Assembly (NCBI RefSeq): GCF_000943565.1
Contig: NZ_JTDW01000018.1
Span: forward strand, 1-62,046
Direction: 5' to 3'
DNA from: Neotamlana sedimentorum
Lineage (GTDB): Bacteria; Bacteroidota; Bacteroidia; Flavobacteriales; Flavobacteriaceae
Length of the DNA: 62,046 nt
In this document: positions 1 to 62,046 of the stretch, piece after piece
How the letters are laid out: each line of letters begins with the position of its first letter
Position numbering within the stretch: the first letter of the stretch is position 1
Program-made: the position numbers and the translations under genes
The notes under the pieces: generated by a model
What the model was told of the DNA's origin: nothing
Databases searched by the model: none
The model's input: only the letters and a program-made list of their open reading frames with translations

Positions 1-300
1 CGACCAGAACAACTTTGGGTAAGCGATATCACTTATATTAAAACACAATACGGCCCTTATGAAAACGCTGTTGCAAAACACATTAACAGAACACTCAAAT
101 ATGAATACGGTTTAAAAAAAACCATTAAAAACACAGATTTAGCGCAAAAAATGGCTAAGCAAGCGATATATATTTATAACAATTTAAGAACCCATTTTAG
201 TCTGAACTTAAGAAAACCTTCTGAAGTACATTTAAATCCAAATATCAAATACAAATCCTATAGAAAAAATAATGTAAATTTACCTGAACTTACATTTTAA
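1..300 (+). pseudogene. IS3-family (IS150-like) transposase OrfB, C-terminal remnant with internal deletion
   Basis: The open frame enters from the left edge and stops at TAA. It reads LWVSDITYIKTQ and then passes directly to PYENAVAKHINRTLKYEYGL, continuing to the usual RTHFSLNLRKPSEVH tail. In intact IS3/IS150-type transposases these two blocks are separated by roughly 90-100 residues that carry the second catalytic Asp (HSDxGxQY). That segment is missing here in frame. The catalytic Glu of the DD(35)E triad, normally NAVAExxN, is Lys in this copy (NAVAKHIN). The fragment therefore cannot encode an active transposase. The family call is firm; the exact deletion size is inferred from memory of relatives. 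Confidence 0.88.
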
Positions 301-333
301 GGATTGAACGAGTTAAAAATAATAACAAAAAAA

Positions 334-349
334 GAGTCAACCTATATCA
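334..349. repeat. Right terminal inverted repeat of the IS3-family remnant
   Basis: GAGTCAACCTATATCA lies 33 bases after the transposase stop and ends in CA, as IS3 ends do. Its reverse complement, TGATATAGGTTGACTC, matches 14 of 16 positions of the sequence at the far right edge (62031-62046). This marks 349 as the likely boundary between the element and host DNA. Confidence 0.72.
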
Positions 350-435
350 GTATAAAACAGTTTTGGCATTAACTATTTGCACGATTATTACAACCGGAAG
401 TCTTATTTAAAAACTAAGCTAAACTTTAACAAAAT

Positions 436-2808
436 TTATCGCCTTTTTCCGCCACTATATTCCATAGCTTCTCCTTTACCAAAGCCGTAACTAAAACCTA
501 AAGTAAAAAATCGGCCACGTGTGGTTTTAGAGTAATTTGTAAACGTATCTTGGTTGGTAAAAGTCTCGAAATATCGAGAAGCAAAAGCATCGCGAACACC
601 TAAACTAAAAACACCTTTACCTTTAAGTATTTTTTTTCGAAGTCCTAGATCTAAAAAGGCAATAGCTTCGGTGTTACCTTGAACGGTTTCGTAATCGGAT
701 TGATAGTTTCCTGTAGCTTCAAAATCGATATCTGTTGGCAATTTAAACTTCGTCATTAATTTAGACGTCCATTGATCACCATTAAAATCGAAAACCTGAT
801 CTTCGAAAGTCCCGACTCTATTAAAATAATTGAAATTAAAATCGACATTAAATGTTAACCAATTTATAGGTGAATATTTGGTATTGAATTCGAAACCAGC
901 AGTACTGTTCGTTCCAATATTTTCTGGTCTCGAAGTACTCACATTATCTTCTGCTGTGGTAATACTTTCAATAACATCGGTTGTAAAACGATGATACACA
1001 CCAAAATTCAACGAAGTTTTACCAATATCAAAAATAGTTGTAACCTCATACGAATCGGTAAATTCGGGTTGTAGTTCTGGATTTCCTTGGCGGATGCTAT
1101 AACTGTTTCTTATGTTAAAAAACGGATTTAAATCTCTTAACCTTGGTCTGTAAATACGTTTTGAATATCCTGCTTGCAGTGAAACTACATCTGAAAACTT
1201 ATAAGATGAATGCAAACTAGGAAACCAATTTGAATAGTTTTGATTATTAGATTCGTTGGTAGTTTCGAGTAACGTTTTTAAATCGGTATGCTCTACACGA
1301 ATACCACCTTTTAATCCCCATTTTTCACCTTGATAAGCTCCAGAAGCATAAACACTCAAAACGTTTTGGTTAAAGTTAAAAATATTGGTTAATCCGGTAT
1401 CGGTTACAAAAACATCATCCTCTAAATCCTCGACCTGGTAATCGTTACTAACATCGTTTATAACGTATTGTCCACCGGTTTCCATACTCCATTGTTGGTT
1501 AAATGGCTTGGTATAATCTAACTTAAACGTAAAATTATCTTCGGCAAAATCGGTTCTAATTTTTTGTGCAGCATCATAATCTTCACCAGCAACGGTAACA
1601 TCGTTAAACAATGAGTTTTGATCTTTTGCAAACGAATTTCCTGTAATGCTAAACAATAAATCGTGATCGTCATGGTCTTTAAAATCTTTTTTATAAACTA
1701 GTTCGTATTGCCATTTAGGATTTGTAGCTTCGGTGGTTTCGTTTCGGTCCCATTCCGATTCTAAAGCATCATTTTCATCAAAAAGTTGAAAGTTGTAGTT
1801 TGAAGGCTGATCTTCAATTTCATAAGCAAAATTACCCGACAGCGTAAGCACATCGTTTGGTGTTATGTAATAATCTGTTCCTAAAGTAATATTGTAAAAC
1901 TTCTCGTTTCTGTATTCGGTTCCGGTATTAATCAAGGTTGTGTTATTATCTAAATCGGTGTTAATACCTTCGCTATCTCTTGGATAACTTCTGCGCCCTA
2001 AACCAAACTGTGTAAACAAATTAAATTTTTCTGAACGCCTATTTAAACTCACGCCAATACTATGGTTATCTGGAATTCCTGTATTTAAACTTACCGAACC
2101 ATTTACGCCTTTGCGCTCTTCTTTTTTAATGATTATGTTTATAATTCCTGAAGTTCCTTCGGCATCATATTTTGCAGATGGATTTGTAATTACCTCGATA
2201 CTTTCAATCATATCGGCAGTAATACTTCCTAAAGCACCACCATCATCGGTTAAAATAGAAGGTTTTCCGTTTATTAAAACTTGTACTCCAGAATTTCCGC
2301 GTAAGCTAATGGCACCTTCAATATCTACATTAACACTGGGTACATTGTTAAGCACATCTAGCGCACTAGCGCCAGTACTTGCAATATCTTTCCCAACATT
2401 AAACACGCGTTTATCGAGTTTAAATTGAGTTCGAGATACTTCGGCTTGCACCAAAACAGCATCTAATTGGGCGGCATCTTCGGCTAATGTAAACGTGCCT
2501 AAATCAATCGTATTATTTTTAACATTGAATTGATTAAAGTTTTTTGAAATAAAACCAATGTAACTTACTTCTATGTAAAATTTTTTAGCATCTGTGTTTA
2601 GGTAAAACAAACCATCTTCGGCAGTTGTAGTTCCCGAAATTGGTTGTTTAGTTTCAGAATTAGCAACTAAAACTGTTGCGTATGCTAAAGGCTCTTTGCT
2701 AGTTTCGTCTATAACTTTTCCTTTAATTTCAATAGTTTGTGCATGCGAATAGCTCACAAATAATAAAAGGAAAGAAAATGTAATAAGTTTAATGAATTGA
2801 AAGTTCAT
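436..2808 (-). CDS. TonB-dependent-receptor-like outer-membrane beta-barrel protein
   Basis: This is a 790-residue exported protein. A signal peptide of about 23 residues ends at SHAQ. A carboxypeptidase-D regulatory-like beta-sandwich follows (about 27-110, starting IEIKGKVIDETSKEPLAYATV), then a plug-like domain (about 140-230, with ALDVLNNVPSVNVD and VLINGKPS), then a long barrel rich in aromatic and Asn/Asp residues. It resembles the outer-membrane beta-barrel family of Bacteroidota that is distantly related to TonB receptors. The substrate cannot be told. It ends in a basic KGEAMEYSGGKRR tail rather than the usual terminal Phe. It stands alone, 136 bases from the end of the lipB-linked gene. 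Confidence 0.85.
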   Translation of the reverse strand: MNFQFIKLITFSFLLLFVSYSHAQTIEIKGKVIDETSKEPLAYATVLVANSETKQPISGTTTAEDGLFYLNTDAKKFYIEVSYIGFISKNFNQFNVKNNTIDLGTFTLAEDAAQLDAVLVQAEVSRTQFKLDKRVFNVGKDIASTGASALDVLNNVPSVNVDIEGAISLRGNSGVQVLINGKPSILTDDGGALGSITADMIESIEVITNPSAKYDAEGTSGIINIIIKKEERKGVNGSVSLNTGIPDNHSIGVSLNRRSEKFNLFTQFGLGRRSYPRDSEGINTDLDNNTTLINTGTEYRNEKFYNITLGTDYYITPNDVLTLSGNFAYEIEDQPSNYNFQLFDENDALESEWDRNETTEATNPKWQYELVYKKDFKDHDDHDLLFSITGNSFAKDQNSLFNDVTVAGEDYDAAQKIRTDFAEDNFTFKLDYTKPFNQQWSMETGGQYVINDVSNDYQVEDLEDDVFVTDTGLTNIFNFNQNVLSVYASGAYQGEKWGLKGGIRVEHTDLKTLLETTNESNNQNYSNWFPSLHSSYKFSDVVSLQAGYSKRIYRPRLRDLNPFFNIRNSYSIRQGNPELQPEFTDSYEVTTIFDIGKTSLNFGVYHRFTTDVIESITTAEDNVSTSRPENIGTNSTAGFEFNTKYSPINWLTFNVDFNFNYFNRVGTFEDQVFDFNGDQWTSKLMTKFKLPTDIDFEATGNYQSDYETVQGNTEAIAFLDLGLRKKILKGKGVFSLGVRDAFASRYFETFTNQDTFTNYSKTTRGRFFTLGFSYGFGKGEAMEYSGGKRR

Positions 2809-2944
2809 ATATTTAGGATAGTCTTTTAAATTTAGATAGGCTAATTCTTAAAAGCAAAAATGCAAAAATTTAACCGTAGAAATTGTTAATTAGAAGTTTA
2901 CAATACGGTTTTAACAAAAATTTAGCTTATTAAACTTACTGCGT

Positions 2945-3448
2945 TTAATTAGAATTCTCTTGATGTTGTTTCGTACCAATTTGATTAATTTCATCGAAGT
3001 GAGAATGCTTTTGAGATGCTATAATCATGTTATAAAGTACACGCTCTTCAATAAAAAGAAAAATTCCAGTTAATAACATAGGTATAAAAAACAAAAGCAT
3101 AGCAAGATAATCGTCGTTTGTACTTTTCCAATTTACCTTGTAAAACATTTCATACCAAAAACGTAACGCTATATATATTAAAGTTAAAGCAAATAGCCCG
3201 TTTAAAATCCACAGCACATAGTTTATTTCTGTTATTTTTTTTGCTTTAGGTTTATACATGGGTAACGTTTTTATATGGTAGATTACACTTGAAACACCTG
3301 TAAAAGCCACTGCTACCAATAAATACTGCCTATTCTTAAAACTAAAACCTTCAACAAAAACAAAATAAAACAACGCAAAATTAAACAGTCCTGCTATTAG
3401 TATGCAGAATATTAATAAGGTTATTTTAAATATGCGTTTTAATTTCAT
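2945..3448 (-). CDS. Small integral membrane protein, unknown function
   Basis: This 167-residue protein is not one I recognise. It has four hydrophobic stretches (about 9-33, 42-58, 80-100 and 117-136), so it is probably a four-helix inner-membrane protein with a charged C-terminus rich in His, Glu and Gln. Its ATG overlaps the lipB stop codon (ATGA), which implies translational coupling. A link to lipoate metabolism is possible, but only from position. Confidence 0.7.
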   Translation of the reverse strand: MKLKRIFKITLLIFCILIAGLFNFALFYFVFVEGFSFKNRQYLLVAVAFTGVSSVIYHIKTLPMYKPKAKKITEINYVLWILNGLFALTLIYIALRFWYEMFYKVNWKSTNDDYLAMLLFFIPMLLTGIFLFIEERVLYNMIIASQKHSHFDEINQIGTKQHQENSN

Positions 3449-4149
3449 TCAGTAATAAAATGTGCGCCAAATAAGGTTGTAAAATGGTTTAAAAGTTTGG
3501 TTTTAACTTCGGCTTCGTCTACTGTTTTTTTGCCCAACTCTACGTTTAAAGAAGTAACCGCTTTACCGCGAATACCACACGGAATTATATTATCGAAATA
3601 CCCTAAATCGGCATTTACATTTAAAGCAAAACCGTGCATGGTTACCCAGCGACTTGCGCGCACTCCCATAGCACAAATTTTACGCGCAAATGGTGTTCCT
3701 ACATCTAACCAAACTCCTGTTTCTCCTGGGCTACGTTCGGCCTTTAAGCCATATTCTGCTAGGGTTAAAATTATCATTTCTTCTAGCAAACGCAAATACT
3801 TGTGTATATCGGTAAAAAAGTTTTCTAAATCTAAAATAGGATAGCCTACAATTTGTCCTGGACCATGATAGGTAATGTCTCCGCCTCTGTTAATTTTATA
3901 AAACGTGGCTCCTTTTTTAGCAAGCTGATTTTCGTCTAGAAGTAAATTAGACAAATCGCCACTTTTACCCAAAGTATACACATGTGGATGCTCTACAAAC
4001 AAAAAATAATTCTTGGTTTGTAAACCGGCTTCTTCTCGCCTATTTTTTATTTTGTCTCCTACAATGCCTTTAAATAAATCTTCTTGGTAATCCCAGGTTT
4101 GTTTATAGTCTTTGTGGCCTAAATCTTGAAGTTCAATTGCTTTATTCAT
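3445..4149 (-). CDS. lipB: Octanoyltransferase LipB
   Basis: This 234-residue cytosolic enzyme moves octanoyl from acyl carrier protein to lipoyl domains, the first step of de novo lipoate synthesis. The family signature RGGDITYHGPGQIVGYPILD is present, as are the catalytic Lys in ARKICAMGVR and the catalytic Cys in IPCGI. Length is normal for the family. It is the first gene of a two-gene unit with the overlapping membrane protein. An ATG start is used about 110 bases from the stop of the next upstream minus-strand gene. Confidence 0.96.
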   Translation of the reverse strand: MNKAIELQDLGHKDYKQTWDYQEDLFKGIVGDKIKNRREEAGLQTKNYFLFVEHPHVYTLGKSGDLSNLLLDENQLAKKGATFYKINRGGDITYHGPGQIVGYPILDLENFFTDIHKYLRLLEEMIILTLAEYGLKAERSPGETGVWLDVGTPFARKICAMGVRASRWVTMHGFALNVNADLGYFDNIIPCGIRGKAVTSLNVELGKKTVDEAEVKTKLLNHFTTLFGAHFITE

Positions 4150-4259
4150 AGACTACAAATTTAAGGCTTTTTATAATAAATTCATGTTACTAGAGGCAAC
4201 TCACATTTACGCCTAATTAATTTTTATTTACCAATAAAACACTGCTAATAAACATAATG

Positions 4260-4418
4260 CTAGTGCTTAGGATTATTAAGTATTACCAACGCCGCAATTA
4301 CACCTGGAACCCAACCACAAAGCCATAATAAAAAGACAATGATAATTGAACCACAGCCTTTATCTAGAACTGCTAACGGCGGACAAATAATTGATAGTAA
4401 AACTCTCCAGAAACTCAT
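4260..4418 (-). CDS. YqaE/Pmp3-family membrane protein
   Basis: This is a 52-residue protein with two hydrophobic helices and the family pattern ICPPLAVLDKGCG followed by LLWLCGWVPGVIAALVIL. Members sit in the cytoplasmic membrane and are linked in yeast and bacteria to membrane potential and stress. The frame stays open further upstream, but that extension runs antisense through the structured RNA at 4478-4573. The ATG before SFWRVLL gives the normal family length and is chosen as the start. Confidence 0.85.
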   Translation of the reverse strand: MSFWRVLLSIICPPLAVLDKGCGSIIIVFLLWLCGWVPGVIAALVILNNPKH

Positions 4419-4477
4419 TTTTTTTTGATTTTTTATTGATTGATATTTATTTGACGAAAAAGTTTTTGGTTTGTTAC

Positions 4478-4573
4478 AAGCTGCGTTAGGGATTGAGTGG
4501 TGTGTATGAGCTCGCCGCCGCAGAAGGCAGCGAGTAGCGAAAGCCCGACCCCCGAAGTTTCGGGGTAACGCCC
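4478..4573 (+). ncRNA. Flavo-1-like structured RNA
   Basis: The segment begins AAGCTGCGTTAGGGATTGAG and ends CGGGGTAACGCCC. GCGTTA (4483-4488) can pair with TAACGC (4566-4571). CTCGC (4511-4515) pairs with GCGAG (4530-4534) around a GCC/GGC inner stem, and CCCCGAA (4550-4556) pairs with TTCGGGG (4559-4565). It is far more GC-rich than its surroundings. From memory the conserved GCGTTAGGGATTGA, AGCGAAAGCCCGACCC and GGGTAACGCCC blocks match the Flavo-1 motif of flavobacteria, whose function is unknown. The ending lies 45 bases before the lysS promoter element. Confidence 0.65.
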
Positions 4574-4618
4574 TAAAAAATAGTAAAAATATGATGTTTA
4601 AAAACAATGGCAAATGTG

Positions 4619-4626
4619 TATCTTTG
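4619..4626 (+). promoter_or_regulatory. TAnnTTTG -7 promoter element of lysS
   Basis: TATCTTTG matches the Bacteroidota housekeeping -7 consensus. It implies transcription starting near 4632, downstream of the possible ATG at 4614, and so decides the lysS start in favour of 4659. Confidence 0.7.
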
Positions 4627-4658
4627 CGCCATTAAAATTTTATCAAGTAAGTAAAGCT

Positions 4659-6353
4659 ATGGCGCAATTATCAGAGCAAGAAATTGTAAGAAGAGACAAA
4701 TTAGGAAAATTACGAGAGTTAGGTATTAATCCATATCCGGCCGATCTTTATCCGGTAAATGATAGCTCGAAAACGATTAAAACCAATTTTGAAGCTGGTA
4801 AAAAGGTTATTATCGCTGGACGTTTAATGTCTAGACGTATACAAGGTAATGCTAGTTTTGCCGAATTACAAGATGCCGAAGGACGCGTACAAGTGTATTT
4901 TAATAGAGATGAAATTTGTACTGGAGACGATAAAACAAAATACAATACGGTTTACAAAAAATTACTTGATATTGGTGATTTTATTGGTGTTGAAGGTGAA
5001 CTTTTTACAACTAAGGTTGGTGAAAAAACGGTTATGGTTAAAGATTTCTCGCTATTAAGCAAGGCTTTAAAACCATTACCATTACCTAAAGTTGATGCCG
5101 ATGGAAATATTCATGATAAATTTGACGATCCGGAATTACGTTATCGCCAACGTTATGCCGACTTAGTAGTTAACCCAAATGTTAAAGAGGTTTTTGTAAA
5201 ACGTACAAAACTGTTTAACGCCATGCGTAAGTTTTTTAACGATGCTGGATATTTTGAGGTTGAAACTCCGGTTTTACAACCTATTCCTGGTGGTGCTGCT
5301 GCACGTCCATTTATTACACATCACAACGCTTTAGATGTGCCTTTATACATGCGTATTGCTAACGAGCTTTACCTAAAGCGCCTAATTGTTGGTGGTTTTG
5401 ATGGGGTTTACGAGTTTAGTAAAAACTTCCGTAATGAAGGCATGGACAGAACACACAATCCTGAGTTTACTGCTATGGAAATTTATGTGGCATACAAGGA
5501 TTATAACTGGATGATGGATTTCTGTGAAAAACTGTTAGAATACTGTTCTACTGCTGTAAACGGAACGACTAAAGTTACTTTTGGCGAGAATGAAATAGAT
5601 TTTAAAGCGCCTTATGCTCGTGTTACTATGGCCGATTCTATAAAACATTTTACTGGTTTTGATATTACTGGTAAAACAGAAGCCGAAATTCGCGAAGCAG
5701 CCAAAGGCATGGGTATTGAGGTTGATGACACTATGGGAAAAGGTAAACTTATTGATGAAATTTTTGGTGAAAAATGTGAAGGTAACTACATACAGCCAAC
5801 CTTTATTACAGATTACCCAAAGGAAATGAGCCCATTGTGTAAAGAACACCGTGAGAACCCTGAATTAACTGAGCGTTTCGAGCTTATGGTTTGTGGTAAA
5901 GAAATTGCTAACGCCTATTCTGAACTTAACGACCCAATAGACCAACGTGAGCGTTTTGAGCACCAAATGGAATTGGCTAAAAAGGGTGACGACGAAGCTA
6001 ATGGCATTATTGATTACGACTTTTTACGTGCTTTAGAATATGGTATGCCGCCTACTTCTGGAATGGGCATTGGTATGGACAGGTTAATTATGTACTTAAC
6101 CAATAACCAATCTATACAAGAGGTTTTATTTTTCCCGCAAATGCGACCAGAAAAGAAACCTTTAGAAATAAGCGAGGATGCTAAGGCTGTTTTTGAAGTT
6201 TTAACCAAAGCTGAAAAAATAAAATTAACAGAATTAAAAACAGCTTCTGGATTATCAAATAAAAAATGGGACAAAACCATTAAAGAACTAACTAAAAATA
6301 ATTTAGCCAAAGTTGAAAAAACAGACGAGGGCTTATTTGTAACAGTTGCTTAA
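4659..6353 (+). CDS. lysS: Lysyl-tRNA synthetase, class II
   Basis: This 564-residue cytosolic enzyme charges tRNA(Lys). It has an N-terminal OB-fold anticodon domain (GRLMSRRIQGNASFAELQD), class II motif 2 around FRNEGMDRTHNPEFTAMEIY, and motif 3 at GMGIGMDRLIMYL. After the normal end of the catalytic domain there is a C-terminal extension of about 60 charged residues, beginning near KAVFEVLTKAEK, that looks like a small helical domain seen in Bacteroidota relatives. The frame is open from an ATG at 4614, but that codon lies before the -7 promoter element, so MAQLSEQE is taken as the start. An intrinsic terminator follows. Confidence 0.95.
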   Translation: MAQLSEQEIVRRDKLGKLRELGINPYPADLYPVNDSSKTIKTNFEAGKKVIIAGRLMSRRIQGNASFAELQDAEGRVQVYFNRDEICTGDDKTKYNTVYKKLLDIGDFIGVEGELFTTKVGEKTVMVKDFSLLSKALKPLPLPKVDADGNIHDKFDDPELRYRQRYADLVVNPNVKEVFVKRTKLFNAMRKFFNDAGYFEVETPVLQPIPGGAAARPFITHHNALDVPLYMRIANELYLKRLIVGGFDGVYEFSKNFRNEGMDRTHNPEFTAMEIYVAYKDYNWMMDFCEKLLEYCSTAVNGTTKVTFGENEIDFKAPYARVTMADSIKHFTGFDITGKTEAEIREAAKGMGIEVDDTMGKGKLIDEIFGEKCEGNYIQPTFITDYPKEMSPLCKEHRENPELTERFELMVCGKEIANAYSELNDPIDQRERFEHQMELAKKGDDEANGIIDYDFLRALEYGMPPTSGMGIGMDRLIMYLTNNQSIQEVLFFPQMRPEKKPLEISEDAKAVFEVLTKAEKIKLTELKTASGLSNKKWDKTIKELTKNNLAKVEKTDEGLFVTVA

Positions 6354-6370
6354 ACAAAATATTAATTATA

Positions 6371-6406
6371 AAAAAACCTTACTTTTTTAAAAAACGTAAG
6401 GTTTTT
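6371..6406. terminator. Intrinsic terminator after lysS
   Basis: AAAAACCTTAC pairs with GTAAGGTTTTT around an A/T loop, followed on the plus strand by a T-rich stretch. Confidence 0.8.
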
Positions 6407-6470
6407 CTAGTTTAAGTGTATTTTTTACTTAAATTTATTTGATACAGAAATTTCAGTTTGTATATCGTTA

Positions 6471-8540
6471 ATGATTAAACCCCAAAAAATAACAACTAAA
6501 TTAAAAAACAAAATAGTTTTGCTTCCTCTCTTAACTTTTGTTTTAAGTATTACAATAGTTATTACGGTTTATTACAGTGGGTTAAATACGTTGAATAATT
6601 CTCTAGAAAATAATATTGAGCAGGTCGGACAACTTACGTCAAAAGAATTTGCAAATATCTTAAATAGTGACATTGGTAAGCTAGAAAATTTAAAAAATAG
6701 AATTGAGTTTACCAATGGTATGTTTCTTAATTATTGGGAAAAAGATGCCGAATTGCTTATAGAGCAAACTCAAAGTTTTAAATTTTTAGAATGGATTGAC
6801 AGCACAATGGTAATAAAAAAAATATCACCATTGGCTGGAAATGAAAATGCTCTAAATCTTGATATTTCAACGGTTAAATACCGACGAGAAGAATGGATAA
6901 AGCATTCTAAAATAAACCAAACCAACATTACGCCTTGGAGTGAACTAACACAAGGTGGTCATGCTTTTTTAGTAGATGTTCCTGTTTACTTTAATAATCA
7001 TTTTCAAGGCACCATTTCTGCTGGAATGGATTTTAAAACCAATTTCGCAAAATTTAGCTCTAGCTTAAATGATTTTTATGCTATTGAATTATACGACCAT
7101 ACAAATACTTTGTTTTTTAAACTAAACACAAATAAAAAATTAAACAATCCTATAAACTATAATATTAAAATACTTGTCGACTCTCTGGATAACCAAGCAT
7201 GGACATTAAAACTCTTCCCTACCAATAAGTTTAAATTGACTAACCGACGAGAACTAACCAGTATTACACTAATAATAGGCCTGTTATTTAGTTTATTAAT
7301 TTCTTTACTAGTTTACTTTTACTTAAGAATTCGTAACGAACGTAGATTAGCCATTCAAAGCAATAACAAGCTATTAGTAGCGAATAAAAAACTGTTTAAG
7401 GAGCGTAAAAAAGCTGAAAAAGCTTCCTCGGCAAAAACAGAGTTCTTATCTAATATGAGTCATGAAATCCGCACGCCGCTTCATGCTATTTTAGGGTTTA
7501 TTGAACTTTTAAAGGACAGTAAATTAAATAAAGCGGATAAAGAATATTTAGATTTAATGGAGAAATCGTCGAGCAATTTACTAAACATAGTAAACGACAT
7601 TTTAGATATAGATAAAATTGAATCAGGTAAAATTGAACTGTCTGAAGTAAAGTTCAATCCCGTTCAAAAGATAAAAGAACTCATTGAGGTAAACCAATTT
7701 ATTTTTTTACGAAAAGACTTGTATTTAAAAGCCAAATACAAAAAAACAAACAATTTAACCGTTTTAGGAGACGAAAGTAAGTTTATACAGATCGTGAATA
7801 ATATCGTTAAAAATGGACTAAAATTTACCGATAATGGAGGTGTTACTCTTGTTTACAGTGAAAAAATCACCAAATCAAACAAGCTACATATAAAAATTGC
7901 GATAAAAGATACCGGCATTGGTATTCCACCTAATCAATTAGAATCCATTTTTGAACGCTTTAAACAAATTGAAAACAGTGTAAAAAAGCAATACGAAGGT
8001 AGTGGGCTTGGTTTAGCTATTAGTAAAATATTAGTTAATATGATGGGTGGCGATATTCGTGTGAAAAGTATTCCTAATATCGGAACCACTTTTAAATTCG
8101 ATGTATTTTTTCCTATTATAGACAATCAAGATGAAAAACCGCAAGACCAGAAACTAAAAACAACTGCCAACCTCGCCGACTTAAACGTACTAATTGTTGA
8201 TGATAACAACCTCAATATAATTGTCTTAAAAAAATTTCTAGAAAGCTTTGGAGTAACAGCAGACACCGCAAATAACGGATTAATCGGTGTTGAAACATTT
8301 AAACAAAACCAAAACTATGATTTAATTTTTATGGATATTCATATGCCTATAATGGATGGTTGGGAAGCCTCAAAAGAAATACGAAAACTTGATGAAGACG
8401 TTATTATTTTTGGACTATCGGCTAATGTTACCACCGAAGCTATTGATATGGCACTTGAAAATGGTATGAACAACTACTTATCGAAACCCTTCAAAAAAGA
8501 ACATATAGCTAAACTTTTGCAGTTTCACTTCAGTCATTAA
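6471..8540 (+). CDS. Hybrid sensor histidine kinase/response regulator
   Basis: This is a 689-residue membrane kinase. TM1 (about 17-36) and TM2 (about 261-285) enclose an extracytoplasmic sensor domain of some 220 residues, probably a Cache-type fold. A short coiled coil leads to the HisKA domain with the phosphoacceptor His331 in MSHEIRTP, an HATPase with DTGIGIPP and GSGLGLAIS, and a C-terminal receiver with its phosphoacceptor Asp622 in IFMDIHMPIMDGW and the switch Lys in LSKPF. No DNA-binding output is present, so the signal must pass through an Hpt protein or a partner elsewhere. It lies 117 bases after lysS and past a terminator, hence is a separate unit. Confidence 0.92.
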   Translation: MIKPQKITTKLKNKIVLLPLLTFVLSITIVITVYYSGLNTLNNSLENNIEQVGQLTSKEFANILNSDIGKLENLKNRIEFTNGMFLNYWEKDAELLIEQTQSFKFLEWIDSTMVIKKISPLAGNENALNLDISTVKYRREEWIKHSKINQTNITPWSELTQGGHAFLVDVPVYFNNHFQGTISAGMDFKTNFAKFSSSLNDFYAIELYDHTNTLFFKLNTNKKLNNPINYNIKILVDSLDNQAWTLKLFPTNKFKLTNRRELTSITLIIGLLFSLLISLLVYFYLRIRNERRLAIQSNNKLLVANKKLFKERKKAEKASSAKTEFLSNMSHEIRTPLHAILGFIELLKDSKLNKADKEYLDLMEKSSSNLLNIVNDILDIDKIESGKIELSEVKFNPVQKIKELIEVNQFIFLRKDLYLKAKYKKTNNLTVLGDESKFIQIVNNIVKNGLKFTDNGGVTLVYSEKITKSNKLHIKIAIKDTGIGIPPNQLESIFERFKQIENSVKKQYEGSGLGLAISKILVNMMGGDIRVKSIPNIGTTFKFDVFFPIIDNQDEKPQDQKLKTTANLADLNVLIVDDNNLNIIVLKKFLESFGVTADTANNGLIGVETFKQNQNYDLIFMDIHMPIMDGWEASKEIRKLDEDVIIFGLSANVTTEAIDMALENGMNNYLSKPFKKEHIAKLLQFHFSH

Positions 8541-8571
8541 AAATCATTATTTTTAACTAATTACGATTAAA

Positions 8572-9783
8572 ATGTTACGCGTATTATTTATTCTATTGGT
8601 TTTTAATAATTTAAACAGCCAAAACGCCAATATTCAATTTTCGCAAAATGGTATAGAAAATCCTAATATTTTAACAACGCACCACTTTGGCATTTTTAGT
8701 TCTAGAATATCTTCTAACTTAAAACACCATGCAACAACAAACACTTCTATAAACCTAAATATAAATAGTGGTAATAATTTCCACCCTTATGTAGAAGGTT
8801 ATTTTCCCAAAAACCCAGAAGTTAGACAACAGTTTAGCGAAACTATTTGGTACAACAGGCGGTTTAATTATTTAGATGAAGAAACCACTCCAGCCGATTA
8901 TATGAATATTGTTGTTGATGCTGTAATAAAACATATAAGCCTTGGAGTAAATATTCCAATAAACAAAAATAGAGAACTCAACATAAACTTAAGATCATAC
9001 TTATTTACAAAAGGAAAATATCCGTTTTCACCCATTACCAGCGACGAAACTATTGAATGGTTTCATAGTCATATTATTGGAGACGAAGACCCTTTTGGCA
9101 GAAAATATTATGGTTTAAACCAAACCAATATTAACTATTTAGATAGAAATGGTAGAACGTTGCAACTAAAACACAATGATTTTTTTATTGGTGGCATTTC
9201 TTTCGATCACTATTATTATCCTGAAATTTCTTTAAATAAAACCAAACAATTATTCGTTAATTTAGGCACACATTTAGGCATTAACACGTCTAAATATAAC
9301 ACCTCAACCGATGTAGGAGGCTCAATAAATTTTGTAAAACAATTTAACTTAAAAAATAATTATTCTTTTAATTTCGGAATCCATGGAAGTGTTTTACGCA
9401 AGAATTTAATCGATTTCAACAAAGAAAATATCGACTTTGGTAATAATAAATTCCTGGCTACTTTCGAGGCAAATCCGCAAATTACCCGATACACAAAAAA
9501 CGGCAATTTTAATTCAATTGGTATAAACTATCAAATACAAACCAGTTACAACAAAAAAAAAGAAGCTGATTATTATTTCCTTTTAGGCGAATGGCAGGCG
9601 GCAGACAGCGGGTGGCATCATGGTGTTTCCGAACTCTATAATTCCTTATCAAATTGGTCAATTATCTACTCATATGGCAGTCCTAAATTCTTGTTTTCGT
9701 TTTACCTTAAACAAGATTTTTTGGTAAATAACGCACCCGATCTTCAAACCGGCATTTCTTTCAAAAAGCCTTTATTTAACTAG
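8572..9783 (+). CDS. Exported DUF3187-like outer-membrane protein
   Basis: This 403-residue protein has a weak signal peptide (FILLVFNNLNSQ) and alternating polar/hydrophobic strands typical of a beta-barrel. The layout (HISLGVNIPI, a WFHSHIIG segment before an aromatic-rich YGLNQTNINYLDRNG, and a C-terminal WHHGVSELYNSLSNWS) resembles DUF3187 proteins, but this is from memory and uncertain. It follows the histidine kinase by only 31 bases, so the two are probably co-transcribed and the kinase may sense something related to this surface protein. Confidence 0.6.
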   Translation: MLRVLFILLVFNNLNSQNANIQFSQNGIENPNILTTHHFGIFSSRISSNLKHHATTNTSINLNINSGNNFHPYVEGYFPKNPEVRQQFSETIWYNRRFNYLDEETTPADYMNIVVDAVIKHISLGVNIPINKNRELNINLRSYLFTKGKYPFSPITSDETIEWFHSHIIGDEDPFGRKYYGLNQTNINYLDRNGRTLQLKHNDFFIGGISFDHYYYPEISLNKTKQLFVNLGTHLGINTSKYNTSTDVGGSINFVKQFNLKNNYSFNFGIHGSVLRKNLIDFNKENIDFGNNKFLATFEANPQITRYTKNGNFNSIGINYQIQTSYNKKKEADYYFLLGEWQAADSGWHHGVSELYNSLSNWSIIYSYGSPKFLFSFYLKQDFLVNNAPDLQTGISFKKPLFN

Positions 9784-9902
9784 GGCTATCACATTTCTTA
9801 ACTCGAAATCAACCTGTTAACTTCGAGTTAAAATTAAATACCCCATTAAACTTTTTTAAAATTTAAAAGTCCTAAGTACAAATAATTTAAAAACATAATA
9901 AG

Positions 9903-10370
9903 ATGAAAAAAATACTTTTAATTGCTATCGCATTAGTAGGATTACAAGCCGTAGCGCAAAACCACCGTGGAGAAGGTAAAAAAGAAAGAGGAGATAAAAT
10001 GGCTAATCTTTCTGCCGAAGAAATTGCAACACTACAAACAAAACGTATGACGCTTTATTTAGATTTAACCGAATCTCAACAAAAGAAAATTCAAGCCATA
10101 AATTTAGAAAATGCCACAAAGCGCAAAGAGATGATGGAAGAGCGAAAAGCTAAAAAAGAAAGTGGCGAAGAACGCACAAAACCAACAGACGAAGAACGTT
10201 TAGCTATGGAAAACGCTCGTTTAGATCATAAAATTGCTATGAAAGCTAAAATGAAAGACATCCTAAATGAAGAGCAATATACTAAATGGGAAAAAAGCCA
10301 ACAACGTATGGCTATGAGAGGAAAAAAAAACAAGGATGATTCGAAAAAAAACCGCAAACAAAAAAGTTAA
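9903..10370 (+). CDS. Spy/CpxP-like periplasmic LTxxQ protein
   Basis: This 155-residue protein has a clean signal peptide (MKKILLIAIALVGLQAVAQ). The mature chain is almost entirely charged helix, with LYLDLTESQQKKIQAINLEN, the LTxxQ-type motif, and a second copy around MKDILNEEQYTKWEKSQQR. This is the organisation of small periplasmic ATP-independent chaperones (Spy/CpxP) and of the related Bacteroidota DUF4890-type proteins. The tail is Lys-rich. The terminator at 10399-10433 closes the unit. Confidence 0.7.
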   Translation: MKKILLIAIALVGLQAVAQNHRGEGKKERGDKMANLSAEEIATLQTKRMTLYLDLTESQQKKIQAINLENATKRKEMMEERKAKKESGEERTKPTDEERLAMENARLDHKIAMKAKMKDILNEEQYTKWEKSQQRMAMRGKKNKDDSKKNRKQKS

Positions 10371-10398
10371 TGATTGATAGTTAATTTAGTTAATAGAC

Positions 10399-10433
10399 AA
10401 GCCGCGTAATTATTTAATAATATTCGCGGCTTT
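10399..10433. terminator. Bidirectional intrinsic terminator
   Basis: AAGCCGCG pairs with CGCGGCTT around an A/T loop between two convergent genes. T-rich flanks allow use from both sides. Confidence 0.75.
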
Positions 10434-10442
10434 CTTCATTTA

Positions 10443-11729
10443 TTATAAAGCTTTCGCGACCTTATTTATAGCATTTATAGTAAAATCTAAATCTTCAAAA
10501 GTTAAAGCTTCCGTAATAAACCAAGTTTCGAAAGCACTTGGTGCAATGTAAATACCTTCGTTTAACAACCCATGAAAGAATTTTTTAAAGGTATCATTAT
10601 TACCTTTACCAGCTGTATTAAAATCGTAAACCTCACCTTTATCAAAATGTACAGATATCATTGAACCTACACGATTTATAGTATGCACTACTTTATTATC
10701 GTTTAATACTTTTGTTATGCCTTTGTGTAAATATTCTGTTTTTTCGTTTATGCTATCAAAAATACTTACGTTGTTATTCAACTCGGTTAACATCGCTAAA
10801 CCTGCTGCCATAGCTAATGGGTTTCCACTTAAAGTTCCTGCTTGATAAACAGGACCAACTGGAGCTAAATAATCCATAATTTCATGACTAGCAGCAAATG
10901 CCCCAACAGGTAATCCACCACCAATAACTTTACCAAAACAAACTATATCTGCTTTTATTCCGAATAGTTCTTGTGCACCTCCTTTAGCCAAACGAAAGCC
11001 CGTCATAACCTCATCAAAAATCAACAAAATATTGTTTTGGTCGCAAACGCTTCTTAACCCTTGTAAAAAACTTTCTTTTGGTGGGACACATCCCATATTA
11101 CCCGCAACAGGCTCGATAATAATACAAGCAATTTCGTTTTTATTAGCTTCAATTATAGCTTTTACATTTTCAATATCATTATAATTGGCCAACAAGGTAT
11201 CTTTTGCTGTTCCTTTAGTAACACCTGGAGAGTTGGGTGTTCCAAAAGTACTGGCTCCACTACCCGCTTGAATTAAAAACGAATCGGAATGCCCATGATA
11301 GCAACCAGCAAATTTTATAATTTTATCCTTTCCTGTAAAACCACGTGCTAACCTTACGGCACTCATACAAGCTTCGGTTCCAGAATTTACAAAACGGATT
11401 TTATCAATATTTGGCACCATTGAAACTGCTAATTCTGCTATTTTAGTTTCAATTTCGGTTGGCATTCCAAACGATGTTCCTTTTTGGGCTTTTTCTACTA
11501 CAGCATCAACTACAGGTTTGAATGCATGACCCAAAATCATTGGTCCCCAAGAATTAATGTAGTCTATTAACCGGTTTCCATCTTCATCAAACAAATAAGC
11601 TCCTTTTGCTTCTTTTACAAAAATAGGTGTTCCGCCAACACCTTTAAACGCTCTAACTGGAGAGTTAACACCTCCAGGAATTACTTTTTCGGCTTCAGCA
11701 AATAAAGCACTACTTCTTTTATAAATCAT
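10443..11729 (-). CDS. hemL: Glutamate-1-semialdehyde 2,1-aminomutase
   Basis: This 428-residue PLP enzyme converts glutamate-1-semialdehyde to 5-aminolevulinate in the C5 route to heme. Signatures are [16 protein letters not shown] at the N-terminus, [18 protein letters not shown], the cofactor Asp in [12 protein letters not shown], and the PLP lysine in [15 protein letters not shown]. Full length. It is the last gene of a four-gene minus-strand run, 22 bases after the glucosaminidase gene. The other members have no clear connection to heme. Confidence 0.96.
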
Positions 11730-11751
11730 TTATATTAATTATGTTTTTTAA

Positions 11752-12540
11752 TTAAGGTTTCACAATTAAAACTTGCCCTATGCTTAAGTTTGTACTACGT
11801 AAACCATTTAGTTTTTGCAATTCTGCAACTGTTAAATTATACTTTCTAGATATAGAATATAGCGTATCGCCTTTCGATACAGTATAGGTTTGGTTATAAG
11901 TTGGTGCTTGATATTGCGTATACCTTTTACCGAGTACTTGCTTATCAAACTCATCTAAATTATAGCGCTCTATTAAACTAATTAATTTATCTGGATATTT
12001 TCTATCGGTAGCATAACCTGCGGCTCGCAAGCCTTTTGCCCATCCTTTATAATCTTCTTGTTTTAAATCGAAAAGCCCTGCATAACGTTTTCTTTCTTTT
12101 AAAAATAAAGAATGATCTCGAAAGGAATATTTTGCATCTTTATATTTTCGGAAGCATTCTTGTAACTCATCGTCATCGTGATAAATTCGGGCTCCTGTCC
12201 ATTCATGGCATTTAATTCCGAAGTGATTATTAGCCTCAACCGACAATCTACCATAACCCGAAGCCGATTCTAAAATACCTTGCGCTAAAGTTATACTTGC
12301 AGGAATGCCGTATAATTGCATTTCTTGTTGAGCCACTTCTTTATATAAATCGATGTACTCTTCTGTTTTACTAGCGTAACCTTTCGGTGCTTTTGTTGTA
12401 GTTGTAGGTTTTGTTTCTGGTCGTGTAATTTTAGGGGTTGTTTGTGTAGTTCGAGTTGGTCGTTTTGTTGTAGCTGTCTTTTTTGTTTTACAACTAAATA
12501 CAACTAAACTTAAACAACAAATCAATAATATTTTTTTCAT
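11752..12540 (-). CDS. Glucosaminidase (GH73)-LysM lipoprotein
   Basis: This is a 262-residue predicted lipoprotein. Its signal peptide MKKILLICCLSLVVFSC ends in a lipobox Cys and is followed by a Thr/Lys-rich linker (about 20-55). A mannosyl-glycoprotein endo-beta-N-acetylglucosaminidase-like domain (about 60-195) carries the catalytic Glu in AQGILESASGYG and the NHFGIKCHEW block. One C-terminal LysM (YTVSKGDTLYSISRKY, LSIGQVLIV) binds peptidoglycan. It should trim cell-wall glycan from the outer-membrane side. It starts 8 bases after the ACC-deaminase-like gene. Confidence 0.92.
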   Translation of the reverse strand: MKKILLICCLSLVVFSCKTKKTATTKRPTRTTQTTPKITRPETKPTTTTKAPKGYASKTEEYIDLYKEVAQQEMQLYGIPASITLAQGILESASGYGRLSVEANNHFGIKCHEWTGARIYHDDDELQECFRKYKDAKYSFRDHSLFLKERKRYAGLFDLKQEDYKGWAKGLRAAGYATDRKYPDKLISLIERYNLDEFDKQVLGKRYTQYQAPTYNQTYTVSKGDTLYSISRKYNLTVAELQKLNGLRSTNLSIGQVLIVKP

Positions 12541-12548
12541 TTAAAAAG

Positions 12549-13460
12549 TTACTTTATTAAGGGTAAATTTTTCTTTTTTAATAATGTATTCATCCCGGAA
12601 ATTCCTTGCAAACCACCTGTATGAATTGCTAATATTTTTGAGCCTTTCGGAAAATAGCCGTTTTCAATTAAATTAAAAATTCCGAACATCATTTTTCCAG
12701 TATAAACCGGATCGAGCGGCACATTACTATCCGCTTTAAATCTATTTATAAAACCAATTAAATCTTCATTTATTTTAGCATAACCGCCAAAATGATAATC
12801 TATAATTAATTTCCAATTGCTCTTCGATACAAATTTACTAATATCTTCTTTTAAAAAGTCACCTTTAAGTGCCGGAAAGCCTAAAATTTGCTGATTTTGG
12901 TTCGATGCATTTATTAAACCAGACATAGTGCCGCCTGTACCAACTGCAGTACAGATAAAATTAAAATCTTTGTCTGTTTTATTTAAAATTTCTTCACAGC
13001 CTTTTACAGCTAGGTCATTAGTGCCACCTTCAGGAATAACAAAAAAACTTCCAAATTTGTTTTCTAAATGATTTAAAAATGATTCACTTGTTTTATTTCT
13101 ATAAGCTTCTCGAGTAACAAATTCAAACTGCATTCCCTCATTTTTAGCGAAACTTAAAGTAGGATTTTGATTGATTTTATTTTGAAGCTCTTCACCTCTT
13201 ATTACACCAATAGTTTTAAAATTAAAAGCCTTACCTGCAGCCGCAACAGCAGCAATATGATTGGAATAAGCCCCACCAAAAGTCAATAAAGTTTTAAAAC
13301 CTAAATGCTGTGCTTCTTGAAGATTGTATTTTAATTTACGGTATTTATTTCCAGAAATAAAGGAATGAATTCTATCTTCTCGTTTAATGTAAAGTTCAAC
13401 ACCATATTTTTCTGGTAATTTTACACGTTCGTTTATGCTATGTTCTAGCTTAAAAATCAT
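12549..13460 (-). CDS. 1-aminocyclopropane-1-carboxylate deaminase/D-cysteine desulfhydrase family PLP protein
   Basis: This 303-residue protein belongs to the tryptophan-synthase-beta-like PLP fold. The PLP lysine is in SGNKYRKLKYN and the phosphate loop is GTGGTMSG. TFGGAYSNHIAA matches the D-cysteine desulfhydrase/ACC deaminase subgroup. The exact substrate cannot be read from sequence. Its start overlaps the end of the upstream HExxH protein gene by 11 bases, so the two are translationally coupled. Confidence 0.88.
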   Translation of the reverse strand: MIFKLEHSINERVKLPEKYGVELYIKREDRIHSFISGNKYRKLKYNLQEAQHLGFKTLLTFGGAYSNHIAAVAAAGKAFNFKTIGVIRGEELQNKINQNPTLSFAKNEGMQFEFVTREAYRNKTSESFLNHLENKFGSFFVIPEGGTNDLAVKGCEEILNKTDKDFNFICTAVGTGGTMSGLINASNQNQQILGFPALKGDFLKEDISKFVSKSNWKLIIDYHFGGYAKINEDLIGFINRFKADSNVPLDPVYTGKMMFGIFNLIENGYFPKGSKILAIHTGGLQGISGMNTLLKKKNLPLIK

Positions 13461-13788
13461 GCCTGCGAAGATACTTTAAAAAAGCCCAAAACGGTCTATT
13501 TTTAAGATATTCTAAGTTTTTTTCTTGCCGATAAGCTTCCAGCTCAAAGGATATATTTCGGTAAGCTAAATGCCATTTTTTGTATTGAATTAACCGAAAT
13601 ACAAACTCAAGAACATACCAAAAATAAAACGGTATAACCAATAACTCTAATTGTTGTTTTAAATGAATACGCTCATGATTAATAAAAACAGCATCCTGTT
13701 TTAAAGTCTTCTTTTTTAAAAACACAAATGGAAAAAAGGTTAAACCTAAATAACCTTTGGGCACTAAATATTTTGAAACTAAAATCAT
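13450..13788 (-). CDS. Small HExxH membrane protein, possible metalloprotease
   Basis: This 112-residue protein is not one I can name. With the ATG start it runs MILVSKYLVPKGYLG, then hydrophobic segments (about 13-26 and 50-66) around INHERIHLKQQLELL. This places a HExxH motif (H38, E39, H42) at a membrane edge, with FELEAY (E82, E84) as a possible third-ligand region, as in gluzincins. A TTG codon 24 bases upstream could extend it, but the ATG is preferred. It is first in the run leading to hemL. Confidence 0.62.
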   Translation of the reverse strand: MILVSKYLVPKGYLGLTFFPFVFLKKKTLKQDAVFINHERIHLKQQLELLVIPFYFWYVLEFVFRLIQYKKWHLAYRNISFELEAYRQEKNLEYLKNRPFWAFLKYLRRHDF

Positions 13789-13824
13789 TAACAAAAGCTT
13801 TTCAAAAATCAATCCAAATTACAT

Positions 13825-13832
13825 TATCTTTG
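13825..13832 (+). promoter_or_regulatory. TAnnTTTG -7 element of the DUF5522 gene
   Basis: TATCTTTG ends only six bases before the ATG at 13839. Transcription should therefore begin at or almost at the start codon, giving a leaderless message. Confidence 0.65.
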
Positions 13833-13838
13833 ATTAAG

Positions 13839-13997
13839 ATGAAAAAAATAATTCCAGTTGAAGAAGGCGATTATTATTTAACGCCCGAAGGCTATCGCTG
13901 TTTTACAGAGCAATACCATTTAAAACGCGGGTATTGTTGCGAAAGTGGCTGCAGACATTGTCCTTACGGCTATAACAAAAAAACCAACAGCTATTAG
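13839..13997 (+). CDS. DUF5522 family small protein
   Basis: This 52-residue cytosolic protein starts MKKIIPVEEGDYYLTPEGYRC and has a dense C-terminal cysteine cluster, GYCCESGCRHCPYGYN. The four Cys are spaced like a zinc or iron-sulfur site. This matches DUF5522 as I recall it; function is unknown. The frame is open about 110 bases further upstream, but the promoter element at 13825-13832 and the divergent gene make 13839 the right start. Confidence 0.85.
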   Translation: MKKIIPVEEGDYYLTPEGYRCFTEQYHLKRGYCCESGCRHCPYGYNKKTNSY

Positions 13998-14085
13998 TTA
14001 AAATTTTATAATTAATTAGCTTGGTATAATTATTGATGCTTAAATTAAATAGATTTTTCTTAAGAATTAACTAAAAAATATCGCT

Positions 14086-14652
14086 ATGAATACGTTTTTA
14101 AAAACAGTACCGCTTTTAGCTTTTTTTGTGGTTTTATCGTCTTGCACCTCTGTTAAAGTTGCTGCCGATTATGATAAAAAAGCCAATTTTAATAATTACA
14201 AAACCTTTGCTTTTTTTAAAACAGGTATCGATAAGGCCGAAATAAGTGATTTAGACAAACGTCGCATCCTTCGCGCCATTGAAGCCGAACTACTAGCTAA
14301 AGGCTTCACAAAATCTGAAAATCCAGATTTACTAATTAGCCTGTTTACAAAATCGAACCAACGTGTTGATGTATACAATAATGCCTGGGGCTACGGTGCT
14401 TGGGGCTGGGGCGGTTGGGGTCCTTGGGGCGGATTTGGTCCCGGTTGGGGCTGGGGCTGGAATCAACCAACCACCTCAGTTAGTACAGAAGGCACTTTAT
14501 TTATAGATTTAATCGATGCTGAAAAAAAAGAACTTATTTGGCAAGGAATGGGAACCGGTTATTTAAGCCGAAATGTTGAGAAAAAAGAAGAACGTATTCA
14601 GGAGTTTGTTACAGAAATAATGAAAAAATACCCGCCGGAAGCGTTACAATAA
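14086..14652 (+). CDS. DUF4136 lipoprotein
   Basis: This 188-residue predicted lipoprotein has a signal peptide ending in VVLSSC. The DUF4136 features follow: VAADYDKKANFNNYKTFAFF at the N-terminus, RRILRAIEAELLAKGF with NPDLLIS, and a final TGYLSRNVEKKEERIQEFV. A Gly/Trp-rich loop of about 28 residues (GAWGWGGWGPWGG and following) interrupts the middle. Such loops are common in this family and are probably surface-exposed. Function is unknown. Confidence 0.85.
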   Translation: MNTFLKTVPLLAFFVVLSSCTSVKVAADYDKKANFNNYKTFAFFKTGIDKAEISDLDKRRILRAIEAELLAKGFTKSENPDLLISLFTKSNQRVDVYNNAWGYGAWGWGGWGPWGGFGPGWGWGWNQPTTSVSTEGTLFIDLIDAEKKELIWQGMGTGYLSRNVEKKEERIQEFVTEIMKKYPPEALQ

Positions 14653-14669
14653 TATCACGTAAATTAGCG

Positions 14670-14790
14670 TAGAGCTGTTTAGAAAGTGTTGATTAGAATT
14701 GTCAACCTGAACTTGTTTCAGGTTCTCATAGGTTAAAGATTCTGAAACAAGTTCAGAATGACAAAATCAAACACCTACTAAACAGCTCTA
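14670..14790. repeat. 121-bp nested imperfect palindrome (MITE-like intergenic repeat)
   Basis: TAGAGCTGTTTAG at the left is matched by CTAAACAGCTCTA at the right, and pairing continues inward through GTGTTGATT/AATCAAACAC. An inner pair surrounds CCTGAACTTGTTTCAGG and its near complement TTCTGAAACAAGTTCAG. The inner words are a recurrent type in flavobacterial intergenic DNA. It may be a non-autonomous mobile element or a strong terminator between the DUF4136 gene and the hydroxylase. Confidence 0.75.
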
Positions 14791-14854
14791 TTGTTTTCCT
14801 CTCGCATTTTATTAATAATTCGTATTTTTAAGCTAACCACATTATTATTTAACC

Positions 14855-16621
14855 ATGAATACGAATATTGAAGAAAACGATGTTTTAAAACGCTTACCCA
14901 AACATTTAAAACAGTTTATAAAACCACAAAATTACAGCGACTATTCTGCAATAGATCAAGCCGTTTGGCGCTACGTAATGCGTAAAAACGTCGATTTTTT
15001 AAAACATGTGGCCCATTCATCGTACCTCGAAGGTTTAAAACAAACTGGAATATCATTAAACAACATCCCTAACCTGTACGGTATGAACCGTATTTTAAAA
15101 CAAATTGGTTGGGCTGCTGTAGCTGTCGATGGGTTTATACCGCCCAATGCCTTTATGGAATTTCAAGCCTATAATGTTTTAGTTATTGCCAGCGACATTA
15201 GGCAATTAGAGCATATAGAATACACTCCAGCTCCAGATATTATTCATGAAGGCGCAGGACACGCACCAATAATAGCAAACCCAGAATATGCCGAATATTT
15301 ACGCCGCTTTGGTGAAATTGGTTGCAAAGCTATTTCATCTGCTAAAGATTACGAACTTTACGAAGCTGTAAGGCATTTATCAATTATAAAAGAAGCGCCA
15401 AATACCAGTGAAGCCGATATCGCTTCCGCGGAAGAAACCGTAAATCACCTTCAAAAAAACATGGGTGAACCAAGCGAAATGGCACTCATAAGAAATTTAC
15501 ATTGGTGGACTGTAGAATACGGACTTATTGGAACACCAGAACAACCCAAAATTTATGGCGCTGGGTTATTATCATCCATTGGAGAAAGTGCTTGGTGCAT
15601 GACAAATCATGTAAAAAAACTACCGTATACCATACAAGCAACCTATCAAGATTTCGACATAACAAAACCTCAACCTCAGCTTTTTGTCACACCAAATTTT
15701 GCACATTTAGGTTTGGTTTTAGAAGAATTTGCTAACACCATGGCGTTACGCAAAGGCGGGCTAAAAGGCATTAAAAAACTTATTAATTCGGAAGCTTTAG
15801 GCAGTATAGAATTAAGTACAGGCATACAAATATCTGGCATTTTTAACAAGGTTATAGCGAATGAAGGCAAACCAATATACTTTCAAACTAAAGGAAAAAC
15901 AGCGCTCGCTTATCGTGAAAAAGAATTGGTTGGACACGGCACCAAAACACACCAATATGGCTTTGGCTCTCCTATTGGAAAACTAAAAGGTATTAATATT
16001 GCTATTGAAGATATGAGCCCAAGAGATTTACGAGCTTACAATATTTTTGAAGAAGAAACAGTAACACTTCATTTTGAAGGAGGCATAAGTGTATCTGGAG
16101 AAATTATTACCGGAAAGCGAAATTTACAAGGAAAAATAATTTTAATTAGTTTTAAAAACTGTACTGTATCCTACGGTAAAACTATATTGTTTAAGCCAGA
16201 AAATGGCATTTACAATATGGCGGTAGGAAAATCTATTGTATCGGCATTTTCTGGACCAGCAGATTTAAATAGCTTCGATTTAATAACTCATAAAACCAGT
16301 TCTCAAACTATAAAAATTGAAAAATCGAAATCTCAAATACAACTGGAAAGTTTATACCAACAGGTAAGCGATTTTCGTAATGGTAAAAACAAGACAATTT
16401 CGCGCAATAAAGTGCTAGAAACTTTAATTACCGAACATCCAAACGACTGGCTATTGGCTATAGAACTTTACGAACTGGCCTTTAAAGCCAACGAAAAACC
16501 TTTGTGTAAACGCATTTTACAACACCTTGAATCTATTAAACAAAACCAACCACAACTTGGAAAATTAATTGATGATGGCATAGGAATTGTAAACAGCGCC
16601 CCGGTTACTAACAGTTTTTAA
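14855..16621 (+). CDS. Aromatic amino acid hydroxylase (phenylalanine 4-monooxygenase type), long form
   Basis: This is a 588-residue protein. The first about 330 residues match the iron- and pterin-dependent hydroxylase domain: YTPAPDIIHEGAGHAPIIANPEYAEYL holds the two iron-binding His, WTVEYGLIG and GAGLLSSIGE follow, and Phe-to-Tyr conversion is the likely reaction. Typical bacterial phenylalanine hydroxylases stop near 270-300 residues. Here another about 250 residues follow, with beta-rich GISVSGEIITGKRNLQGKII and a helical end. I do not recognise that extension, although long forms occur in Bacteroidota. It converges on the enoyl-CoA hydratase gene 15 bases away. Confidence 0.9.
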   Translation: MNTNIEENDVLKRLPKHLKQFIKPQNYSDYSAIDQAVWRYVMRKNVDFLKHVAHSSYLEGLKQTGISLNNIPNLYGMNRILKQIGWAAVAVDGFIPPNAFMEFQAYNVLVIASDIRQLEHIEYTPAPDIIHEGAGHAPIIANPEYAEYLRRFGEIGCKAISSAKDYELYEAVRHLSIIKEAPNTSEADIASAEETVNHLQKNMGEPSEMALIRNLHWWTVEYGLIGTPEQPKIYGAGLLSSIGESAWCMTNHVKKLPYTIQATYQDFDITKPQPQLFVTPNFAHLGLVLEEFANTMALRKGGLKGIKKLINSEALGSIELSTGIQISGIFNKVIANEGKPIYFQTKGKTALAYREKELVGHGTKTHQYGFGSPIGKLKGINIAIEDMSPRDLRAYNIFEEETVTLHFEGGISVSGEIITGKRNLQGKIILISFKNCTVSYGKTILFKPENGIYNMAVGKSIVSAFSGPADLNSFDLITHKTSSQTIKIEKSKSQIQLESLYQQVSDFRNGKNKTISRNKVLETLITEHPNDWLLAIELYELAFKANEKPLCKRILQHLESIKQNQPQLGKLIDDGIGIVNSAPVTNSF

Positions 16622-16636
16622 AAACAGAAACAACAC

Positions 16637-17386
16637 TTATTTAAACCGTTTTAAAGTTTCCTTAGTAAAATCGCTCAAAACCAGTTTCCCGCTAATTTTG
16701 GCACGTTCGGTGAGTAAATTGTCCCAATCATCTGTGTTTTTCCAGATTACTTTTTTCATTTCTTGTAAAGCTTCTGGATTATAGTCTGCTAATTTTTCAG
16801 CTAAAAGTGTAACGGTTTCATCTAAAGCTTCGGTGGTTTCGCAGATCTCAGCAAATAGCCCATTAGTTTTAGCCCATTCGGCAGTATAAAATGCTTCCGC
16901 ATTAAGCGTCATTTGTGACATTTTAGAAACACCTATTTTACGTGTTACGGCAGGCTCGATTACAAACGGACCAATGCCTATACTTAATTCGCTTAACTTA
17001 ATTGATGCGTATTTAGTTGCTAAACAATAATCGGTAGCCGCAGCTAAACCAACACCGCCACCAACAGCTTTTCCTTGCACACGACCAATAATAAGTTTGC
17101 TCGATTTTCGCATGGCATTAATAACATTGGCAAAACCAGAGAAAAAGGTCTTTCCGGTAGCTTCATTGTTAATAGCTATTAACTCGTTAAAACTGGCTCC
17201 TGCACAAAACGTTCGGTCTCCACCACTTTTTAAAACCAACACTTTAGCATCGCTTGTTTCTGCATCTACAATAGTATGCTGTAATTTTTGCAACACCTCA
17301 CTTGGCATAGCATTATGGTTAGGATGAAAAAACTCAATATAACCAACCTTATTTTTAATATTAAATGAAACGTACGGATCTGTCAT
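16637..17386 (-). CDS. Enoyl-CoA hydratase/isomerase family protein
   Basis: This 249-residue crotonase-fold protein has an oxyanion-hole loop at FCAGASFNELI and GKAVGGGVGLAAATDYCLATKYA. The first catalytic Glu position of classical hydratases is not obvious: the segment reads KLSELSIGIGPFVIEPAVTR, so the exact reaction (hydratase, isomerase or another acyl-CoA reaction) is open. It is second in a two-gene unit with the DUF4230 gene. Confidence 0.88.
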   Translation of the reverse strand: MTDPYVSFNIKNKVGYIEFFHPNHNAMPSEVLQKLQHTIVDAETSDAKVLVLKSGGDRTFCAGASFNELIAINNEATGKTFFSGFANVINAMRKSSKLIIGRVQGKAVGGGVGLAAATDYCLATKYASIKLSELSIGIGPFVIEPAVTRKIGVSKMSQMTLNAEAFYTAEWAKTNGLFAEICETTEALDETVTLLAEKLADYNPEALQEMKKVIWKNTDDWDNLLTERAKISGKLVLSDFTKETLKRFK

Positions 17387-17416
17387 TATGTAGTAGCGTG
17401 TTTTTTAATCTTAAAA

Positions 17417-18031
17417 TTACAATTTTAAATGCTGCAACTCTTCATTTTTAAGAATTGGGGTTTCGTTGTAATGCAATGTCCAACCCAATGAATTCGTTAA
17501 AATGTAAAACTTAGATAATTCACTAATTAATCGGTTTTTGGCATTCTTTTTTAAATCGGATGCTTCTATTTTTTTACTCAGCGATTTTTTTACAATCTTC
17601 TTAATTTCATTATAATCGTTAGCTTCAAACGGGTTTAAAAAATCGGCTTGAATATCGTAATACTCGAAATCGGGACTAATTTTAATTTCTTCTTCAGGAA
17701 TATTTAAAATTGTTAATGTTTTAGTCGTTTCGTTTACCTCAAATTCAATTTTACTTAAATCGTAAGCCACCGTAACATCTGCATTTACAACTACTAATGC
17801 TTTTTTTTCAACCGAAATTAAATCACCAAAAATGTCCTTAGAGTTCTTGTAATTAAAGACCTCGCTAAAGTGACCTTCGGTAACAACAAGCTTTCCTACA
17901 TTATTTATTTGTTCTTGTATAAGTGCCGAACTTTCTTGTAGCACCATTTTATCTTCACGTTTATCACCACAATATTTAAAGGAGAATAGTACAACCAATG
18001 TAATAACAACTCCAAAAAGGATTTTTCGCAT
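17417..18031 (-). CDS. DUF4230 domain protein
   Basis: This 204-residue protein has one N-terminal membrane anchor or signal segment (ILFGVVITLVVLFSFKYCG). The rest fits DUF4230: LVVTEGHFSEVF, ALVVVNADVTVAYDLSKIEF, TLTILNIPEEEIKISPD and a long C-terminal helix ending near LGWTLHYNETPI. Function is unknown; it is probably membrane-attached and faces the periplasm. It begins the unit that continues into the hydratase gene. Confidence 0.82.
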   Translation of the reverse strand: MRKILFGVVITLVVLFSFKYCGDKREDKMVLQESSALIQEQINNVGKLVVTEGHFSEVFNYKNSKDIFGDLISVEKKALVVVNADVTVAYDLSKIEFEVNETTKTLTILNIPEEEIKISPDFEYYDIQADFLNPFEANDYNEIKKIVKKSLSKKIEASDLKKNAKNRLISELSKFYILTNSLGWTLHYNETPILKNEELQHLKL

Positions 18032-18416
18032 ACGCTAAGTTAAAGAAATATTTTTGTGATTTGTGATTTTTTATATTGGAAGACTAGGAATATTAATAAT
18101 AAAAGATCGTCGTCCTTCTAATTATTGGGCAGAAAAAAACATTAGTTTCCTTCGACATAAGAAGTCTAACTAATGTAAGGTTGTTACTTTCTAACACTAC
18201 AAATATAAAACAGATTAACCCGATTAGTGTTATGGCATGGTTAAGTATTTTTTAAATAAAACTTAATCAAATTAAAAACACCAATTACGCATCAACTAAA
18301 TTGAATTTGGTAATTGGTGCTTTAAATATGAACTGATTAATAGCACTCTAAATGTAAAATAATTATATCGACAAAAGTTAATTTTTCGATTAAGTGTTAC
18401 AAAAAGAGCATAAAAG
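18032..18416. other. Non-coding interval with two hairpins
   Basis: I see no credible gene in these 385 bases. ACATTAGTT (near 18140) pairs with AACTAATGT (near 18170). CACCAATTAC (18279-18288) pairs perfectly with GTAATTGGTG (18310-18319) and has A-rich and T-rich flanks, so it could act as a bidirectional terminator for the GSCFA gene. Confidence 0.5.
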
Positions 18417-19388
18417 TTAAATATTGAACAATAAATGTGGGTATTGAGATTGAAGTATGTGTATTTTCAACTTCAAATTTTTAAGAAAATCCTTATGAGA
18501 TTCTGAGTTTACATTATACGGTTTATGTTTAAAAGATTTTTGAATCTTATCAACCTTATCCATAACGGAATACATGTTTTCATCTACCCAAACCTGCTTA
18601 AAACTTTCCCAGATATACTTTACAGCTAAGTCGCTAGGGTGTATCATATCTTCGTTGTAAAATCGGTAATCACGAAGTTCGTCCATCATAATTTCATAAG
18701 ATGGAAAATAGTTAATTGAACCTATTTTAGTTACAGATTGCCCATTAACAACTTGATGAATCGCCGAAATTAAATGCGACTTGCTTTGGGTATTTTCAAT
18801 AAATCCATCTTTTAAATGACGCACCGGAGATACCGTAAATATAATTGAAGAATCTTTATTTACCTTACGAATTTGATTGATTATATTTTGAAGTGATTCT
18901 GAAACATTTTGAACAGATAAGAGTTCCTTTTTAAAATTTTTCTGCGGAATTTTATGGCAATTAGCAACTATTGAATTGTTTTCTATAAAACGATAAACCC
19001 AAGCTGTCCCCAACGTAATTACAATATGAGATGCGGTTTGCAATTGTATTTTAGTATTTTGAAGCTGAAGATCTAATTTATTAAGCAACTCTTCTTTTGA
19101 AGTATTACTTAACTTAGAATGTGCGTTAAAACAATGCCATTGCTCATTATAGAAAAACACATCATTATCGGTATATATTTTATTGTTTAAAGCATCAGTA
19201 ATTAAGACTTCAATCGCTTTAGGATGAAATAATATACCAAATGGGTTTTGTAGATTTTTAAATTTGAAATATTCTAACTTATCACCAATATTTTCTGAAA
19301 AACAAGATCCTAGCAACAAAATATTAGAATTATAGTCTATGAGGTTATTAGACTGTTTTTTTAATGGTATTTTGGTTTGTAAGTTCAT
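18417..19388 (-). CDS. GSCFA domain protein
   Basis: This 323-residue protein is named by its motif ILLLGSCFSENIGDKL near the N-terminus, followed by FGILFHPKAIE, VITLGTAWVYR, FTVSPVRHLKDGF and DMIHPSDLAVKYIW. These are the blocks of a GDSL/SGNH-like esterase fold, with Ser in GSCF and Asp/His in MIHPS as likely catalytic residues. The substrate is unknown. It lies 80 bases downstream of alaS on the same strand. Confidence 0.9.
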   Translation of the reverse strand: MNLQTKIPLKKQSNNLIDYNSNILLLGSCFSENIGDKLEYFKFKNLQNPFGILFHPKAIEVLITDALNNKIYTDNDVFFYNEQWHCFNAHSKLSNTSKEELLNKLDLQLQNTKIQLQTASHIVITLGTAWVYRFIENNSIVANCHKIPQKNFKKELLSVQNVSESLQNIINQIRKVNKDSSIIFTVSPVRHLKDGFIENTQSKSHLISAIHQVVNGQSVTKIGSINYFPSYEIMMDELRDYRFYNEDMIHPSDLAVKYIWESFKQVWVDENMYSVMDKVDKIQKSFKHKPYNVNSESHKDFLKNLKLKIHILQSQYPHLLFNI

Positions 19389-19468
19389 ATTTAAAATGAG
19401 ACCCCGAAACGAGTTCGGGATGACATTAATTCTTATTTTAGAAATCAGCTATTCTAAAAAAATTGGTT

Positions 19469-22093
19469 TTAGCTTATATACTCCTTCGCCTTTTCAAGAG
19501 CCTCGGCAATACCATCTGGTTTTCTTCCTCCTGCTGTTGCAAAAAACGGTTGACCGCCACCACCGCCTTGAATTAATTTACCTAATTCACGAACTACTTG
19601 CCCTGCATTTAAATCTTTTTCAGCAACAAGCTCTTTTGAAATATAACAAGTTAAAAATGCTTTTCCTTCTTTTTCGCTACCAAATAATAAAAATAAATTA
19701 TTGGTTTCTCCACCCAACTCGAAAGCTACGTCTTTTAAACCTGCTGTATCTAAATCTAATTTTTTGGCTAAAAAGTTTACTCCATTAACTTGGATAATTT
19801 CGCTTTTTAATTCGCTTTTTATGTTTTTAGCTTTATCTTTTAATAAACTTTCTATTTGCTTTTTTAAACTTGCATTTTCTTCTTGCAATGTTTCAAGAGC
19901 TTTTACAGGTTCTTTGGTGTTATTCAACAAAGCTTTCATTTCTGAATACACCTTGCTATTTTCAATAAAATAAGTTTGCGCAGCTTCATTAGTAATGGCT
20001 TCTATACGACGAATACCAGATGCAACCGCACCTTCCGATACGATTTTAAAATGCCAAATATCACTCGTATTTTTTACGTGAGTTCCGCCACAAAGCTCAA
20101 TAGATTGCCCAAAACGAATAGAACGAACGGTGTCTCCATATTTTTCTCCAAACAAACTCATAGCGCCATCGGCAATAGCTTCTTCTTTTGGTACATTTCG
20201 TTTTTCAACTAAACTTAATTTCTCCGAAACTCTTGCATTTACAAAGGCTTCAACATCGGTTAATTCTTCTTCGGTTAATTTTGAAAAATGAGAAAAATCG
20301 AATCGTAATTGTTTAGCATTTACAGCACTCCCTTTTTGCTCGACATGCGTTCCTAAAATTTCACGTAAAGCTTGATGTAATAAGTGCGTTGCGGTATGGT
20401 TACATTCGGTTTTATAACGTTCGCTCTCGTTAACTACAGCCTTAAAACTTTCGTTTAAATGCTTTGGTAAATTCTTTGTGAAATGAACAATAACGTTGTT
20501 TTCTTTTTTAGTATTTAAAATATAAACCACATCGCCATGTGCATCTTCTAAATACCCTTTATCGCCTACTTGTCCACCACCTTCTGCGTAAAACGGCGTT
20601 AAATTAAACACCAATTGATACATGTCGCCATCTTTTTTAGATGTCGTTTTACGGTATTTAGTTATTTTAACATTAGCTTCGAGTGCATCGTAGCCAATGA
20701 ATTCTTCAGTGGTATCATCAATTAAAATTGTCCAATCGTCTGCACTAGTTTCGCTAGCTGCTCGCGATCTATCTTTTTGTTTTTGTAATTCGGCTTCAAA
20801 ACCTTTTTCATCTAATTTTAAACCTTTTTCAGATAAAATTAAAGCAGTTAAATCGATTGGAAACCCGTAAGTATCGTATAACTCGAATGCTTTTTCACCC
20901 GAAACTGTATCGCTTTTAGTGTCTTCAACTATTTTGTTTAAAAGCACTAAACCTTGATCTAAAGTTCGTAAAAACGATTGTTCTTCTTCTTTAATTACGT
21001 TTTCAACTAATTGTTTTTGAGCTACCATTTCCGGGAAAGCATCTCCCATTTTTTCACTTAAAACATTTACTAATTTGTAAATAAAAGGTTCTTGCTTATT
21101 TAAAAATGTAAAACCATAACGCACAGCGCGACGTAAAATTCTACGAATTACGTAACCCGCACCAGTGTTACTTGGCAATTGCCCATCGGCTATAGAAAAT
21201 GCAACAGCACGAACGTGATCTGAAATTACACGAATAGCAACATCAACCTCATTATTCTCAATTTTTGTAGCGCCATATTTTGTATTTGTTATGGTTTCAA
21301 TCTCTCTAATTAAAGGTATGAAAACATCGGTATCGTAGTTAGATTGTACGCCTTGTAACACCATACACAAACGTTCGAAGCCCATACCGGTATCGATATG
21401 TTTATTTGGTAATTCAACAAGGTCTCCGTTAGCTTTTCGGTTGTATTGCATAAAAACTAAGTTCCAAATTTCAACCACTTGCGGATGATCTTCGTTTACC
21501 AATTCTTTACCTGAGACTTTAGCTTTTTCGTCAGCAGAACGAATATCAACATGTATTTCGCTACACGGCCCACAAGGTCCTTGATCGCCCATTTCCCAGA
21601 AATTATCTTTTTTATTTCCTTTTAAAATACGATCTTCAGCTATGTATTTTTTCCAAATATTATACGCCTCGGTATCCATTTCTGTTCCATCTGCATCATC
21701 ACCTTCAAAAACCGTAACATATAAAATGTCTTTATCTATTTTATAAACTTCGGTAAGTAATTCCCATGCCCAAGCTATGGCTTCTTCCTTAAAATAATCT
21801 CCAAAACTCCAGTTACCTAGCATTTCAAATAAAGTATGGTGGTAAGTATCGTAACCAACTTCTTCTAAATCGTTGTGTTTTCCAGATACACGTAAACATT
21901 TTTGCGAATCGGTGACTCTATTGTTTTTAATTTTGGTGTTACCTAAAAAAAATTCTTTAAACGGTACCATACCAGCATTTACAAACATTAAGGTTGGATC
22001 GTTTTTTACAACCATAGGTGCCGACGGAACAATGGCATGTTTTTTATCTTTAAAAAAACTTAAAAATTTGGCGCGAACGTCTTGAGATTTCAT
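19469..22093 (-). CDS. alaS: Alanyl-tRNA synthetase
   Basis: This 874-residue class II synthetase has the N-terminal catalytic core ([35 protein letters not shown]) and the editing domain with zinc-binding [13 protein letters not shown] and [13 protein letters not shown]. The C-terminal coiled coil and DHHA1 domain end in [17 protein letters not shown]. Full length. A TTG codon directly precedes the ATG; the ATG giving [10 protein letters not shown] is chosen. The TAnnTTTG element upstream implies a leader of about 125 bases that holds a small stem (TTAGTTT/AAACTAA). Confidence 0.97.
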
Positions 22094-22225
22094 CAACTTA
22101 AAATAGTTACAATATTATTAAATTATATTTATTAGAAAACAATTTTTATCTTTACTCGTTAGTTTAACACTAAAACTAAGGAACAACTTTTATTAAAGGC
22201 GTTAAGATTTCTAACAAATAAAGTG

Positions 22226-22233
22226 CAAAAATA
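22226..22233 (-). promoter_or_regulatory. TAnnTTTG -7 element of alaS
   Basis: On the minus strand this reads TATTTTTG, placing the alaS transcription start near 22220 and well upstream of its ATG. Confidence 0.6.
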
Positions 22234-22247
22234 GCATAAATTGTGAC

Positions 22248-23219
22248 ATGAGTAAGGTAAAATATTATTACGATTCCGAATCACTTTCGTACAAAAAAAT
22301 TGAACGAAAAAAGGCAACCGCATTTAAATACACCTTTATATTTTTACTTGCATCAGCTTTTTTTGCATTTATTATAGTATTTATTTCTAGTCAATACGTA
22401 GAATCACCTAAAGAACGTGCTTTAAAACGTGAGCTTCAAAATATGCAATTGCAGTACGGATTGCTTAACAAAAAAATGCAACAAGCCGAGGCTGTTTTAA
22501 ACAATATTGCCGATAGAGATAACAATATTTATCGCGTTTATTTTGAAGCCAACCCGATTCCTGACGAACAGCGTAAAGCTGGTTTTGGAGGTATTAATAG
22601 GTATAAAAACTTAGAAGGCTTCGATAACTCCAAACTAATTATTGAAAGCAATAAACGCTTAGATGTTTTACAAAAACAAATTGTTGTACAATCGCGTTCT
22701 TTAGATGAGATTGCCAAATTAGCCGAAGAAAAAGAAAAACTTTTGGCAGCAATTCCTGCAATACAACCAGTTAGCAATGAAGACTTAACTAGAATGGCAT
22801 CCGGTTACGGCATGCGATCTGATCCTTTTACGAAAGTTAGAAAAATGCATTGGGGAATGGATTTTACCGCACCTCGTGGCACACCAATTTACGCTTCAGG
22901 TGATGGTATTGTGGTTCGTGCCGATAGTAATTCATCGGGTTATGGCAACCATATAAGAATAGATCATGGTTATGGCTACATTAGTCTTTACGCTCATTTG
23001 TATAAATACAACGTTCGAAAAAACCAAAAGGTAAAACGTGGCGATTTAATTGGTTTTGTTGGTAGTACAGGACGCTCGGAAGCACCGCATTTACATTATG
23101 AAGTATTTAAAGATGGCCAACGTATAAACCCAATAAACTTTTACTATGGAAGTTTAACAGCCGAGGAATTTAATAAAATGCTAGAACACGCCTCTTTAGA
23201 AAACCAATCGTTAGACTAA
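22248..23219 (+). CDS. M23 family metallopeptidase (LytM-type)
   Basis: This 323-residue protein has one transmembrane helix (about 28-50), then a periplasmic coiled coil (about 55-90). The C-terminal M23 domain shows zinc ligands in HWGMDFTAPRGTPIYASGDG and HLHYEVFKDG and a second His in SLYAHLYKY. It should cut peptidoglycan cross-links or regulate such an enzyme, like the membrane-anchored family linked to cell shape and division. Its stop overlaps the MerR start (TAATG). Confidence 0.93.
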   Translation: MSKVKYYYDSESLSYKKIERKKATAFKYTFIFLLASAFFAFIIVFISSQYVESPKERALKRELQNMQLQYGLLNKKMQQAEAVLNNIADRDNNIYRVYFEANPIPDEQRKAGFGGINRYKNLEGFDNSKLIIESNKRLDVLQKQIVVQSRSLDEIAKLAEEKEKLLAAIPAIQPVSNEDLTRMASGYGMRSDPFTKVRKMHWGMDFTAPRGTPIYASGDGIVVRADSNSSGYGNHIRIDHGYGYISLYAHLYKYNVRKNQKVKRGDLIGFVGSTGRSEAPHLHYEVFKDGQRINPINFYYGSLTAEEFNKMLEHASLENQSLD

Positions 23220-23548
23220 TGCAAATTAATTTACCCGAAAAACGCTATTACAGTATTGGCGAAGTTGCCAAGGCTTTTGGAGTAAACACCTCCTTAATTA
23301 GGTTTTGGGAAAAGGAATTTGAGGTTTTAAAACCTAAAAAAAATGCCAAAGGCAACCGTAAATTCACACCTGAAGACATTAAAAATCTCAAGTTTATTTA
23401 TCATTTAGTTAAAGAACGTGGCTTTACGCTTGAAGGCGCCAAAACCCATTTAAAAGAAGAAAAAAAGCAAGCCTTAAACACCTTCGAAATTGTTAGCAAA
23501 TTAGAAAGTATAAAAAGTCAATTATTAAAATTAAAAGAAAATCTATAG
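23219..23548 (+). CDS. MerR family transcriptional regulator
   Basis: This 109-residue protein is almost only a MerR-type winged helix: YYSIGEVAKAFGVNTSLIRFWEKEFEVLKPKK, then RKFTPEDIKNLKFIYHLVKERGFTLEGA. A short helix ends the chain. No metal- or ligand-binding C-terminal domain is present. The start overlaps the M23 gene stop, so the two are translated together. This pairing recurs in Bacteroidota, but the target is unknown to me. Confidence 0.9.
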   Translation: MQINLPEKRYYSIGEVAKAFGVNTSLIRFWEKEFEVLKPKKNAKGNRKFTPEDIKNLKFIYHLVKERGFTLEGAKTHLKEEKKQALNTFEIVSKLESIKSQLLKLKENL

Positions 23549-23620
23549 GCTAACATGTAACTTTTTTAAAATTTATGTATCTAACTATTAAACACACATA
23601 AAAATTCAACTAAAATCATT

Positions 23621-24208
23621 ATGAAAAAATTTTTACCATTAATTATAATCGCCATTGTAGTATTTGGAATTTACTCTTGGGCAAAAGGTTTTAACAACAC
23701 AGCTGTAGAATATGAAGCTGATGCCAAAACTGCTTGGTCGAATGTTGAGAGTGCTTACCAGCGTCGTGCCGATTTAATTCCTAACCTAGTATCGACCGTA
23801 AAAGGTTATGCTGCACACGAAAAAGAAACGTTAGAAGGTGTAATAAAAGCAAGAAGCGAAGCTACCAAAACTACTATTGATGCTAGTAATTTAACACCAG
23901 AAGCGGTAGCTCAATTTCAGCAAGCACAACAAGGTTTAACGGGCGCATTATCAAAATTATTACTAACCGTAGAGCGCTACCCAGAGTTAAAAGCCGATAA
24001 AAGCTTTTTAGAGTTACAATCGCAATTAGAAGGCACCGAAAACCGTATAAATGTTGAGCGTAACCGTTACAATGCTGCTGTAAACGAATACGATAAATTC
24101 ACTACAAAATTCCCTGGAAAGTTACTTGCCGGATTATTTGGGTTTGAAGAAATGGCACGATTTAAAAGTGCTGCTGGCAGCGAAAACGCACCAAAAGTTG
24201 AATTTTAA
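23621..24208 (+). CDS. lemA: LemA family protein
   Basis: This 195-residue protein has an N-terminal membrane helix (about 4-20), then LemA signatures: WSNVESAYQRRADLIPNLVSTVKGYAAHEKETLE, LLLTVERYPELKADKSF, and ENRINVERNRYNAAVNEYD. It is probably an N-out membrane protein of unknown role. Its stop codon overlaps the ATG of the next gene, starting a three-gene unit with two TPM-domain proteins, a common association. Confidence 0.95.
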   Translation: MKKFLPLIIIAIVVFGIYSWAKGFNNTAVEYEADAKTAWSNVESAYQRRADLIPNLVSTVKGYAAHEKETLEGVIKARSEATKTTIDASNLTPEAVAQFQQAQQGLTGALSKLLLTVERYPELKADKSFLELQSQLEGTENRINVERNRYNAAVNEYDKFTTKFPGKLLAGLFGFEEMARFKSAAGSENAPKVEF

Positions 24209-24645
24209 TGTCGAAAATTGAAGCTTTTCTTTCTGCTGAAGAAGAATTGGAAATTGTTGATGCCATTCGAACTGCCGAATTAAACACTTCGGGTGAAATT
24301 CGAGTACACATTGAAAAAACCGCAAACGGCGATGCTACCGATCGTGCTTTAACTGTTTTCCATGATTTAAAAATGGATAACACGAAACTGCAAAATGCCG
24401 TATTAATTTATGTTGCCGTAAACGATAAAAACTTTGTTATTTATGGTGACAAAGGCATTAACGATGTGGTTGAAACTAACTTTTGGGATAGCACAAAAAA
24501 TGTAATCCAGTCGCATTTTAAAAACGGAAATTTTAAACAAGGTCTGGTAGATGGTATATTAAAATCTGGCGAACAACTAAAAAAACACTTTCCTTATTCT
24601 GATGATGATATTAACGAACTTACTAACGAAATCTCTAAAGGATAG
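24208..24645 (+). CDS. TPM domain protein, soluble
   Basis: This 145-residue protein has no signal peptide or membrane helix. The TPM fold is seen in ELNTSGEIRVHIEK, NAVLIYVAVNDKNFVIYGDKGIN and the C-terminal LVDGILKSGEQLKKHFPY. It is the middle gene of the LemA operon, joined to lemA by a one-base overlap (TAATG). TPM domains act in photosystem repair in plants; the bacterial role is unclear. Confidence 0.87.
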   Translation: MSKIEAFLSAEEELEIVDAIRTAELNTSGEIRVHIEKTANGDATDRALTVFHDLKMDNTKLQNAVLIYVAVNDKNFVIYGDKGINDVVETNFWDSTKNVIQSHFKNGNFKQGLVDGILKSGEQLKKHFPYSDDDINELTNEISKG

Positions 24646-24652
24646 GTTTAGT

Positions 24653-25519
24653 ATGCAGTATCCTATAAGCAATAAACAGTCGCAGTCTACGAAGGTCACA
24701 TGGTTTTCTAAATCGGTTTTAACTATAATTCTATTTTTAGCAAGCTTAAATTTCAGCTTTGCTCAGTTTGACATTCCTGAAAAACCAAGTTTTCAAACCA
24801 GCGTTTACGATTACGAAAACCTGCTGTCAGCATCTCAAAAAAATAGTTTAGAACAAAAGCTTATAAAATATTCCGACACGACTTCTACACAAATTGTAGT
24901 TGCTATTATAAACTCAACTAACGGCGAAAACATCAATTTTCTTGGAGCTAATTGGTTAACAAAATGGGGTATTGGACAAAAAGGAAAAGACAATGGTGTT
25001 TTAATAATTTTAGCAAATGCCGATAGACGCATCGCTATAAACACGGGTTACGGCGTAGAGCATTTACTTACCGATGCTATGAGTAAGCGTATTATTGATA
25101 GAGACATTATCCCCTATTTTAAACAAAACGATTTTTATGGTGGATTAAACCGTGGTGCCGATGCTATTTTTGAAGTATTAAACGGCGAATACCAGGGTAC
25201 TCGAGAAAATACGTCTTCGGAAGGCATACCCATTGGTGTAATTTTCATTCTCTTTTTCATCTTTATCATCATCATCATTTCTATTTCCAAAAATAAACGC
25301 GGAGGCGGTGGTAATAACCGTGGCAACCGAAGCGCAGGAACAGATTTGCTTGAAGCCATAATTTTAAGCAATATGGGACGTGGCAATTACCGCCGTGGTT
25401 CTTCTGGCTGGGGTGGCTCAGGCGGAGGTTTTGGTGGCGGCGGCTTTGGCGGAGGTGGTTTTGGCGGCGGCTTCGGTGGCGGCATGGGCGGCGGTGGCGG
25501 CGCCTCTGGTGGTTGGTAA
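24653..25519 (+). CDS. TPM domain membrane protein with Gly-rich tail
   Basis: This 288-residue protein has a signal sequence ending near FSFAQF and the TPM domain (about 45-180: VYDYENLLSASQKNSLEQKL, IVVAIINSTNGENI, WGIGQKGKDNGVLIILA). One transmembrane helix follows (about 198-218), then a cytosolic or surface tail that ends in repeated GGGFGGGG units. The ATG at 24653 is preferred because the upstream in-frame ATG lies inside the previous gene. It completes the LemA-TPM-TPM operon. Confidence 0.88.
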   Translation: MQYPISNKQSQSTKVTWFSKSVLTIILFLASLNFSFAQFDIPEKPSFQTSVYDYENLLSASQKNSLEQKLIKYSDTTSTQIVVAIINSTNGENINFLGANWLTKWGIGQKGKDNGVLIILANADRRIAINTGYGVEHLLTDAMSKRIIDRDIIPYFKQNDFYGGLNRGADAIFEVLNGEYQGTRENTSSEGIPIGVIFILFFIFIIIIISISKNKRGGGGNNRGNRSAGTDLLEAIILSNMGRGNYRRGSSGWGGSGGGFGGGGFGGGGFGGGFGGGMGGGGGASGGW

Positions 25520-25567
25520 TTTAATCCAAATGTATTTTACTATCTTTCGGATAATTAAACCCAAACC

Positions 25568-26479
25568 ATGAATCGTAACCTATCATTAATTTTGTGTTTT
25601 GTTATTTATCAAATAAATGCACAAACGGTAACTACTTCAGATAAATGCGCTTTATCCCAAGCTATTGAAGAAACGTCTGGTTTACTTTTTTACAACAATA
25701 AAGTTATAACCCATAACGATAGTGGTAATGATTCTGCGTTATATGAAATTGACACCTCCAATGGTAGCATTGCCAGAACTGTAGTAATTAATAATGCTCT
25801 AAATAAGGACTGGGAAGATTTAGCGCAAGACGAGAAATATATTTACATTGGCGATATTGGCAACAATTTTGGCAACAGAAGAAACTTAAAATTTTACCGA
25901 ATACTCAAAACCGATTTTAATACAAAAACAAGTGTTAACGCCGAAATTATAAATTACTCTTACGCGAACCAAACCGATTTCACTTCAAAATTAAACAACA
26001 ATAACTGGGATGCAGAAGCTTTTGTAGTTTATAATGACTACTTATTAATTTTTACAAAAAACTGGGAAAATAATGAGGTAGACGTTTATGTGCTACCTAA
26101 AACTATAGGCACTCACCAGGCACAAAAAGTAAGTCATTTTAAAGCGCAAGGGCTCGTAACAGGCGCCGATTTAGTAAACTCGAATAAACTATATTTATCG
26201 GGTTATAACAAAGACCAAATTGTTCCTTTTTTATTAGAAATAACTAATCTAAATATTTCAGCACCTACTAACCTCGATGTTTTTAAAAATAGTACGGTTT
26301 CAAAAATTGAAAATTTTATTCCGTTTGGGAATCAAGTTGAAGGCATCTGTTTTGTAGAAAGCAACGGAAACAGCGACACACTTTACTTGTCCAATGAAAA
26401 ACTGGCTTACAATATTTTTACTTTCCCTTCAAAATTAAGAGTAATTACTATTGACAATACAACTTTAAAAATTGATTAA
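25568..26479 (+). CDS. Secreted beta-propeller-like protein, unknown function
   Basis: This 303-residue protein has a signal peptide ending INAQ. Repeating segments such as ETSGLLFYNNKVITHNDSGNDSALYEID, KYIYIGDIGNNFGNRRNLKFYRI and GADLVNSNKLYLSGYNKD look like propeller blades. Similar N-termini occur in Bacteroidota proteins that end in a type IX secretion sorting domain; no such domain is present here. It converges on the receptor gene seven bases away. Confidence 0.65.
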   Translation: MNRNLSLILCFVIYQINAQTVTTSDKCALSQAIEETSGLLFYNNKVITHNDSGNDSALYEIDTSNGSIARTVVINNALNKDWEDLAQDEKYIYIGDIGNNFGNRRNLKFYRILKTDFNTKTSVNAEIINYSYANQTDFTSKLNNNNWDAEAFVVYNDYLLIFTKNWENNEVDVYVLPKTIGTHQAQKVSHFKAQGLVTGADLVNSNKLYLSGYNKDQIVPFLLEITNLNISAPTNLDVFKNSTVSKIENFIPFGNQVEGICFVESNGNSDTLYLSNEKLAYNIFTFPSKLRVITIDNTTLKID

Positions 26480-26486
26480 GCCCTTG

Positions 26487-29267
26487 TTAATCTATAAAAT
26501 AGGGTCCGTTACCACCCGTTTCCCCTTTTGAGCCAAGGCTATTAAACTTCCAACTAAAACTAAGCATAAAATATTGCCTCAATACGGTACTTTGGGCATC
26601 TTCAATATAATCTTGTGTTGCCGTTCGGACAGCATTGGTATTTTGATTAAGCAAATCGTACACTTTTAAACTTATTAAACCTTTATCTTTTAATATAGAA
26701 TAACTCACTGTAGAATTAAAAAACCAAGCACTTTTTTGAAATTCATCGGACACATTAGGGTTGTACGTATAAGTAACATCATTACGCCATTCAAGGCCTT
26801 TTGGAAGAAAAAAACCAGTTCGTAGCAATAAATTATGGGATGTAAATTTAACATCTTCAAAATCATCTAGGTCGTATTTCGTATTTGTTATACCAATTCT
26901 ATATCGTGGTTTAAACTCAAATACATCTTTAATAACAAAATCGATTCCCAAATTTGGTGTTAACGTTAAACTGTTACTTGCATATTTTACGTCGTTATTA
27001 AAATTTATATTTTTTCTTAAGTTAGACCATGCTCCTAATTTAAATCGAACAGAACGTATGGAGTCTAGCTTTACGCTTTTGCTATAATCTAAACCAAAAT
27101 ACCCGTTGTTGTTACCATTAACGTTTTCGTAAGTCGTGGTTCTGGTAAGTGTTTCAGAATCTATAGTAGATTTAGAGACCACAGCATTGTTAAATGAAGT
27201 TACACTAGCATACAAATAAAACCCCGTACGTTCTTGCCAATTATAAGCATTGAAATTTATGTAAAATCTATTTTCGTTAGTAGGTTTTAAATTTGGGTTA
27301 CCCATTATGATATTTAACGGATTCGAAATATCGGTAAACGCCTGTAAAAAACGTATCGCGGGCGGCCTATTAGTTAAACGATAACTGGAGTAAACTGAAG
27401 CTTTTTCGCTAAATTTATAATTAAAACTTGTATTTAACTCTAAGGCTTTAAACTCGCGTTCAACATTAAATTGCGGTCTTAATTCGTCGAAATTTTTCAG
27501 TGTTCTAAAAACATAATTCACACCCATTCGGGTAGATAATTTATCGGCTCTATAACTTAATTCCGCACCTGGTGCACTTTTTATATCGGTATATTTAAAA
27601 TTGGTACTTTGGTCTTCGTTAAAGCTTGTATAACCGTTGGTTTCATCATCAAAATCGAAAGTGCTTTTTAGGTTTTCATCCTTATTATATTGGTATTCGT
27701 AATCGAAATTTACAAATAGCTTTTTGGCTATTATAGGCCAACGGTAACGTACTTTACTCGAAAAATCGTTAGACTTATTATTATTGTTTGCCAATTGTTT
27801 TCTTTCAATAGTTTCTGGATTACTTCCAATTACTTCAGATAAGGAATTAATATAATCGTCTCCTTCAGTTTTAGATATTTTATTATTGAAATTAAATCGT
27901 AAAAAGGCTCCTTTACTTCCAAACTTTTTGGTTGCACTTATGGCATTAGAGAAGCTATTAAGATTGTTTTCTACAAAAGACCCCACATTAGATTGGTTTG
28001 TTAGATTTAAATTTTCGTCTAACGTTTTATCATTACTTGTATATTCGGTTTTAGTTTTTGTAAATGCAAAAGACGGTTTTATATTAATCATAAAAGTGCT
28101 ATCAATTTTAACCTCCAAATCGGTGTTAAAGGAATGGCTATCGGTTTCGTTTAACGAACTAGAATTGGAATTAACATAATAGCGCGAATCGGCTAAAATA
28201 ACTTCACGTTCTGTTTTTCTATCGTTTTCTGAGCTACTTCCTGAATAAAAATAATCGGACGACAACTCGGTGTTTTTCCCAAAGGAATCGGCATAATTTG
28301 CACCACCTAACCTTGAGGTTGTTAAGCCTTCGCCGCCGCCAAACTGCCTGCCGTTTATACTAAAACTTCCGTTGCTATTAAACCATGAATTGCCACCGCC
28401 AAACATTTTTTCGATTTCGCCAAAACTAAATCCCGGAGAGTTTATATTATTGCCACCAACTAAAACACTTAATCGTTGGTCGTTATCAAAATGGTTAAAC
28501 ATGCCAGCAAACTCATAGCGTTTATCGGTACCACCGCCTGCCGAAACTCGACCGAAAACGCCTTTATTATTTTCTTCTTTTATGGTTAAATTAATGGTTT
28601 TATTCTCGGAATCGCCTTCCTCTCCTGTAAAAGCTTCACTTTTTGTTTTTGTATCTACAACTTGAATTTTTTCAATGATATCTTTAGTTAAATTTTTAGT
28701 GGTAATGGAAGGATCGCTACCAAAAAAGGGCTTACCATTAACAAGAATTTCATTAACTTCTTTGCCATTCACTTTTATTTTTCCTTCGTCATCTATTTCT
28801 ACACCAGGCAATTGCTTTAATAAATCTTCAACGGTAGCATCTTTTTTTGTTTTAAAGGAACTTACATTAAACTCCAACGTGTCTTTTTTTATAGTAACGG
28901 GCGCCGATGTTTTTATAAGCACCTCATCTAAAGCATTCGAGCTAACAGCTAAATTAATTGTACCTAAATCTATTTCAGACTTATTAATAAGGATTTCTTT
29001 TTTATAAGTTTGATAACCGACATAAGACACAAACAAGTTTAACGATTTTTGATAGGTTTCGTCTTTTAAAATAAAGTGGCCACTATTATTGGAAATGGTA
29101 TAGGTTACCAAACTGCTGTCTTTAACAGTTTCTAAATGAACTGTTGCTGCTTCAAGAGGTATTTTTTCTTCCTCTGAAATTATTTTTCCTGAAATTTGAA
29201 AATGTTTAGATTGACTAAAAGATAAAAAGCAACAACAAAATGCTACTACAAATAATAATTTGTGCAT
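26487..29267 (-). CDS. Outer-membrane beta-barrel receptor-like protein
   Basis: This is a 926-residue exported protein. The signal peptide ends near LSFSQ, a carboxypeptidase-regulatory-like domain covers about 22-110, a plug region around TVEDLLKQLPGVEIDDEGKIKVNGKEVNEILVNGKPFFG follows, then a barrel of about 650 residues. It belongs to the same broad class as the proteins at 436 and 33883 but is larger, with a Gly/Asn-rich stretch (GGGNSWFNSNGSFSINGRQFGGG). It lacks the C-terminal aromatic residue and ends NGPYFID. The substrate is unknown. Confidence 0.85.
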   Translation of the reverse strand: MHKLLFVVAFCCCFLSFSQSKHFQISGKIISEEEKIPLEAATVHLETVKDSSLVTYTISNNSGHFILKDETYQKSLNLFVSYVGYQTYKKEILINKSEIDLGTINLAVSSNALDEVLIKTSAPVTIKKDTLEFNVSSFKTKKDATVEDLLKQLPGVEIDDEGKIKVNGKEVNEILVNGKPFFGSDPSITTKNLTKDIIEKIQVVDTKTKSEAFTGEEGDSENKTINLTIKEENNKGVFGRVSAGGGTDKRYEFAGMFNHFDNDQRLSVLVGGNNINSPGFSFGEIEKMFGGGNSWFNSNGSFSINGRQFGGGEGLTTSRLGGANYADSFGKNTELSSDYFYSGSSSENDRKTEREVILADSRYYVNSNSSSLNETDSHSFNTDLEVKIDSTFMINIKPSFAFTKTKTEYTSNDKTLDENLNLTNQSNVGSFVENNLNSFSNAISATKKFGSKGAFLRFNFNNKISKTEGDDYINSLSEVIGSNPETIERKQLANNNNKSNDFSSKVRYRWPIIAKKLFVNFDYEYQYNKDENLKSTFDFDDETNGYTSFNEDQSTNFKYTDIKSAPGAELSYRADKLSTRMGVNYVFRTLKNFDELRPQFNVEREFKALELNTSFNYKFSEKASVYSSYRLTNRPPAIRFLQAFTDISNPLNIIMGNPNLKPTNENRFYINFNAYNWQERTGFYLYASVTSFNNAVVSKSTIDSETLTRTTTYENVNGNNNGYFGLDYSKSVKLDSIRSVRFKLGAWSNLRKNINFNNDVKYASNSLTLTPNLGIDFVIKDVFEFKPRYRIGITNTKYDLDDFEDVKFTSHNLLLRTGFFLPKGLEWRNDVTYTYNPNVSDEFQKSAWFFNSTVSYSILKDKGLISLKVYDLLNQNTNAVRTATQDYIEDAQSTVLRQYFMLSFSWKFNSLGSKGETGGNGPYFID

Positions 29268-29355
29268 AATTGTTTTTTGATTGATTGATTTAGAGTAGTA
29301 AGATACTCAAAACAAGCAATCTAAAATGTTGCCAAACTGTTAAAAAATAAGAATA

Positions 29356-30663
29356 TTACTTTTTACGCATATAAACCGAAATAGGCACGCCATTAAAATC
29401 GAAGTGTTCGCGTAACTTATTTTCTAAAAATCGTCTGTATGGATCTTTTACATATTGCGGTAAATTACAGAAAAATACAAATTGCGGCTGTGGTGTTGGC
29501 AACTGCATAATATACTTGATTTTAACAAATTTACCTTTAAATGCTGGTGGCGGATAATGCTCAATTATTGGCAGTAAAATTTCGTTTAATTTACTCGTTT
29601 TAATTTTTTTGCTTCGGTTTTTATAAACCTCAACAGCCGTTTCTATCGCTTTAAAAATACGTTGTTTAGTAAGTGCCGATATAAAAATGATTGGCACATC
29701 GGTAAAGGGTTCAATTTGTTTACGAATGGCTTTTTCGTAATCTTTAACCGACTTATGATCTTTTTCTACTAAATCCCATTTATTAACCAGAATAACAATA
29801 CCTTTTCGGTTACGCTCGGATAACCAAAAAATGTTTTGCACTTGTCCGTCGAAACCTCTGTTGGCATCTAAAACTACCAAACATACATCGGCATGTTCAA
29901 TAGCGCGAACACTGCGCATTACAGAGTAAAACTCTAAATCTTCTTTAACTTTAGCTTTACGGCGAATTCCGGCTGTATCTACTAAATTAAATTCAAATCC
30001 GAAACGGTTGTATTTCGTATCAATGGAGTCTCTAGTAGTTCCAGCAATATCTGTAACAATATATCGATCTTCACCAATTAAAGCGTTTATAAATGATGAT
30101 TTTCCAGCATTTGGGCGACCAACCACGGCAAATCGTGGGAGTTCGTTTTCGATAACTTCATCTTCTTTTTCAGGTAAAGCTTCAACTAAAGCATCTAATA
30201 AATCGCCTGTTCCACTTCCATTTATACTGGCAATGGTATAGTAATCGCCTAAACCTAAAGCATAAAACTCTACAGCGTCTTCGGCACGTTTTCCGTTATC
30301 TACCTTATTTACAACTAAAAACACAGGCTTTTTTACCTTTCGAAGTAAGTTTGCTACATCTTCGTCCATTCCGGTAACACCATCTTCAACATCGACCATA
30401 AAAATAATCGCATCGGCTTCATCGATGGCCAATTCTACTTGCTTATCAATTTCAGCTTCAAAAATATCGTCACTTCCAACAACATAACCACCTGTATCGA
30501 TTAACGAAAACTCTTTTCCATTCCAATCACTTTTCCCGTAATGTCTGTCACGCGTAACACCACTAACAGCATCAACAATAGCTTCACGACGCTGAATTAA
30601 ACGGTTAAAAAAGGTTGACTTCCCTACATTTGGTCTTCCTACAATGGCTACTATGTTACTCAT
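29356..30663 (-). CDS. der: Ribosome biogenesis GTPase Der
   Basis: This 435-residue protein has two tandem G domains, [14 protein letters not shown] (about 8-21) and [14 protein letters not shown], each with DTGG/DTAG and NKVD/NKWD motifs. The C-terminal KH-like domain ends in RKK. It is needed for assembly of the 50S subunit. A TATTTTTG promoter element lies about 65 bases upstream. Confidence 0.97.
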
Positions 30664-30726
30664 ATCTTTGTTATATAAAACTGCTTAATACTGATTAAGT
30701 TACATTTCTTTATCCGAAATATTTTG

Positions 30727-30734
30727 CAAAAATA
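30727..30734 (-). promoter_or_regulatory. TAnnTTTG -7 element of der
   Basis: The minus strand reads TATTTTTG followed by CAAAAT. The distance to the der ATG gives a leader of roughly 55 bases. Confidence 0.6.
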
Positions 30735-30873
30735 GAAAAAGTTAACGACGCATCGCTTATTTTATTAATTAATGAAGACAATTATATTTACAGATGACTA
30801 ATTATACGCTATAATCCACTTCATTTGGAAAATATAAAACCGAATAAGTGTATTTTAAAGTGTAATTGACAAA

Positions 30874-31635
30874 TTATTGAGAACTACTTTTAAAACTTGA
30901 AGGACTTACACCCACATTTTGTTTAAAAAAACGAGAGAAGCTACTTAAAGAATCGAAACCTAGTTTAAAGGCCAACTCTTTTGTTGTGATATTGCTTTTT
31001 ACCAACATGCGTTTGGCTTCGGTAACCTTTCGTTGTTTTATAATTTGTACAGCGGTAAGATTTAATTTTTCTTTTAAAATTTGATTTAAACGTTTTACAC
31101 TTACTCCTATTTGGTTAGCATAAAACTCGGCATTGGTTTCTTGTAAAAAATGCGTTTCCATAAGTTCAAGAAAATCAAATACCCGATTCTGATTTAAATC
31201 TTGTTCTAAAAAATTGTTGTTTTGGTAACGTATTAAATGTAAAAGCAACACCTTCAACAAAGTTTTTAGCATAATGTATGATGCTGTGTCGCTATAAAAC
31301 TCCTGCTTCAAAAGAAAAACAACTTTATTTATTTGTTCAATTTTATCAGCTTCATTTATAATAAATTCTGGATATTTATTAAAAAGCGACATCACATCTA
31401 AAGCATATTCAATATCGTCTTCATCAATTAAATCACGCTCAAAATTTAACAAAAAACCTTTGTTAGCTTGAAATACTTCGGCTTTAAAAACTTCATTTAA
31501 TGGTTTAAAATGAATAATCAATTGGCGGTCTTCAAAATCAAAATAAATACCCATAGAGTTTCCTGAAAGTAAATCGTTATTACTTTCAAAATTTTCTGTT
31601 AACAGAATTTTATTTTCCCAACTAGGTAATGGCAT
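30874..31635 (-). CDS. AraC family transcriptional regulator
   Basis: This 253-residue protein has a C-terminal AraC domain of two helix-turn-helix units (about 150-250: AEFYANQIGVSVKRLNQILKEKLN and ELAFKLGFDSLSSFSRFFKQNVGVSPSSF). The N-terminal 140 residues form a cupin-like sensing region of unknown ligand. It lies 49 bases downstream of the MFS transporter gene on the same strand, so it may control that transporter. Confidence 0.9.
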   Translation of the reverse strand: MPLPSWENKILLTENFESNNDLLSGNSMGIYFDFEDRQLIIHFKPLNEVFKAEVFQANKGFLLNFERDLIDEDDIEYALDVMSLFNKYPEFIINEADKIEQINKVVFLLKQEFYSDTASYIMLKTLLKVLLLHLIRYQNNNFLEQDLNQNRVFDFLELMETHFLQETNAEFYANQIGVSVKRLNQILKEKLNLTAVQIIKQRKVTEAKRMLVKSNITTKELAFKLGFDSLSSFSRFFKQNVGVSPSSFKSSSQ

Positions 31636-31684
31636 TTACTTTTAAGGCTTTAAAACCTCAAAAGTAAAAAGAATTTAATCAAGT

Positions 31685-32825
31685 TTATTTTTTAGCAACA
31701 TTTCTAAACATAATAAACATGACACTTGCTATTATTAAAGCTAAACCAACGGCAACTGCATAAATGGCTTTATAATCGTGCGATACATATTCTATAAACG
31801 TAGATAAAAATTGCCCACCAAAAACACCCATTGAAAATAAACCTAAATTTTTGCCTTGTGTTTTCGCTGTGCTTGCCTCAACCATCATGTGGTTTAACAA
31901 TGGAATGGTAAAACCGAAGCCAACACCTATAAAAATAACGGTTAAAACTAAAAATGGAATACTAGCTGTGGTTGCTAACACCAAATAGCCTAACATAAAA
32001 AACGAAAATCCTAAAACTACTGTTTTACCATCGCCTAGAAGTTTAACCATTTGTGGCATTTGGCTTGCTGTTATAATTGCAATTAACGAAATTGAAGCCA
32101 TAAAATAACCTGTTACAGACTCTGTAAACTCAAAGGTTTGTGGTAAATATAGTGGCAAGGTTACAAAACCAACAAAAAACAACATCATGGCTAAAAGCGA
32201 TGCTATAAAAATTAGTTTAACTCTGTATTTATTATTTTTTGGTGTTTCAGTAGAGACTTTTTCTGTACTACTAGTTATTTCTGGCTGCGGTAAAGTCTTC
32301 ATTACAAACACCATACACAATAGCGCAATTAAGTAAATATAGAATGGAAATTGCCAGTTTATTTCTCCTAAAATTCCGCCAATGGCTAGAAAAACCACGC
32401 CGCCTAATTCTATGGCCATACCTTGCCATGCAATCATTTTCATTCTGGTTTCTCCTGTAAAACAATCGGCTATATAACCCGTTATCGAAACCTGAACTGC
32501 TACGGTTGCTCCACCTAACAATATTCTATCTAAAATTAAAATATAATCGTTGCTAATAAACGCACCTATTACACCTAAAATAGCGTAAGGCTCCAAACCT
32601 AGACTTAATAATTTTAAGCTGCCTAATTTGGGTAATAATACCAATTAAAGGCGCAAATAAAACCACACCTAACGATGGCAATGTAATTAACCAACTGGGT
32701 GAAAACCCTAAATTTCTATTTTCTACAATGCCCGATAATGCTGGCGCAATTACTGTGCCTACCATTATGGTTAAACTACTTACTAATAGTATTGTAAATA
32801 TGCCGAAGTTTGTTATCTTTTTCAT
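31685..32825 (-). pseudogene. MFS transporter interrupted by a frameshift
   Basis: The N-terminal part starts MKKITNFGIFTILLVSSLTIMVG and runs in one frame to FAPLIGIIT. The rest (KLGSLKLLSLGLEPYAILG through to FIMFRNVAKK) continues in the +1 frame. Removing one base from the GGG at 32630-32632 (CCC in the coding strand) restores GIITKLGSLKLL, exactly the expected loop between helices 2 and 3 of a major facilitator. Joined, the protein would have about 380 residues and some 12 helices. The remaining coding sequence shows no other damage, so the shift is recent or a sequencing error. Substrate unknown; two AraC regulators flank it. Confidence 0.85.
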
Positions 32826-32843
32826 ACTGCAAAATTGCAGTAT
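32824..32843. promoter_or_regulatory. Palindromic site at the MFS start codon
   Basis: ATACTGCAAAATTGCAGTAT has 9-base inverted arms around AA and covers the MFS initiation codon. It lies between divergent transporter and AraC genes, so it could be a regulator-binding site or a 5'-end RNA hairpin. Confidence 0.45.
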
Positions 32844-32987
32844 TAAATACAGAAGCACTTTTCAAATTTTCTAAAATGCTTGACTAAAATGGAAATGCAC
32901 GTTTTACATTAATAAAAAATTAAGAATTAATTTAAAACCGCATCGCTATATTTACCATTTCGATTTTAAATTCAATGCCTGTTAATT

Positions 32988-33806
32988 ATGTCTGCACCAG
33001 AAAACATTGTAATAAAAAATAAAATTTCATCGCACGAATTTTTAAAAGTTGAACCCTTCGATGTTTCTAAACGCTATACCAAACCACATAAACACAATAA
33101 ATATTTAGAACTGGTATTTTTTACCCAAGGAAGCGGGCAACACTATCTGGATTTAAAGGCTTTTGAAATTAAACCACCTGTTACATTTTTAATACATAAA
33201 GACCAAGTTCACCATTGGAATATTAACACCATTCCAGAAGGTTATGTGATTATTATAAAACAATCGTTTTTAGAGCATATTTTAGACACCTCGATTCAAG
33301 TTGATCTTAATAAATTAAAAGATTTAGAAAAAATAGACATTTCGAATAACGACAATGTTTTACCCTTGCTATTTAAGGCTTTATGTTTAGAAATGAAACA
33401 AAATAAAGCTAATACCGAAGTTATTGAAAGCACCCTAAAAGCCATTCTTGCCAAATTAATTTATTATGCAAACCATAAAACTTTCACAAATAATCAAGGG
33501 CTTGAACAACAATTTTTGCAGCTACTAACAGCAACCTTAAAAAATAGTGTAAACTATTATGCCAAAAAGCTTAATACATCGCCCCAAAATTTAAATGCCG
33601 TTTGTAAAAAAGCCTTCGAAAAATCGGCTTCCGATATTATTGCAGAATTTATAACAAAAGAAATTAAACGTCAGTTAGTATATACATCGAAAAATGTAAG
33701 CGACATTGCTTTCGATTTAGGTTTTAACGACACCTCTAACTTTACAAAATTTTTTAAAAGGCATACCAATTTAACACCATTACAGTTTAAAAAAGAGTCA
33801 TTTTAA
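32988..33806 (+). CDS. AraC family transcriptional regulator
   Basis: This 272-residue protein has an N-terminal cupin domain (about 15-100: YTKPHKHNKYLELVFFTQGSG, LIHKDQVHHW), and a C-terminal AraC domain ending ISDIAFDLGF-type NVSDIAFDLGFNDTSNFTKFFKRHTNLTP. The His residues in the cupin (HKHNK, HKDQVHHW) could bind metal or define the ligand pocket. It is divergent from the MFS transporter and 76 bases upstream of an outer-membrane receptor; either may be its target. Confidence 0.9.
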   Translation: MSAPENIVIKNKISSHEFLKVEPFDVSKRYTKPHKHNKYLELVFFTQGSGQHYLDLKAFEIKPPVTFLIHKDQVHHWNINTIPEGYVIIIKQSFLEHILDTSIQVDLNKLKDLEKIDISNNDNVLPLLFKALCLEMKQNKANTEVIESTLKAILAKLIYYANHKTFTNNQGLEQQFLQLLTATLKNSVNYYAKKLNTSPQNLNAVCKKAFEKSASDIIAEFITKEIKRQLVYTSKNVSDIAFDLGFNDTSNFTKFFKRHTNLTPLQFKKESF

Positions 33807-33882
33807 TTTTTACCATTTATTTTTCAAATACACCAAAAAAAGAGAAAGAAGTCCTGTAAATTGCGCCCTCAAACTAAAACAT

Positions 33883-36342
33883 ATGAAAACCAAACAAAAC
33901 ATCTTACTCTTACTTCTAACCCTTTTAACCTGTACCGTTTCTTTTTCCCAAATTACAGGCAAAATTGTAGATGAAACCGAAGCACCACTAGAATACGCCA
34001 CTGTTGCCCTTTACAATCAAAACAACCAAGAATTAATAACTGGTGTTATTACCGATTTAAATGGTGTTTTTAAAATTGAAAACATAAAAAAAGGCAGCTA
34101 TTACCTGGAAGCTTCATTTATTGGTTACCAAGTAAAAACTATTGAAATTTCAAATGCAATAAAAAACTTAGGTACTATAAAACTAAGCTTAGGAAACAAC
34201 CTAAACGAAGTTGTAGTGGAAGCCGAACGTGCCGTAGTTGTTAATAAAATAGACCGACAAGTTTTTGATGCCCAAAAGTTTAAAAACGCTCAAGGCGGAA
34301 GTGGAATCGATATTATTAAAAACTTACCATCGGTTAGCATAGATGGACAAGGTGATATTAGCGTACGCGGAAGCTCTGGGTTTGTGGTTTTACTAAACGG
34401 TAAACCCGTTCAAGGGAATGCCAGTTCGTTAATTGCTCAATTACCTGCAAATGCCATAGAACGTGTTGAAGTGATTACAGCACCATCGGCAAAATACGAT
34501 CCTGAGGGTAAAGCAGGTATTTTAAATATAATTACTAAAAAAGGCGCTACAAATGGCGCTTATGGACAAATAAACCTTAAAGGTGGTTTTCCTTCTATTG
34601 AAACCTACGATAACGACAAATACCACCAACGTTACGGGCTAGACGCTACTTATAATATTCAAAATGAAAAATGGAATATTTCCTTAGGCGCTAGTTACCA
34701 ACGTAACGACCTTGGCGGAAGACGCGAAGGTGATGTTTTTACCATCATTGATAATATTAAAACACAATTTCCATCGACTGGCGAACGTAGTTTTGATGAA
34801 GAAAATTATAGCGGACGTTTTACTGTCGATTTTACTCCAGACAGCACAAACGTATTTTCATTAGGCTTTTTCGCTGGTAAACGCAACAAAGCACGTTTGG
34901 CAGATATTGTATATTTTGATAATCATGCTATTGATTTAGATGATGAAACTAACCGACTTTACACCTTCCAATACTTTAATCACAACCTTCGAGAACGTAA
35001 CAGCGATTTTGCTTTAGGAAGTTTCGATTACACACATAAATTCAAAAACAGTGCCCAATTATCTACTTCATTTTTATATGAATACACCCTTTTGGGCGGA
35101 CCAACTGTAAATCAGAATTTAGGGTTTCCAGATAACTCAATTCTATATCAAGATGAATACAACACCAACGACAACCCGCTTAATGGTATTCGTTTTCAAC
35201 TGGATTACAGCTTTAAACCTTTTAAATTAGGCATTTTAGAAACAGGTTATCAATACCGAAATTTAGACCATACTGGCGATTTTGTTTACGAAAGAAGAAC
35301 CGATTTTAATGACGATTTTGCATTGGTTCCAGAGTTTTCGAGCGAAGTAAATTTACAACGTTCTATACATTCGGTTTATTCTCAATTTACTGGGCAGCAA
35401 AACAAATGGAGTTATAGCGCAGGTGCTCGTGTTGAAGTTATGGACAGAACTTTGGAACTAAAAGACAAAGCAGGAACCATTGATGAAACCTATAACTACG
35501 ATTTTACAAAACTATATCCTTCGGCATCATTGCAATACGAAATTAACGATAAAACCAATATAAAAGCGGCTTACAGCAAGCGTGTAGAACGTACAACAAC
35601 CTTTAAAATGAATCCGTTCCCTGAACGCGAACACTCTGAAACTTTAGAACAAGGCGATCCAGAGCTTAAACCTGAATTTATAGATTTAGTAGAACTTGGC
35701 ATTACTAAAAAAATAATAGGTGGCCATTCTATTTTCGCTACAGGTTATTATCGCTCGGTTAAAAACTTGGTAAATCGTGTAAATACGGTTTATAACGACA
35801 CCATTTTAAATAGAATTTACTCCAACGTTGGTAATGCAAAAGCCGTAGGCCTTGAAATTGGTACAGAACTAAAACCCACAAAAAACTTTAACGCTTTTAT
35901 AGGCGCAAACGTTTATAATTACAACATTGATGGTGAGTTTGATGCCATGCCAGTAGATAGTGATGCCACCATGTATTCTGTAAACTTAAACACAACTTAC
36001 AAATTCTGGGAGAATGCTTCGTTGCAATTTACTTTTAATTATTTATCTGAAAGAATAACAGCTCAAGGTGAAGATTCGCGTTATTACTCACCTAACTTAA
36101 CATTTCAAAAATCGTTTTTAAACGATAGATTAACCGCCACTTTACAATGGCAAAATATAGATATGGGCTTGCTCGACACAAACGAACAACGTATAACCAC
36201 CTACAGAACAGGCGAATTTTACACCACCACAAATTACATTTACGAAGTAGATATGGTTTTACTAAACCTCTCGTACACCTTTAAAAATGGTAAAAACAAA
36301 TCGAAATTTATAGATAGTGAATTTGGTAAACGCGAGTTTTAA
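33883..36342 (+). CDS. TonB-dependent-receptor-like outer-membrane beta-barrel protein
   Basis: This is an 819-residue exported protein. The signal peptide ends VSFSQ, the carboxypeptidase-regulatory-like domain covers about 24-105 (ITGKIVDETEAPLEYATVALYN), and the plug region includes GSGIDIIKNLPSVSIDGQGDISVRG and VLLNGKPVQG. A barrel follows that ends KSKFIDSEFGKREF. It is closely similar in layout to the protein encoded at 436-2808. Its position next to two AraC regulators and a transporter suggests uptake of a specific compound. Confidence 0.87.
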   Translation: MKTKQNILLLLLTLLTCTVSFSQITGKIVDETEAPLEYATVALYNQNNQELITGVITDLNGVFKIENIKKGSYYLEASFIGYQVKTIEISNAIKNLGTIKLSLGNNLNEVVVEAERAVVVNKIDRQVFDAQKFKNAQGGSGIDIIKNLPSVSIDGQGDISVRGSSGFVVLLNGKPVQGNASSLIAQLPANAIERVEVITAPSAKYDPEGKAGILNIITKKGATNGAYGQINLKGGFPSIETYDNDKYHQRYGLDATYNIQNEKWNISLGASYQRNDLGGRREGDVFTIIDNIKTQFPSTGERSFDEENYSGRFTVDFTPDSTNVFSLGFFAGKRNKARLADIVYFDNHAIDLDDETNRLYTFQYFNHNLRERNSDFALGSFDYTHKFKNSAQLSTSFLYEYTLLGGPTVNQNLGFPDNSILYQDEYNTNDNPLNGIRFQLDYSFKPFKLGILETGYQYRNLDHTGDFVYERRTDFNDDFALVPEFSSEVNLQRSIHSVYSQFTGQQNKWSYSAGARVEVMDRTLELKDKAGTIDETYNYDFTKLYPSASLQYEINDKTNIKAAYSKRVERTTTFKMNPFPEREHSETLEQGDPELKPEFIDLVELGITKKIIGGHSIFATGYYRSVKNLVNRVNTVYNDTILNRIYSNVGNAKAVGLEIGTELKPTKNFNAFIGANVYNYNIDGEFDAMPVDSDATMYSVNLNTTYKFWENASLQFTFNYLSERITAQGEDSRYYSPNLTFQKSFLNDRLTATLQWQNIDMGLLDTNEQRITTYRTGEFYTTTNYIYEVDMVLLNLSYTFKNGKNKSKFIDSEFGKREF

Positions 36343-36356
36343 ATTCAATTGACATT

Positions 36357-36410
36357 AAAAAAAGCTGTCTTAGCAAGTGCCGATTAAACACTTACAATAC
36401 AGCTTTTTTT
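36357..36410. terminator. Bidirectional terminator between convergent genes
   Basis: AAAAAAGCTGT pairs with ACAGCTTTTTT, with a nested AAGTG/CACTT pair in the loop. Confidence 0.78.
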
Positions 36411-36413
36411 ATT

Positions 36414-37499
36414 TTAATTAATATCAAACCTAACACCTAATGAGATGTTGTTTTGGCTAACAACTTGATCGTTAAATATTGGAGACAAATCGTATTTAAC
36501 GTAAATCGACAAATCATCTAAACCTATATAACCACTTAAGCCGTAAACCAATTTTGTTGTATTAAAATTACCTTTTTGTTTCTCTTTTTTATTATCACCA
36601 TCAAGGTCGTACTTAAGTTTTTGTCGAGCTCCGATATTAAATCCGCCATAACCACCAATTCCAAATTTTAATTTATTGGTAGTAGAATATCTAAAATAAT
36701 CGTCTTTTTCTATTTTTTTCGAAGGTCCAAATTCAAAATGTATTGGAGCAACAAAATTATAAACCGTTAGTTTAGATTTATCCAGTTCATGCGGAAATTC
36801 CACCAGCACAATGTTATCATTTTGATTTACAAAATATTGATTTCTTTCAGGTTTTAAGCCATTCATTTGCACAGAAAGCCCATATTTTAACCTTAAAAAA
36901 TTAGTATTTTTAAACACGCGAGTTTTCCACGCCCAACCAATTTCGAAAAAACGCGACCCAGCAATTTTATAAGGTGAATCGTTTAAACTTTCACCTTCAA
37001 TTAAAGCATTGTTTAGTCCAAAGGCCACAACTAAATCGTTCGATGTCCGTTTATCGTAAACCTTGGGTTTATCGTTACTTGGCTTTCCTACATAAACCAA
37101 ATCGTCGCTAGTATTCTCATCGGTGCCAATTCTAAGAATATTAATTTCATCGTCATGTATTTTAACGCCATAATCGTTGTCGTTTCTTGCCAATAAATCT
37201 ATTTTATTATCAAGAATAGCTATTCTGCTTTCAATATTTAAAGCATGCTTTTTCGCGGCTTCTTTTTTTAAGGTTTCGGCCTCTGTGTTGGTAATTTCTC
37301 CTTTTTCTAGTTTAGTATTTATAGCTTCAACTTTAGCTTTTAAAAGCGCACGTTCTTGTTCTTGAACTTGATTTTTCTCTAGTTTTAAAGCCTCAATTTT
37401 AATGTGATTTGGAGACACTTGAGTACTGTCTTGCGCATAAATTAACTGCGCACTTAACCACAGCGCCAAAAGCGCTAAACATTTTGTAATAGTTTGCAT
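36414..37499 (-). CDS. Exported coiled-coil/beta-barrel protein
   Basis: This 361-residue protein has a signal peptide ending LIYAQ. Residues about 30-110 form a charged coiled coil (KLEKNQVQEQERALLKAKVEAINTKL). The rest looks like an outer-membrane barrel (RFFEIGWAWKTRVF, KLKFGIGGYGGFNIGARQKL, ISLGVRFDIN). It is the third gene of a sigma/membrane-partner unit, so it is probably a target or sensor within that envelope system. Not a family I can name. Confidence 0.68.
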   Translation of the reverse strand: MQTITKCLALLALWLSAQLIYAQDSTQVSPNHIKIEALKLEKNQVQEQERALLKAKVEAINTKLEKGEITNTEAETLKKEAAKKHALNIESRIAILDNKIDLLARNDNDYGVKIHDDEINILRIGTDENTSDDLVYVGKPSNDKPKVYDKRTSNDLVVAFGLNNALIEGESLNDSPYKIAGSRFFEIGWAWKTRVFKNTNFLRLKYGLSVQMNGLKPERNQYFVNQNDNIVLVEFPHELDKSKLTVYNFVAPIHFEFGPSKKIEKDDYFRYSTTNKLKFGIGGYGGFNIGARQKLKYDLDGDNKKEKQKGNFNTTKLVYGLSGYIGLDDLSIYVKYDLSPIFNDQVVSQNNISLGVRFDIN

Positions 37500-37518
37500 A
37501 ACTGTTCGTTTTTTGAAA

Positions 37519-37539
37519 ATACTGAAGTCATTTCAGTAT
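37519..37539. repeat. Inverted repeat upstream of the coiled-coil gene
   Basis: ATACTGAA and TTCAGTAT flank GTCAT in the 106-base gap inside the sigma operon. It shares ATACTG/CAGTAT ends with the site at 32824 but has different inner bases and spacing. There is no T-run, so it is not a typical terminator. Confidence 0.4.
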
Positions 37540-37605
37540 CTAATTATTGATTTAAATTGATTGAATTTAACTTGTAATAATTATAATTTTCGCTTTCGCT
37601 GAAAT

Positions 37606-38349
37606 TTACTCGTTACGTTGGGCAACTGCAGTTTTTACAGTAATGTAACTGTCTTTTATAGCTTCGTAAACACGCATTCTAAACGATTGATCTAACTCTG
37701 CTTCAACGTCTTGAAGCAACCTGTTAGCATCTACAACACCGGTTTCGCTATTAATTAATTTATTTAATTGTATATCTTGTTGTGCCTGTTTTAAAAGCGC
37801 ATCAATATCGGCTTCTGTAACTTCTCGCGTCTCATTTAACACTTTTACTTGAGCAACAACAGTTTGTATTTTTTGTTCTTCAAAACTTAATAATTCCTTG
37901 GGTTCTATTGGCGTTATGGTTTTTATTTCATCGATAGAATCCACTTTCGCCACAGCTGTTTTTGGTAATTCAACTAAAATAGCTGGTTTTATCTTGTGAA
38001 TTTTCGGCGTTTTAATTGCAGATTCTTTATTTACTGGTTCTTCAATTTTGTTTTCAGCAGCTTCGGTAATTACATTCTCTATCTTTTCTAATTGTAAATC
38101 TTCGTGCTGTGTTACAATTTCTATTGTTTCAACATCGGTTTTAACCCCAGAACTAAAAAACTGAGTTGCTATTAAAGCTATACCTACCAAACTAGCAGCA
38201 ACACCCAACCACCAATACAGTTTTTTATTGGTTTGTTTTTCTTCTTTCTCTAAGCGGTTTGAAAGCTTTTCCCAAGCATTAGCCGATGGCTGTAAGCTGC
38301 GTTTTTCTAGCTTACTCTTAAAATCCTCTTCATATTTATATGGCGCCAT
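37606..38349 (-). CDS. Single-pass membrane protein, putative anti-sigma partner
   Basis: This 247-residue protein has a cytosolic N-terminus of about 43 residues (MAPYKYEEDFKSKLEKRSLQPSANAWEKLSNRLEKEEKQ), one transmembrane helix (about 44-66, LYWWLGVAASLVGIALIATQF) and a charged periplasmic region. No zinc-binding HxxxCxxC motif is present. Its start overlaps the sigma gene end by 14 bases, which is the normal arrangement of anti-sigma factors. Confidence in that role comes from position and topology only. Confidence 0.7.
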   Translation of the reverse strand: MAPYKYEEDFKSKLEKRSLQPSANAWEKLSNRLEKEEKQTNKKLYWWLGVAASLVGIALIATQFFSSGVKTDVETIEIVTQHEDLQLEKIENVITEAAENKIEEPVNKESAIKTPKIHKIKPAILVELPKTAVAKVDSIDEIKTITPIEPKELLSFEEQKIQTVVAQVKVLNETREVTEADIDALLKQAQQDIQLNKLINSETGVVDANRLLQDVEAELDQSFRMRVYEAIKDSYITVKTAVAQRNE

Positions 38350-38914
38350 AACTTGTGGTATTATTAATTTTTAAAATTTTGTCTTGAAGCATTTTTCGTG
38401 CTTTAAATAATTGCGATTTTGAAGTGCCCAACGAAATATTTAATAACGCTGCTATTTCTTGATGCTTATAACCTTCAATGGCATACATTACAAAAACCAT
38501 TTTGTAACCTTCTGGTAATTCGTCAATTAATTCTTGAATTTGACTGACTTCTATATTTGTATTTATGTTATTTTCAGAATCATCATGAATTCCCATATCA
38601 TCAACCGAAAATTCTACCTTTTTTTGCTGCCTTAAAAAAGAAATGGCTTGCCTAATCATTATTTTACGAATCCAACCTTCAAAACTACCCTGGTTTTTAA
38701 AATTTGATAAGTTGGTGAACACTTTAAAAAACCCGTCGAGCATAACACCTTCGGCATGCTGTACATCCTTTATATAATAACGACAAACGCTTAACATTTT
38801 TGGCGCATACAATTCGAACAACACATGCTGAGCTTCACGATTATTTTTAATCGCTCGCCTAATAAGCTGAGTTTCGTTTTTATGTAATTGTATAACTTTC
38901 AAAAAAGATTTCAT
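38336..38914 (-). CDS. ECF-type RNA polymerase sigma factor
   Basis: This 192-residue protein has region 2 at about 22-90 (FELYAPKMLSVCRYYI, GFFKVFTNLSNFKNQGSFEGWIRKIMIR) and region 4 at about 130-180 (LPEGYKMVFVMYAIEGYKHQEIAALLNISLGTSKSQLFKARKML). It is first in a unit with the putative anti-sigma and a surface protein. An ECF-like promoter (GCAACC, N16, CGTC) lies just upstream, which suggests that it activates its own operon. Confidence 0.92.
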   Translation of the reverse strand: MKSFLKVIQLHKNETQLIRRAIKNNREAQHVLFELYAPKMLSVCRYYIKDVQHAEGVMLDGFFKVFTNLSNFKNQGSFEGWIRKIMIRQAISFLRQQKKVEFSVDDMGIHDDSENNINTNIEVSQIQELIDELPEGYKMVFVMYAIEGYKHQEIAALLNISLGTSKSQLFKARKMLQDKILKINNTTSYGAI

Positions 38915-38930
38915 TTCGCTTTCTATTTAT

Positions 38931-38959
38931 ACAGACGCTATTTTTTTTAAAAAGGTTGC
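38931..38959 (-). promoter_or_regulatory. ECF-like promoter of the sigma/anti-sigma operon
   Basis: On the minus strand GCAACC (38954-38959) is followed after 16 bases by CGTC (38934-38937), then GTATA. AAC and CGTC boxes at this spacing are characteristic of ECF promoters. It ends about 17 bases before the sigma ATG. Confidence 0.6.
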
Positions 38960-39033
38960 TTGGGATTTATTTTTTTTTGAATTTACTCATTATTTTTTTT
39001 AAATGCAGAAATATGAGATTGAAGATTGATTGG

Positions 39034-39151
39034 TTCTCGATACAATTCCTCGTACCTCAGAATCACTCAAACTGACGCCATAACTTAAATTGAAACTAAC
39101 GTCATTTTGAGTGGATTTACGTAGAATAACGAAGCTAATTTGTATCGAGAA
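39034..39151. repeat. 118-bp imperfect palindrome (intergenic repeat)
   Basis: TTCTCGATACAA at the left pairs with TTGTATCGAGAA at the right, and the inner words ATCACTCAAACTGACG and CGTCATTTTGAGTGGAT also pair. The 350-base gap between the ECF sigma gene and secDF holds this repeat, the secDF terminator and nothing else that I can see. Confidence 0.75.
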
Positions 39152-39213
39152 GTATTCCTCAATTAACACCAAACACAACTCGCAACAGCTTCAAAACCAA
39201 AATATACTTGAAT

Positions 39214-39248
39214 AAAAAAAGCCCATCATTTTCATGATGGGCTTTTTT
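39214..39248. terminator. secDF terminator, bidirectional
   Basis: GCCCATCAT and ATGATGGGC form a perfect nine-pair stem with a TTTC loop, flanked by seven A and six T. Confidence 0.9.
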
Positions 39249-39265
39249 CAATATAGAAAAATAAA

Positions 39266-42262
39266 TTATTCTTTTTTCTTCTTTTTATCTTCTAGTTTTT
39301 GCACGGTATCGTACATAACTGGAGTTGCAATAAATAATGAAGAATACGTACCAACGATTACACCAACTATTAATGCAAACATAAATCCTCTAATAGAATC
39401 TCCTCCAAAAATAAAGATGGCCAATAACACCACTAAAGTAGTAAGCGATGTATTTAAGGTTCTACTTAAAGTGCTGCTTAAAGAAGTGTTTACAACTTTT
39501 TCGAATTTCCAGTTTGTGTGTTCGTTAAAGAATTCACGAATTCTATCGAAAACTACCACAGTATCGTTTAACGAATAACCAATTACGGTTAATATGGCCG
39601 CAATAAAGGCTTGATCGATTTCCATACTAAATGGCATAAACTTGTAAGTTAACGAGAATACACCTAGTACAATTAATACATCGTGGAATACTGCTACCAC
39701 TGCACCAAGCGAATATTGCCACTTTTTAAAACGAATTAAAATATATAAGAACACCACAATTAAAGACCCTAAAATAGCCCAGAACGATGCTTGTTTAATA
39801 TCATCGGCAATGGTAGGACTTACTTTGTAATACTTCATTAAACCAACAGTTTTTTCACTCGCTTCGTTAATAAAGTCTTCGTAAGTTACGCCTTCTAAAT
39901 AAGGCTGTAAAGCGTTATAAAGTGTTTGACGAATAGCTTCGTCTGCTTCGGCACCAGTTTCGTTAACCTTAAATTTAGTTGTAATTTTTAACTGATTAGA
40001 TTCACCAAATGTTTTGGCATCGGCACTGTTAAACACATCTGGTTGCGATAATAAATCGGTAATTTCTGAAGCGCTAATATCTTGTGCAAAACGCACTTGG
40101 TATGTTCTACCTCCAACAAAGTCAACACCTTGATCTAAACTATTAGTAAATAAAGAAATTAAACTTACTAAAATAAATGCAGCAGAAATAATGTAAGCAA
40201 CTTTACGCTTCTTTAAGAATTCAATATTAATGTTTCTGAAAAGGTTTTTAGTAACACTTGTTGCAAACAATAACTTACCACCTTTATTAGAGTACCAATC
40301 GATAGATAATCTTGTAATAAAAATAGCAGTAAATAACGATGTTCCAATACCAATTAATAAGGTTGTTGCAAAACCTTTAATAGGACCTGTACCAAAAATA
40401 AACAGAATTAATGCAGTAAGACCGGTAGTAATGTTAGCATCTAAAATTGAAGACAAGGCATTACTAAATCCGTCTTCGATAGCTTCTTTTTGTCCTTTAC
40501 CTTTAGTTAATTCTTCACGAATACGCTCGAAAATAAGTACGTTCGCATCTACCGACATACCAATAGTTAACACGATACCAGCAATACCCGGAAGTGTTAA
40601 TACTGCGCCTAAACCAGATAAAATCCCGAAGATTAATAAAATGTTTAATAACATAGCGATATCAGCAAAACCACCAGCTTTTCCGTAGTATAAAATCATC
40701 CAAACTAACACTAAAACAAGTGCAATCATAAATGAAGTTGTTCCACTCTCGATAGCTTCTTTACCAAGTGATGGCCCTACAACTTCACTCTGAATAATAT
40801 CGGCAGAAGCAGGTAATTTACCAGCACGTAAAACGTTTGCTAAATCGATAGCTTCGTTTAGTGTAAAACTACCAGAAATAGAAGAATTTCCACCAGCAAT
40901 TGGTCCTGTAGTAACACCAGGTGCAGAATACACCACGTTATCTAAAACAATGGCAATTTGACTTTGATTAGAATAAGCATTACCTGTCATTTCTTCCCAG
41001 ATTTTAGCACCTTTAGCATTCATTTGCATAGATACTTCTGGTTTTCCTGTTGGTCCAAACTCATTACGAGCATCAACCACAACAGCTCCACTTAATTGTG
41101 GCGTATTTTCGCGGTTACCCGCTAAAGCGTAAAGCCCTACAACTTCGCTTCCTTTTTCTGGTTTCCCAAAGGCAAACTTAGTATAACGACGTTCTGCAGG
41201 AAGTAAGGCACGTACTTCTGGCATGTTTAAATACTCAAGTACTTTATCTTTATCTTGAATAGAAAATTGCGCTACAATTGGACCACCAGGGTATCCTAAA
41301 CCTTTAATTAAATTTCCTAAAGGATTGTTTTGTGTTGCCACAGCCGTAGAATCGGTTTCGGCATCACCTAATAAATCATCAATTTGAGCATCGGTAGCAT
41401 CTTCTTCGTCTTGAGGCTCAATTTCAGCTACAGCTGTTTCATCTTCAACAAGGTCTTTTAAAACATTATTTGCTTGATCTATAAATTGATAGAACGTTTC
41501 ACCTTTATAAGCATCCCAAAATTCTAATTGGGCTGTACTTTGTAATAAAGCTGTTGCTCTTTCTACATCTTTTACACCAGGTAATTCTACAAGAATTCTT
41601 CCTGAAGTACCTAAACGTTGAATATTTGGAGAGGTAACCCCAAACTCATCAATACGCTTACGTAATACTTCGAATGCAGAAACAATAGACTCATCTATTT
41701 TAGTTTCGATGATGCTTTTTACTTCATCGTCACTCATGCTACCATCTATTTCACCATCTAATTGTTTGGTGTAAAAAATATCTGGAGATGCTAATTTTGT
41801 ATCGCCTTTAATAGCATCAAAAGCAATAAAGAAATCTTCTAAATAGGTGTTCTGACTATTTTTTTGAAGCTCGGTGGCATCGTCTAAAGCTTTATTAAAA
41901 ACAGAATCGTTCGTGTTATTAGACAATCCTTTTAAAATGTCTTTTACGCTAACTTGAAGAATAACGTTAATACCACCTTTTAAATCTAAACCTAAATTCA
42001 TGGCCTTCGATTTTACTTCATTGTAAGTAAACTTGGCTACACCTAAGTTAAATACAGTATCGTTGGCGATTTCTTGTAAATAGTTCGCTTCTTCTTGACT
42101 ACGTTTTGCACGGTAATCCTCTTCGGTTTCCGAGATTTTATTTATAGCGATTTCTTCGGCTTCGCTTTCTATTTGGTTGGCTTTAAAAGTGAAAGACAAC
42201 TGGTAAATACTTACCAAACCAAATAAAATAGCAAACAACCTTACTAGTCCTTTATTTTGCAT
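39266..42262 (-). CDS. secDF: Protein translocase SecD-SecF fusion
   Basis: This 998-residue inner-membrane protein uses the proton gradient to complete Sec-dependent export. The SecD half has TM1 (about 8-25), the P1 head with GLDLKGGINVILQV, and the RND-type helices (LVLVWMILYYGKAGGFADIAMLLNIL, GMSVDANVLIFERIREEL). The SecF half begins near FLKKRKVAYIISAAFIL with GVDFVGGRTYQVRF and ends in DTVVVFDRIREFF and a Lys-rich tail. Fused SecDF is the normal Bacteroidota form. The SecM-like protein gene ends 111 bases upstream on the same strand, with no terminator between, so secDF is probably regulated through it. Confidence 0.97.
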   Translation of the reverse strand: MQNKGLVRLFAILFGLVSIYQLSFTFKANQIESEAEEIAINKISETEEDYRAKRSQEEANYLQEIANDTVFNLGVAKFTYNEVKSKAMNLGLDLKGGINVILQVSVKDILKGLSNNTNDSVFNKALDDATELQKNSQNTYLEDFFIAFDAIKGDTKLASPDIFYTKQLDGEIDGSMSDDEVKSIIETKIDESIVSAFEVLRKRIDEFGVTSPNIQRLGTSGRILVELPGVKDVERATALLQSTAQLEFWDAYKGETFYQFIDQANNVLKDLVEDETAVAEIEPQDEEDATDAQIDDLLGDAETDSTAVATQNNPLGNLIKGLGYPGGPIVAQFSIQDKDKVLEYLNMPEVRALLPAERRYTKFAFGKPEKGSEVVGLYALAGNRENTPQLSGAVVVDARNEFGPTGKPEVSMQMNAKGAKIWEEMTGNAYSNQSQIAIVLDNVVYSAPGVTTGPIAGGNSSISGSFTLNEAIDLANVLRAGKLPASADIIQSEVVGPSLGKEAIESGTTSFMIALVLVLVWMILYYGKAGGFADIAMLLNILLIFGILSGLGAVLTLPGIAGIVLTIGMSVDANVLIFERIREELTKGKGQKEAIEDGFSNALSSILDANITTGLTALILFIFGTGPIKGFATTLLIGIGTSLFTAIFITRLSIDWYSNKGGKLLFATSVTKNLFRNINIEFLKKRKVAYIISAAFILVSLISLFTNSLDQGVDFVGGRTYQVRFAQDISASEITDLLSQPDVFNSADAKTFGESNQLKITTKFKVNETGAEADEAIRQTLYNALQPYLEGVTYEDFINEASEKTVGLMKYYKVSPTIADDIKQASFWAILGSLIVVFLYILIRFKKWQYSLGAVVAVFHDVLIVLGVFSLTYKFMPFSMEIDQAFIAAILTVIGYSLNDTVVVFDRIREFFNEHTNWKFEKVVNTSLSSTLSRTLNTSLTTLVVLLAIFIFGGDSIRGFMFALIVGVIVGTYSSLFIATPVMYDTVQKLEDKKKKKE

Positions 42263-42287
42263 TTTTATATTTTTTTGGGTGTTAATT

Positions 42288-42303
42288 ATCCACGGTAGTG
42301 GAT
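42288..42303 (-). promoter_or_regulatory. Hairpin in the secDF leader
   Basis: ATCCAC, TACC, GTGGAT on the minus strand forms a six-pair stem 25 bases before the secDF ATG and about 70 bases after the stop of the putative arrest peptide. It is a candidate element for coupling the two genes, but I see no stem that covers the ATG itself. Confidence 0.45.
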
Positions 42304-42373
42304 TTAATTGTAATAATTTAATTTAGATTTTTCAGCTTTTTAATTGATGAAAGCTTTGTTTTTCTTACGCAGA

Positions 42374-42988
42374 TTAGGCCATTTTAGGTCCTGCCCTAAC
42401 CTCAGGTATTTTATGTGGAATATATTGTACAGCAAACGCTATATATTTACTTGCCTTTACGCGTTTTTGAGTAATCGCGTTTTCATTTTTTAGAGTAAAA
42501 ACAATGGCAAAACCATTGGTATTAGTATAAATATTACTTTTAGAATCGAAAGCTGAACTTGTTACGGCGTTAAAATCCCAACCCGATTGATTTGATTTTT
42601 GAATTTCGTAAACATCAAAATCATACGCTAAATCATCAGTATTTAAAGGACCTTTATTAGGATTTGATTTTGAAGTACGATTAAAATTTATTTCTAAATC
42701 TCCATCGGTATCTAAACTTGCCTTTATTTGAGAAACGCCAGCTTTACTAAAATAAGAAATACGTAAAGCCCCTGAAGCTTCTTTTTTGACTTCAACCTCT
42801 TGAACTCCTAAAGTACTTAACTGTTGTTTAATAGCCGAAACAACCTGATCGACCGCAACACTTTCTAAAGTATGGTTAGAAAATTGCACCAATATTTCTT
42901 GGTTTGGCTGTAGGTTTTGCTTTTGCGAAACCATACCCAAAACAGATAGGATAACAATTAAAATACTTATGTAGTGTTTTTTTAACAT
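42374..42988 (-). CDS. Putative secretion-monitor (SecM/VemP-like arrest) protein upstream of secDF
   Basis: This 204-residue protein has an N-terminal signal sequence (YISILIVILSVLGMVSQ) and a mature region of about 160 residues with a segment reminiscent of a SecD periplasmic fold (VVSAIKQQLSTLGVQEVEVK). The C-terminus ends FAVQYIPHKIPEVRAGP, then KMA and stop. E. coli SecM ends FSTPVWISQAQGIRAGP, then QRLT. Aligned without gaps, the Phe at -16 and RAGP are identical, and Trp at -11 and Ile at -4 are Ile and Val here. SecM stalls the ribosome unless its signal sequence is pulled by the Sec machinery; VemP does the same for Vibrio secDF. Position directly before secDF supports this reading. 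The -7 promoter lies so close that the mRNA is probably leaderless. Confidence 0.75.
   Translation of the reverse strand: MLKKHYISILIVILSVLGMVSQKQNLQPNQEILVQFSNHTLESVAVDQVVSAIKQQLSTLGVQEVEVKKEASGALRISYFSKAGVSQIKASLDTDGDLEINFNRTSKSNPNKGPLNTDDLAYDFDVYEIQKSNQSGWDFNAVTSSAFDSKSNIYTNTNGFAIVFTLKNENAITQKRVKASKYIAFAVQYIPHKIPEVRAGPKMA
42386..42436 (-). promoter_or_regulatory. Putative ribosome arrest segment
   Basis: These 17 codons encode F-x4-I-x6-V-RAGP. By analogy with SecM the ribosome would stall with the Gly codon (42389-42391) in the P site and the Pro codon (42386-42388) in the A site. A GGTTAGG/CCTAATC stem in the same mRNA stretch would be disrupted by a stalled ribosome. Confidence 0.65.
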
Positions 42989-42992
42989 CGGG

Positions 42993-43000
42993 CAAATATA
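42993..43000 (-). promoter_or_regulatory. TAnnTTTG -7 element of the arrest-protein gene
   Basis: TATATTTG on the minus strand ends four bases before the ATG at 42988. Its upstream partner region would fall within the mdh terminator hairpin. Confidence 0.6.
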
Positions 43001-43004
43001 AAAA

Positions 43005-43034
43005 AATAAAGACTGTATTTCTACAGTCTTTATT
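43005..43034. terminator. mdh terminator
   Basis: AATAAAGACTGTA and TACAGTCTTTATT form a perfect 13-pair stem around TTTC. It separates mdh from the arrest-protein/secDF unit. Confidence 0.85.
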
Positions 43035-43063
43035 AAATATATAAAAATGTGTTAAATTATATG

Positions 43064-43990
43064 TTACACATCTAATAAACCATTGGTTTTCTTAACACCT
43101 TCGGCACTTTCTATCATATGTGCTTTTTCGGCATCACTTAAAGGAACGTCAACTATTTTTTCAATTCCGTTTTTACCTAAAATTACTGGCACACCAATAC
43201 AAATATCGCTTAATCCGTATTCACCTTCTAAATAAGTAGAACATGGGAACATTTTCTTTTGGTCGCAAGCAATAGCTTGAACTAAACCGCTTACTGCGGC
43301 ACCTGGAGCATACCAAGCCGAAGTTCCTAATAAACCGGTTAAAGTTGCACCACCTACTTTAGTATCGGCAGCAACTTGCTCTAAACGCTCTTCGCTTAAG
43401 AACTCAGAAACTTTAATACTATTTCTTGTAGCATGACTTGTTAATGGCACCATACCTTTATCGCTGTGTCCACCAATTACCATACCGTCGATATCGCTAA
43501 TTGGAGCTTCCATAGCTTCAGCTAATCTGTATTTAAAACGTGCAGAATCTAAAGCACCACCCATACCAATAATTTTATGTTTTGGCATGTCTAAAGATTT
43601 ATGAGCTAAATATGTCATTGTATCCATTGGGTTACTTACCACAATAAGAATCATATTTGGAGAATGCTCTAATAAGCTTGTCGAAACCGCTTTTACAATA
43701 CCTGCATTAATACCAATTAACTCTTCACGAGTCATTCCAGGTTTACGAGGAATACCAGAAGTAATTACACAAATATCACTATTTGCAGTTTTACTATAAT
43801 CGTTAGTTACTCCTGTAATTTTGGTATCGAAACCATTTAACGAAGCCGTTTGCATTAAGTCCATTGCTTTACCTTCGGCAAAACCTTCTTTAATATCTAA
43901 TAATACAACTTCTGAAGCAAAATTTTTAATGGCAATGTACTCTGCACAACTTGCACCTACCGCACCAGCGCCAACAACTGTTACTTTCAT
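43064..43990 (-). CDS. mdh: Malate dehydrogenase
   Basis: This 308-residue NAD-dependent enzyme of the citric acid cycle is of the lactate-dehydrogenase-like type. The Rossmann motif is VVGAGAVGASCAEYIAIKN. The substrate-binding arginines are in SGIPRKPGMTREELI, and the catalytic His is in VIGGHSDKGMVPL. Length is normal. It is a single-gene unit closed by a strong terminator. Confidence 0.96.
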   Translation of the reverse strand: MKVTVVGAGAVGASCAEYIAIKNFASEVVLLDIKEGFAEGKAMDLMQTASLNGFDTKITGVTNDYSKTANSDICVITSGIPRKPGMTREELIGINAGIVKAVSTSLLEHSPNMILIVVSNPMDTMTYLAHKSLDMPKHKIIGMGGALDSARFKYRLAEAMEAPISDIDGMVIGGHSDKGMVPLTSHATRNSIKVSEFLSEERLEQVAADTKVGGATLTGLLGTSAWYAPGAAVSGLVQAIACDQKKMFPCSTYLEGEYGLSDICIGVPVILGKNGIEKIVDVPLSDAEKAHMIESAEGVKKTNGLLDV

Positions 43991-44074
43991 TTTTTAGTTT
44001 GTTTAAATTTATAATTAATTAGTTTATTTACTTTAAATCAAGTTTGGCGAATTTACGAATTAAAACCCTGTTAA

Positions 44075-44107
44075 TAAAAAAAGTGCGAGATAAAATCTCG
44101 CACTTCT
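44075..44107 (-). terminator. Terminator of the DUF6588-like gene
   Basis: AAGTGCGAGA and TCTCGCACTT pair perfectly around TAAAA. The minus strand continues with seven T. Confidence 0.85.
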
Positions 44108-44169
44108 TGGAAAACTAAATAAAACTAACTAAAAATAAATAATCATTTCACAATGAAAAAAACTATATC

Positions 44170-45201
44170 TTATCTAAAGCCAAAGTTAATACCTAAGGCA
44201 AAAGCATTATATTCTGACAGGTGATACTCACCGTTTAATCTAAAAAATCCTAATTTCAATTTAAAACCAAGTGTTCCGCGTACCGATGCAACATCGCTCG
44301 ATACTGAGAATGGGTCGGGTTCTGAATAACTCAGTATTCCGTTATCTACTTCATATGTTCCTAAAACATCAGACTGCGAGCTTCCTTTTATATATCCTAA
44401 ACCTCCATAAAAATTTATTACTGGTAATTTAGTTGAACCGATTAATTGAAATAACCAGCTACTAGTACTATTTTCTATTTTTTGGTTTTCACCATCTATT
44501 CCAGACGATGCTGTAATGTCGTAAGAACCATTCATGTGTGTATAAGCAACCAAACCAGATAAAGCCACTGGTAATATTTTATTACCCGGTAACCATTTGG
44601 TAAATTCCATTTGTAAACCGGCGCCGTATAAACTTAGTTCTAGTTCGTCGGTTTTAATTTTTGGTACAAACCTAGCTTTTACTTCTATGCCTTTACTCAA
44701 GCCAAGAGCCGCTTGTAAAAAAGCTGTTGGCAATAAGTCTTTTGTTGATTCGCCAATACCTGAAGGCAATGTAATAGTTTCAGGATTTATATTAGGAAAC
44801 TGTTTTGATCGCACTATTAATTCTACATCTGGATCGTTCTCACCTAATGCGGTTGCTACATCTTTAGACGCTAGCGTTTCATCATCAGCAAAAGCCACAG
44901 TAAAATCATAATCATCGCTATTATAATCGGCAATATTTAATGTAAATGATTTATGCTCGTCATTAATTACAACCGCATTAGTAACAATCGAAATTTCAAA
45001 TCCGCCTAAAGGTTTTGTCTCTCCAGTATTAAACCAATTCGCATTCATACTGTGCATTAAACCATTAGTTCCAGGCATTAAATAATCGTTAGTAAATTGT
45101 TCTGCATTTTCGACACCTGCCGCAAATAAAGCATCGACATCTTGAGCTTGCGTGTAAAACGATATTAAACTAAATAAAATTAATAACCTTAAATTTTTCA
45201 T
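44170..45201 (-). CDS. Exported DUF6588-like outer-membrane protein
   Basis: This 343-residue protein has a signal peptide ending FYTQAQ. The mature start ALFAAGVENAEQFTNDYLMPGTNGLMHSMNANWFNTGETKPLGGFEI and a C-terminal barrel-like part (GVEVKARFVPKI-type KGIEVKARFVPKIK, GALGFKL-type GTLGFKLKLGFFRLNGEYHLSEYNAFALGINFGFR) fit what I recall as DUF6588. It ends in a strand with terminal FGFR, consistent with a membrane barrel. Function is unknown. A TATGTTTG promoter precedes it. Confidence 0.7.
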   Translation of the reverse strand: MKNLRLLILFSLISFYTQAQDVDALFAAGVENAEQFTNDYLMPGTNGLMHSMNANWFNTGETKPLGGFEISIVTNAVVINDEHKSFTLNIADYNSDDYDFTVAFADDETLASKDVATALGENDPDVELIVRSKQFPNINPETITLPSGIGESTKDLLPTAFLQAALGLSKGIEVKARFVPKIKTDELELSLYGAGLQMEFTKWLPGNKILPVALSGLVAYTHMNGSYDITASSGIDGENQKIENSTSSWLFQLIGSTKLPVINFYGGLGYIKGSSQSDVLGTYEVDNGILSYSEPDPFSVSSDVASVRGTLGFKLKLGFFRLNGEYHLSEYNAFALGINFGFR

Positions 45202-45229
45202 TTATTATAGATCTGATAGATTGGTGGTA

Positions 45230-45237
45230 CAAACATA
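45230..45237 (-). promoter_or_regulatory. TAnnTTTG -7 element of the DUF6588-like gene
   Basis: TATGTTTG on the minus strand, about 29 bases before the ATG. Confidence 0.6.
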
Positions 45238-45315
45238 AATCAAAAAAAAACACTAAACAACATTTTATCGAAAAAAAATGCTTTTTAACGATTATTTAAT
45301 ATTGAACTTTGATTT

Positions 45316-47865
45316 CTAAAAAGTAATTCTTAGGCTAGCATTAGGCGTAATTCCTAGAGATTGATTATCAACACGTAAGGTTTCATTGCTGTTTTCAGAA
45401 TTTAATTCAAAATAACGATTTGTAGTATTATTCCTATTTAAAAGATTTAAAACGCCCAACCTAAATTGTCCTTGCACCTTATTTGAAAGTGTAAATTTTG
45501 AATTTAAGGAAGCATCAACTCGCATAAAGTCTTCAACATTTTCATGATTTGGTGTGTCGTAATTAACTACTGTTGCATTTCCATCTTGAATTGTTTCATT
45601 ACCTTCAACAGGTTGTGTGTAAGGTTGACCAGAACGCCAGATGCCTCCAACAGATGCTTCTAAGTTTTTTAAAATATTATAATTGAAGGCCAAAGACACA
45701 GAATGCCTAATATCTAAATTATTAGGAAATACCGATGGTGTTATCGTTTCAAACTCATAATCATTCTTACTAAATGTATAACTAAGCCAGGTGCTATATT
45801 TTGTTGCTGTTTTGTTAACCAAAAATTCCAAACCTCTAGCTTTATAATTTCCGTTTGCGTTTTCGTATTGAAAATTATTGTAAAATCCTTGGTTAGATGC
45901 TGTAATACCATCCACTATTTTGTAAAAGCTTTCAACATCGAACAGCCAGTTATTTTTATTGAACTCGAAACCAAAGGAAACCTGTTTGCTTTTAGATATT
46001 TTTATGAGCTGTTCATTAGCAAGCGTCCACCGTCTGTTTTCAACACCTAAAAAATCATCTTGAAAATCTATTTTTTGCTTTGTAGTTTGATTTTTAAATT
46101 CGCCCTGGAGCTTTAATGCAAACTGGTTTGATAATTTTTGCCTTAGATTTAATCTTGGCTCCACAAGAAAACTATTAAATTTCTGGAAATAATTACCACG
46201 AACACCTAATCGTAGGTACGTATTGTTTTTATTATACTCTATTTCGGTAAAGGCCCCATGATTTAACAATACATCTTTGGTAATTCTATCATAAGATGGT
46301 GCACTAACAGTAGTTTTATACAGCACACCAATCTCATTAAAAGCATAACCCGCTAAAACGTTTATCGTTTTATTTAGTTTAATCGTATTTTTTAATTTAA
46401 TTCCAGTTTCTAAAACTTCGTTGGCTTGAGTTAAACTTTGGTCGGTTTCAACACGATAATTTAAAGCATCGACATTGTATTTTGAATAAAACCCTGAAAT
46501 TTCGGTTGAAAAACGATTTGTCCAATCAGCATTCCAGCTACCACCAAAACCTGAATTTTCTTGTTTTAAATTACTTGTTTTCGATTCGGTTTCTCCGTCT
46601 GAATTTTCGAAACTTTCGGTGTAGTCCAGATTATTATAAATACCAATAACATTTGCTCTAAGCTTATGTTTTTCATTAACATCAAATACTATTTTTCCTG
46701 AATAATCATAAAAGAAAAAATCTGAAGATTGCTGAGCATCACTTATATTTTCACTATTGGTAGTTAACTCGCTATCTTGAAAACTTTTTTCGAAATACTG
46801 ATTATAAGTTGGCGAACTAAAAGCATCGGTAAACGCACGTCGACCAGATACATGAACAGCTAATTTTTTGCTTAACGGAATTTGCAAATACCCATCGGCA
46901 TGCAATAAATTTACACCAAAACCTCCAGAAACAGTTTCATCTATATTATTTTTGGTAAACATATTTATGGTGCTCGACACACCATCGCTAAACTCGCTAG
47001 ACGTTCCATTTTTAGTAACCTCAACTTTCTCGGTTAAATAAGGATTGTAAGCCGAAATTAATCCAAAAAAGTGTCCTGAATGGTACATTTTAATACCATC
47101 CCAAATCATAAGGTTTTGACCGTTGGTTCCGCCACGAACATTTATATTAGCAATACTTTCGTTAACACTTTCAACTCCTGGAAGCGCTTGTATAGACTGT
47201 AAAACATCTGGCTCTGTTAAACCTGGAAGCGTACCAAATTTTTCAGTATTTAACACCGTGCTACCATCTACTCGTTTTTGTAAACCAGTGGTTAAAAATT
47301 TCGAGATTAATATTTTGTTAAGCGCTTCTGCTTTTTCAGCTAATACAATATTGGAGCAAACTGATTGATTTGTTTTACGTAAATCGATAGCCTTTATTTG
47401 AACAGCTTCAAAACCTAAATATGAAATTTCAATTATTGAATTTACAGGAACATCTTTTAACTTAAAATCTCCATTAGAATTTGTTATCACTCCTTTTTGA
47501 GTATTTACAACCTGAACTGTTGCTCCTATTAATGGAAAACTATCTGTTTCAGAAAGTACAATACCACAAATATTTATGGTTTTATTTATTGAAGAAATTG
47601 TAATGTAGCGTTCATCAAGAATTTTAAAATTGAGCAGTGTTTCATCATTTAAACCATCAATAATACTTTGCAATGAAGCTTCAGAATTTGGTTTTTCAAT
47701 AAAAACAGCATCAATATCGTTTTCAGAATACGAAAACTTAACATCAAAATTTTCTTCAAGTTGATTTAACACCCTTATAAGTGGCAGCCTTTCTTGTGCA
47801 AAAGCATTAAAAGAAAGCAAACTAATAATAAGAACAATATTAAAACACTCTTTATTTAGCTTCAT
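45316..47865 (-). CDS. FecA-type TonB-dependent transducer/receptor
   Basis: This is an 849-residue exported protein. The signal peptide ends AFAQ. An STN-like signalling domain (about 28-95: LPLIRVLNQLEENFDVKFSYSENDID) is followed by a carboxypeptidase-regulatory-like domain (about 97-185), a plug (PGLTEPDVLQSIQALPGVESVNESIANINVRGG) and a barrel ending in NASLRITF with the terminal Phe of outer-membrane proteins. Together with the FecR protein and the ECF sigma factor it forms a cell-surface signalling trio. Its ATG overlaps the fecR-like gene by 14 bases. The substrate is unknown. Confidence 0.9.
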   Translation of the reverse strand: MKLNKECFNIVLIISLLSFNAFAQERLPLIRVLNQLEENFDVKFSYSENDIDAVFIEKPNSEASLQSIIDGLNDETLLNFKILDERYITISSINKTINICGIVLSETDSFPLIGATVQVVNTQKGVITNSNGDFKLKDVPVNSIIEISYLGFEAVQIKAIDLRKTNQSVCSNIVLAEKAEALNKILISKFLTTGLQKRVDGSTVLNTEKFGTLPGLTEPDVLQSIQALPGVESVNESIANINVRGGTNGQNLMIWDGIKMYHSGHFFGLISAYNPYLTEKVEVTKNGTSSEFSDGVSSTINMFTKNNIDETVSGGFGVNLLHADGYLQIPLSKKLAVHVSGRRAFTDAFSSPTYNQYFEKSFQDSELTTNSENISDAQQSSDFFFYDYSGKIVFDVNEKHKLRANVIGIYNNLDYTESFENSDGETESKTSNLKQENSGFGGSWNADWTNRFSTEISGFYSKYNVDALNYRVETDQSLTQANEVLETGIKLKNTIKLNKTINVLAGYAFNEIGVLYKTTVSAPSYDRITKDVLLNHGAFTEIEYNKNNTYLRLGVRGNYFQKFNSFLVEPRLNLRQKLSNQFALKLQGEFKNQTTKQKIDFQDDFLGVENRRWTLANEQLIKISKSKQVSFGFEFNKNNWLFDVESFYKIVDGITASNQGFYNNFQYENANGNYKARGLEFLVNKTATKYSTWLSYTFSKNDYEFETITPSVFPNNLDIRHSVSLAFNYNILKNLEASVGGIWRSGQPYTQPVEGNETIQDGNATVVNYDTPNHENVEDFMRVDASLNSKFTLSNKVQGQFRLGVLNLLNRNNTTNRYFELNSENSNETLRVDNQSLGITPNASLRITF

Positions 47866-48766
47866 AATTATAAAACTCCACGTTATTATCGTTTATTTTA
47901 TAACTAAGCTTTAATGGAATAGTTACCGATTGCAATGCAATATTTAAGTTGTTGTGTGTAAAACTTCCAGAAAACAGAACGTTTACGTTTATGTTATTTG
48001 AAGAAACATTAATATTATATTGGTTCTCTAGCTCGTTAACTACTTGCCAAAGCGGTACATTTTTAAAACTAGATTCTTGCTGCAACCACGACGGCGCATT
48101 TTCATTTGCATTTGCCACAGCAACTACTTTGTTATCAACAATTCTAAACGTTTCTCCAGGTTTTAAAACTACTTTATTTTGACTTGAAGTTACACTTACA
48201 GAACCTTCGTAACAGGTTACCTCAAAATAATTAGCACGTTGTTTTACATTAAATTGCGTACCTAAAACCTGTACATTTCCTGCCGCAGTTTTTACCGTAA
48301 ATTTTTGTCCTTTAGTTACTTTAAAATAGGCCTCTCCACTTAAATTTAAATTACGTTCGGTTTTCCAAGTTTTTTTATTGTAATCGAGTGTTGATTTTGC
48401 ATTTAAAACCACCTCGCTTTCATCAGGTAAACTAAATGTTTTTGTTTCGGCAATTTCGGTGTTAATACTTTTGGTATTGTTAAAAAACAAGAAATAAGAC
48501 GATGTTAAAAGCACAACTAAAATAGCAGCAACTCTTAAAAATTGTTTTATTTGTAATGGTATTACTTTAGGGGCATCCTTTTTAAAACTTCTCGTTTTAA
48601 AATCGGCTAAAGCTGCTCGGGCATCAACTTTTGGTGCTTCAATTTGTTTAGCATAAAACCCTGCTTTTTCTAAAACCGAAAAATCTTCATTTGGATATCG
48701 TTTTTTTATATCGGCTGTAGAAATTTCGCCTTCAAACCATTTTAATATGTCTTGTTCTTTATTCAT
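47852..48766 (-). CDS. FecR family anti-sigma factor
   Basis: This 304-residue protein has a cytosolic N-terminal region of about 75 residues that should bind sigma, one transmembrane helix (about 76-93, FLRVAAILVVLLTSSYFLFF), the FecR domain (about 105-200: LPDESEVVLNAKSTLDYNKKTW, LSGEAYFKV, VQVLGTQFNVK), and a C-terminal domain of the DUF4974 type (FKNVPLWQVVNELENQYNINV). It passes the receptor signal to the sigma factor. It has its own ECF-type promoter, separate from the sigma gene. Confidence 0.93.
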   Translation of the reverse strand: MNKEQDILKWFEGEISTADIKKRYPNEDFSVLEKAGFYAKQIEAPKVDARAALADFKTRSFKKDAPKVIPLQIKQFLRVAAILVVLLTSSYFLFFNNTKSINTEIAETKTFSLPDESEVVLNAKSTLDYNKKTWKTERNLNLSGEAYFKVTKGQKFTVKTAAGNVQVLGTQFNVKQRANYFEVTCYEGSVSVTSSQNKVVLKPGETFRIVDNKVVAVANANENAPSWLQQESSFKNVPLWQVVNELENQYNINVSSNNINVNVLFSGSFTHNNLNIALQSVTIPLKLSYKINDNNVEFYNYEAK

Positions 48767-48786
48767 CTTTTTAAGGCTTTCATCTT

Positions 48787-48815
48787 TTAGACACTCTAAT
48801 AATTGTTTACCCTAC
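48787..48815 (-). promoter_or_regulatory. ECF promoter (GTAGGGTAA-N13-TGTCT) of fecR-receptor
   Basis: GTAGGGTAA (48807-48815) and TGTCTAA (48787-48793) on the minus strand are exactly 13 bases apart, as in two other copies at 49466 and 52108. It lies between the sigma gene and fecR, so the receptor pair can be induced independently of sigma. Confidence 0.75.
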
Positions 48816-48833
48816 CCTTTTTTATAATTAATT

Positions 48834-49355
48834 TTAAAAAGAAGCACCATCCAAATTCTGCCTTAACACTTTTAATGCAGCAGACATTCGTTTTTCAACC
48901 GTTTTTTGGGAAATATTTAATAATTCTGCTATTTCTCGGTACTTTTTTTCTTCAATTCTATTAAGTAAAAAAACTTCGCGCTGTTCGGGCGTTAAATTAG
49001 AAATAACCCGCTCTAGTTTTGTTTTAAACTCTTCTTCCTCCAATAAATACTCCGGATTTTGATTTGTGATATCCTGGTATGGCGCCGCTTTCGCGTAATT
49101 AAACACCACTTTTTGATGCCTAATGGTGTTTAAAAACAAATTATTAACGGTTGTAAACAGGTATGTTTTGGCTTTAGTAAATTCAATTTTAGAACAGTTT
49201 TCCCATATTTTAGAAAATGCATCTTGTACATAATCTAACGCAGCTGCTTTATCGCCACATTTATAAAAGGCAAAATTATTAACCGATTGTATGTGTTCTA
49301 TATAAAAGGTATTAAATTGCGCCTCCTCGCATAAATTAGACTTAGGGTTGCTCAT
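48834..49355 (-). CDS. ECF-type RNA polymerase sigma factor
   Basis: This 173-residue protein has region 2 (about 12-80: YIEHIQSVNNFAFYKCGDKAAALDYVQDAFSKIWE) and region 4 (about 115-165: LTPEQREVFLLNRIEEKKYREIAELLNISQKTVEKRMSAAL). It heads a sigma/FecR/TonB-receptor locus. Upstream is a housekeeping-type TATTTTTG element rather than the GTAGGGTAA motif, so it appears to be made constitutively and held by FecR until the receptor signals. Confidence 0.94.
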   Translation of the reverse strand: MSNPKSNLCEEAQFNTFYIEHIQSVNNFAFYKCGDKAAALDYVQDAFSKIWENCSKIEFTKAKTYLFTTVNNLFLNTIRHQKVVFNYAKAAPYQDITNQNPEYLLEEEEFKTKLERVISNLTPEQREVFLLNRIEEKKYREIAELLNISQKTVEKRMSAALKVLRQNLDGASF

Positions 49356-49381
49356 AAATTTTTAATAAATTAACGACCTCG

Positions 49382-49389
49382 CAAAAATA
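49382..49389 (-). promoter_or_regulatory. TAnnTTTG -7 element of the ECF sigma gene
   Basis: TATTTTTG on the minus strand, about 26 bases before the ATG. Confidence 0.6.
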
Positions 49390-49465
49390 TGATAAAAAAC
49401 TTTATTATCTAAAAACCTAAAAATCAACAATAAACCAAAATTTTTACTTTTTTTTCAAAAAAACC

Positions 49466-49494
49466 GTAGGGTAATTTTAAATGTAATTGTCTTA
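49466..49494 (+). promoter_or_regulatory. ECF promoter of the lipoprotein/metalloprotease cluster
   Basis: GTAGGGTAA (49466-49474), 13 bases, then TGTCTTA (49488-49494). It is preceded by a run of seven A, as at 52101. Confidence 0.75.
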
Positions 49495-49556
49495 AATACA
49501 GAAACAGCAAAATTGCTATGAAAAAGATAATTTTAAAAACCCAAAAAAAGACAATC

Positions 49557-50615
49557 ATGAAAAATTTAAAATTTTTAACTTTAATTATTTTAACCTCAAT
49601 TTTTACCCTTACATCATGTCAAGATGAAATTGACGTTGAAAACGGAGATAACCCAAACACCAACTCGTCAACATCTCCAACTGCTAGTAACCTAGAACGC
49701 TCCTCGATGTACGATGGTAGTTTTGATGATTTTATTGATGGCGTATCATGTTCTTCAATATTATTCCCATTCACCGCAACTGTAAATGACACTCAAGTTA
49801 CTTTAGTTAGCGAGTCCGATTACAGTTTAGTATTAAATATTTTAGGTGAATTTATTGCAGACGACGACAGCATCGAGCTTCAATTTCCATTATCAGTAAA
49901 ATTAAGTAATTATACCGAGGTTGTTGTAACAAACCAAACGGAATATGATGCTATAATTGACGCTTGCGAAACAGCCGAAGAAAACGCAGAAGATGCCATT
50001 TCCTGTATAAACATCGATTTTCCTGTTACGCTTTTAACTTACAATATAAACATTGAACAAACCGGAAGTGTCGTTCTAGAATCTGAACAAGAACTTTATA
50101 CTTACATGAGTAACATTAATGAAGATGAATTCTTTGCTGTAAACTACCCAATTACCGCAACTTTAAACGGCGATAGCGATACCGTTATTGAAATTTCAAG
50201 CGATGCCGATTTACAATCTAGTATTTCAGATTGTTTAGAAAATGAAGACATTGAAGATGAAGCCGAAGATAATGCTGAAGCTTTAGAAAATATTTTAGTA
50301 GATACTACATTTAAAATTGAATCGTTTATAGAAACAGGTATCGATAAAGCAAACGATTATATTGAATACACAATAGATTTTAGTAACGATTTATCTTGTA
50401 CTGCAGAAAACACAGTTAACACATTAATCGCTGATATTGAAGGAACTTATGAAGTTACATCAAGCACAGAAGTATATTTAAACTTAACTTTTTCGGCAAA
50501 TGCTTCTTTCGAGTTATTAAACCATACTTGGGAAGTAACAAGTTTTTCAGAAAGTTCAATTACTTTACAAAGCACAACTAATGCTGCTATAACCTTAGTT
50601 TTAGAAAAAATTTAA
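49557..50615 (+). CDS. Acidic lipoprotein with internal repeats
   Basis: This 352-residue protein has a signal peptide MKNLKFLTLIILTSIFTLTSC with a lipobox Cys. An ATG 39 bases upstream is also in frame, but the second ATG gives a normal signal peptide. Two related blocks of about 90 residues (CSSILFPFTATVNDTQVTLVS and CINIDFPVTLLTYNINIEQTG, each ending in an acidic DACE/DCLE stretch) form the core, followed by a beta-rich domain. The mature protein is strongly acidic. It is controlled by the ECF-type promoter just upstream and is likely a surface lipoprotein of this signalling system. Family not recognised beyond that. Confidence 0.75.
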   Translation: MKNLKFLTLIILTSIFTLTSCQDEIDVENGDNPNTNSSTSPTASNLERSSMYDGSFDDFIDGVSCSSILFPFTATVNDTQVTLVSESDYSLVLNILGEFIADDDSIELQFPLSVKLSNYTEVVVTNQTEYDAIIDACETAEENAEDAISCINIDFPVTLLTYNINIEQTGSVVLESEQELYTYMSNINEDEFFAVNYPITATLNGDSDTVIEISSDADLQSSISDCLENEDIEDEAEDNAEALENILVDTTFKIESFIETGIDKANDYIEYTIDFSNDLSCTAENTVNTLIADIEGTYEVTSSTEVYLNLTFSANASFELLNHTWEVTSFSESSITLQSTTNAAITLVLEKI

Positions 50616-50636
50616 AACTTCAACTAAATATAATTC

Positions 50637-50668
50637 ATGCAGCTACTTTAATTAAGTAGCTGCATTTT
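50637..50668 (+). terminator. Terminator-like hairpin between lipoprotein and metalloprotease genes
   Basis: ATGCAGCTACTT pairs with AAGTAGCTGCAT (12 pairs, TAATT loop), followed by four T. Because the next gene starts 14 bases later, it may only reduce read-through. Confidence 0.7.
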
Positions 50669-50681
50669 AAATAAAATAAAA

Positions 50682-51467
50682 ATGAAACATAACATAATTT
50701 TTGCATTAGCCGTGTTAGCTGTATTGTTTTCTTGCCAAAATGATGATTCCACAAATACTGAAACCGAAGAAACAGTCGTTAATGTTGCAACAAACAGGCA
50801 AGCCACAGGAAGTTCGGCAAACGACTTACTATCAGATAATACATTTAAAAGCTTAATTGTAGAAATTGTATATGTTGATGGTTTCGAACCAACCGATGAT
50901 GGCATTAACAACTTTGTTTCGTTTTTAGAAAACAGAAGTAATAAACCCGATGGTATAACTGTAGAAAAACGATCGATATCCTCTCCAGGACAAGATGTTT
51001 ATAGCATTGATGATATTGCCGACATAGAACGCGAAAATCGTAAATATTATAACACAGACGATGAAATAGCCGTATGGGCCTATTTTTCTGATGGAAGCTC
51101 TGATGCCGATTCCGATGAAGACAATACCGTTGTACTTGGTTCTGCCTATTGGAATACTTCCTTTGTTATTTTTGAAGAAACAGTACAAGATTTAAGCGGC
51201 GGCCCTTTTCAACCAAACACTTGGTTTTTAGAAGCTACTGTAATTAATCATGAATTCGGACATATTTTTGGGTTAACCGATTTGGGTTCACCTTTACAAA
51301 GCGACCATGAAGATCAAGACCATCCAAACCATTGCGATGTAGAAAGCTGTTTAATGTACTGGTCTACAGAATCATCAGTTAGAGTTTCAAGCATGACAAA
51401 TATGAATTCTGTACCAGAGTTAGATTCGCAATGTATTGCCGATTTACAAGCTAATGGCGGTAAATAA
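50682..51467 (+). CDS. Metzincin-like zinc metalloprotease lipoprotein
   Basis: This 261-residue predicted lipoprotein has a signal peptide ending VLFSC. The zinc site is NHEFGHIFGLTDLG, fitting HExxHxxGxxD, with SCLMYW downstream as the Met-turn. A short D/N-rich linker follows the lipid Cys. Similar membrane-attached metalloproteases are known in Bacteroidota; the substrate is unknown. It lies in the ECF-controlled cluster between a lipoprotein and a porin-like protein and may process surface proteins. Confidence 0.85.
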   Translation: MKHNIIFALAVLAVLFSCQNDDSTNTETEETVVNVATNRQATGSSANDLLSDNTFKSLIVEIVYVDGFEPTDDGINNFVSFLENRSNKPDGITVEKRSISSPGQDVYSIDDIADIERENRKYYNTDDEIAVWAYFSDGSSDADSDEDNTVVLGSAYWNTSFVIFEETVQDLSGGPFQPNTWFLEATVINHEFGHIFGLTDLGSPLQSDHEDQDHPNHCDVESCLMYWSTESSVRVSSMTNMNSVPELDSQCIADLQANGGK

Positions 51468-51500
51468 TTTTATAATATCAACCCTAAATTTATATAAAAA

Positions 51501-52091
51501 ATGAAAACAATTCTATTAAGTATTTTACTAACAGTTTCTCTTATATTTCATGTTAACGCTCAAGATAACAATATACCTGAAAGTAATTTTGGCTTAAAAG
51601 GTGGTTACAATCTTGCTGCCGTAAGTTTTGATAGCGATTCCGAAACCGGACAACGTCATGGCTTTAATGCTGGGTTTTATGCCGAATCTTTTATTGCTCA
51701 AGGTGCTGCTTTACAAATAGAAATTCAATATTCGCAACAAGGTTACGAAATCGAAGATAGTAGTGGCACGTTTACTCAAAAACTGGACTATATAAACGTA
51801 CCGCTAATGCTTAAAATTTATCCAGACAACAACTTTTTCTTAGAGGTAGGTCCACAAGCAGGTTATGCTGTTTCTCACAAAGAAGAATTTGATAGCAGTT
51901 TTAATGTTTTTGATACATCACAAGAATTTGAACCAGAAAGCTTCGATTGGGGCTTTAATTTTGGCGGTGGTTTTAAAACCAACAGTGGTATAAGCTTAGG
52001 CGTTCGTTACCATTTAGGTATGGGAAGTATTTACGAAGAAAACAACCCCAAAAATAGAGGTTGGCAATTTACATTAGCTTTCGATTTATAA
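51501..52091 (+). CDS. PorT-like outer-membrane beta-barrel protein
   Basis: This 196-residue protein has a signal peptide ending FHVNAQ. The small eight-strand-type barrel pattern FGLKGGYNLAAVSFD, LQIEIQYSQQGYEI, NVPLMLKIYPDNNFFLEVGPQAGYAV and GVRYHLGMGSIYEE is clear and ends QFTLAFDL. It starts 33 bases after the metalloprotease gene and is probably co-transcribed with it. Confidence 0.88.
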   Translation: MKTILLSILLTVSLIFHVNAQDNNIPESNFGLKGGYNLAAVSFDSDSETGQRHGFNAGFYAESFIAQGAALQIEIQYSQQGYEIEDSSGTFTQKLDYINVPLMLKIYPDNNFFLEVGPQAGYAVSHKEEFDSSFNVFDTSQEFEPESFDWGFNFGGGFKTNSGISLGVRYHLGMGSIYEENNPKNRGWQFTLAFDL

Positions 52092-52107
52092 AATTTTAAA
52101 AAAAAGC

Positions 52108-52136
52108 GTAGGGTAAAAAAACTTTAAGGTGTCTTA
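52108..52136 (+). promoter_or_regulatory. ECF promoter of the His/Tyr-rich protein gene
   Basis: GTAGGGTAA (52108-52116), 13 bases, then TGTCTTA (52130-52136). Same spacing as the copies before fecR and before 49557. Confidence 0.75.
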
Positions 52137-52187
52137 CTAATGAAGGCCGCTAAAAACGGCAATTTTTAAACTTTAAAATCACAAATT

Positions 52188-52652
52188 ATGAAAGTTATAA
52201 AATCATTAGTAAGCATTTTAACCCTTGTTATAACTACAAGTTTAACTGCACAAGAAACAGAAGCTACAACAGAAGTGGCAAGCGAAACTACAATTTCTAA
52301 ACAAGATTATTACGCACAGCGCGCTGCCCAAGACGCCAAATTCGAACAAGAATTTAAAGCATCAAGTCACGATGAAGAAAAAACATTTTGGGAAGAACAA
52401 GAAGCTTACGAAAAAGACTTAAAAAAGAGAGATAAAAAAGCCTATCGCGCTTACATGAAAGGTAAAAAAGCGGCTTATGCAGAACACTACGAAAATTGCA
52501 ATAACCATTGCCACCATAGCGAACATTATTACCATCACGCATCATTTTATTACTACAGATACGATAGTTATTATTATAACCAACCACGTAGAAGCACCAT
52601 TGGCATTAGCACAAGAGTTTCTACGCCACGAATAAGTGTTGGTTTATTTTAA
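52188..52652 (+). CDS. Exported His/Tyr-rich small protein
   Basis: This 154-residue protein has a signal peptide ending SLTAQE. A charged helical region (KTFWEEQEAYEKDLKKRDKKAYRAYMKGKK) is followed by a dense patch, NNHCHHSEHYYHHASFYYY, and an end rich in Arg, Ser and Thr. The His/Cys cluster could bind metal. It is preceded by its own ECF-type promoter, so it is likely a target of the adjacent sigma factor. No family recognised. Confidence 0.68.
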   Translation: MKVIKSLVSILTLVITTSLTAQETEATTEVASETTISKQDYYAQRAAQDAKFEQEFKASSHDEEKTFWEEQEAYEKDLKKRDKKAYRAYMKGKKAAYAEHYENCNNHCHHSEHYYHHASFYYYRYDSYYYNQPRRSTIGISTRVSTPRISVGLF

Positions 52653-52702
52653 AATATTAAACATTTTGTCCCAAATTTTCATTTTTAATACTGGTTAATA
52701 GC

Positions 52703-52738
52703 AAAAGAGACTACCTTATAATAAGATAGTCTCTTTTT
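52703..52738. terminator. Bidirectional terminator
   Basis: AAAAGAGACTA pairs with TAGTCTCTTTT between the convergent His/Tyr-rich and gyrB genes. Confidence 0.85.
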
Positions 52739-52776
52739 AATTTAAAAACACTCAAATAAACTTAAGAAAATGATAT

Positions 52777-55184
<2,408 letters not shown>

Positions 55185-55192
55185 TATCTTTG
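55185..55192 (+). promoter_or_regulatory. TAnnTTTG -7 element of the gat leader
   Basis: TATCTTTG places the transcription start near 55199, about ten bases before the leader-peptide ATG. Confidence 0.65.
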
Positions 55193-55208
55193 AGGCGATT
55201 TAAAACCT

Positions 55209-55256
55209 ATGAAAAACAATAATAACAATAATAATTTCAATAATCCTAAGTTTTAG
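55209..55256 (+). CDS. Asn-rich leader peptide of the gatCAB-aspS attenuator
   Basis: This is a 15-codon open frame, M-K-N7-F-N2-P-K-F and stop. Nine of 15 codons are Asn (AAC or AAT), seven of them in a row. Short frames with a run of one amino acid's codons directly before an intrinsic terminator are the hallmark of ribosome-mediated attenuation (his, thr, leu leaders). The downstream operon makes Asn-tRNA(Asn), so Asn codons are the logical sensor. The TAG stop is five bases before the antiterminator arm, so a ribosome that finishes the peptide would cover that arm. Confidence 0.85.
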   Translation: MKNNNNNNNFNNPKF

Positions 55257-55260
55257 GGTT

Positions 55261-55316
55261 CGGAAGGTTATTGTTTAAAAAATATATAAAGCCTTCCGGT
55301 TACGGAAGGCTTTTTT
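55261..55316 (+). promoter_or_regulatory. Transcription attenuator (antiterminator/terminator) of gatCAB-aspS
   Basis: CGGAAGG (55261-55267) can pair with CCTTCCG (55292-55298). Alternatively GCCTTCCG (55291-55298) pairs with CGGAAGGC (55303-55310) around GTTA, followed by six T, as an intrinsic terminator with AAA/TTT extension. The two structures exclude each other. Stalling at the Asn codons would leave the first arm free (read-through); completed translation would hide it (termination). Confidence 0.85.
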
Positions 55317-55334
55317 AATACTAAAAGAATTACC

Positions 55335-55601
55335 ATGAGCAAATTAATGACGGTTGATATTTTATCGAGCATTAAAGGTGCAAAACCAAGTGAAGCTGTA
55401 AACAAATTGTTTGATGACATTAAAAATGCTGACATAAACAGCGAAGCATCCATCAACTTAAACAAAAACAGTGTTTCGCTTCAAGATTTACGCGACGATA
55501 TTGTTATAGAAAGTTCTGCTTTAGAAAAGCAAATCATCATTGAAAATTTCCCAAAAGAAAAAAACGGTTATTTAGTAGTTTCTAAAGTTATAGAAGAATA
55601 A
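55335..55601 (+). CDS. gatC: Divergent GatC-like subunit of aspartyl/glutamyl-tRNA amidotransferase
   Basis: This is an 88-residue protein directly before gatA. The C-terminal half, LRDDIVIESSALEKQIIIENFPKEKNGYLVVSKVIEE, matches the GatC ending LRED...NAPE...GxFxVPKVIE. The N-terminal half does not show the usual ANLARLxLSEEE helix pair, so this is a divergent form and would be missed by strict searches. GatC bridges and stabilises GatA and GatB. It follows the attenuator by 18 bases and precedes gatA by two bases. Confidence 0.68.
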   Translation: MSKLMTVDILSSIKGAKPSEAVNKLFDDIKNADINSEASINLNKNSVSLQDLRDDIVIESSALEKQIIIENFPKEKNGYLVVSKVIEE

Positions 55602-55603
55602 AA

Positions 55604-57004
55604 ATGAGCTCACAAATACTAAAAATACACCAACAACTGGTAAACAAAGAAATAACTTGCACCGATTTGGTTCAAGAAAAATTGGAGCTTTTAAGCCAAA
55701 ACACTCACAATACTGTAAACAGTTTGCTAAGCGATAAAGCCTTAAAATTGGCTGCAAAAGTAGACAAAAAAATTGCCAAAGGCGAAAACATTGGCCTTTT
55801 AGAAGGCATCCCGTTTGGCATTAAAGATGTTTACATGGTGCAAGGCACAACCACAACGGCAAGTTCTAATTTGCTAAAAAATTACAAATCGGCTTACACG
55901 GCAACAGCCATTCAAAAACTGTTAGATGCCGGCGCCATTCCTTTAGTTAAAGAAAACTGCGATAGTTTTGGCCATGGTTCTTCTAGCGAAAACACCATTT
56001 TTGGTGCTGTAAAAAATGCCGTAAACCCAGAGCTTGTTGGCGGTGGTTCAAGTGGTGGTTCTGCCGTAAATGTTGCTAAAGATTACACTGTATTTTCTAT
56101 TGGTGGCGATACCGGTGGCTCAATTCGTCAACCCGCTGGCTACAACAATATTTATGGGTTAAAACCAACTTATGGGCGCATTTCTCGCTACGGCATTATG
56201 GCCTACGCATCGTCTACAGATTGCGTTGGACCTATCGCAAAATCGGTTGAAGATATCCGCATTGTGCTTAACGTTATGAGCGGAAAGGATTTAAAAGACC
56301 AAACCACTTACGCTTCCGCGGAAATTGATGCAGACACTATAAAAACTTCCGAAGGCATAAAAACCGTAGGATATTTTAAAAACTTTATTGAAAGTGATGC
56401 GATTTCACCTGAAATTAAAGCCGATTTTCTTTCAGCTATCGAAAAAATAAAAGCCAAAGGCATCGAGGTAAAAACTTTAGATTTCTTCGAATCGAATACT
56501 TTGGTTTCGACATATTACACCTTAGCCATGGCCGAAACCGCCTCTAACCTATCGCGTTTAGATGGCACCAACTACGGCAACCGTATTGAAGCCGAAAATT
56601 TAAAAGAAACTTACGCTGTAACACGATCGGAAAATTTTTCTGAAGAAACAAAACGCAGAATTGTTGGTGGCAACCAAGTACTTTCTCAAGGGTTTTCGGA
56701 TGCTATTTATTTAAAAGGCTTAGCACTTCGCGATGCCATTGCGAACAACTTTGAAGACGATTTTAAGAAAGTAGACATAATACTTTCACCAGTTACACCA
56801 AATACACCGCCTAAAATTGGCGATAGCTTAAAAGATCCGCACGCCATGTATTTAAGCGATGCTTACACCGTTGGGTTTAGCCTTGGGCAATTACCAACTT
56901 TAACCGTGCCACAAGGCACAGAAACCGGCTTACAAATTACAGCCGCCAAACAAAACGACGAACTTGTTTTGAAGTTTGCTAACTTCTTAAAAGACACGAT
57001 ATAA
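55604..57004 (+). CDS. gatA: Aspartyl/glutamyl-tRNA amidotransferase subunit A
   Basis: This 466-residue amidase releases ammonia from glutamine for transfer to mischarged Asp-tRNA(Asn) (or Glu-tRNA(Gln)). The amidase-signature triad is visible: Lys in PFGIKDVY, cis-Ser in GGGSSGGSAVN, nucleophile Ser in GGDTGGSIRQPAGYNN. Length is typical. Its stop overlaps the ATG of gatB::aspS (TAATG), so subunits are translated together. It is the second gene of the attenuated operon. Confidence 0.95.
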   Translation: MSSQILKIHQQLVNKEITCTDLVQEKLELLSQNTHNTVNSLLSDKALKLAAKVDKKIAKGENIGLLEGIPFGIKDVYMVQGTTTTASSNLLKNYKSAYTATAIQKLLDAGAIPLVKENCDSFGHGSSSENTIFGAVKNAVNPELVGGGSSGGSAVNVAKDYTVFSIGGDTGGSIRQPAGYNNIYGLKPTYGRISRYGIMAYASSTDCVGPIAKSVEDIRIVLNVMSGKDLKDQTTYASAEIDADTIKTSEGIKTVGYFKNFIESDAISPEIKADFLSAIEKIKAKGIEVKTLDFFESNTLVSTYYTLAMAETASNLSRLDGTNYGNRIEAENLKETYAVTRSENFSEETKRRIVGGNQVLSQGFSDAIYLKGLALRDAIANNFEDDFKKVDIILSPVTPNTPPKIGDSLKDPHAMYLSDAYTVGFSLGQLPTLTVPQGTETGLQITAAKQNDELVLKFANFLKDTI

Positions 57005-60000
57005 TGGAGCTAGAACAATTAAACCAACTTTTAGATAAACACGAGCTAGAACTTGTTATAGGTTTAGAAACTCACGTACGTTTAAACACAAAAACAAAGT
57101 TATTTTGTTCTTGTCCGAACCAAGAAATTGAAACACCAAACCAAAATATTTGCTCGGTTTGCACAGGGCAAATGGGTGTTTTACCAGCCATAAACAAAGA
57201 TGCTGTTACTAAGGCTATTTATTTTGGAAAAGCTGTAGAATCGTCGTTTAAAAACGAGGTTATTTCTTGGGACAGAAAACATTACGAATACCCAGACAAC
57301 CCAAAAAACATACAAATTACGCAGTATCACAACCCGGTAATTCCAGACGGAAAAGTATCGTGTTTTCGTAACGACGGCAGCCAATTTACTGTAAGTTTAA
57401 CGCAAGTACATATCGAGGAAGATGCCGCAAAATTAATGCACGAAAAAAAGGTATCGTTAGTCGATTTTAATAAAGCCGGCGTACCGCTAATTGAAATTGT
57501 TACCGATCCATGTATTCGCCATATCGAAGACGCTTCAACTTACGCGCAATACATTCAACGTATTGTTCAAAATCTAAAAATTTCGGAAGCTAACTTAGAA
57601 AAAGGTGAATTTAAATCGGATGTTTCTGTTTCACTTCGTAAAAAAAACAGCAACGATTTAAACCCACGTACCGAAATAAAAAACTTAAACTCGTTTAAGT
57701 TTATGGTTGATGCTTTAAAAGAAGAAGTTGAAAAACAACTTAATTATTTTATTGAAAACAATGCGTTTAGGCCTGACCAAACCACCGTGCTTTTTGATGC
57801 CGATTTAAAGCAAACTAAAACCATGCGTAAAAAGGAATTCGAGGCCGATTACCGATTTATTTCGGAGCCCGATTTACCTTTTGTAAACATAAAATCGGTT
57901 ATCGAGAGTATCGATGTCGATTTAAGTGCTTTACCTTTTGCTGTAGAATCTATTTTAATTGGCGGCGGCGTTTTACCGCAAGATGCTAAGTTTTTTACAG
58001 CCGATAGTTTACGTTCTGAAACTTTTGTAGCTATAAATAACGCATTGCAAGATCCTTCGTTTGTTGCAAAAACTTTAACCAATAATGTAAAGGCCGAAGA
58101 TTATATTAAAATTGAAAATATTCAAGATTTCATATCTATTTTCAGTTTGTTTAAAGCCGAAAAAGTAACTCCAGTTTTAGCTCAAAACGCGATACAATCG
58201 TTGTTAGGTGATGATAAATTCGATTACAAATCTTATTTTGAAGCGAATACCATTTCCGAAGAAAAAATACAAGATGCTATTGCCAAAGTTATAAGCGAAA
58301 ACGAAGCTATTGCAACCGATATTAAAGCCGGAAACCAAGGAAAAGCAGGGATTTTAGTTGGTAAAGTTATTAGCATAATTGGTAAAGGTGCTTCGGGTAA
58401 AGTAATTCGCGAAGGTATTTTAAAGCAGCTGCAAAGTTCAAAGTTAAAAGTTGAAAGTTCAACAAAGACATCAACTGAACAACCAACAACAACCAACCAA
58501 CAACAGACAGCCAAAGATGAAATTCTCCCAGAAATTCCGCTTGTAATAAAAGATGAATATCGTACACATTTAATCACTGATATTAACGAAGAAAACATTA
58601 ACGCAGAAGTTACTTTTTCTGGCTGGGTTTCTAGTGTGCGCGATCATGGTGAGTTAATGTTTATCGATTTACGCGATTCGAGCACCGAGATTTTCCAAGT
58701 GCGTTTAAGTCGTGAGTCGTTTGCAAATTTAGACGAACTTATTAAATTAAAACCCGAATCTGTAATTACAGTTTCTGGTAAAATTGTACAACGTAAGGAA
58801 GACGATTACAACCCGAGTTTACGTACCGGTAAAATTGAATTAGAAGCCAGCGATTTAGATATTTTAAACCTATCTAGAACCTTGCCTTTCGAAATAAAAC
58901 GCGCTACAAAAACTAACGAAAACGTACGTTTTCAATACAAATATTTAGATCACAGAAATAACGATGTACGTCGCACTATTGTTAATCGCCACAAGGTTAT
59001 AAAATTAATGCGCGACATTTTAGATGATGAAGATTTCTTAGAAATTGAAACGCCAATTTTAAGTGCCGGAACCGATGAAGGCGCCCGTGAATTTATTGTG
59101 CCATCTCGTAAACAAGCCGGTGCATTTTATACTTTACCACAAGCACCACAGCAATTTAAGCAAATGCTAATGGTTAGCGGTTACGAAAAGTATTTCCAGT
59201 TAGCACGTTGTTTTAGAGACGAAGATTCTCGTGGAGACCGCCAACCAGAATTCACGCAGTTGGATATTGAAATGGCCTACGCGAGCATGCAACAAATTAT
59301 AGATTTAAACACTAAAATGTTTAACACTATTGTTAGCAAAATTTATGGTAAAAAATGGATTTTACTTCCGTTTGAAGTGTTAACCTATAAAGAAGCTATG
59401 GATTTTTACGGTTGCGACCGTCCAGATTTACGCTTTGGCTTAAAACTGCAAGACATTACAGATATTGTAAAAGACACGACTTTCCAGGTATTTAGCAAAC
59501 CTATTGAAGATGGCGGTATTGTTAAATGCATAAAAGTATCGGCAGAAGAGCAAGGTAAAAAACGCTTATCTAAAGGACAAATAGAAAAACTTACCACGCT
59601 TGCCCAACAACATGGTTTAGGTGGTTTAGCCTATATTATTGTAAACGAAAACGACTTACAATCGCCTATAATTAAATTTTTAGGTGAAGACATTGCCAGC
59701 AAAATTATTGAAACTACAAATGCACAAGTTGGCGATATCGTATTTTTCTCTGCCGCCGATTATGCTACAGCAAACAAGGCTTTAGACGCGGTTCGTCAAG
59801 AATTAGGAAGCATGTTAAAATTAATTAACCCTAAAGAATTACGACCGGCTTGGGTAATTGATTTCCCAATGTTTGAAAAAACCGATGAAGGCCGTTGGAC
59901 GTTTACCCACAACCCATTCTCGATGCCAGCTGTTTACGACATAGAAAAACACATGAATGGCAAGGAAGAAGAGATAGGAAGTATTATCGCACAGCAATAC

Positions 60001-60342
60001 GATTTAATACTTAACGGTTACGAAATTGGTGGCGGCTCGGTACGTGCGCATAAACCTGAAATTTTAGAAGCTACATACAAAAACATGGGTTATAACAAAG
60101 AAGAAATGCTTAAAAGCGTTGGCACCATGTACAAAGCATTCCATTACGGTGCGCCACCACATGGCGGTATTGCTTGGGGTGTGGATAGATTGATGATGAT
60201 TTTAGAAAAGAAAACCTCAATTCGCGAGGTTATGGCTTTCCCTAAAACTGGTACTAGCGACGATTTATTATTTGGAGCACCTTCCTTACTTTCTGATAAA
60301 AAAGTAGAGGAAATGAATGTTAAAGTGATGCGAAATAAATAA
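57004..60342 (+). CDS. gatB-aspS: GatB-AspRS fusion: amidotransferase subunit B / aspartyl-tRNA synthetase
   Basis: This is an 1112-residue bifunctional protein. Residues 1 to about 475 are GatB: LVIGLETHVRLNTKTKLFCSCPN, VHIEEDAAKLMHE, FNKAGVPLIEIVTDP, and a C-terminal tRNA-binding YqeY-like tail. Residues about 477-515 are a Ser/Thr/Gln/Lys linker. From about 519 (YRTHLITDINEENINAEVTFSGWV) a complete bacterial AspRS follows, with FRDEDSRGDRQPEFTQLDIEM (motif 2), the GAD insertion, and GGIAWGVDRLMMIL (motif 3). VRDHGELMFIDLRD carries His where discriminating E. coli AspRS has Leu, as in non-discriminating enzymes. The fusion would hand Asp-tRNA(Asn) directly to the amidotransferase. A terminator follows. 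Confidence 0.96.
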   Translation: MELEQLNQLLDKHELELVIGLETHVRLNTKTKLFCSCPNQEIETPNQNICSVCTGQMGVLPAINKDAVTKAIYFGKAVESSFKNEVISWDRKHYEYPDNPKNIQITQYHNPVIPDGKVSCFRNDGSQFTVSLTQVHIEEDAAKLMHEKKVSLVDFNKAGVPLIEIVTDPCIRHIEDASTYAQYIQRIVQNLKISEANLEKGEFKSDVSVSLRKKNSNDLNPRTEIKNLNSFKFMVDALKEEVEKQLNYFIENNAFRPDQTTVLFDADLKQTKTMRKKEFEADYRFISEPDLPFVNIKSVIESIDVDLSALPFAVESILIGGGVLPQDAKFFTADSLRSETFVAINNALQDPSFVAKTLTNNVKAEDYIKIENIQDFISIFSLFKAEKVTPVLAQNAIQSLLGDDKFDYKSYFEANTISEEKIQDAIAKVISENEAIATDIKAGNQGKAGILVGKVISIIGKGASGKVIREGILKQLQSSKLKVESSTKTSTEQPTTTNQQQTAKDEILPEIPLVIKDEYRTHLITDINEENINAEVTFSGWVSSVRDHGELMFIDLRDSSTEIFQVRLSRESFANLDELIKLKPESVITVSGKIVQRKEDDYNPSLRTGKIELEASDLDILNLSRTLPFEIKRATKTNENVRFQYKYLDHRNNDVRRTIVNRHKVIKLMRDILDDEDFLEIETPILSAGTDEGAREFIVPSRKQAGAFYTLPQAPQQFKQMLMVSGYEKYFQLARCFRDEDSRGDRQPEFTQLDIEMAYASMQQIIDLNTKMFNTIVSKIYGKKWILLPFEVLTYKEAMDFYGCDRPDLRFGLKLQDITDIVKDTTFQVFSKPIEDGGIVKCIKVSAEEQGKKRLSKGQIEKLTTLAQQHGLGGLAYIIVNENDLQSPIIKFLGEDIASKIIETTNAQVGDIVFFSAADYATANKALDAVRQELGSMLKLINPKELRPAWVIDFPMFEKTDEGRWTFTHNPFSMPAVYDIEKHMNGKEEEIGSIIAQQYDLILNGYEIGGGSVRAHKPEILEATYKNMGYNKEEMLKSVGTMYKAFHYGAPPHGGIAWGVDRLMMILEKKTSIREVMAFPKTGTSDDLLFGAPSLLSDKKVEEMNVKVMRNK

Positions 60343-60363
60343 CAACTTATTTTATTGATTAAG

Positions 60364-60395
60364 AAAATCCTGACAGAAATGTCAGGATTTTTTTT
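60364..60395 (+). terminator. Terminator of the gat operon
   Basis: AAAATCCTGAC and GTCAGGATTTT pair perfectly around AGAAAT, followed by more T. Confidence 0.9.
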
Positions 60396-60495
60396 GTTTT
60401 ATATTTGATTATATTTACAGTACAACTCGAAATACATTTTAATATTATCCTTTGACTTTAGCGGGATATTGGGATTAAATGTTATTTTATGATAA

Positions 60496-60504
60496 GTTGG
60501 CAAC
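60496..60504 (+). repeat. Left GTTGGCAAC boundary repeat of the accessory unit
   Basis: GTTGGCAAC, 31 bases before the PD-(D/E)XK/TOPRIM gene, is the exact reverse complement of GTTGCCAAC at 61873-61881, 12 bases after that gene's stop codon. Confidence 0.55.
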
Positions 60505-60535
60505 AAGCTGAAAAGACGAACATCTAATAAACTAA

Positions 60536-61861
60536 ATGAGTAAACCGAAGCTAAATAACGACCAAATTAAAACGCTCTATAATGAGTTAGTTAATGGCTC
60601 GAAATTTACAGCACAAGAAAGAGGTTACGAATTTGAAAAACTGATTGAAGCAAAACTCACTAACGAAAAACTTGAACCAAGAGCAAGTTATAAACCGAAA
60701 GGAGAACAAGTTGATGGTTCTTTTTTTTGGGAAGGGCAAACTTTTTTATTGGAAGCAAAATGGGTTAAATCGAAAATACCTGCATCAAGTATTTATGCTT
60801 TTAAAGGCAAACTTGATGGTAAATTTCATACTACAAGCGGTATTTACCTATCTGTAAATGGATATTCCAACGATGTTGAAGATGCTTTAAAATTTGGTAA
60901 ATCATTAAATATTTTACTATTTGACACATCTGATATTGACTTGATTTTTAATGGAAATGTAGCATTTTTAGAGGTTTTAAAATTCAAATTAAGAGAAGCT
61001 GGAGATACTGGTAGTTTGAATGTCCCTTATGATTTAAAGAATAAAGCGGAAAAAATTTCCAAAGCAGAAAAATTAGATTTTCTAACAACACAATTATTTG
61101 ATACAAAAACCAAAAAGAGAAGTATCGCAGAAGATTTATTGATTTTTGTTGAAGGTAAAAGTGATATTCAAATTATTGACAATCTATTAAAACCAATCAA
61201 ATTAGACTTTCTTCTCTCTTATAAAATAATTTCATTGGAAGGTGTGAACAATATCAGGCAAATACCTGCTTTACTCAATCTGTATGCAACCTACCATCAA
61301 ACAAAAGCTGTTATTGTCATTTTAGATGACGACCAGGCTACTTTACAAATAAAAGATATTATAGAAAATGTTAGTGAACAGATTGTGAATTCATCTATTC
61401 CTATAAATACCAAATTTTATTTTATTGACGAGCAACTAAAGCAAAAGCTATCAAATGAAATATTAGAAAAAGTAATATTCTCTAAAGGCTATAAAAAACC
61501 AAATCTATACGTAGAATTAGAAAGATTTATGAATGAAATATCTTATGAATATTATGACCCAGAAGTAGATATTCCAAGACATTCTTTGAAATCTAATCTT
61601 CAAAGTGCGGAATGGGATTTTGAAAACAAAGAAATTAGGTTTTCAGACGAATATACAGGTAGAGATTTTAGCATAGATAATCTAGAGGGTTTAATAGAAT
61701 ATCTTAACGAAGAAATGATTAGTGCCGCACAAGGAGAAATGCCTTTGTATATACTAAAACAAACGGACTATTTAGATTACGAAACCGAAGTTAGAGAATA
61801 TCTGTTTGATTACTATAAAGACAAACTCGAAAAACTAAATTGGAATACTGGAGAATTATAG
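60536..61861 (+). CDS. PD-(D/E)XK nuclease-like/TOPRIM protein, putative defence gene
   Basis: This 441-residue cytosolic protein has two recognisable parts. The N-terminal 30-150 region has a Mrr-like restriction fold: GYEFEKLIEAKL (Glu34), VDGSFFWEG (Asp60) and FLLEAKW (Glu73, Lys75), giving E-D-ExK. The region from about 200 looks like an OLD-type TOPRIM domain: LLIFVEGKSD (Glu206, Asp210) and VIVILDDDQA (Asp264-266). TOPRIM plus nuclease modules are frequent in anti-phage proteins (OLD, Gabija, RNase M5-like), but this pairing in one chain is not a named system to me. It is bounded by inverted GTTGGCAAC/GTTGCCAAC words, a long palindrome and an IS end. Confidence 0.72.
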   Translation: MSKPKLNNDQIKTLYNELVNGSKFTAQERGYEFEKLIEAKLTNEKLEPRASYKPKGEQVDGSFFWEGQTFLLEAKWVKSKIPASSIYAFKGKLDGKFHTTSGIYLSVNGYSNDVEDALKFGKSLNILLFDTSDIDLIFNGNVAFLEVLKFKLREAGDTGSLNVPYDLKNKAEKISKAEKLDFLTTQLFDTKTKKRSIAEDLLIFVEGKSDIQIIDNLLKPIKLDFLLSYKIISLEGVNNIRQIPALLNLYATYHQTKAVIVILDDDQATLQIKDIIENVSEQIVNSSIPINTKFYFIDEQLKQKLSNEILEKVIFSKGYKKPNLYVELERFMNEISYEYYDPEVDIPRHSLKSNLQSAEWDFENKEIRFSDEYTGRDFSIDNLEGLIEYLNEEMISAAQGEMPLYILKQTDYLDYETEVREYLFDYYKDKLEKLNWNTGEL

Positions 61862-61872
61862 CGAAAAAGCCA

Positions 61873-62006
61873 GTTGCCAACAATGTATAAAAATAATAGC
61901 GGTTTAATCGCTAAAGCGAGAGTAAGTAAATATAAAAAAGGTCTGGCCTTAACCGAAAAGTTAGTGTGCAAAAATCCGCTACTATTCTTATACTAGACCG
62001 TTGCCA
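61873..62006. repeat. Long imperfect palindrome after the accessory gene (attC-like tail)
   Basis: GTATAAAAATAATAGCGG (61885-61902) pairs with CCGCTACTATTCTTATAC (16 of 18 positions; 61976-61993). The outer edges carry GTTGCCAAC (61873) and GTTGCCA (62000). About 70 bases lie between the arms. Similar TATAA-x-AATA...GCGG / CCGC...TATTxTTATA tails occur after accessory genes in flavobacteria as far as I remember. The 185 bases to the window end hold only this and the IS end. Confidence 0.65.
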
Positions 62007-62030
62007 TCCATTTGAGAAAACGTACTTTCC

Positions 62031-62046
62031 TGAAATAGGTTGACTA
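62031..62046. mobile_element. Terminal inverted repeat of a second IS3-family copy (cut by the window edge)
   Basis: TGAAATAGGTTGACTA begins with TG and matches 14 of 16 positions of the inverted end at 334-349. If it is a left end, the element continues off the right edge in the same orientation as the remnant at 1-349. Confidence 0.68.

Follow-up and report, generated by a model that had tools for sequence, protein, structure and literature searches.

The locus

The window, by which we mean the whole 62,046-nucleotide stretch of DNA analyzed (Neotamlana sedimentorum, contig NZ_JTDW01000018.1), carries on its minus strand a secDF gene preceded by a uORF whose product is a candidate arrest peptide (Table 1). 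The preliminary description had reported a 204-residue frame ending in V-RAGP-KMA-stop with secDF as the next gene on the same strand, and both coordinates and translation bear this out. In full, the C terminus is F185-x4-I190-x6-V197-R198-A-G-P201-KMA-stop, the last residues before KMA being IPEVRAGP. The secDF product is matched by NCBIfam NF009585 SecDF over residues 1–997. At the N terminus of the uORF product, AF2 places a helix (residues 3–20 in the window protein and 3–22 in the relative L028), and Pfam SecD-TM1 matches 7/50 family members with a best E of 9.3e-4; the protein is probably exported. The gene order is shared by the family: secDF lies downstream of the uORF in 80/80 named loci and in 36/39 lower-ranked loci, the other three having no secDF start in the stretch examined, and the gap between the two genes measures 97–267 nt across the family loci.

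Table 1. Features of the uORF-secDF locus in window coordinates
Feature	Position	Strand	Remarks
Candidate arrest-peptide gene, SecD-like uORF of secDF	42374..42988	minus	204 codons, ATG start
secDF, 998 aa, presumed target of the regulation and itself related to the arrest peptide	39266..42262	minus	
secDF leader, intergenic, 111 nt	42263..42373	minus	
N-terminal hydrophobic helix, residues 3-22, putative signal or anchor, SecD TM1-like	42923..42982	minus	
SecD-P1-base-like ferredoxin-type domain, residues 30-129	42602..42901	minus	AF2, NCBIfam TIGR01129, hhalign
Spacer, residues 130-197, variable in sequence, almost constant in length, aligning collinearly with the SecD P1 head	42398..42601	minus	
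RAGP motif, residues 198-201	42386..42397	minus	invariant in family alignment
Predicted hairpin AGCTTT...AAAGCT	42334..42355	minus	also predicted in the 3 genus relatives read (L017-L019)
Predicted hairpin ATCCAC-TACC-GTGGAT	42288..42303	minus	25 nt 5' of secDF start codon
SecDF P1 head within secDF	40808-41107	minus	

Conservation of the C-terminal motif

An ending of this kind was said to be hard to attribute to chance, and the numbers agree. Among 46 ORFs of the window (58 less 12 judged spurious; 18,495 aa), the pattern R[AG][GP]P/RAPG, RAGP included, occurs once, and the count of RAGP expected from composition is 0.065. It had also been stated beforehand that the reading should be given up if RAGP were not conserved in orthologues; the comparison was made, the motif turned out to be invariant, and the reading survived. 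RAGP is retained in 126/126 distinct C-termini of the family, the window included. By set, it is found in 16/16 members (again with the window), in 80/80 named loci, in 39/39 loci from the lower part of the ranking and in 50/50 rows of the column-wise family alignment. The 80 named loci are the best 80 of 137 relatives, collected with search patterns for the N terminus and the YNxDxYEI region and not for RAGP; where more than one ORF had NQE, the choice in this set favored an RAGP-like ending, and for the 16- and 39-member sets no such preference was applied.

The motif is present even where the preceding PE is missing (L222 and L239), and conservation ends with it: mean relative entropy is 3.99 for residues 193–201 vs. 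1.22 for residues 202–204, and the 2–12 residues that separate RAGP from the stop codon across the 80 loci are poorly conserved. As the RAGP DNA 12-mers come in 39 different spellings among these loci, selection acts on the peptide. Judged by sequence, the pattern is what one would expect an RAGP arrest peptide to look like.

The likeness to E. coli SecM goes less far than had been proposed. The expectation that RAGP and the Phe would be the most conserved part of the protein held for the former (80/80 and 39/39) and failed for the latter (1/50), and the gap-free match at Phe −16 and residue −11 dissolves in the alignment, neither column being conserved: among 50 members, column 185 has Ile 30 times, Leu 15 times and Phe once, and the commonest residues of column 190 are Thr (15), Ile (10) and Asn (4). 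In the SecM sequence as printed, F150xxxxWIxxxxGIRAGP166, position −11 is moreover Trp, whereas the window protein has Ile there. Judged by these columns, the likeness in Phe is due to chance, and since the −16 Phe and the −11 residue are not conserved, what remains is V/I-RAGP only. SecM also shares with the window protein the hydrophobic residue preceding Arg, a sec gene downstream and, probably, an export signal; however, that gene is secA in the case of SecM and secDF here. We know of no SecD-like body in SecM. True homology with SecM, for which an I/V-RAGP close to the C terminus and a hydrophobic N-terminal helix might be cited, is thus extremely improbable, given that the positions of F150 and W155 of the SecM arrest sequence are not conserved in the family, that the protein body is SecD-like and that secDF lies downstream. 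A link through the Phe in particular is ruled out by the rarity of this residue in column 185.

Relationship with SecD

Two SecD models match 23/50 and 19/50 family members at E up to 0.1 (best E 3.3e-5 and 2.5e-6, respectively), and no other family among the matches listed reaches more than 4/50. With the window protein, NCBIfam TIGR01129 SecD gives E 0.0034 over residues 33–171, and in single-sequence comparisons a SecD match at E 0.01 was obtained for 2/5 proteins. No P1 family is among the Pfam matches of the window protein, nor does one appear in the 25 families listed for 50 members, and of two profile searches against the sequences of solved structures, neither gave a significant SecD match (5mg3 at E 0.46 in one, none in the other). 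Compared by hhalign, the family matches SecDF at E 1.7e-5, with the match confined to the head region, when inserts are left uncut and at E 8.1e-9 over 206 columns after their removal. With the SecDF inserts cut, the score is 62.3; shuffling the columns 60 times never gave more than 22.3, and the reversed profile scored 21.1. The P1 head alone is matched at E 1.3e-6, and the match to the P1 base alone is weak (E 0.001, probability 22%). Within its own genome, SecDF is the top match after the protein itself (E 0.055), and three further genomes likewise give SecDF as the match once uORFs are set aside (E 2.7e-8 to 1.8e-4). Finally, the gene of a SecD-P1-like protein adjoins the uORF in 9/80 loci; this protein resembles SecDF at E 4.5e-67, and the uORF family matches it by hhalign at E 4.9e-10, a figure without shuffle control.

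The alignment places RAGP on APGVTTGP of SecDF. SecD P1 (PF21760 and PF22599) and the SecD-P1-like lipoprotein-type proteins share with the uORF protein a collinear order of TM1, P1 base and P1 head through APGVTTGP, whereas the uORF protein stops at this place, without the remaining head and all later SecDF parts. At the position of its RAGP, most SecDF sequences read TTGP or TTGA (59/77) and none reads RAGP (0/77). By these comparisons, the uORF protein is a truncated relative of SecD, collinear with SecD TM1 and P1. The preliminary description makes no mention of the SecD likeness.

For both the window protein and L028, AF2 arranges residues 30–129 in the ferredoxin-type order strand-helix-strand-strand-helix-strand; confidence is low in loop 96–118 of this base domain and, in both models, beyond residue 130. 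Foldseek has no SecD among the best 50 matches listed for either model, and many of the matches listed are generic ferredoxin-like proteins. The latter, along with the weakness of the single-sequence SecD matches, would suit a common ferredoxin-type fold or convergence instead of descent. We regard this as improbable: the match is collinear over the full length, TM1 and the last P1 strand included, and stands far above the shuffled and reversed controls, a chain of similarity runs through the adjoining SecD-P1-like protein, in four genomes (its own and three others) the similarity beyond the uORF leads to SecDF, and the neighboring genes also speak for descent.

A SecD-like ancestry is equally what one would look for in an accessory export factor, the C terminus of which might be conserved for binding SecDF or SecYEG or as a protease tag, with no translational arrest, and conservation at positions beyond RAGP (NQE, L57 and Y79) fits such a function. 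However, of the seven columns that do not vary in A5, an alignment of 80 rows, four belong to RAGP, the motif is identical to a proven arrest motif, conservation ends at the would-be A-site residue, and none of 77 SecDF sequences has RAGP in the corresponding place; an accessory factor of this kind seems to us an unlikely explanation.

The secDF leader

In simple folding of 81 loci, the part of the uORF end that a stalled ribosome would cover is unpaired with the secDF start (median 0.0, none above 0.3), and with pairing absent throughout, an unmasking of the secDF start of the SecM type is not evident. A promoter-like sequence, TTG-N18-22-TAnnTTTG, occurs in the last 110 nt before secDF in 45/81 loci. 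Among Flavobacteriaceae loci that lack the uORF, 6/6 have it within 200 nt of secDF, four of them belonging to one genus. With such a sequence between the two genes, secDF would be expressible without the uORF.

A hairpin that precedes secDF in many relatives is not found in the window. In the loci tested, a hairpin beside the secDF start co-occurs with the uORF, the loci without it being more distant. For the predicted hairpin nearer to secDF in Table 1, a stem with different bases is found at the same place in L018 and L019, a descriptive comparison of four sequences. RNAalifold predicted no structure on the leader alignment A4, and Rfam gave 0 matches in 7 sources. A hand-defined two-stem structure on A4 (55 rows) has 83.7% of cells paired vs. 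79.0 when shuffled and at most 47.8 when slid, with double changes in 11/15 pairs vs. 6.0 and at most 10, respectively. In A6, the 31 rows of which were chosen via the outer-stem pattern, the covariation score is above shuffles (0/500), and the number of double changes is not (6 vs. 5.2; 206/500).

The arrest peptide may work without unmasking a start site, through transcription, mRNA stability or mainly on read-through transcripts beside a basal secDF promoter. A precedent for the first is tnaC, where the stall acts on transcription via Rho access. The absence of pairing in the 81 loci, the uORF-secDF gaps and the promoter-like sequences all favor control of this kind, and we consider it quite possible, only a little short of an even call. 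On the other side, thermodynamic folding is not dependable for leaders so rich in AT, and the hairpin at the secDF start accompanies the uORF in the loci tested, which is what a switch at the level of translation would require, the comparison loci being more distant.

Discussion

Taken together, the uORF is likely to encode an arrest peptide of the RAGP type, by which Sec export is monitored on behalf of the downstream secDF, and to have evolved from a SecD-like gene. The kind of arrest peptide is already known; the SecD likeness is what is new about it. RAGP was among the search motifs of a published screen for arrest peptides, and according to its main text, a tested member of one group, uDF_RQH_Flavobacteriales, stalls Bacillus subtilis ribosomes in vitro in the Bs PURE system (Fujiwara et al. 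2024, PMC10987492). As described there, this group shares with the window gene a place as secDF uORF, the order Flavobacteriales, a RAPP-like motif at the C terminus and, probably, an export signal at the N terminus. The window gene very probably belongs to it, an identity we infer from these shared features, as we found neither a sequence nor an accession of the group in the main text (PMC10987492). The criteria of the screen for RQH-type Sec monitors (PMC10987492) ask for a small protein without annotated function upstream of a sec or yidC gene, as seen here in 80/80 loci, for a secretion signal or TM segment at the N terminus, for which the predicted hydrophobic helix is the candidate, for an RAPP-like C-terminal motif conserved among homologues (80/80 and 39/39) and for more than 30 residues between localization signal and motif; the distance from the helix end (20–22) to the motif (198) is about 175 residues. 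They also ask for ribosome stalling that depends on Arg and Pro, and stalling is reported for the Flavobacteriales member in Bs PURE.

Stalling of the window protein, its release by export and the effect on secDF are inferred. RQH members stall at the third residue of the motif, as reported in the main text of the screen (PMC10987492). By analogy with SecM and the RQH toeprints, the stall would be expected with Gly200 in the P site and Pro201 in the A site. When Sec is active, the nascent chain would be pulled across the membrane and the ribosome released; when Sec is slow, the ribosome would remain stalled, and secDF expression would rise. Tunnel and translocon together hold roughly 70 residues, and with these filled, the base domain would emerge into the periplasm as RAGP reaches the active center; its folding or binding could supply the pull. 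The distance from I129 to R198 is indeed 67–73 residues (sd 0.97) in 116 sequences at 29% identity. This fixed length could nevertheless come from inheritance of the SecD P1 head and not from action as a ruler.

How the gene arose can be sketched tentatively. A tandem copy of secD TM1-P1 may have been cut at APGVTTGP, TTGP turning into RAGP and the last strand of the P1 head into the arrest motif, with the P1 base as a sensor some 70 residues upstream; at the stall, the base would exit the translocon and fold or meet SecDF, and report SecDF-type pulling directly. We hold this scenario to be possible but more probably wrong than right. The origin of arrest peptides is an open question, and the authors of the screen, the groups of which lack overall similarity, favor repeated independent origins in their main text, where SecD ancestry of an arrest peptide is unmentioned (PMC10987492); the literature searched, with most subscription journals outside its scope, contained no report of such ancestry. 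The window family retains a visible relative, SecDF, encoded directly downstream. With SecDF still having TTGP at the place of the arrest motif, both origin and mechanism are open to test with a few residue swaps and changes in spacer length. As for monitoring, the introduction of a 2026 paper states that evidence for Sec/YidC monitoring by the newly found peptides was lacking until then, and the same paper supplies it for one peptide, CliM.

Two other systems invite comparison. VemP of Vibrio is likewise encoded by a leader ORF of the secDF operon and is an export-monitoring substrate; according to its published description, it stalls as the chain compacts and takes on secondary structure inside the tunnel. 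VemP is not known to have an RAGP-type ending. The uDF_NAP-stop group of Bacteroidota, also uORFs of secDF, is described in the main text of the screen as stalling when the stop codon occupies the A site (PMC10987492). The Pro before the stop is absent from the window family, which has 2–12 residues after RAGP in the 80 loci. No convincing match links the family to NAP-stop-like uORFs (best E 0.027 among 4 sequences), 4 candidates for which, 113–115 aa long and with a terminal Pro, were spotted by eye in 40 loci.

Conservation of the C-terminal ending

The preliminary description of the uORF, the 204-codon reading frame upstream of secDF, had reported an RAGP-KMA ending and secDF as the next gene on the same strand; we read KIPEVRAGP-KMA-stop and find secDF so placed (see the table). 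Going by its relatives, the window belongs to the Flavobacteriaceae; the closest named relative of the protein, at 88% identity, is from Tamlana sargassicola. A single-sequence search gave a match in 16 of 60 genomes, own included, and all 16 proteins have the RAGP ending with secDF downstream. The uORF profile matched 178 of the 397 genomes of the family, the window's own being one of them, with E below 1e-20 in 147; weak matches among them can be SecDF itself, as was shown for two in Flavobacterium. In a sample of the order, seven of 196 genomes were matched. Six belong to the window's family, counting its own genome, and two of these six matches are SecDF only; the seventh match, from another family, is a 36-residue stretch containing a stop codon.

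The named loci, for which the 80 highest-ranking of 137 were taken, were found with search patterns kept off the C-terminus; all have RAGP near that end, 2-12 residues being left after the motif, and a secDF start 97-267 nt past the uORF. The ending recurs in 39 of 39 further members drawn from lower ranks of the profile search (E 1e-52 or weaker); for these, the secDF start lies within the fetched stretch in 36 cases and was not found there in three. Two of these 39, L222 and L239, have lost the preceding PE and retained RAGP. The pooled sample holds 126 distinct C-termini, and RAGP is encoded by 39 different 12-mers across the 80 loci. Mean relative entropy is 3.99 at residues 193-201 versus 1.22 beyond (50 members below 72% identity), and the invariant columns of the 80-row protein alignment are, in window numbering, Q30, L57, Y79 and R-A-G-P. 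Among homologues, the RAGP part of the proposed SecM-like ending is conserved, but the Phe is not: its column holds Ile in 30, Leu in 15 and Phe in one of 50 members. Because of this rarity, the extended likeness to SecM, beyond the RAGP end, is accidental.

Features and their coordinates (L-numbers are loci of other genomes, in their own coordinates)
Feature	Location	Strand	Remark
Probable arrest-peptide uORF	42374-42988	minus	ORF, 204 codons
secDF	39266-42262	minus	111 nt downstream of uORF
Malate dehydrogenase	43064-43990		upstream of uORF
Second SecD-P1-like protein	L070:4035-4964		
Second SecD-P1-like protein	L077:2775-3698		
Second SecD-P1-like protein	L084:4056-4964		
Second SecD-P1-like protein	L086:4050-4964		
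Second SecD-P1-like protein	L088:3957-4913		
Second SecD-P1-like protein	L089:3948-4883		
Second SecD-P1-like protein	L091:3967-4914		
Second SecD-P1-like protein	L093:4043-4966		
Second SecD-P1-like protein	L096:3953-4906		
Nested hairpins (examples)	L093:5736-5784; L062:5735-5783; L078:5791-5840		before secDF start codon

Relation to published arrest peptides

The window protein is likely a conserved RAGP arrest peptide, with ribosome arrest predicted, and a putative role of the peptide in export sensing and secDF control is plausible. Fujiwara et al. 2024 (PMC10987492) screened some 30,000 genomes for such uORFs with RAGP as one query motif, and reported that uDF_RQH_Flavobacteriales stalled efficiently in a B. 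subtilis PURE system and more weakly in an E. coli one. The window gene very probably belongs to this group. The RAGP arrest peptide is thus itself of a known kind, and the new feature is its very likely homology to, and probable descent from, SecD. Published accounts place the third motif residue of RQH members in the P site at the stall; in ApdA and ApdP the Ala carbonyl of the motif holds the A-site Pro, a conformation that SecM reportedly shares. At four loci from other Bacteroidia (L162, L171, L186 and L187), uORFs of 113-115 aa precede secDF, and their Pro-stop endings (AQAP, TKGP, PNAP and TQGP) resemble those of the published uDF_NAP-stop group.

Very probable homology to SecD

The uORF protein is very likely homologous to the TM1-P1 region of SecD. 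Its best NCBIfam match is SecD (E 0.0034), SecD models being three of its five weak matches; two SecD models are matched by 23 and 19 of 50 members at E up to 0.1, and no non-SecD family among the matches listed occurs in more than four of the 50. A profile built from the 80 uORFs was searched against 815 ORF segments from their own loci, with the database size fixed at 20,000. At E below 1e-3 it found the 80 uORFs, 27 SecDF and eight examples of a second SecD-P1-like protein, but no others; another 48 SecDF score E 1e-3 to 10, and the best reversed ORF has E 0.72. SecDF is the uORF profile's second match in the own genome (E 0.055), where it alone contains PF22599, and the non-uORF match in three other genomes (E 2.7e-8, 1.1e-4 and 1.8e-4).

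Profile-profile alignment of uORF and uncut SecDF gave E 1.7e-5, covering the head region, and E 1.3e-6 and 0.001 for the P1 head and P1 base alone. With the Bacteroidota inserts removed, a choice guided by earlier matches, E was 8.1e-9 over 206 columns, and the score of 62.3 compares with 22.3 for the best of 60 shuffles and 21.1 for the reversed control. The uORF segment AIDNxSHKIPEVRAGP aligns onto SecDF VLDDVVYSAPGVTTGP; at the RAGP-equivalent site, 77 SecDF have APGVTTGPI (36), APGVTTGAI (23) or other sequences (18), and RAGP occurs nowhere in any of them. As evidence to the contrary, sequences of solved structures gave no significant SecD match to the uORF family, and Foldseek with uORF models gave no SecD among the first 50 matches listed. 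Descent of the uORF protein from SecD's own TM1-P1 region is probable.

The gene of the second SecD-P1-like protein lies directly upstream of the uORF in nine of the 80 loci, making three SecD-P1-type genes in a row. Its product has 303-319 aa and in most cases what looks by eye like a lipoprotein signal, and PF22599 was present in all five proteins scanned. Alignment of the uncut protein gave E 4.5e-67 for SecDF and, for the uORF, E 4.9e-10, both values without shuffle control.

AF2 models have an N-terminal helix (residues 3-20 or 3-22) and a strand-helix-strand-strand-helix-strand domain at 30-129, confident except for a loop at about 96-118, and are of low confidence in the remaining part. 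Counted in 116 of 119 sequences, the span from I129 to R198 is 67-73 residues long (median 70, sd 0.97), the mean pairwise identity being 0.29, and Y79-I129 ranges from 42 to 54. The I129-R198 length may reflect either inheritance from the P1 head or a constraint from tunnel-plus-translocon geometry.

The leader of secDF

In many relatives, secDF is preceded by two nested stems, GTCAAAT/ATTTGAC enclosing GAGTAAA/TTTGCTC, which end 14-23 nt upstream of the ATG in the 45 loci measured. Pairing-preserving base changes are present, visible by inspection in L209, L238 and L239 as well; a second count of them came out weaker, RNAalifold found no consensus structure in the leader alignment, and none of seven sources had an Rfam match. 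A covariance model derived from 31 loci matched, at E up to 0.01, 44 of 75 other uORF loci and none of 70 uORF-less loci, which are on the whole more distant; weaker matches (E 0.018-0.73) occur in seven of the 70, five of the first six spanning the inner part only. Thirty named loci were matched, 25 at 14-19 nt and five at 32-93 nt before the ATG. The model did not find the stems in the window leader; there, and in three genus relatives, two other small predicted hairpins take their place.

The promoter-like pattern TTG-N18-22-TAnnTTTG, of Bacteroidota type, occurs within the last 110 nt before secDF in 45 of 81 uORF loci, and within the last 200 nt, stems being absent, in all six uORF-less Flavobacteriaceae loci (L128-L133), four of which are from one genus. 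Pairing of the secDF start with the uORF end predicted to be covered by a stalled ribosome was found in none of 81 loci. Elsewhere in the window, consecutive ORFs at 45316-49355 (minus strand) have the look, by eye, of an outer-membrane receptor of TonB type that carries an N-terminal signalling domain, of a regulator similar to FecR and, perhaps, of a sigma factor.
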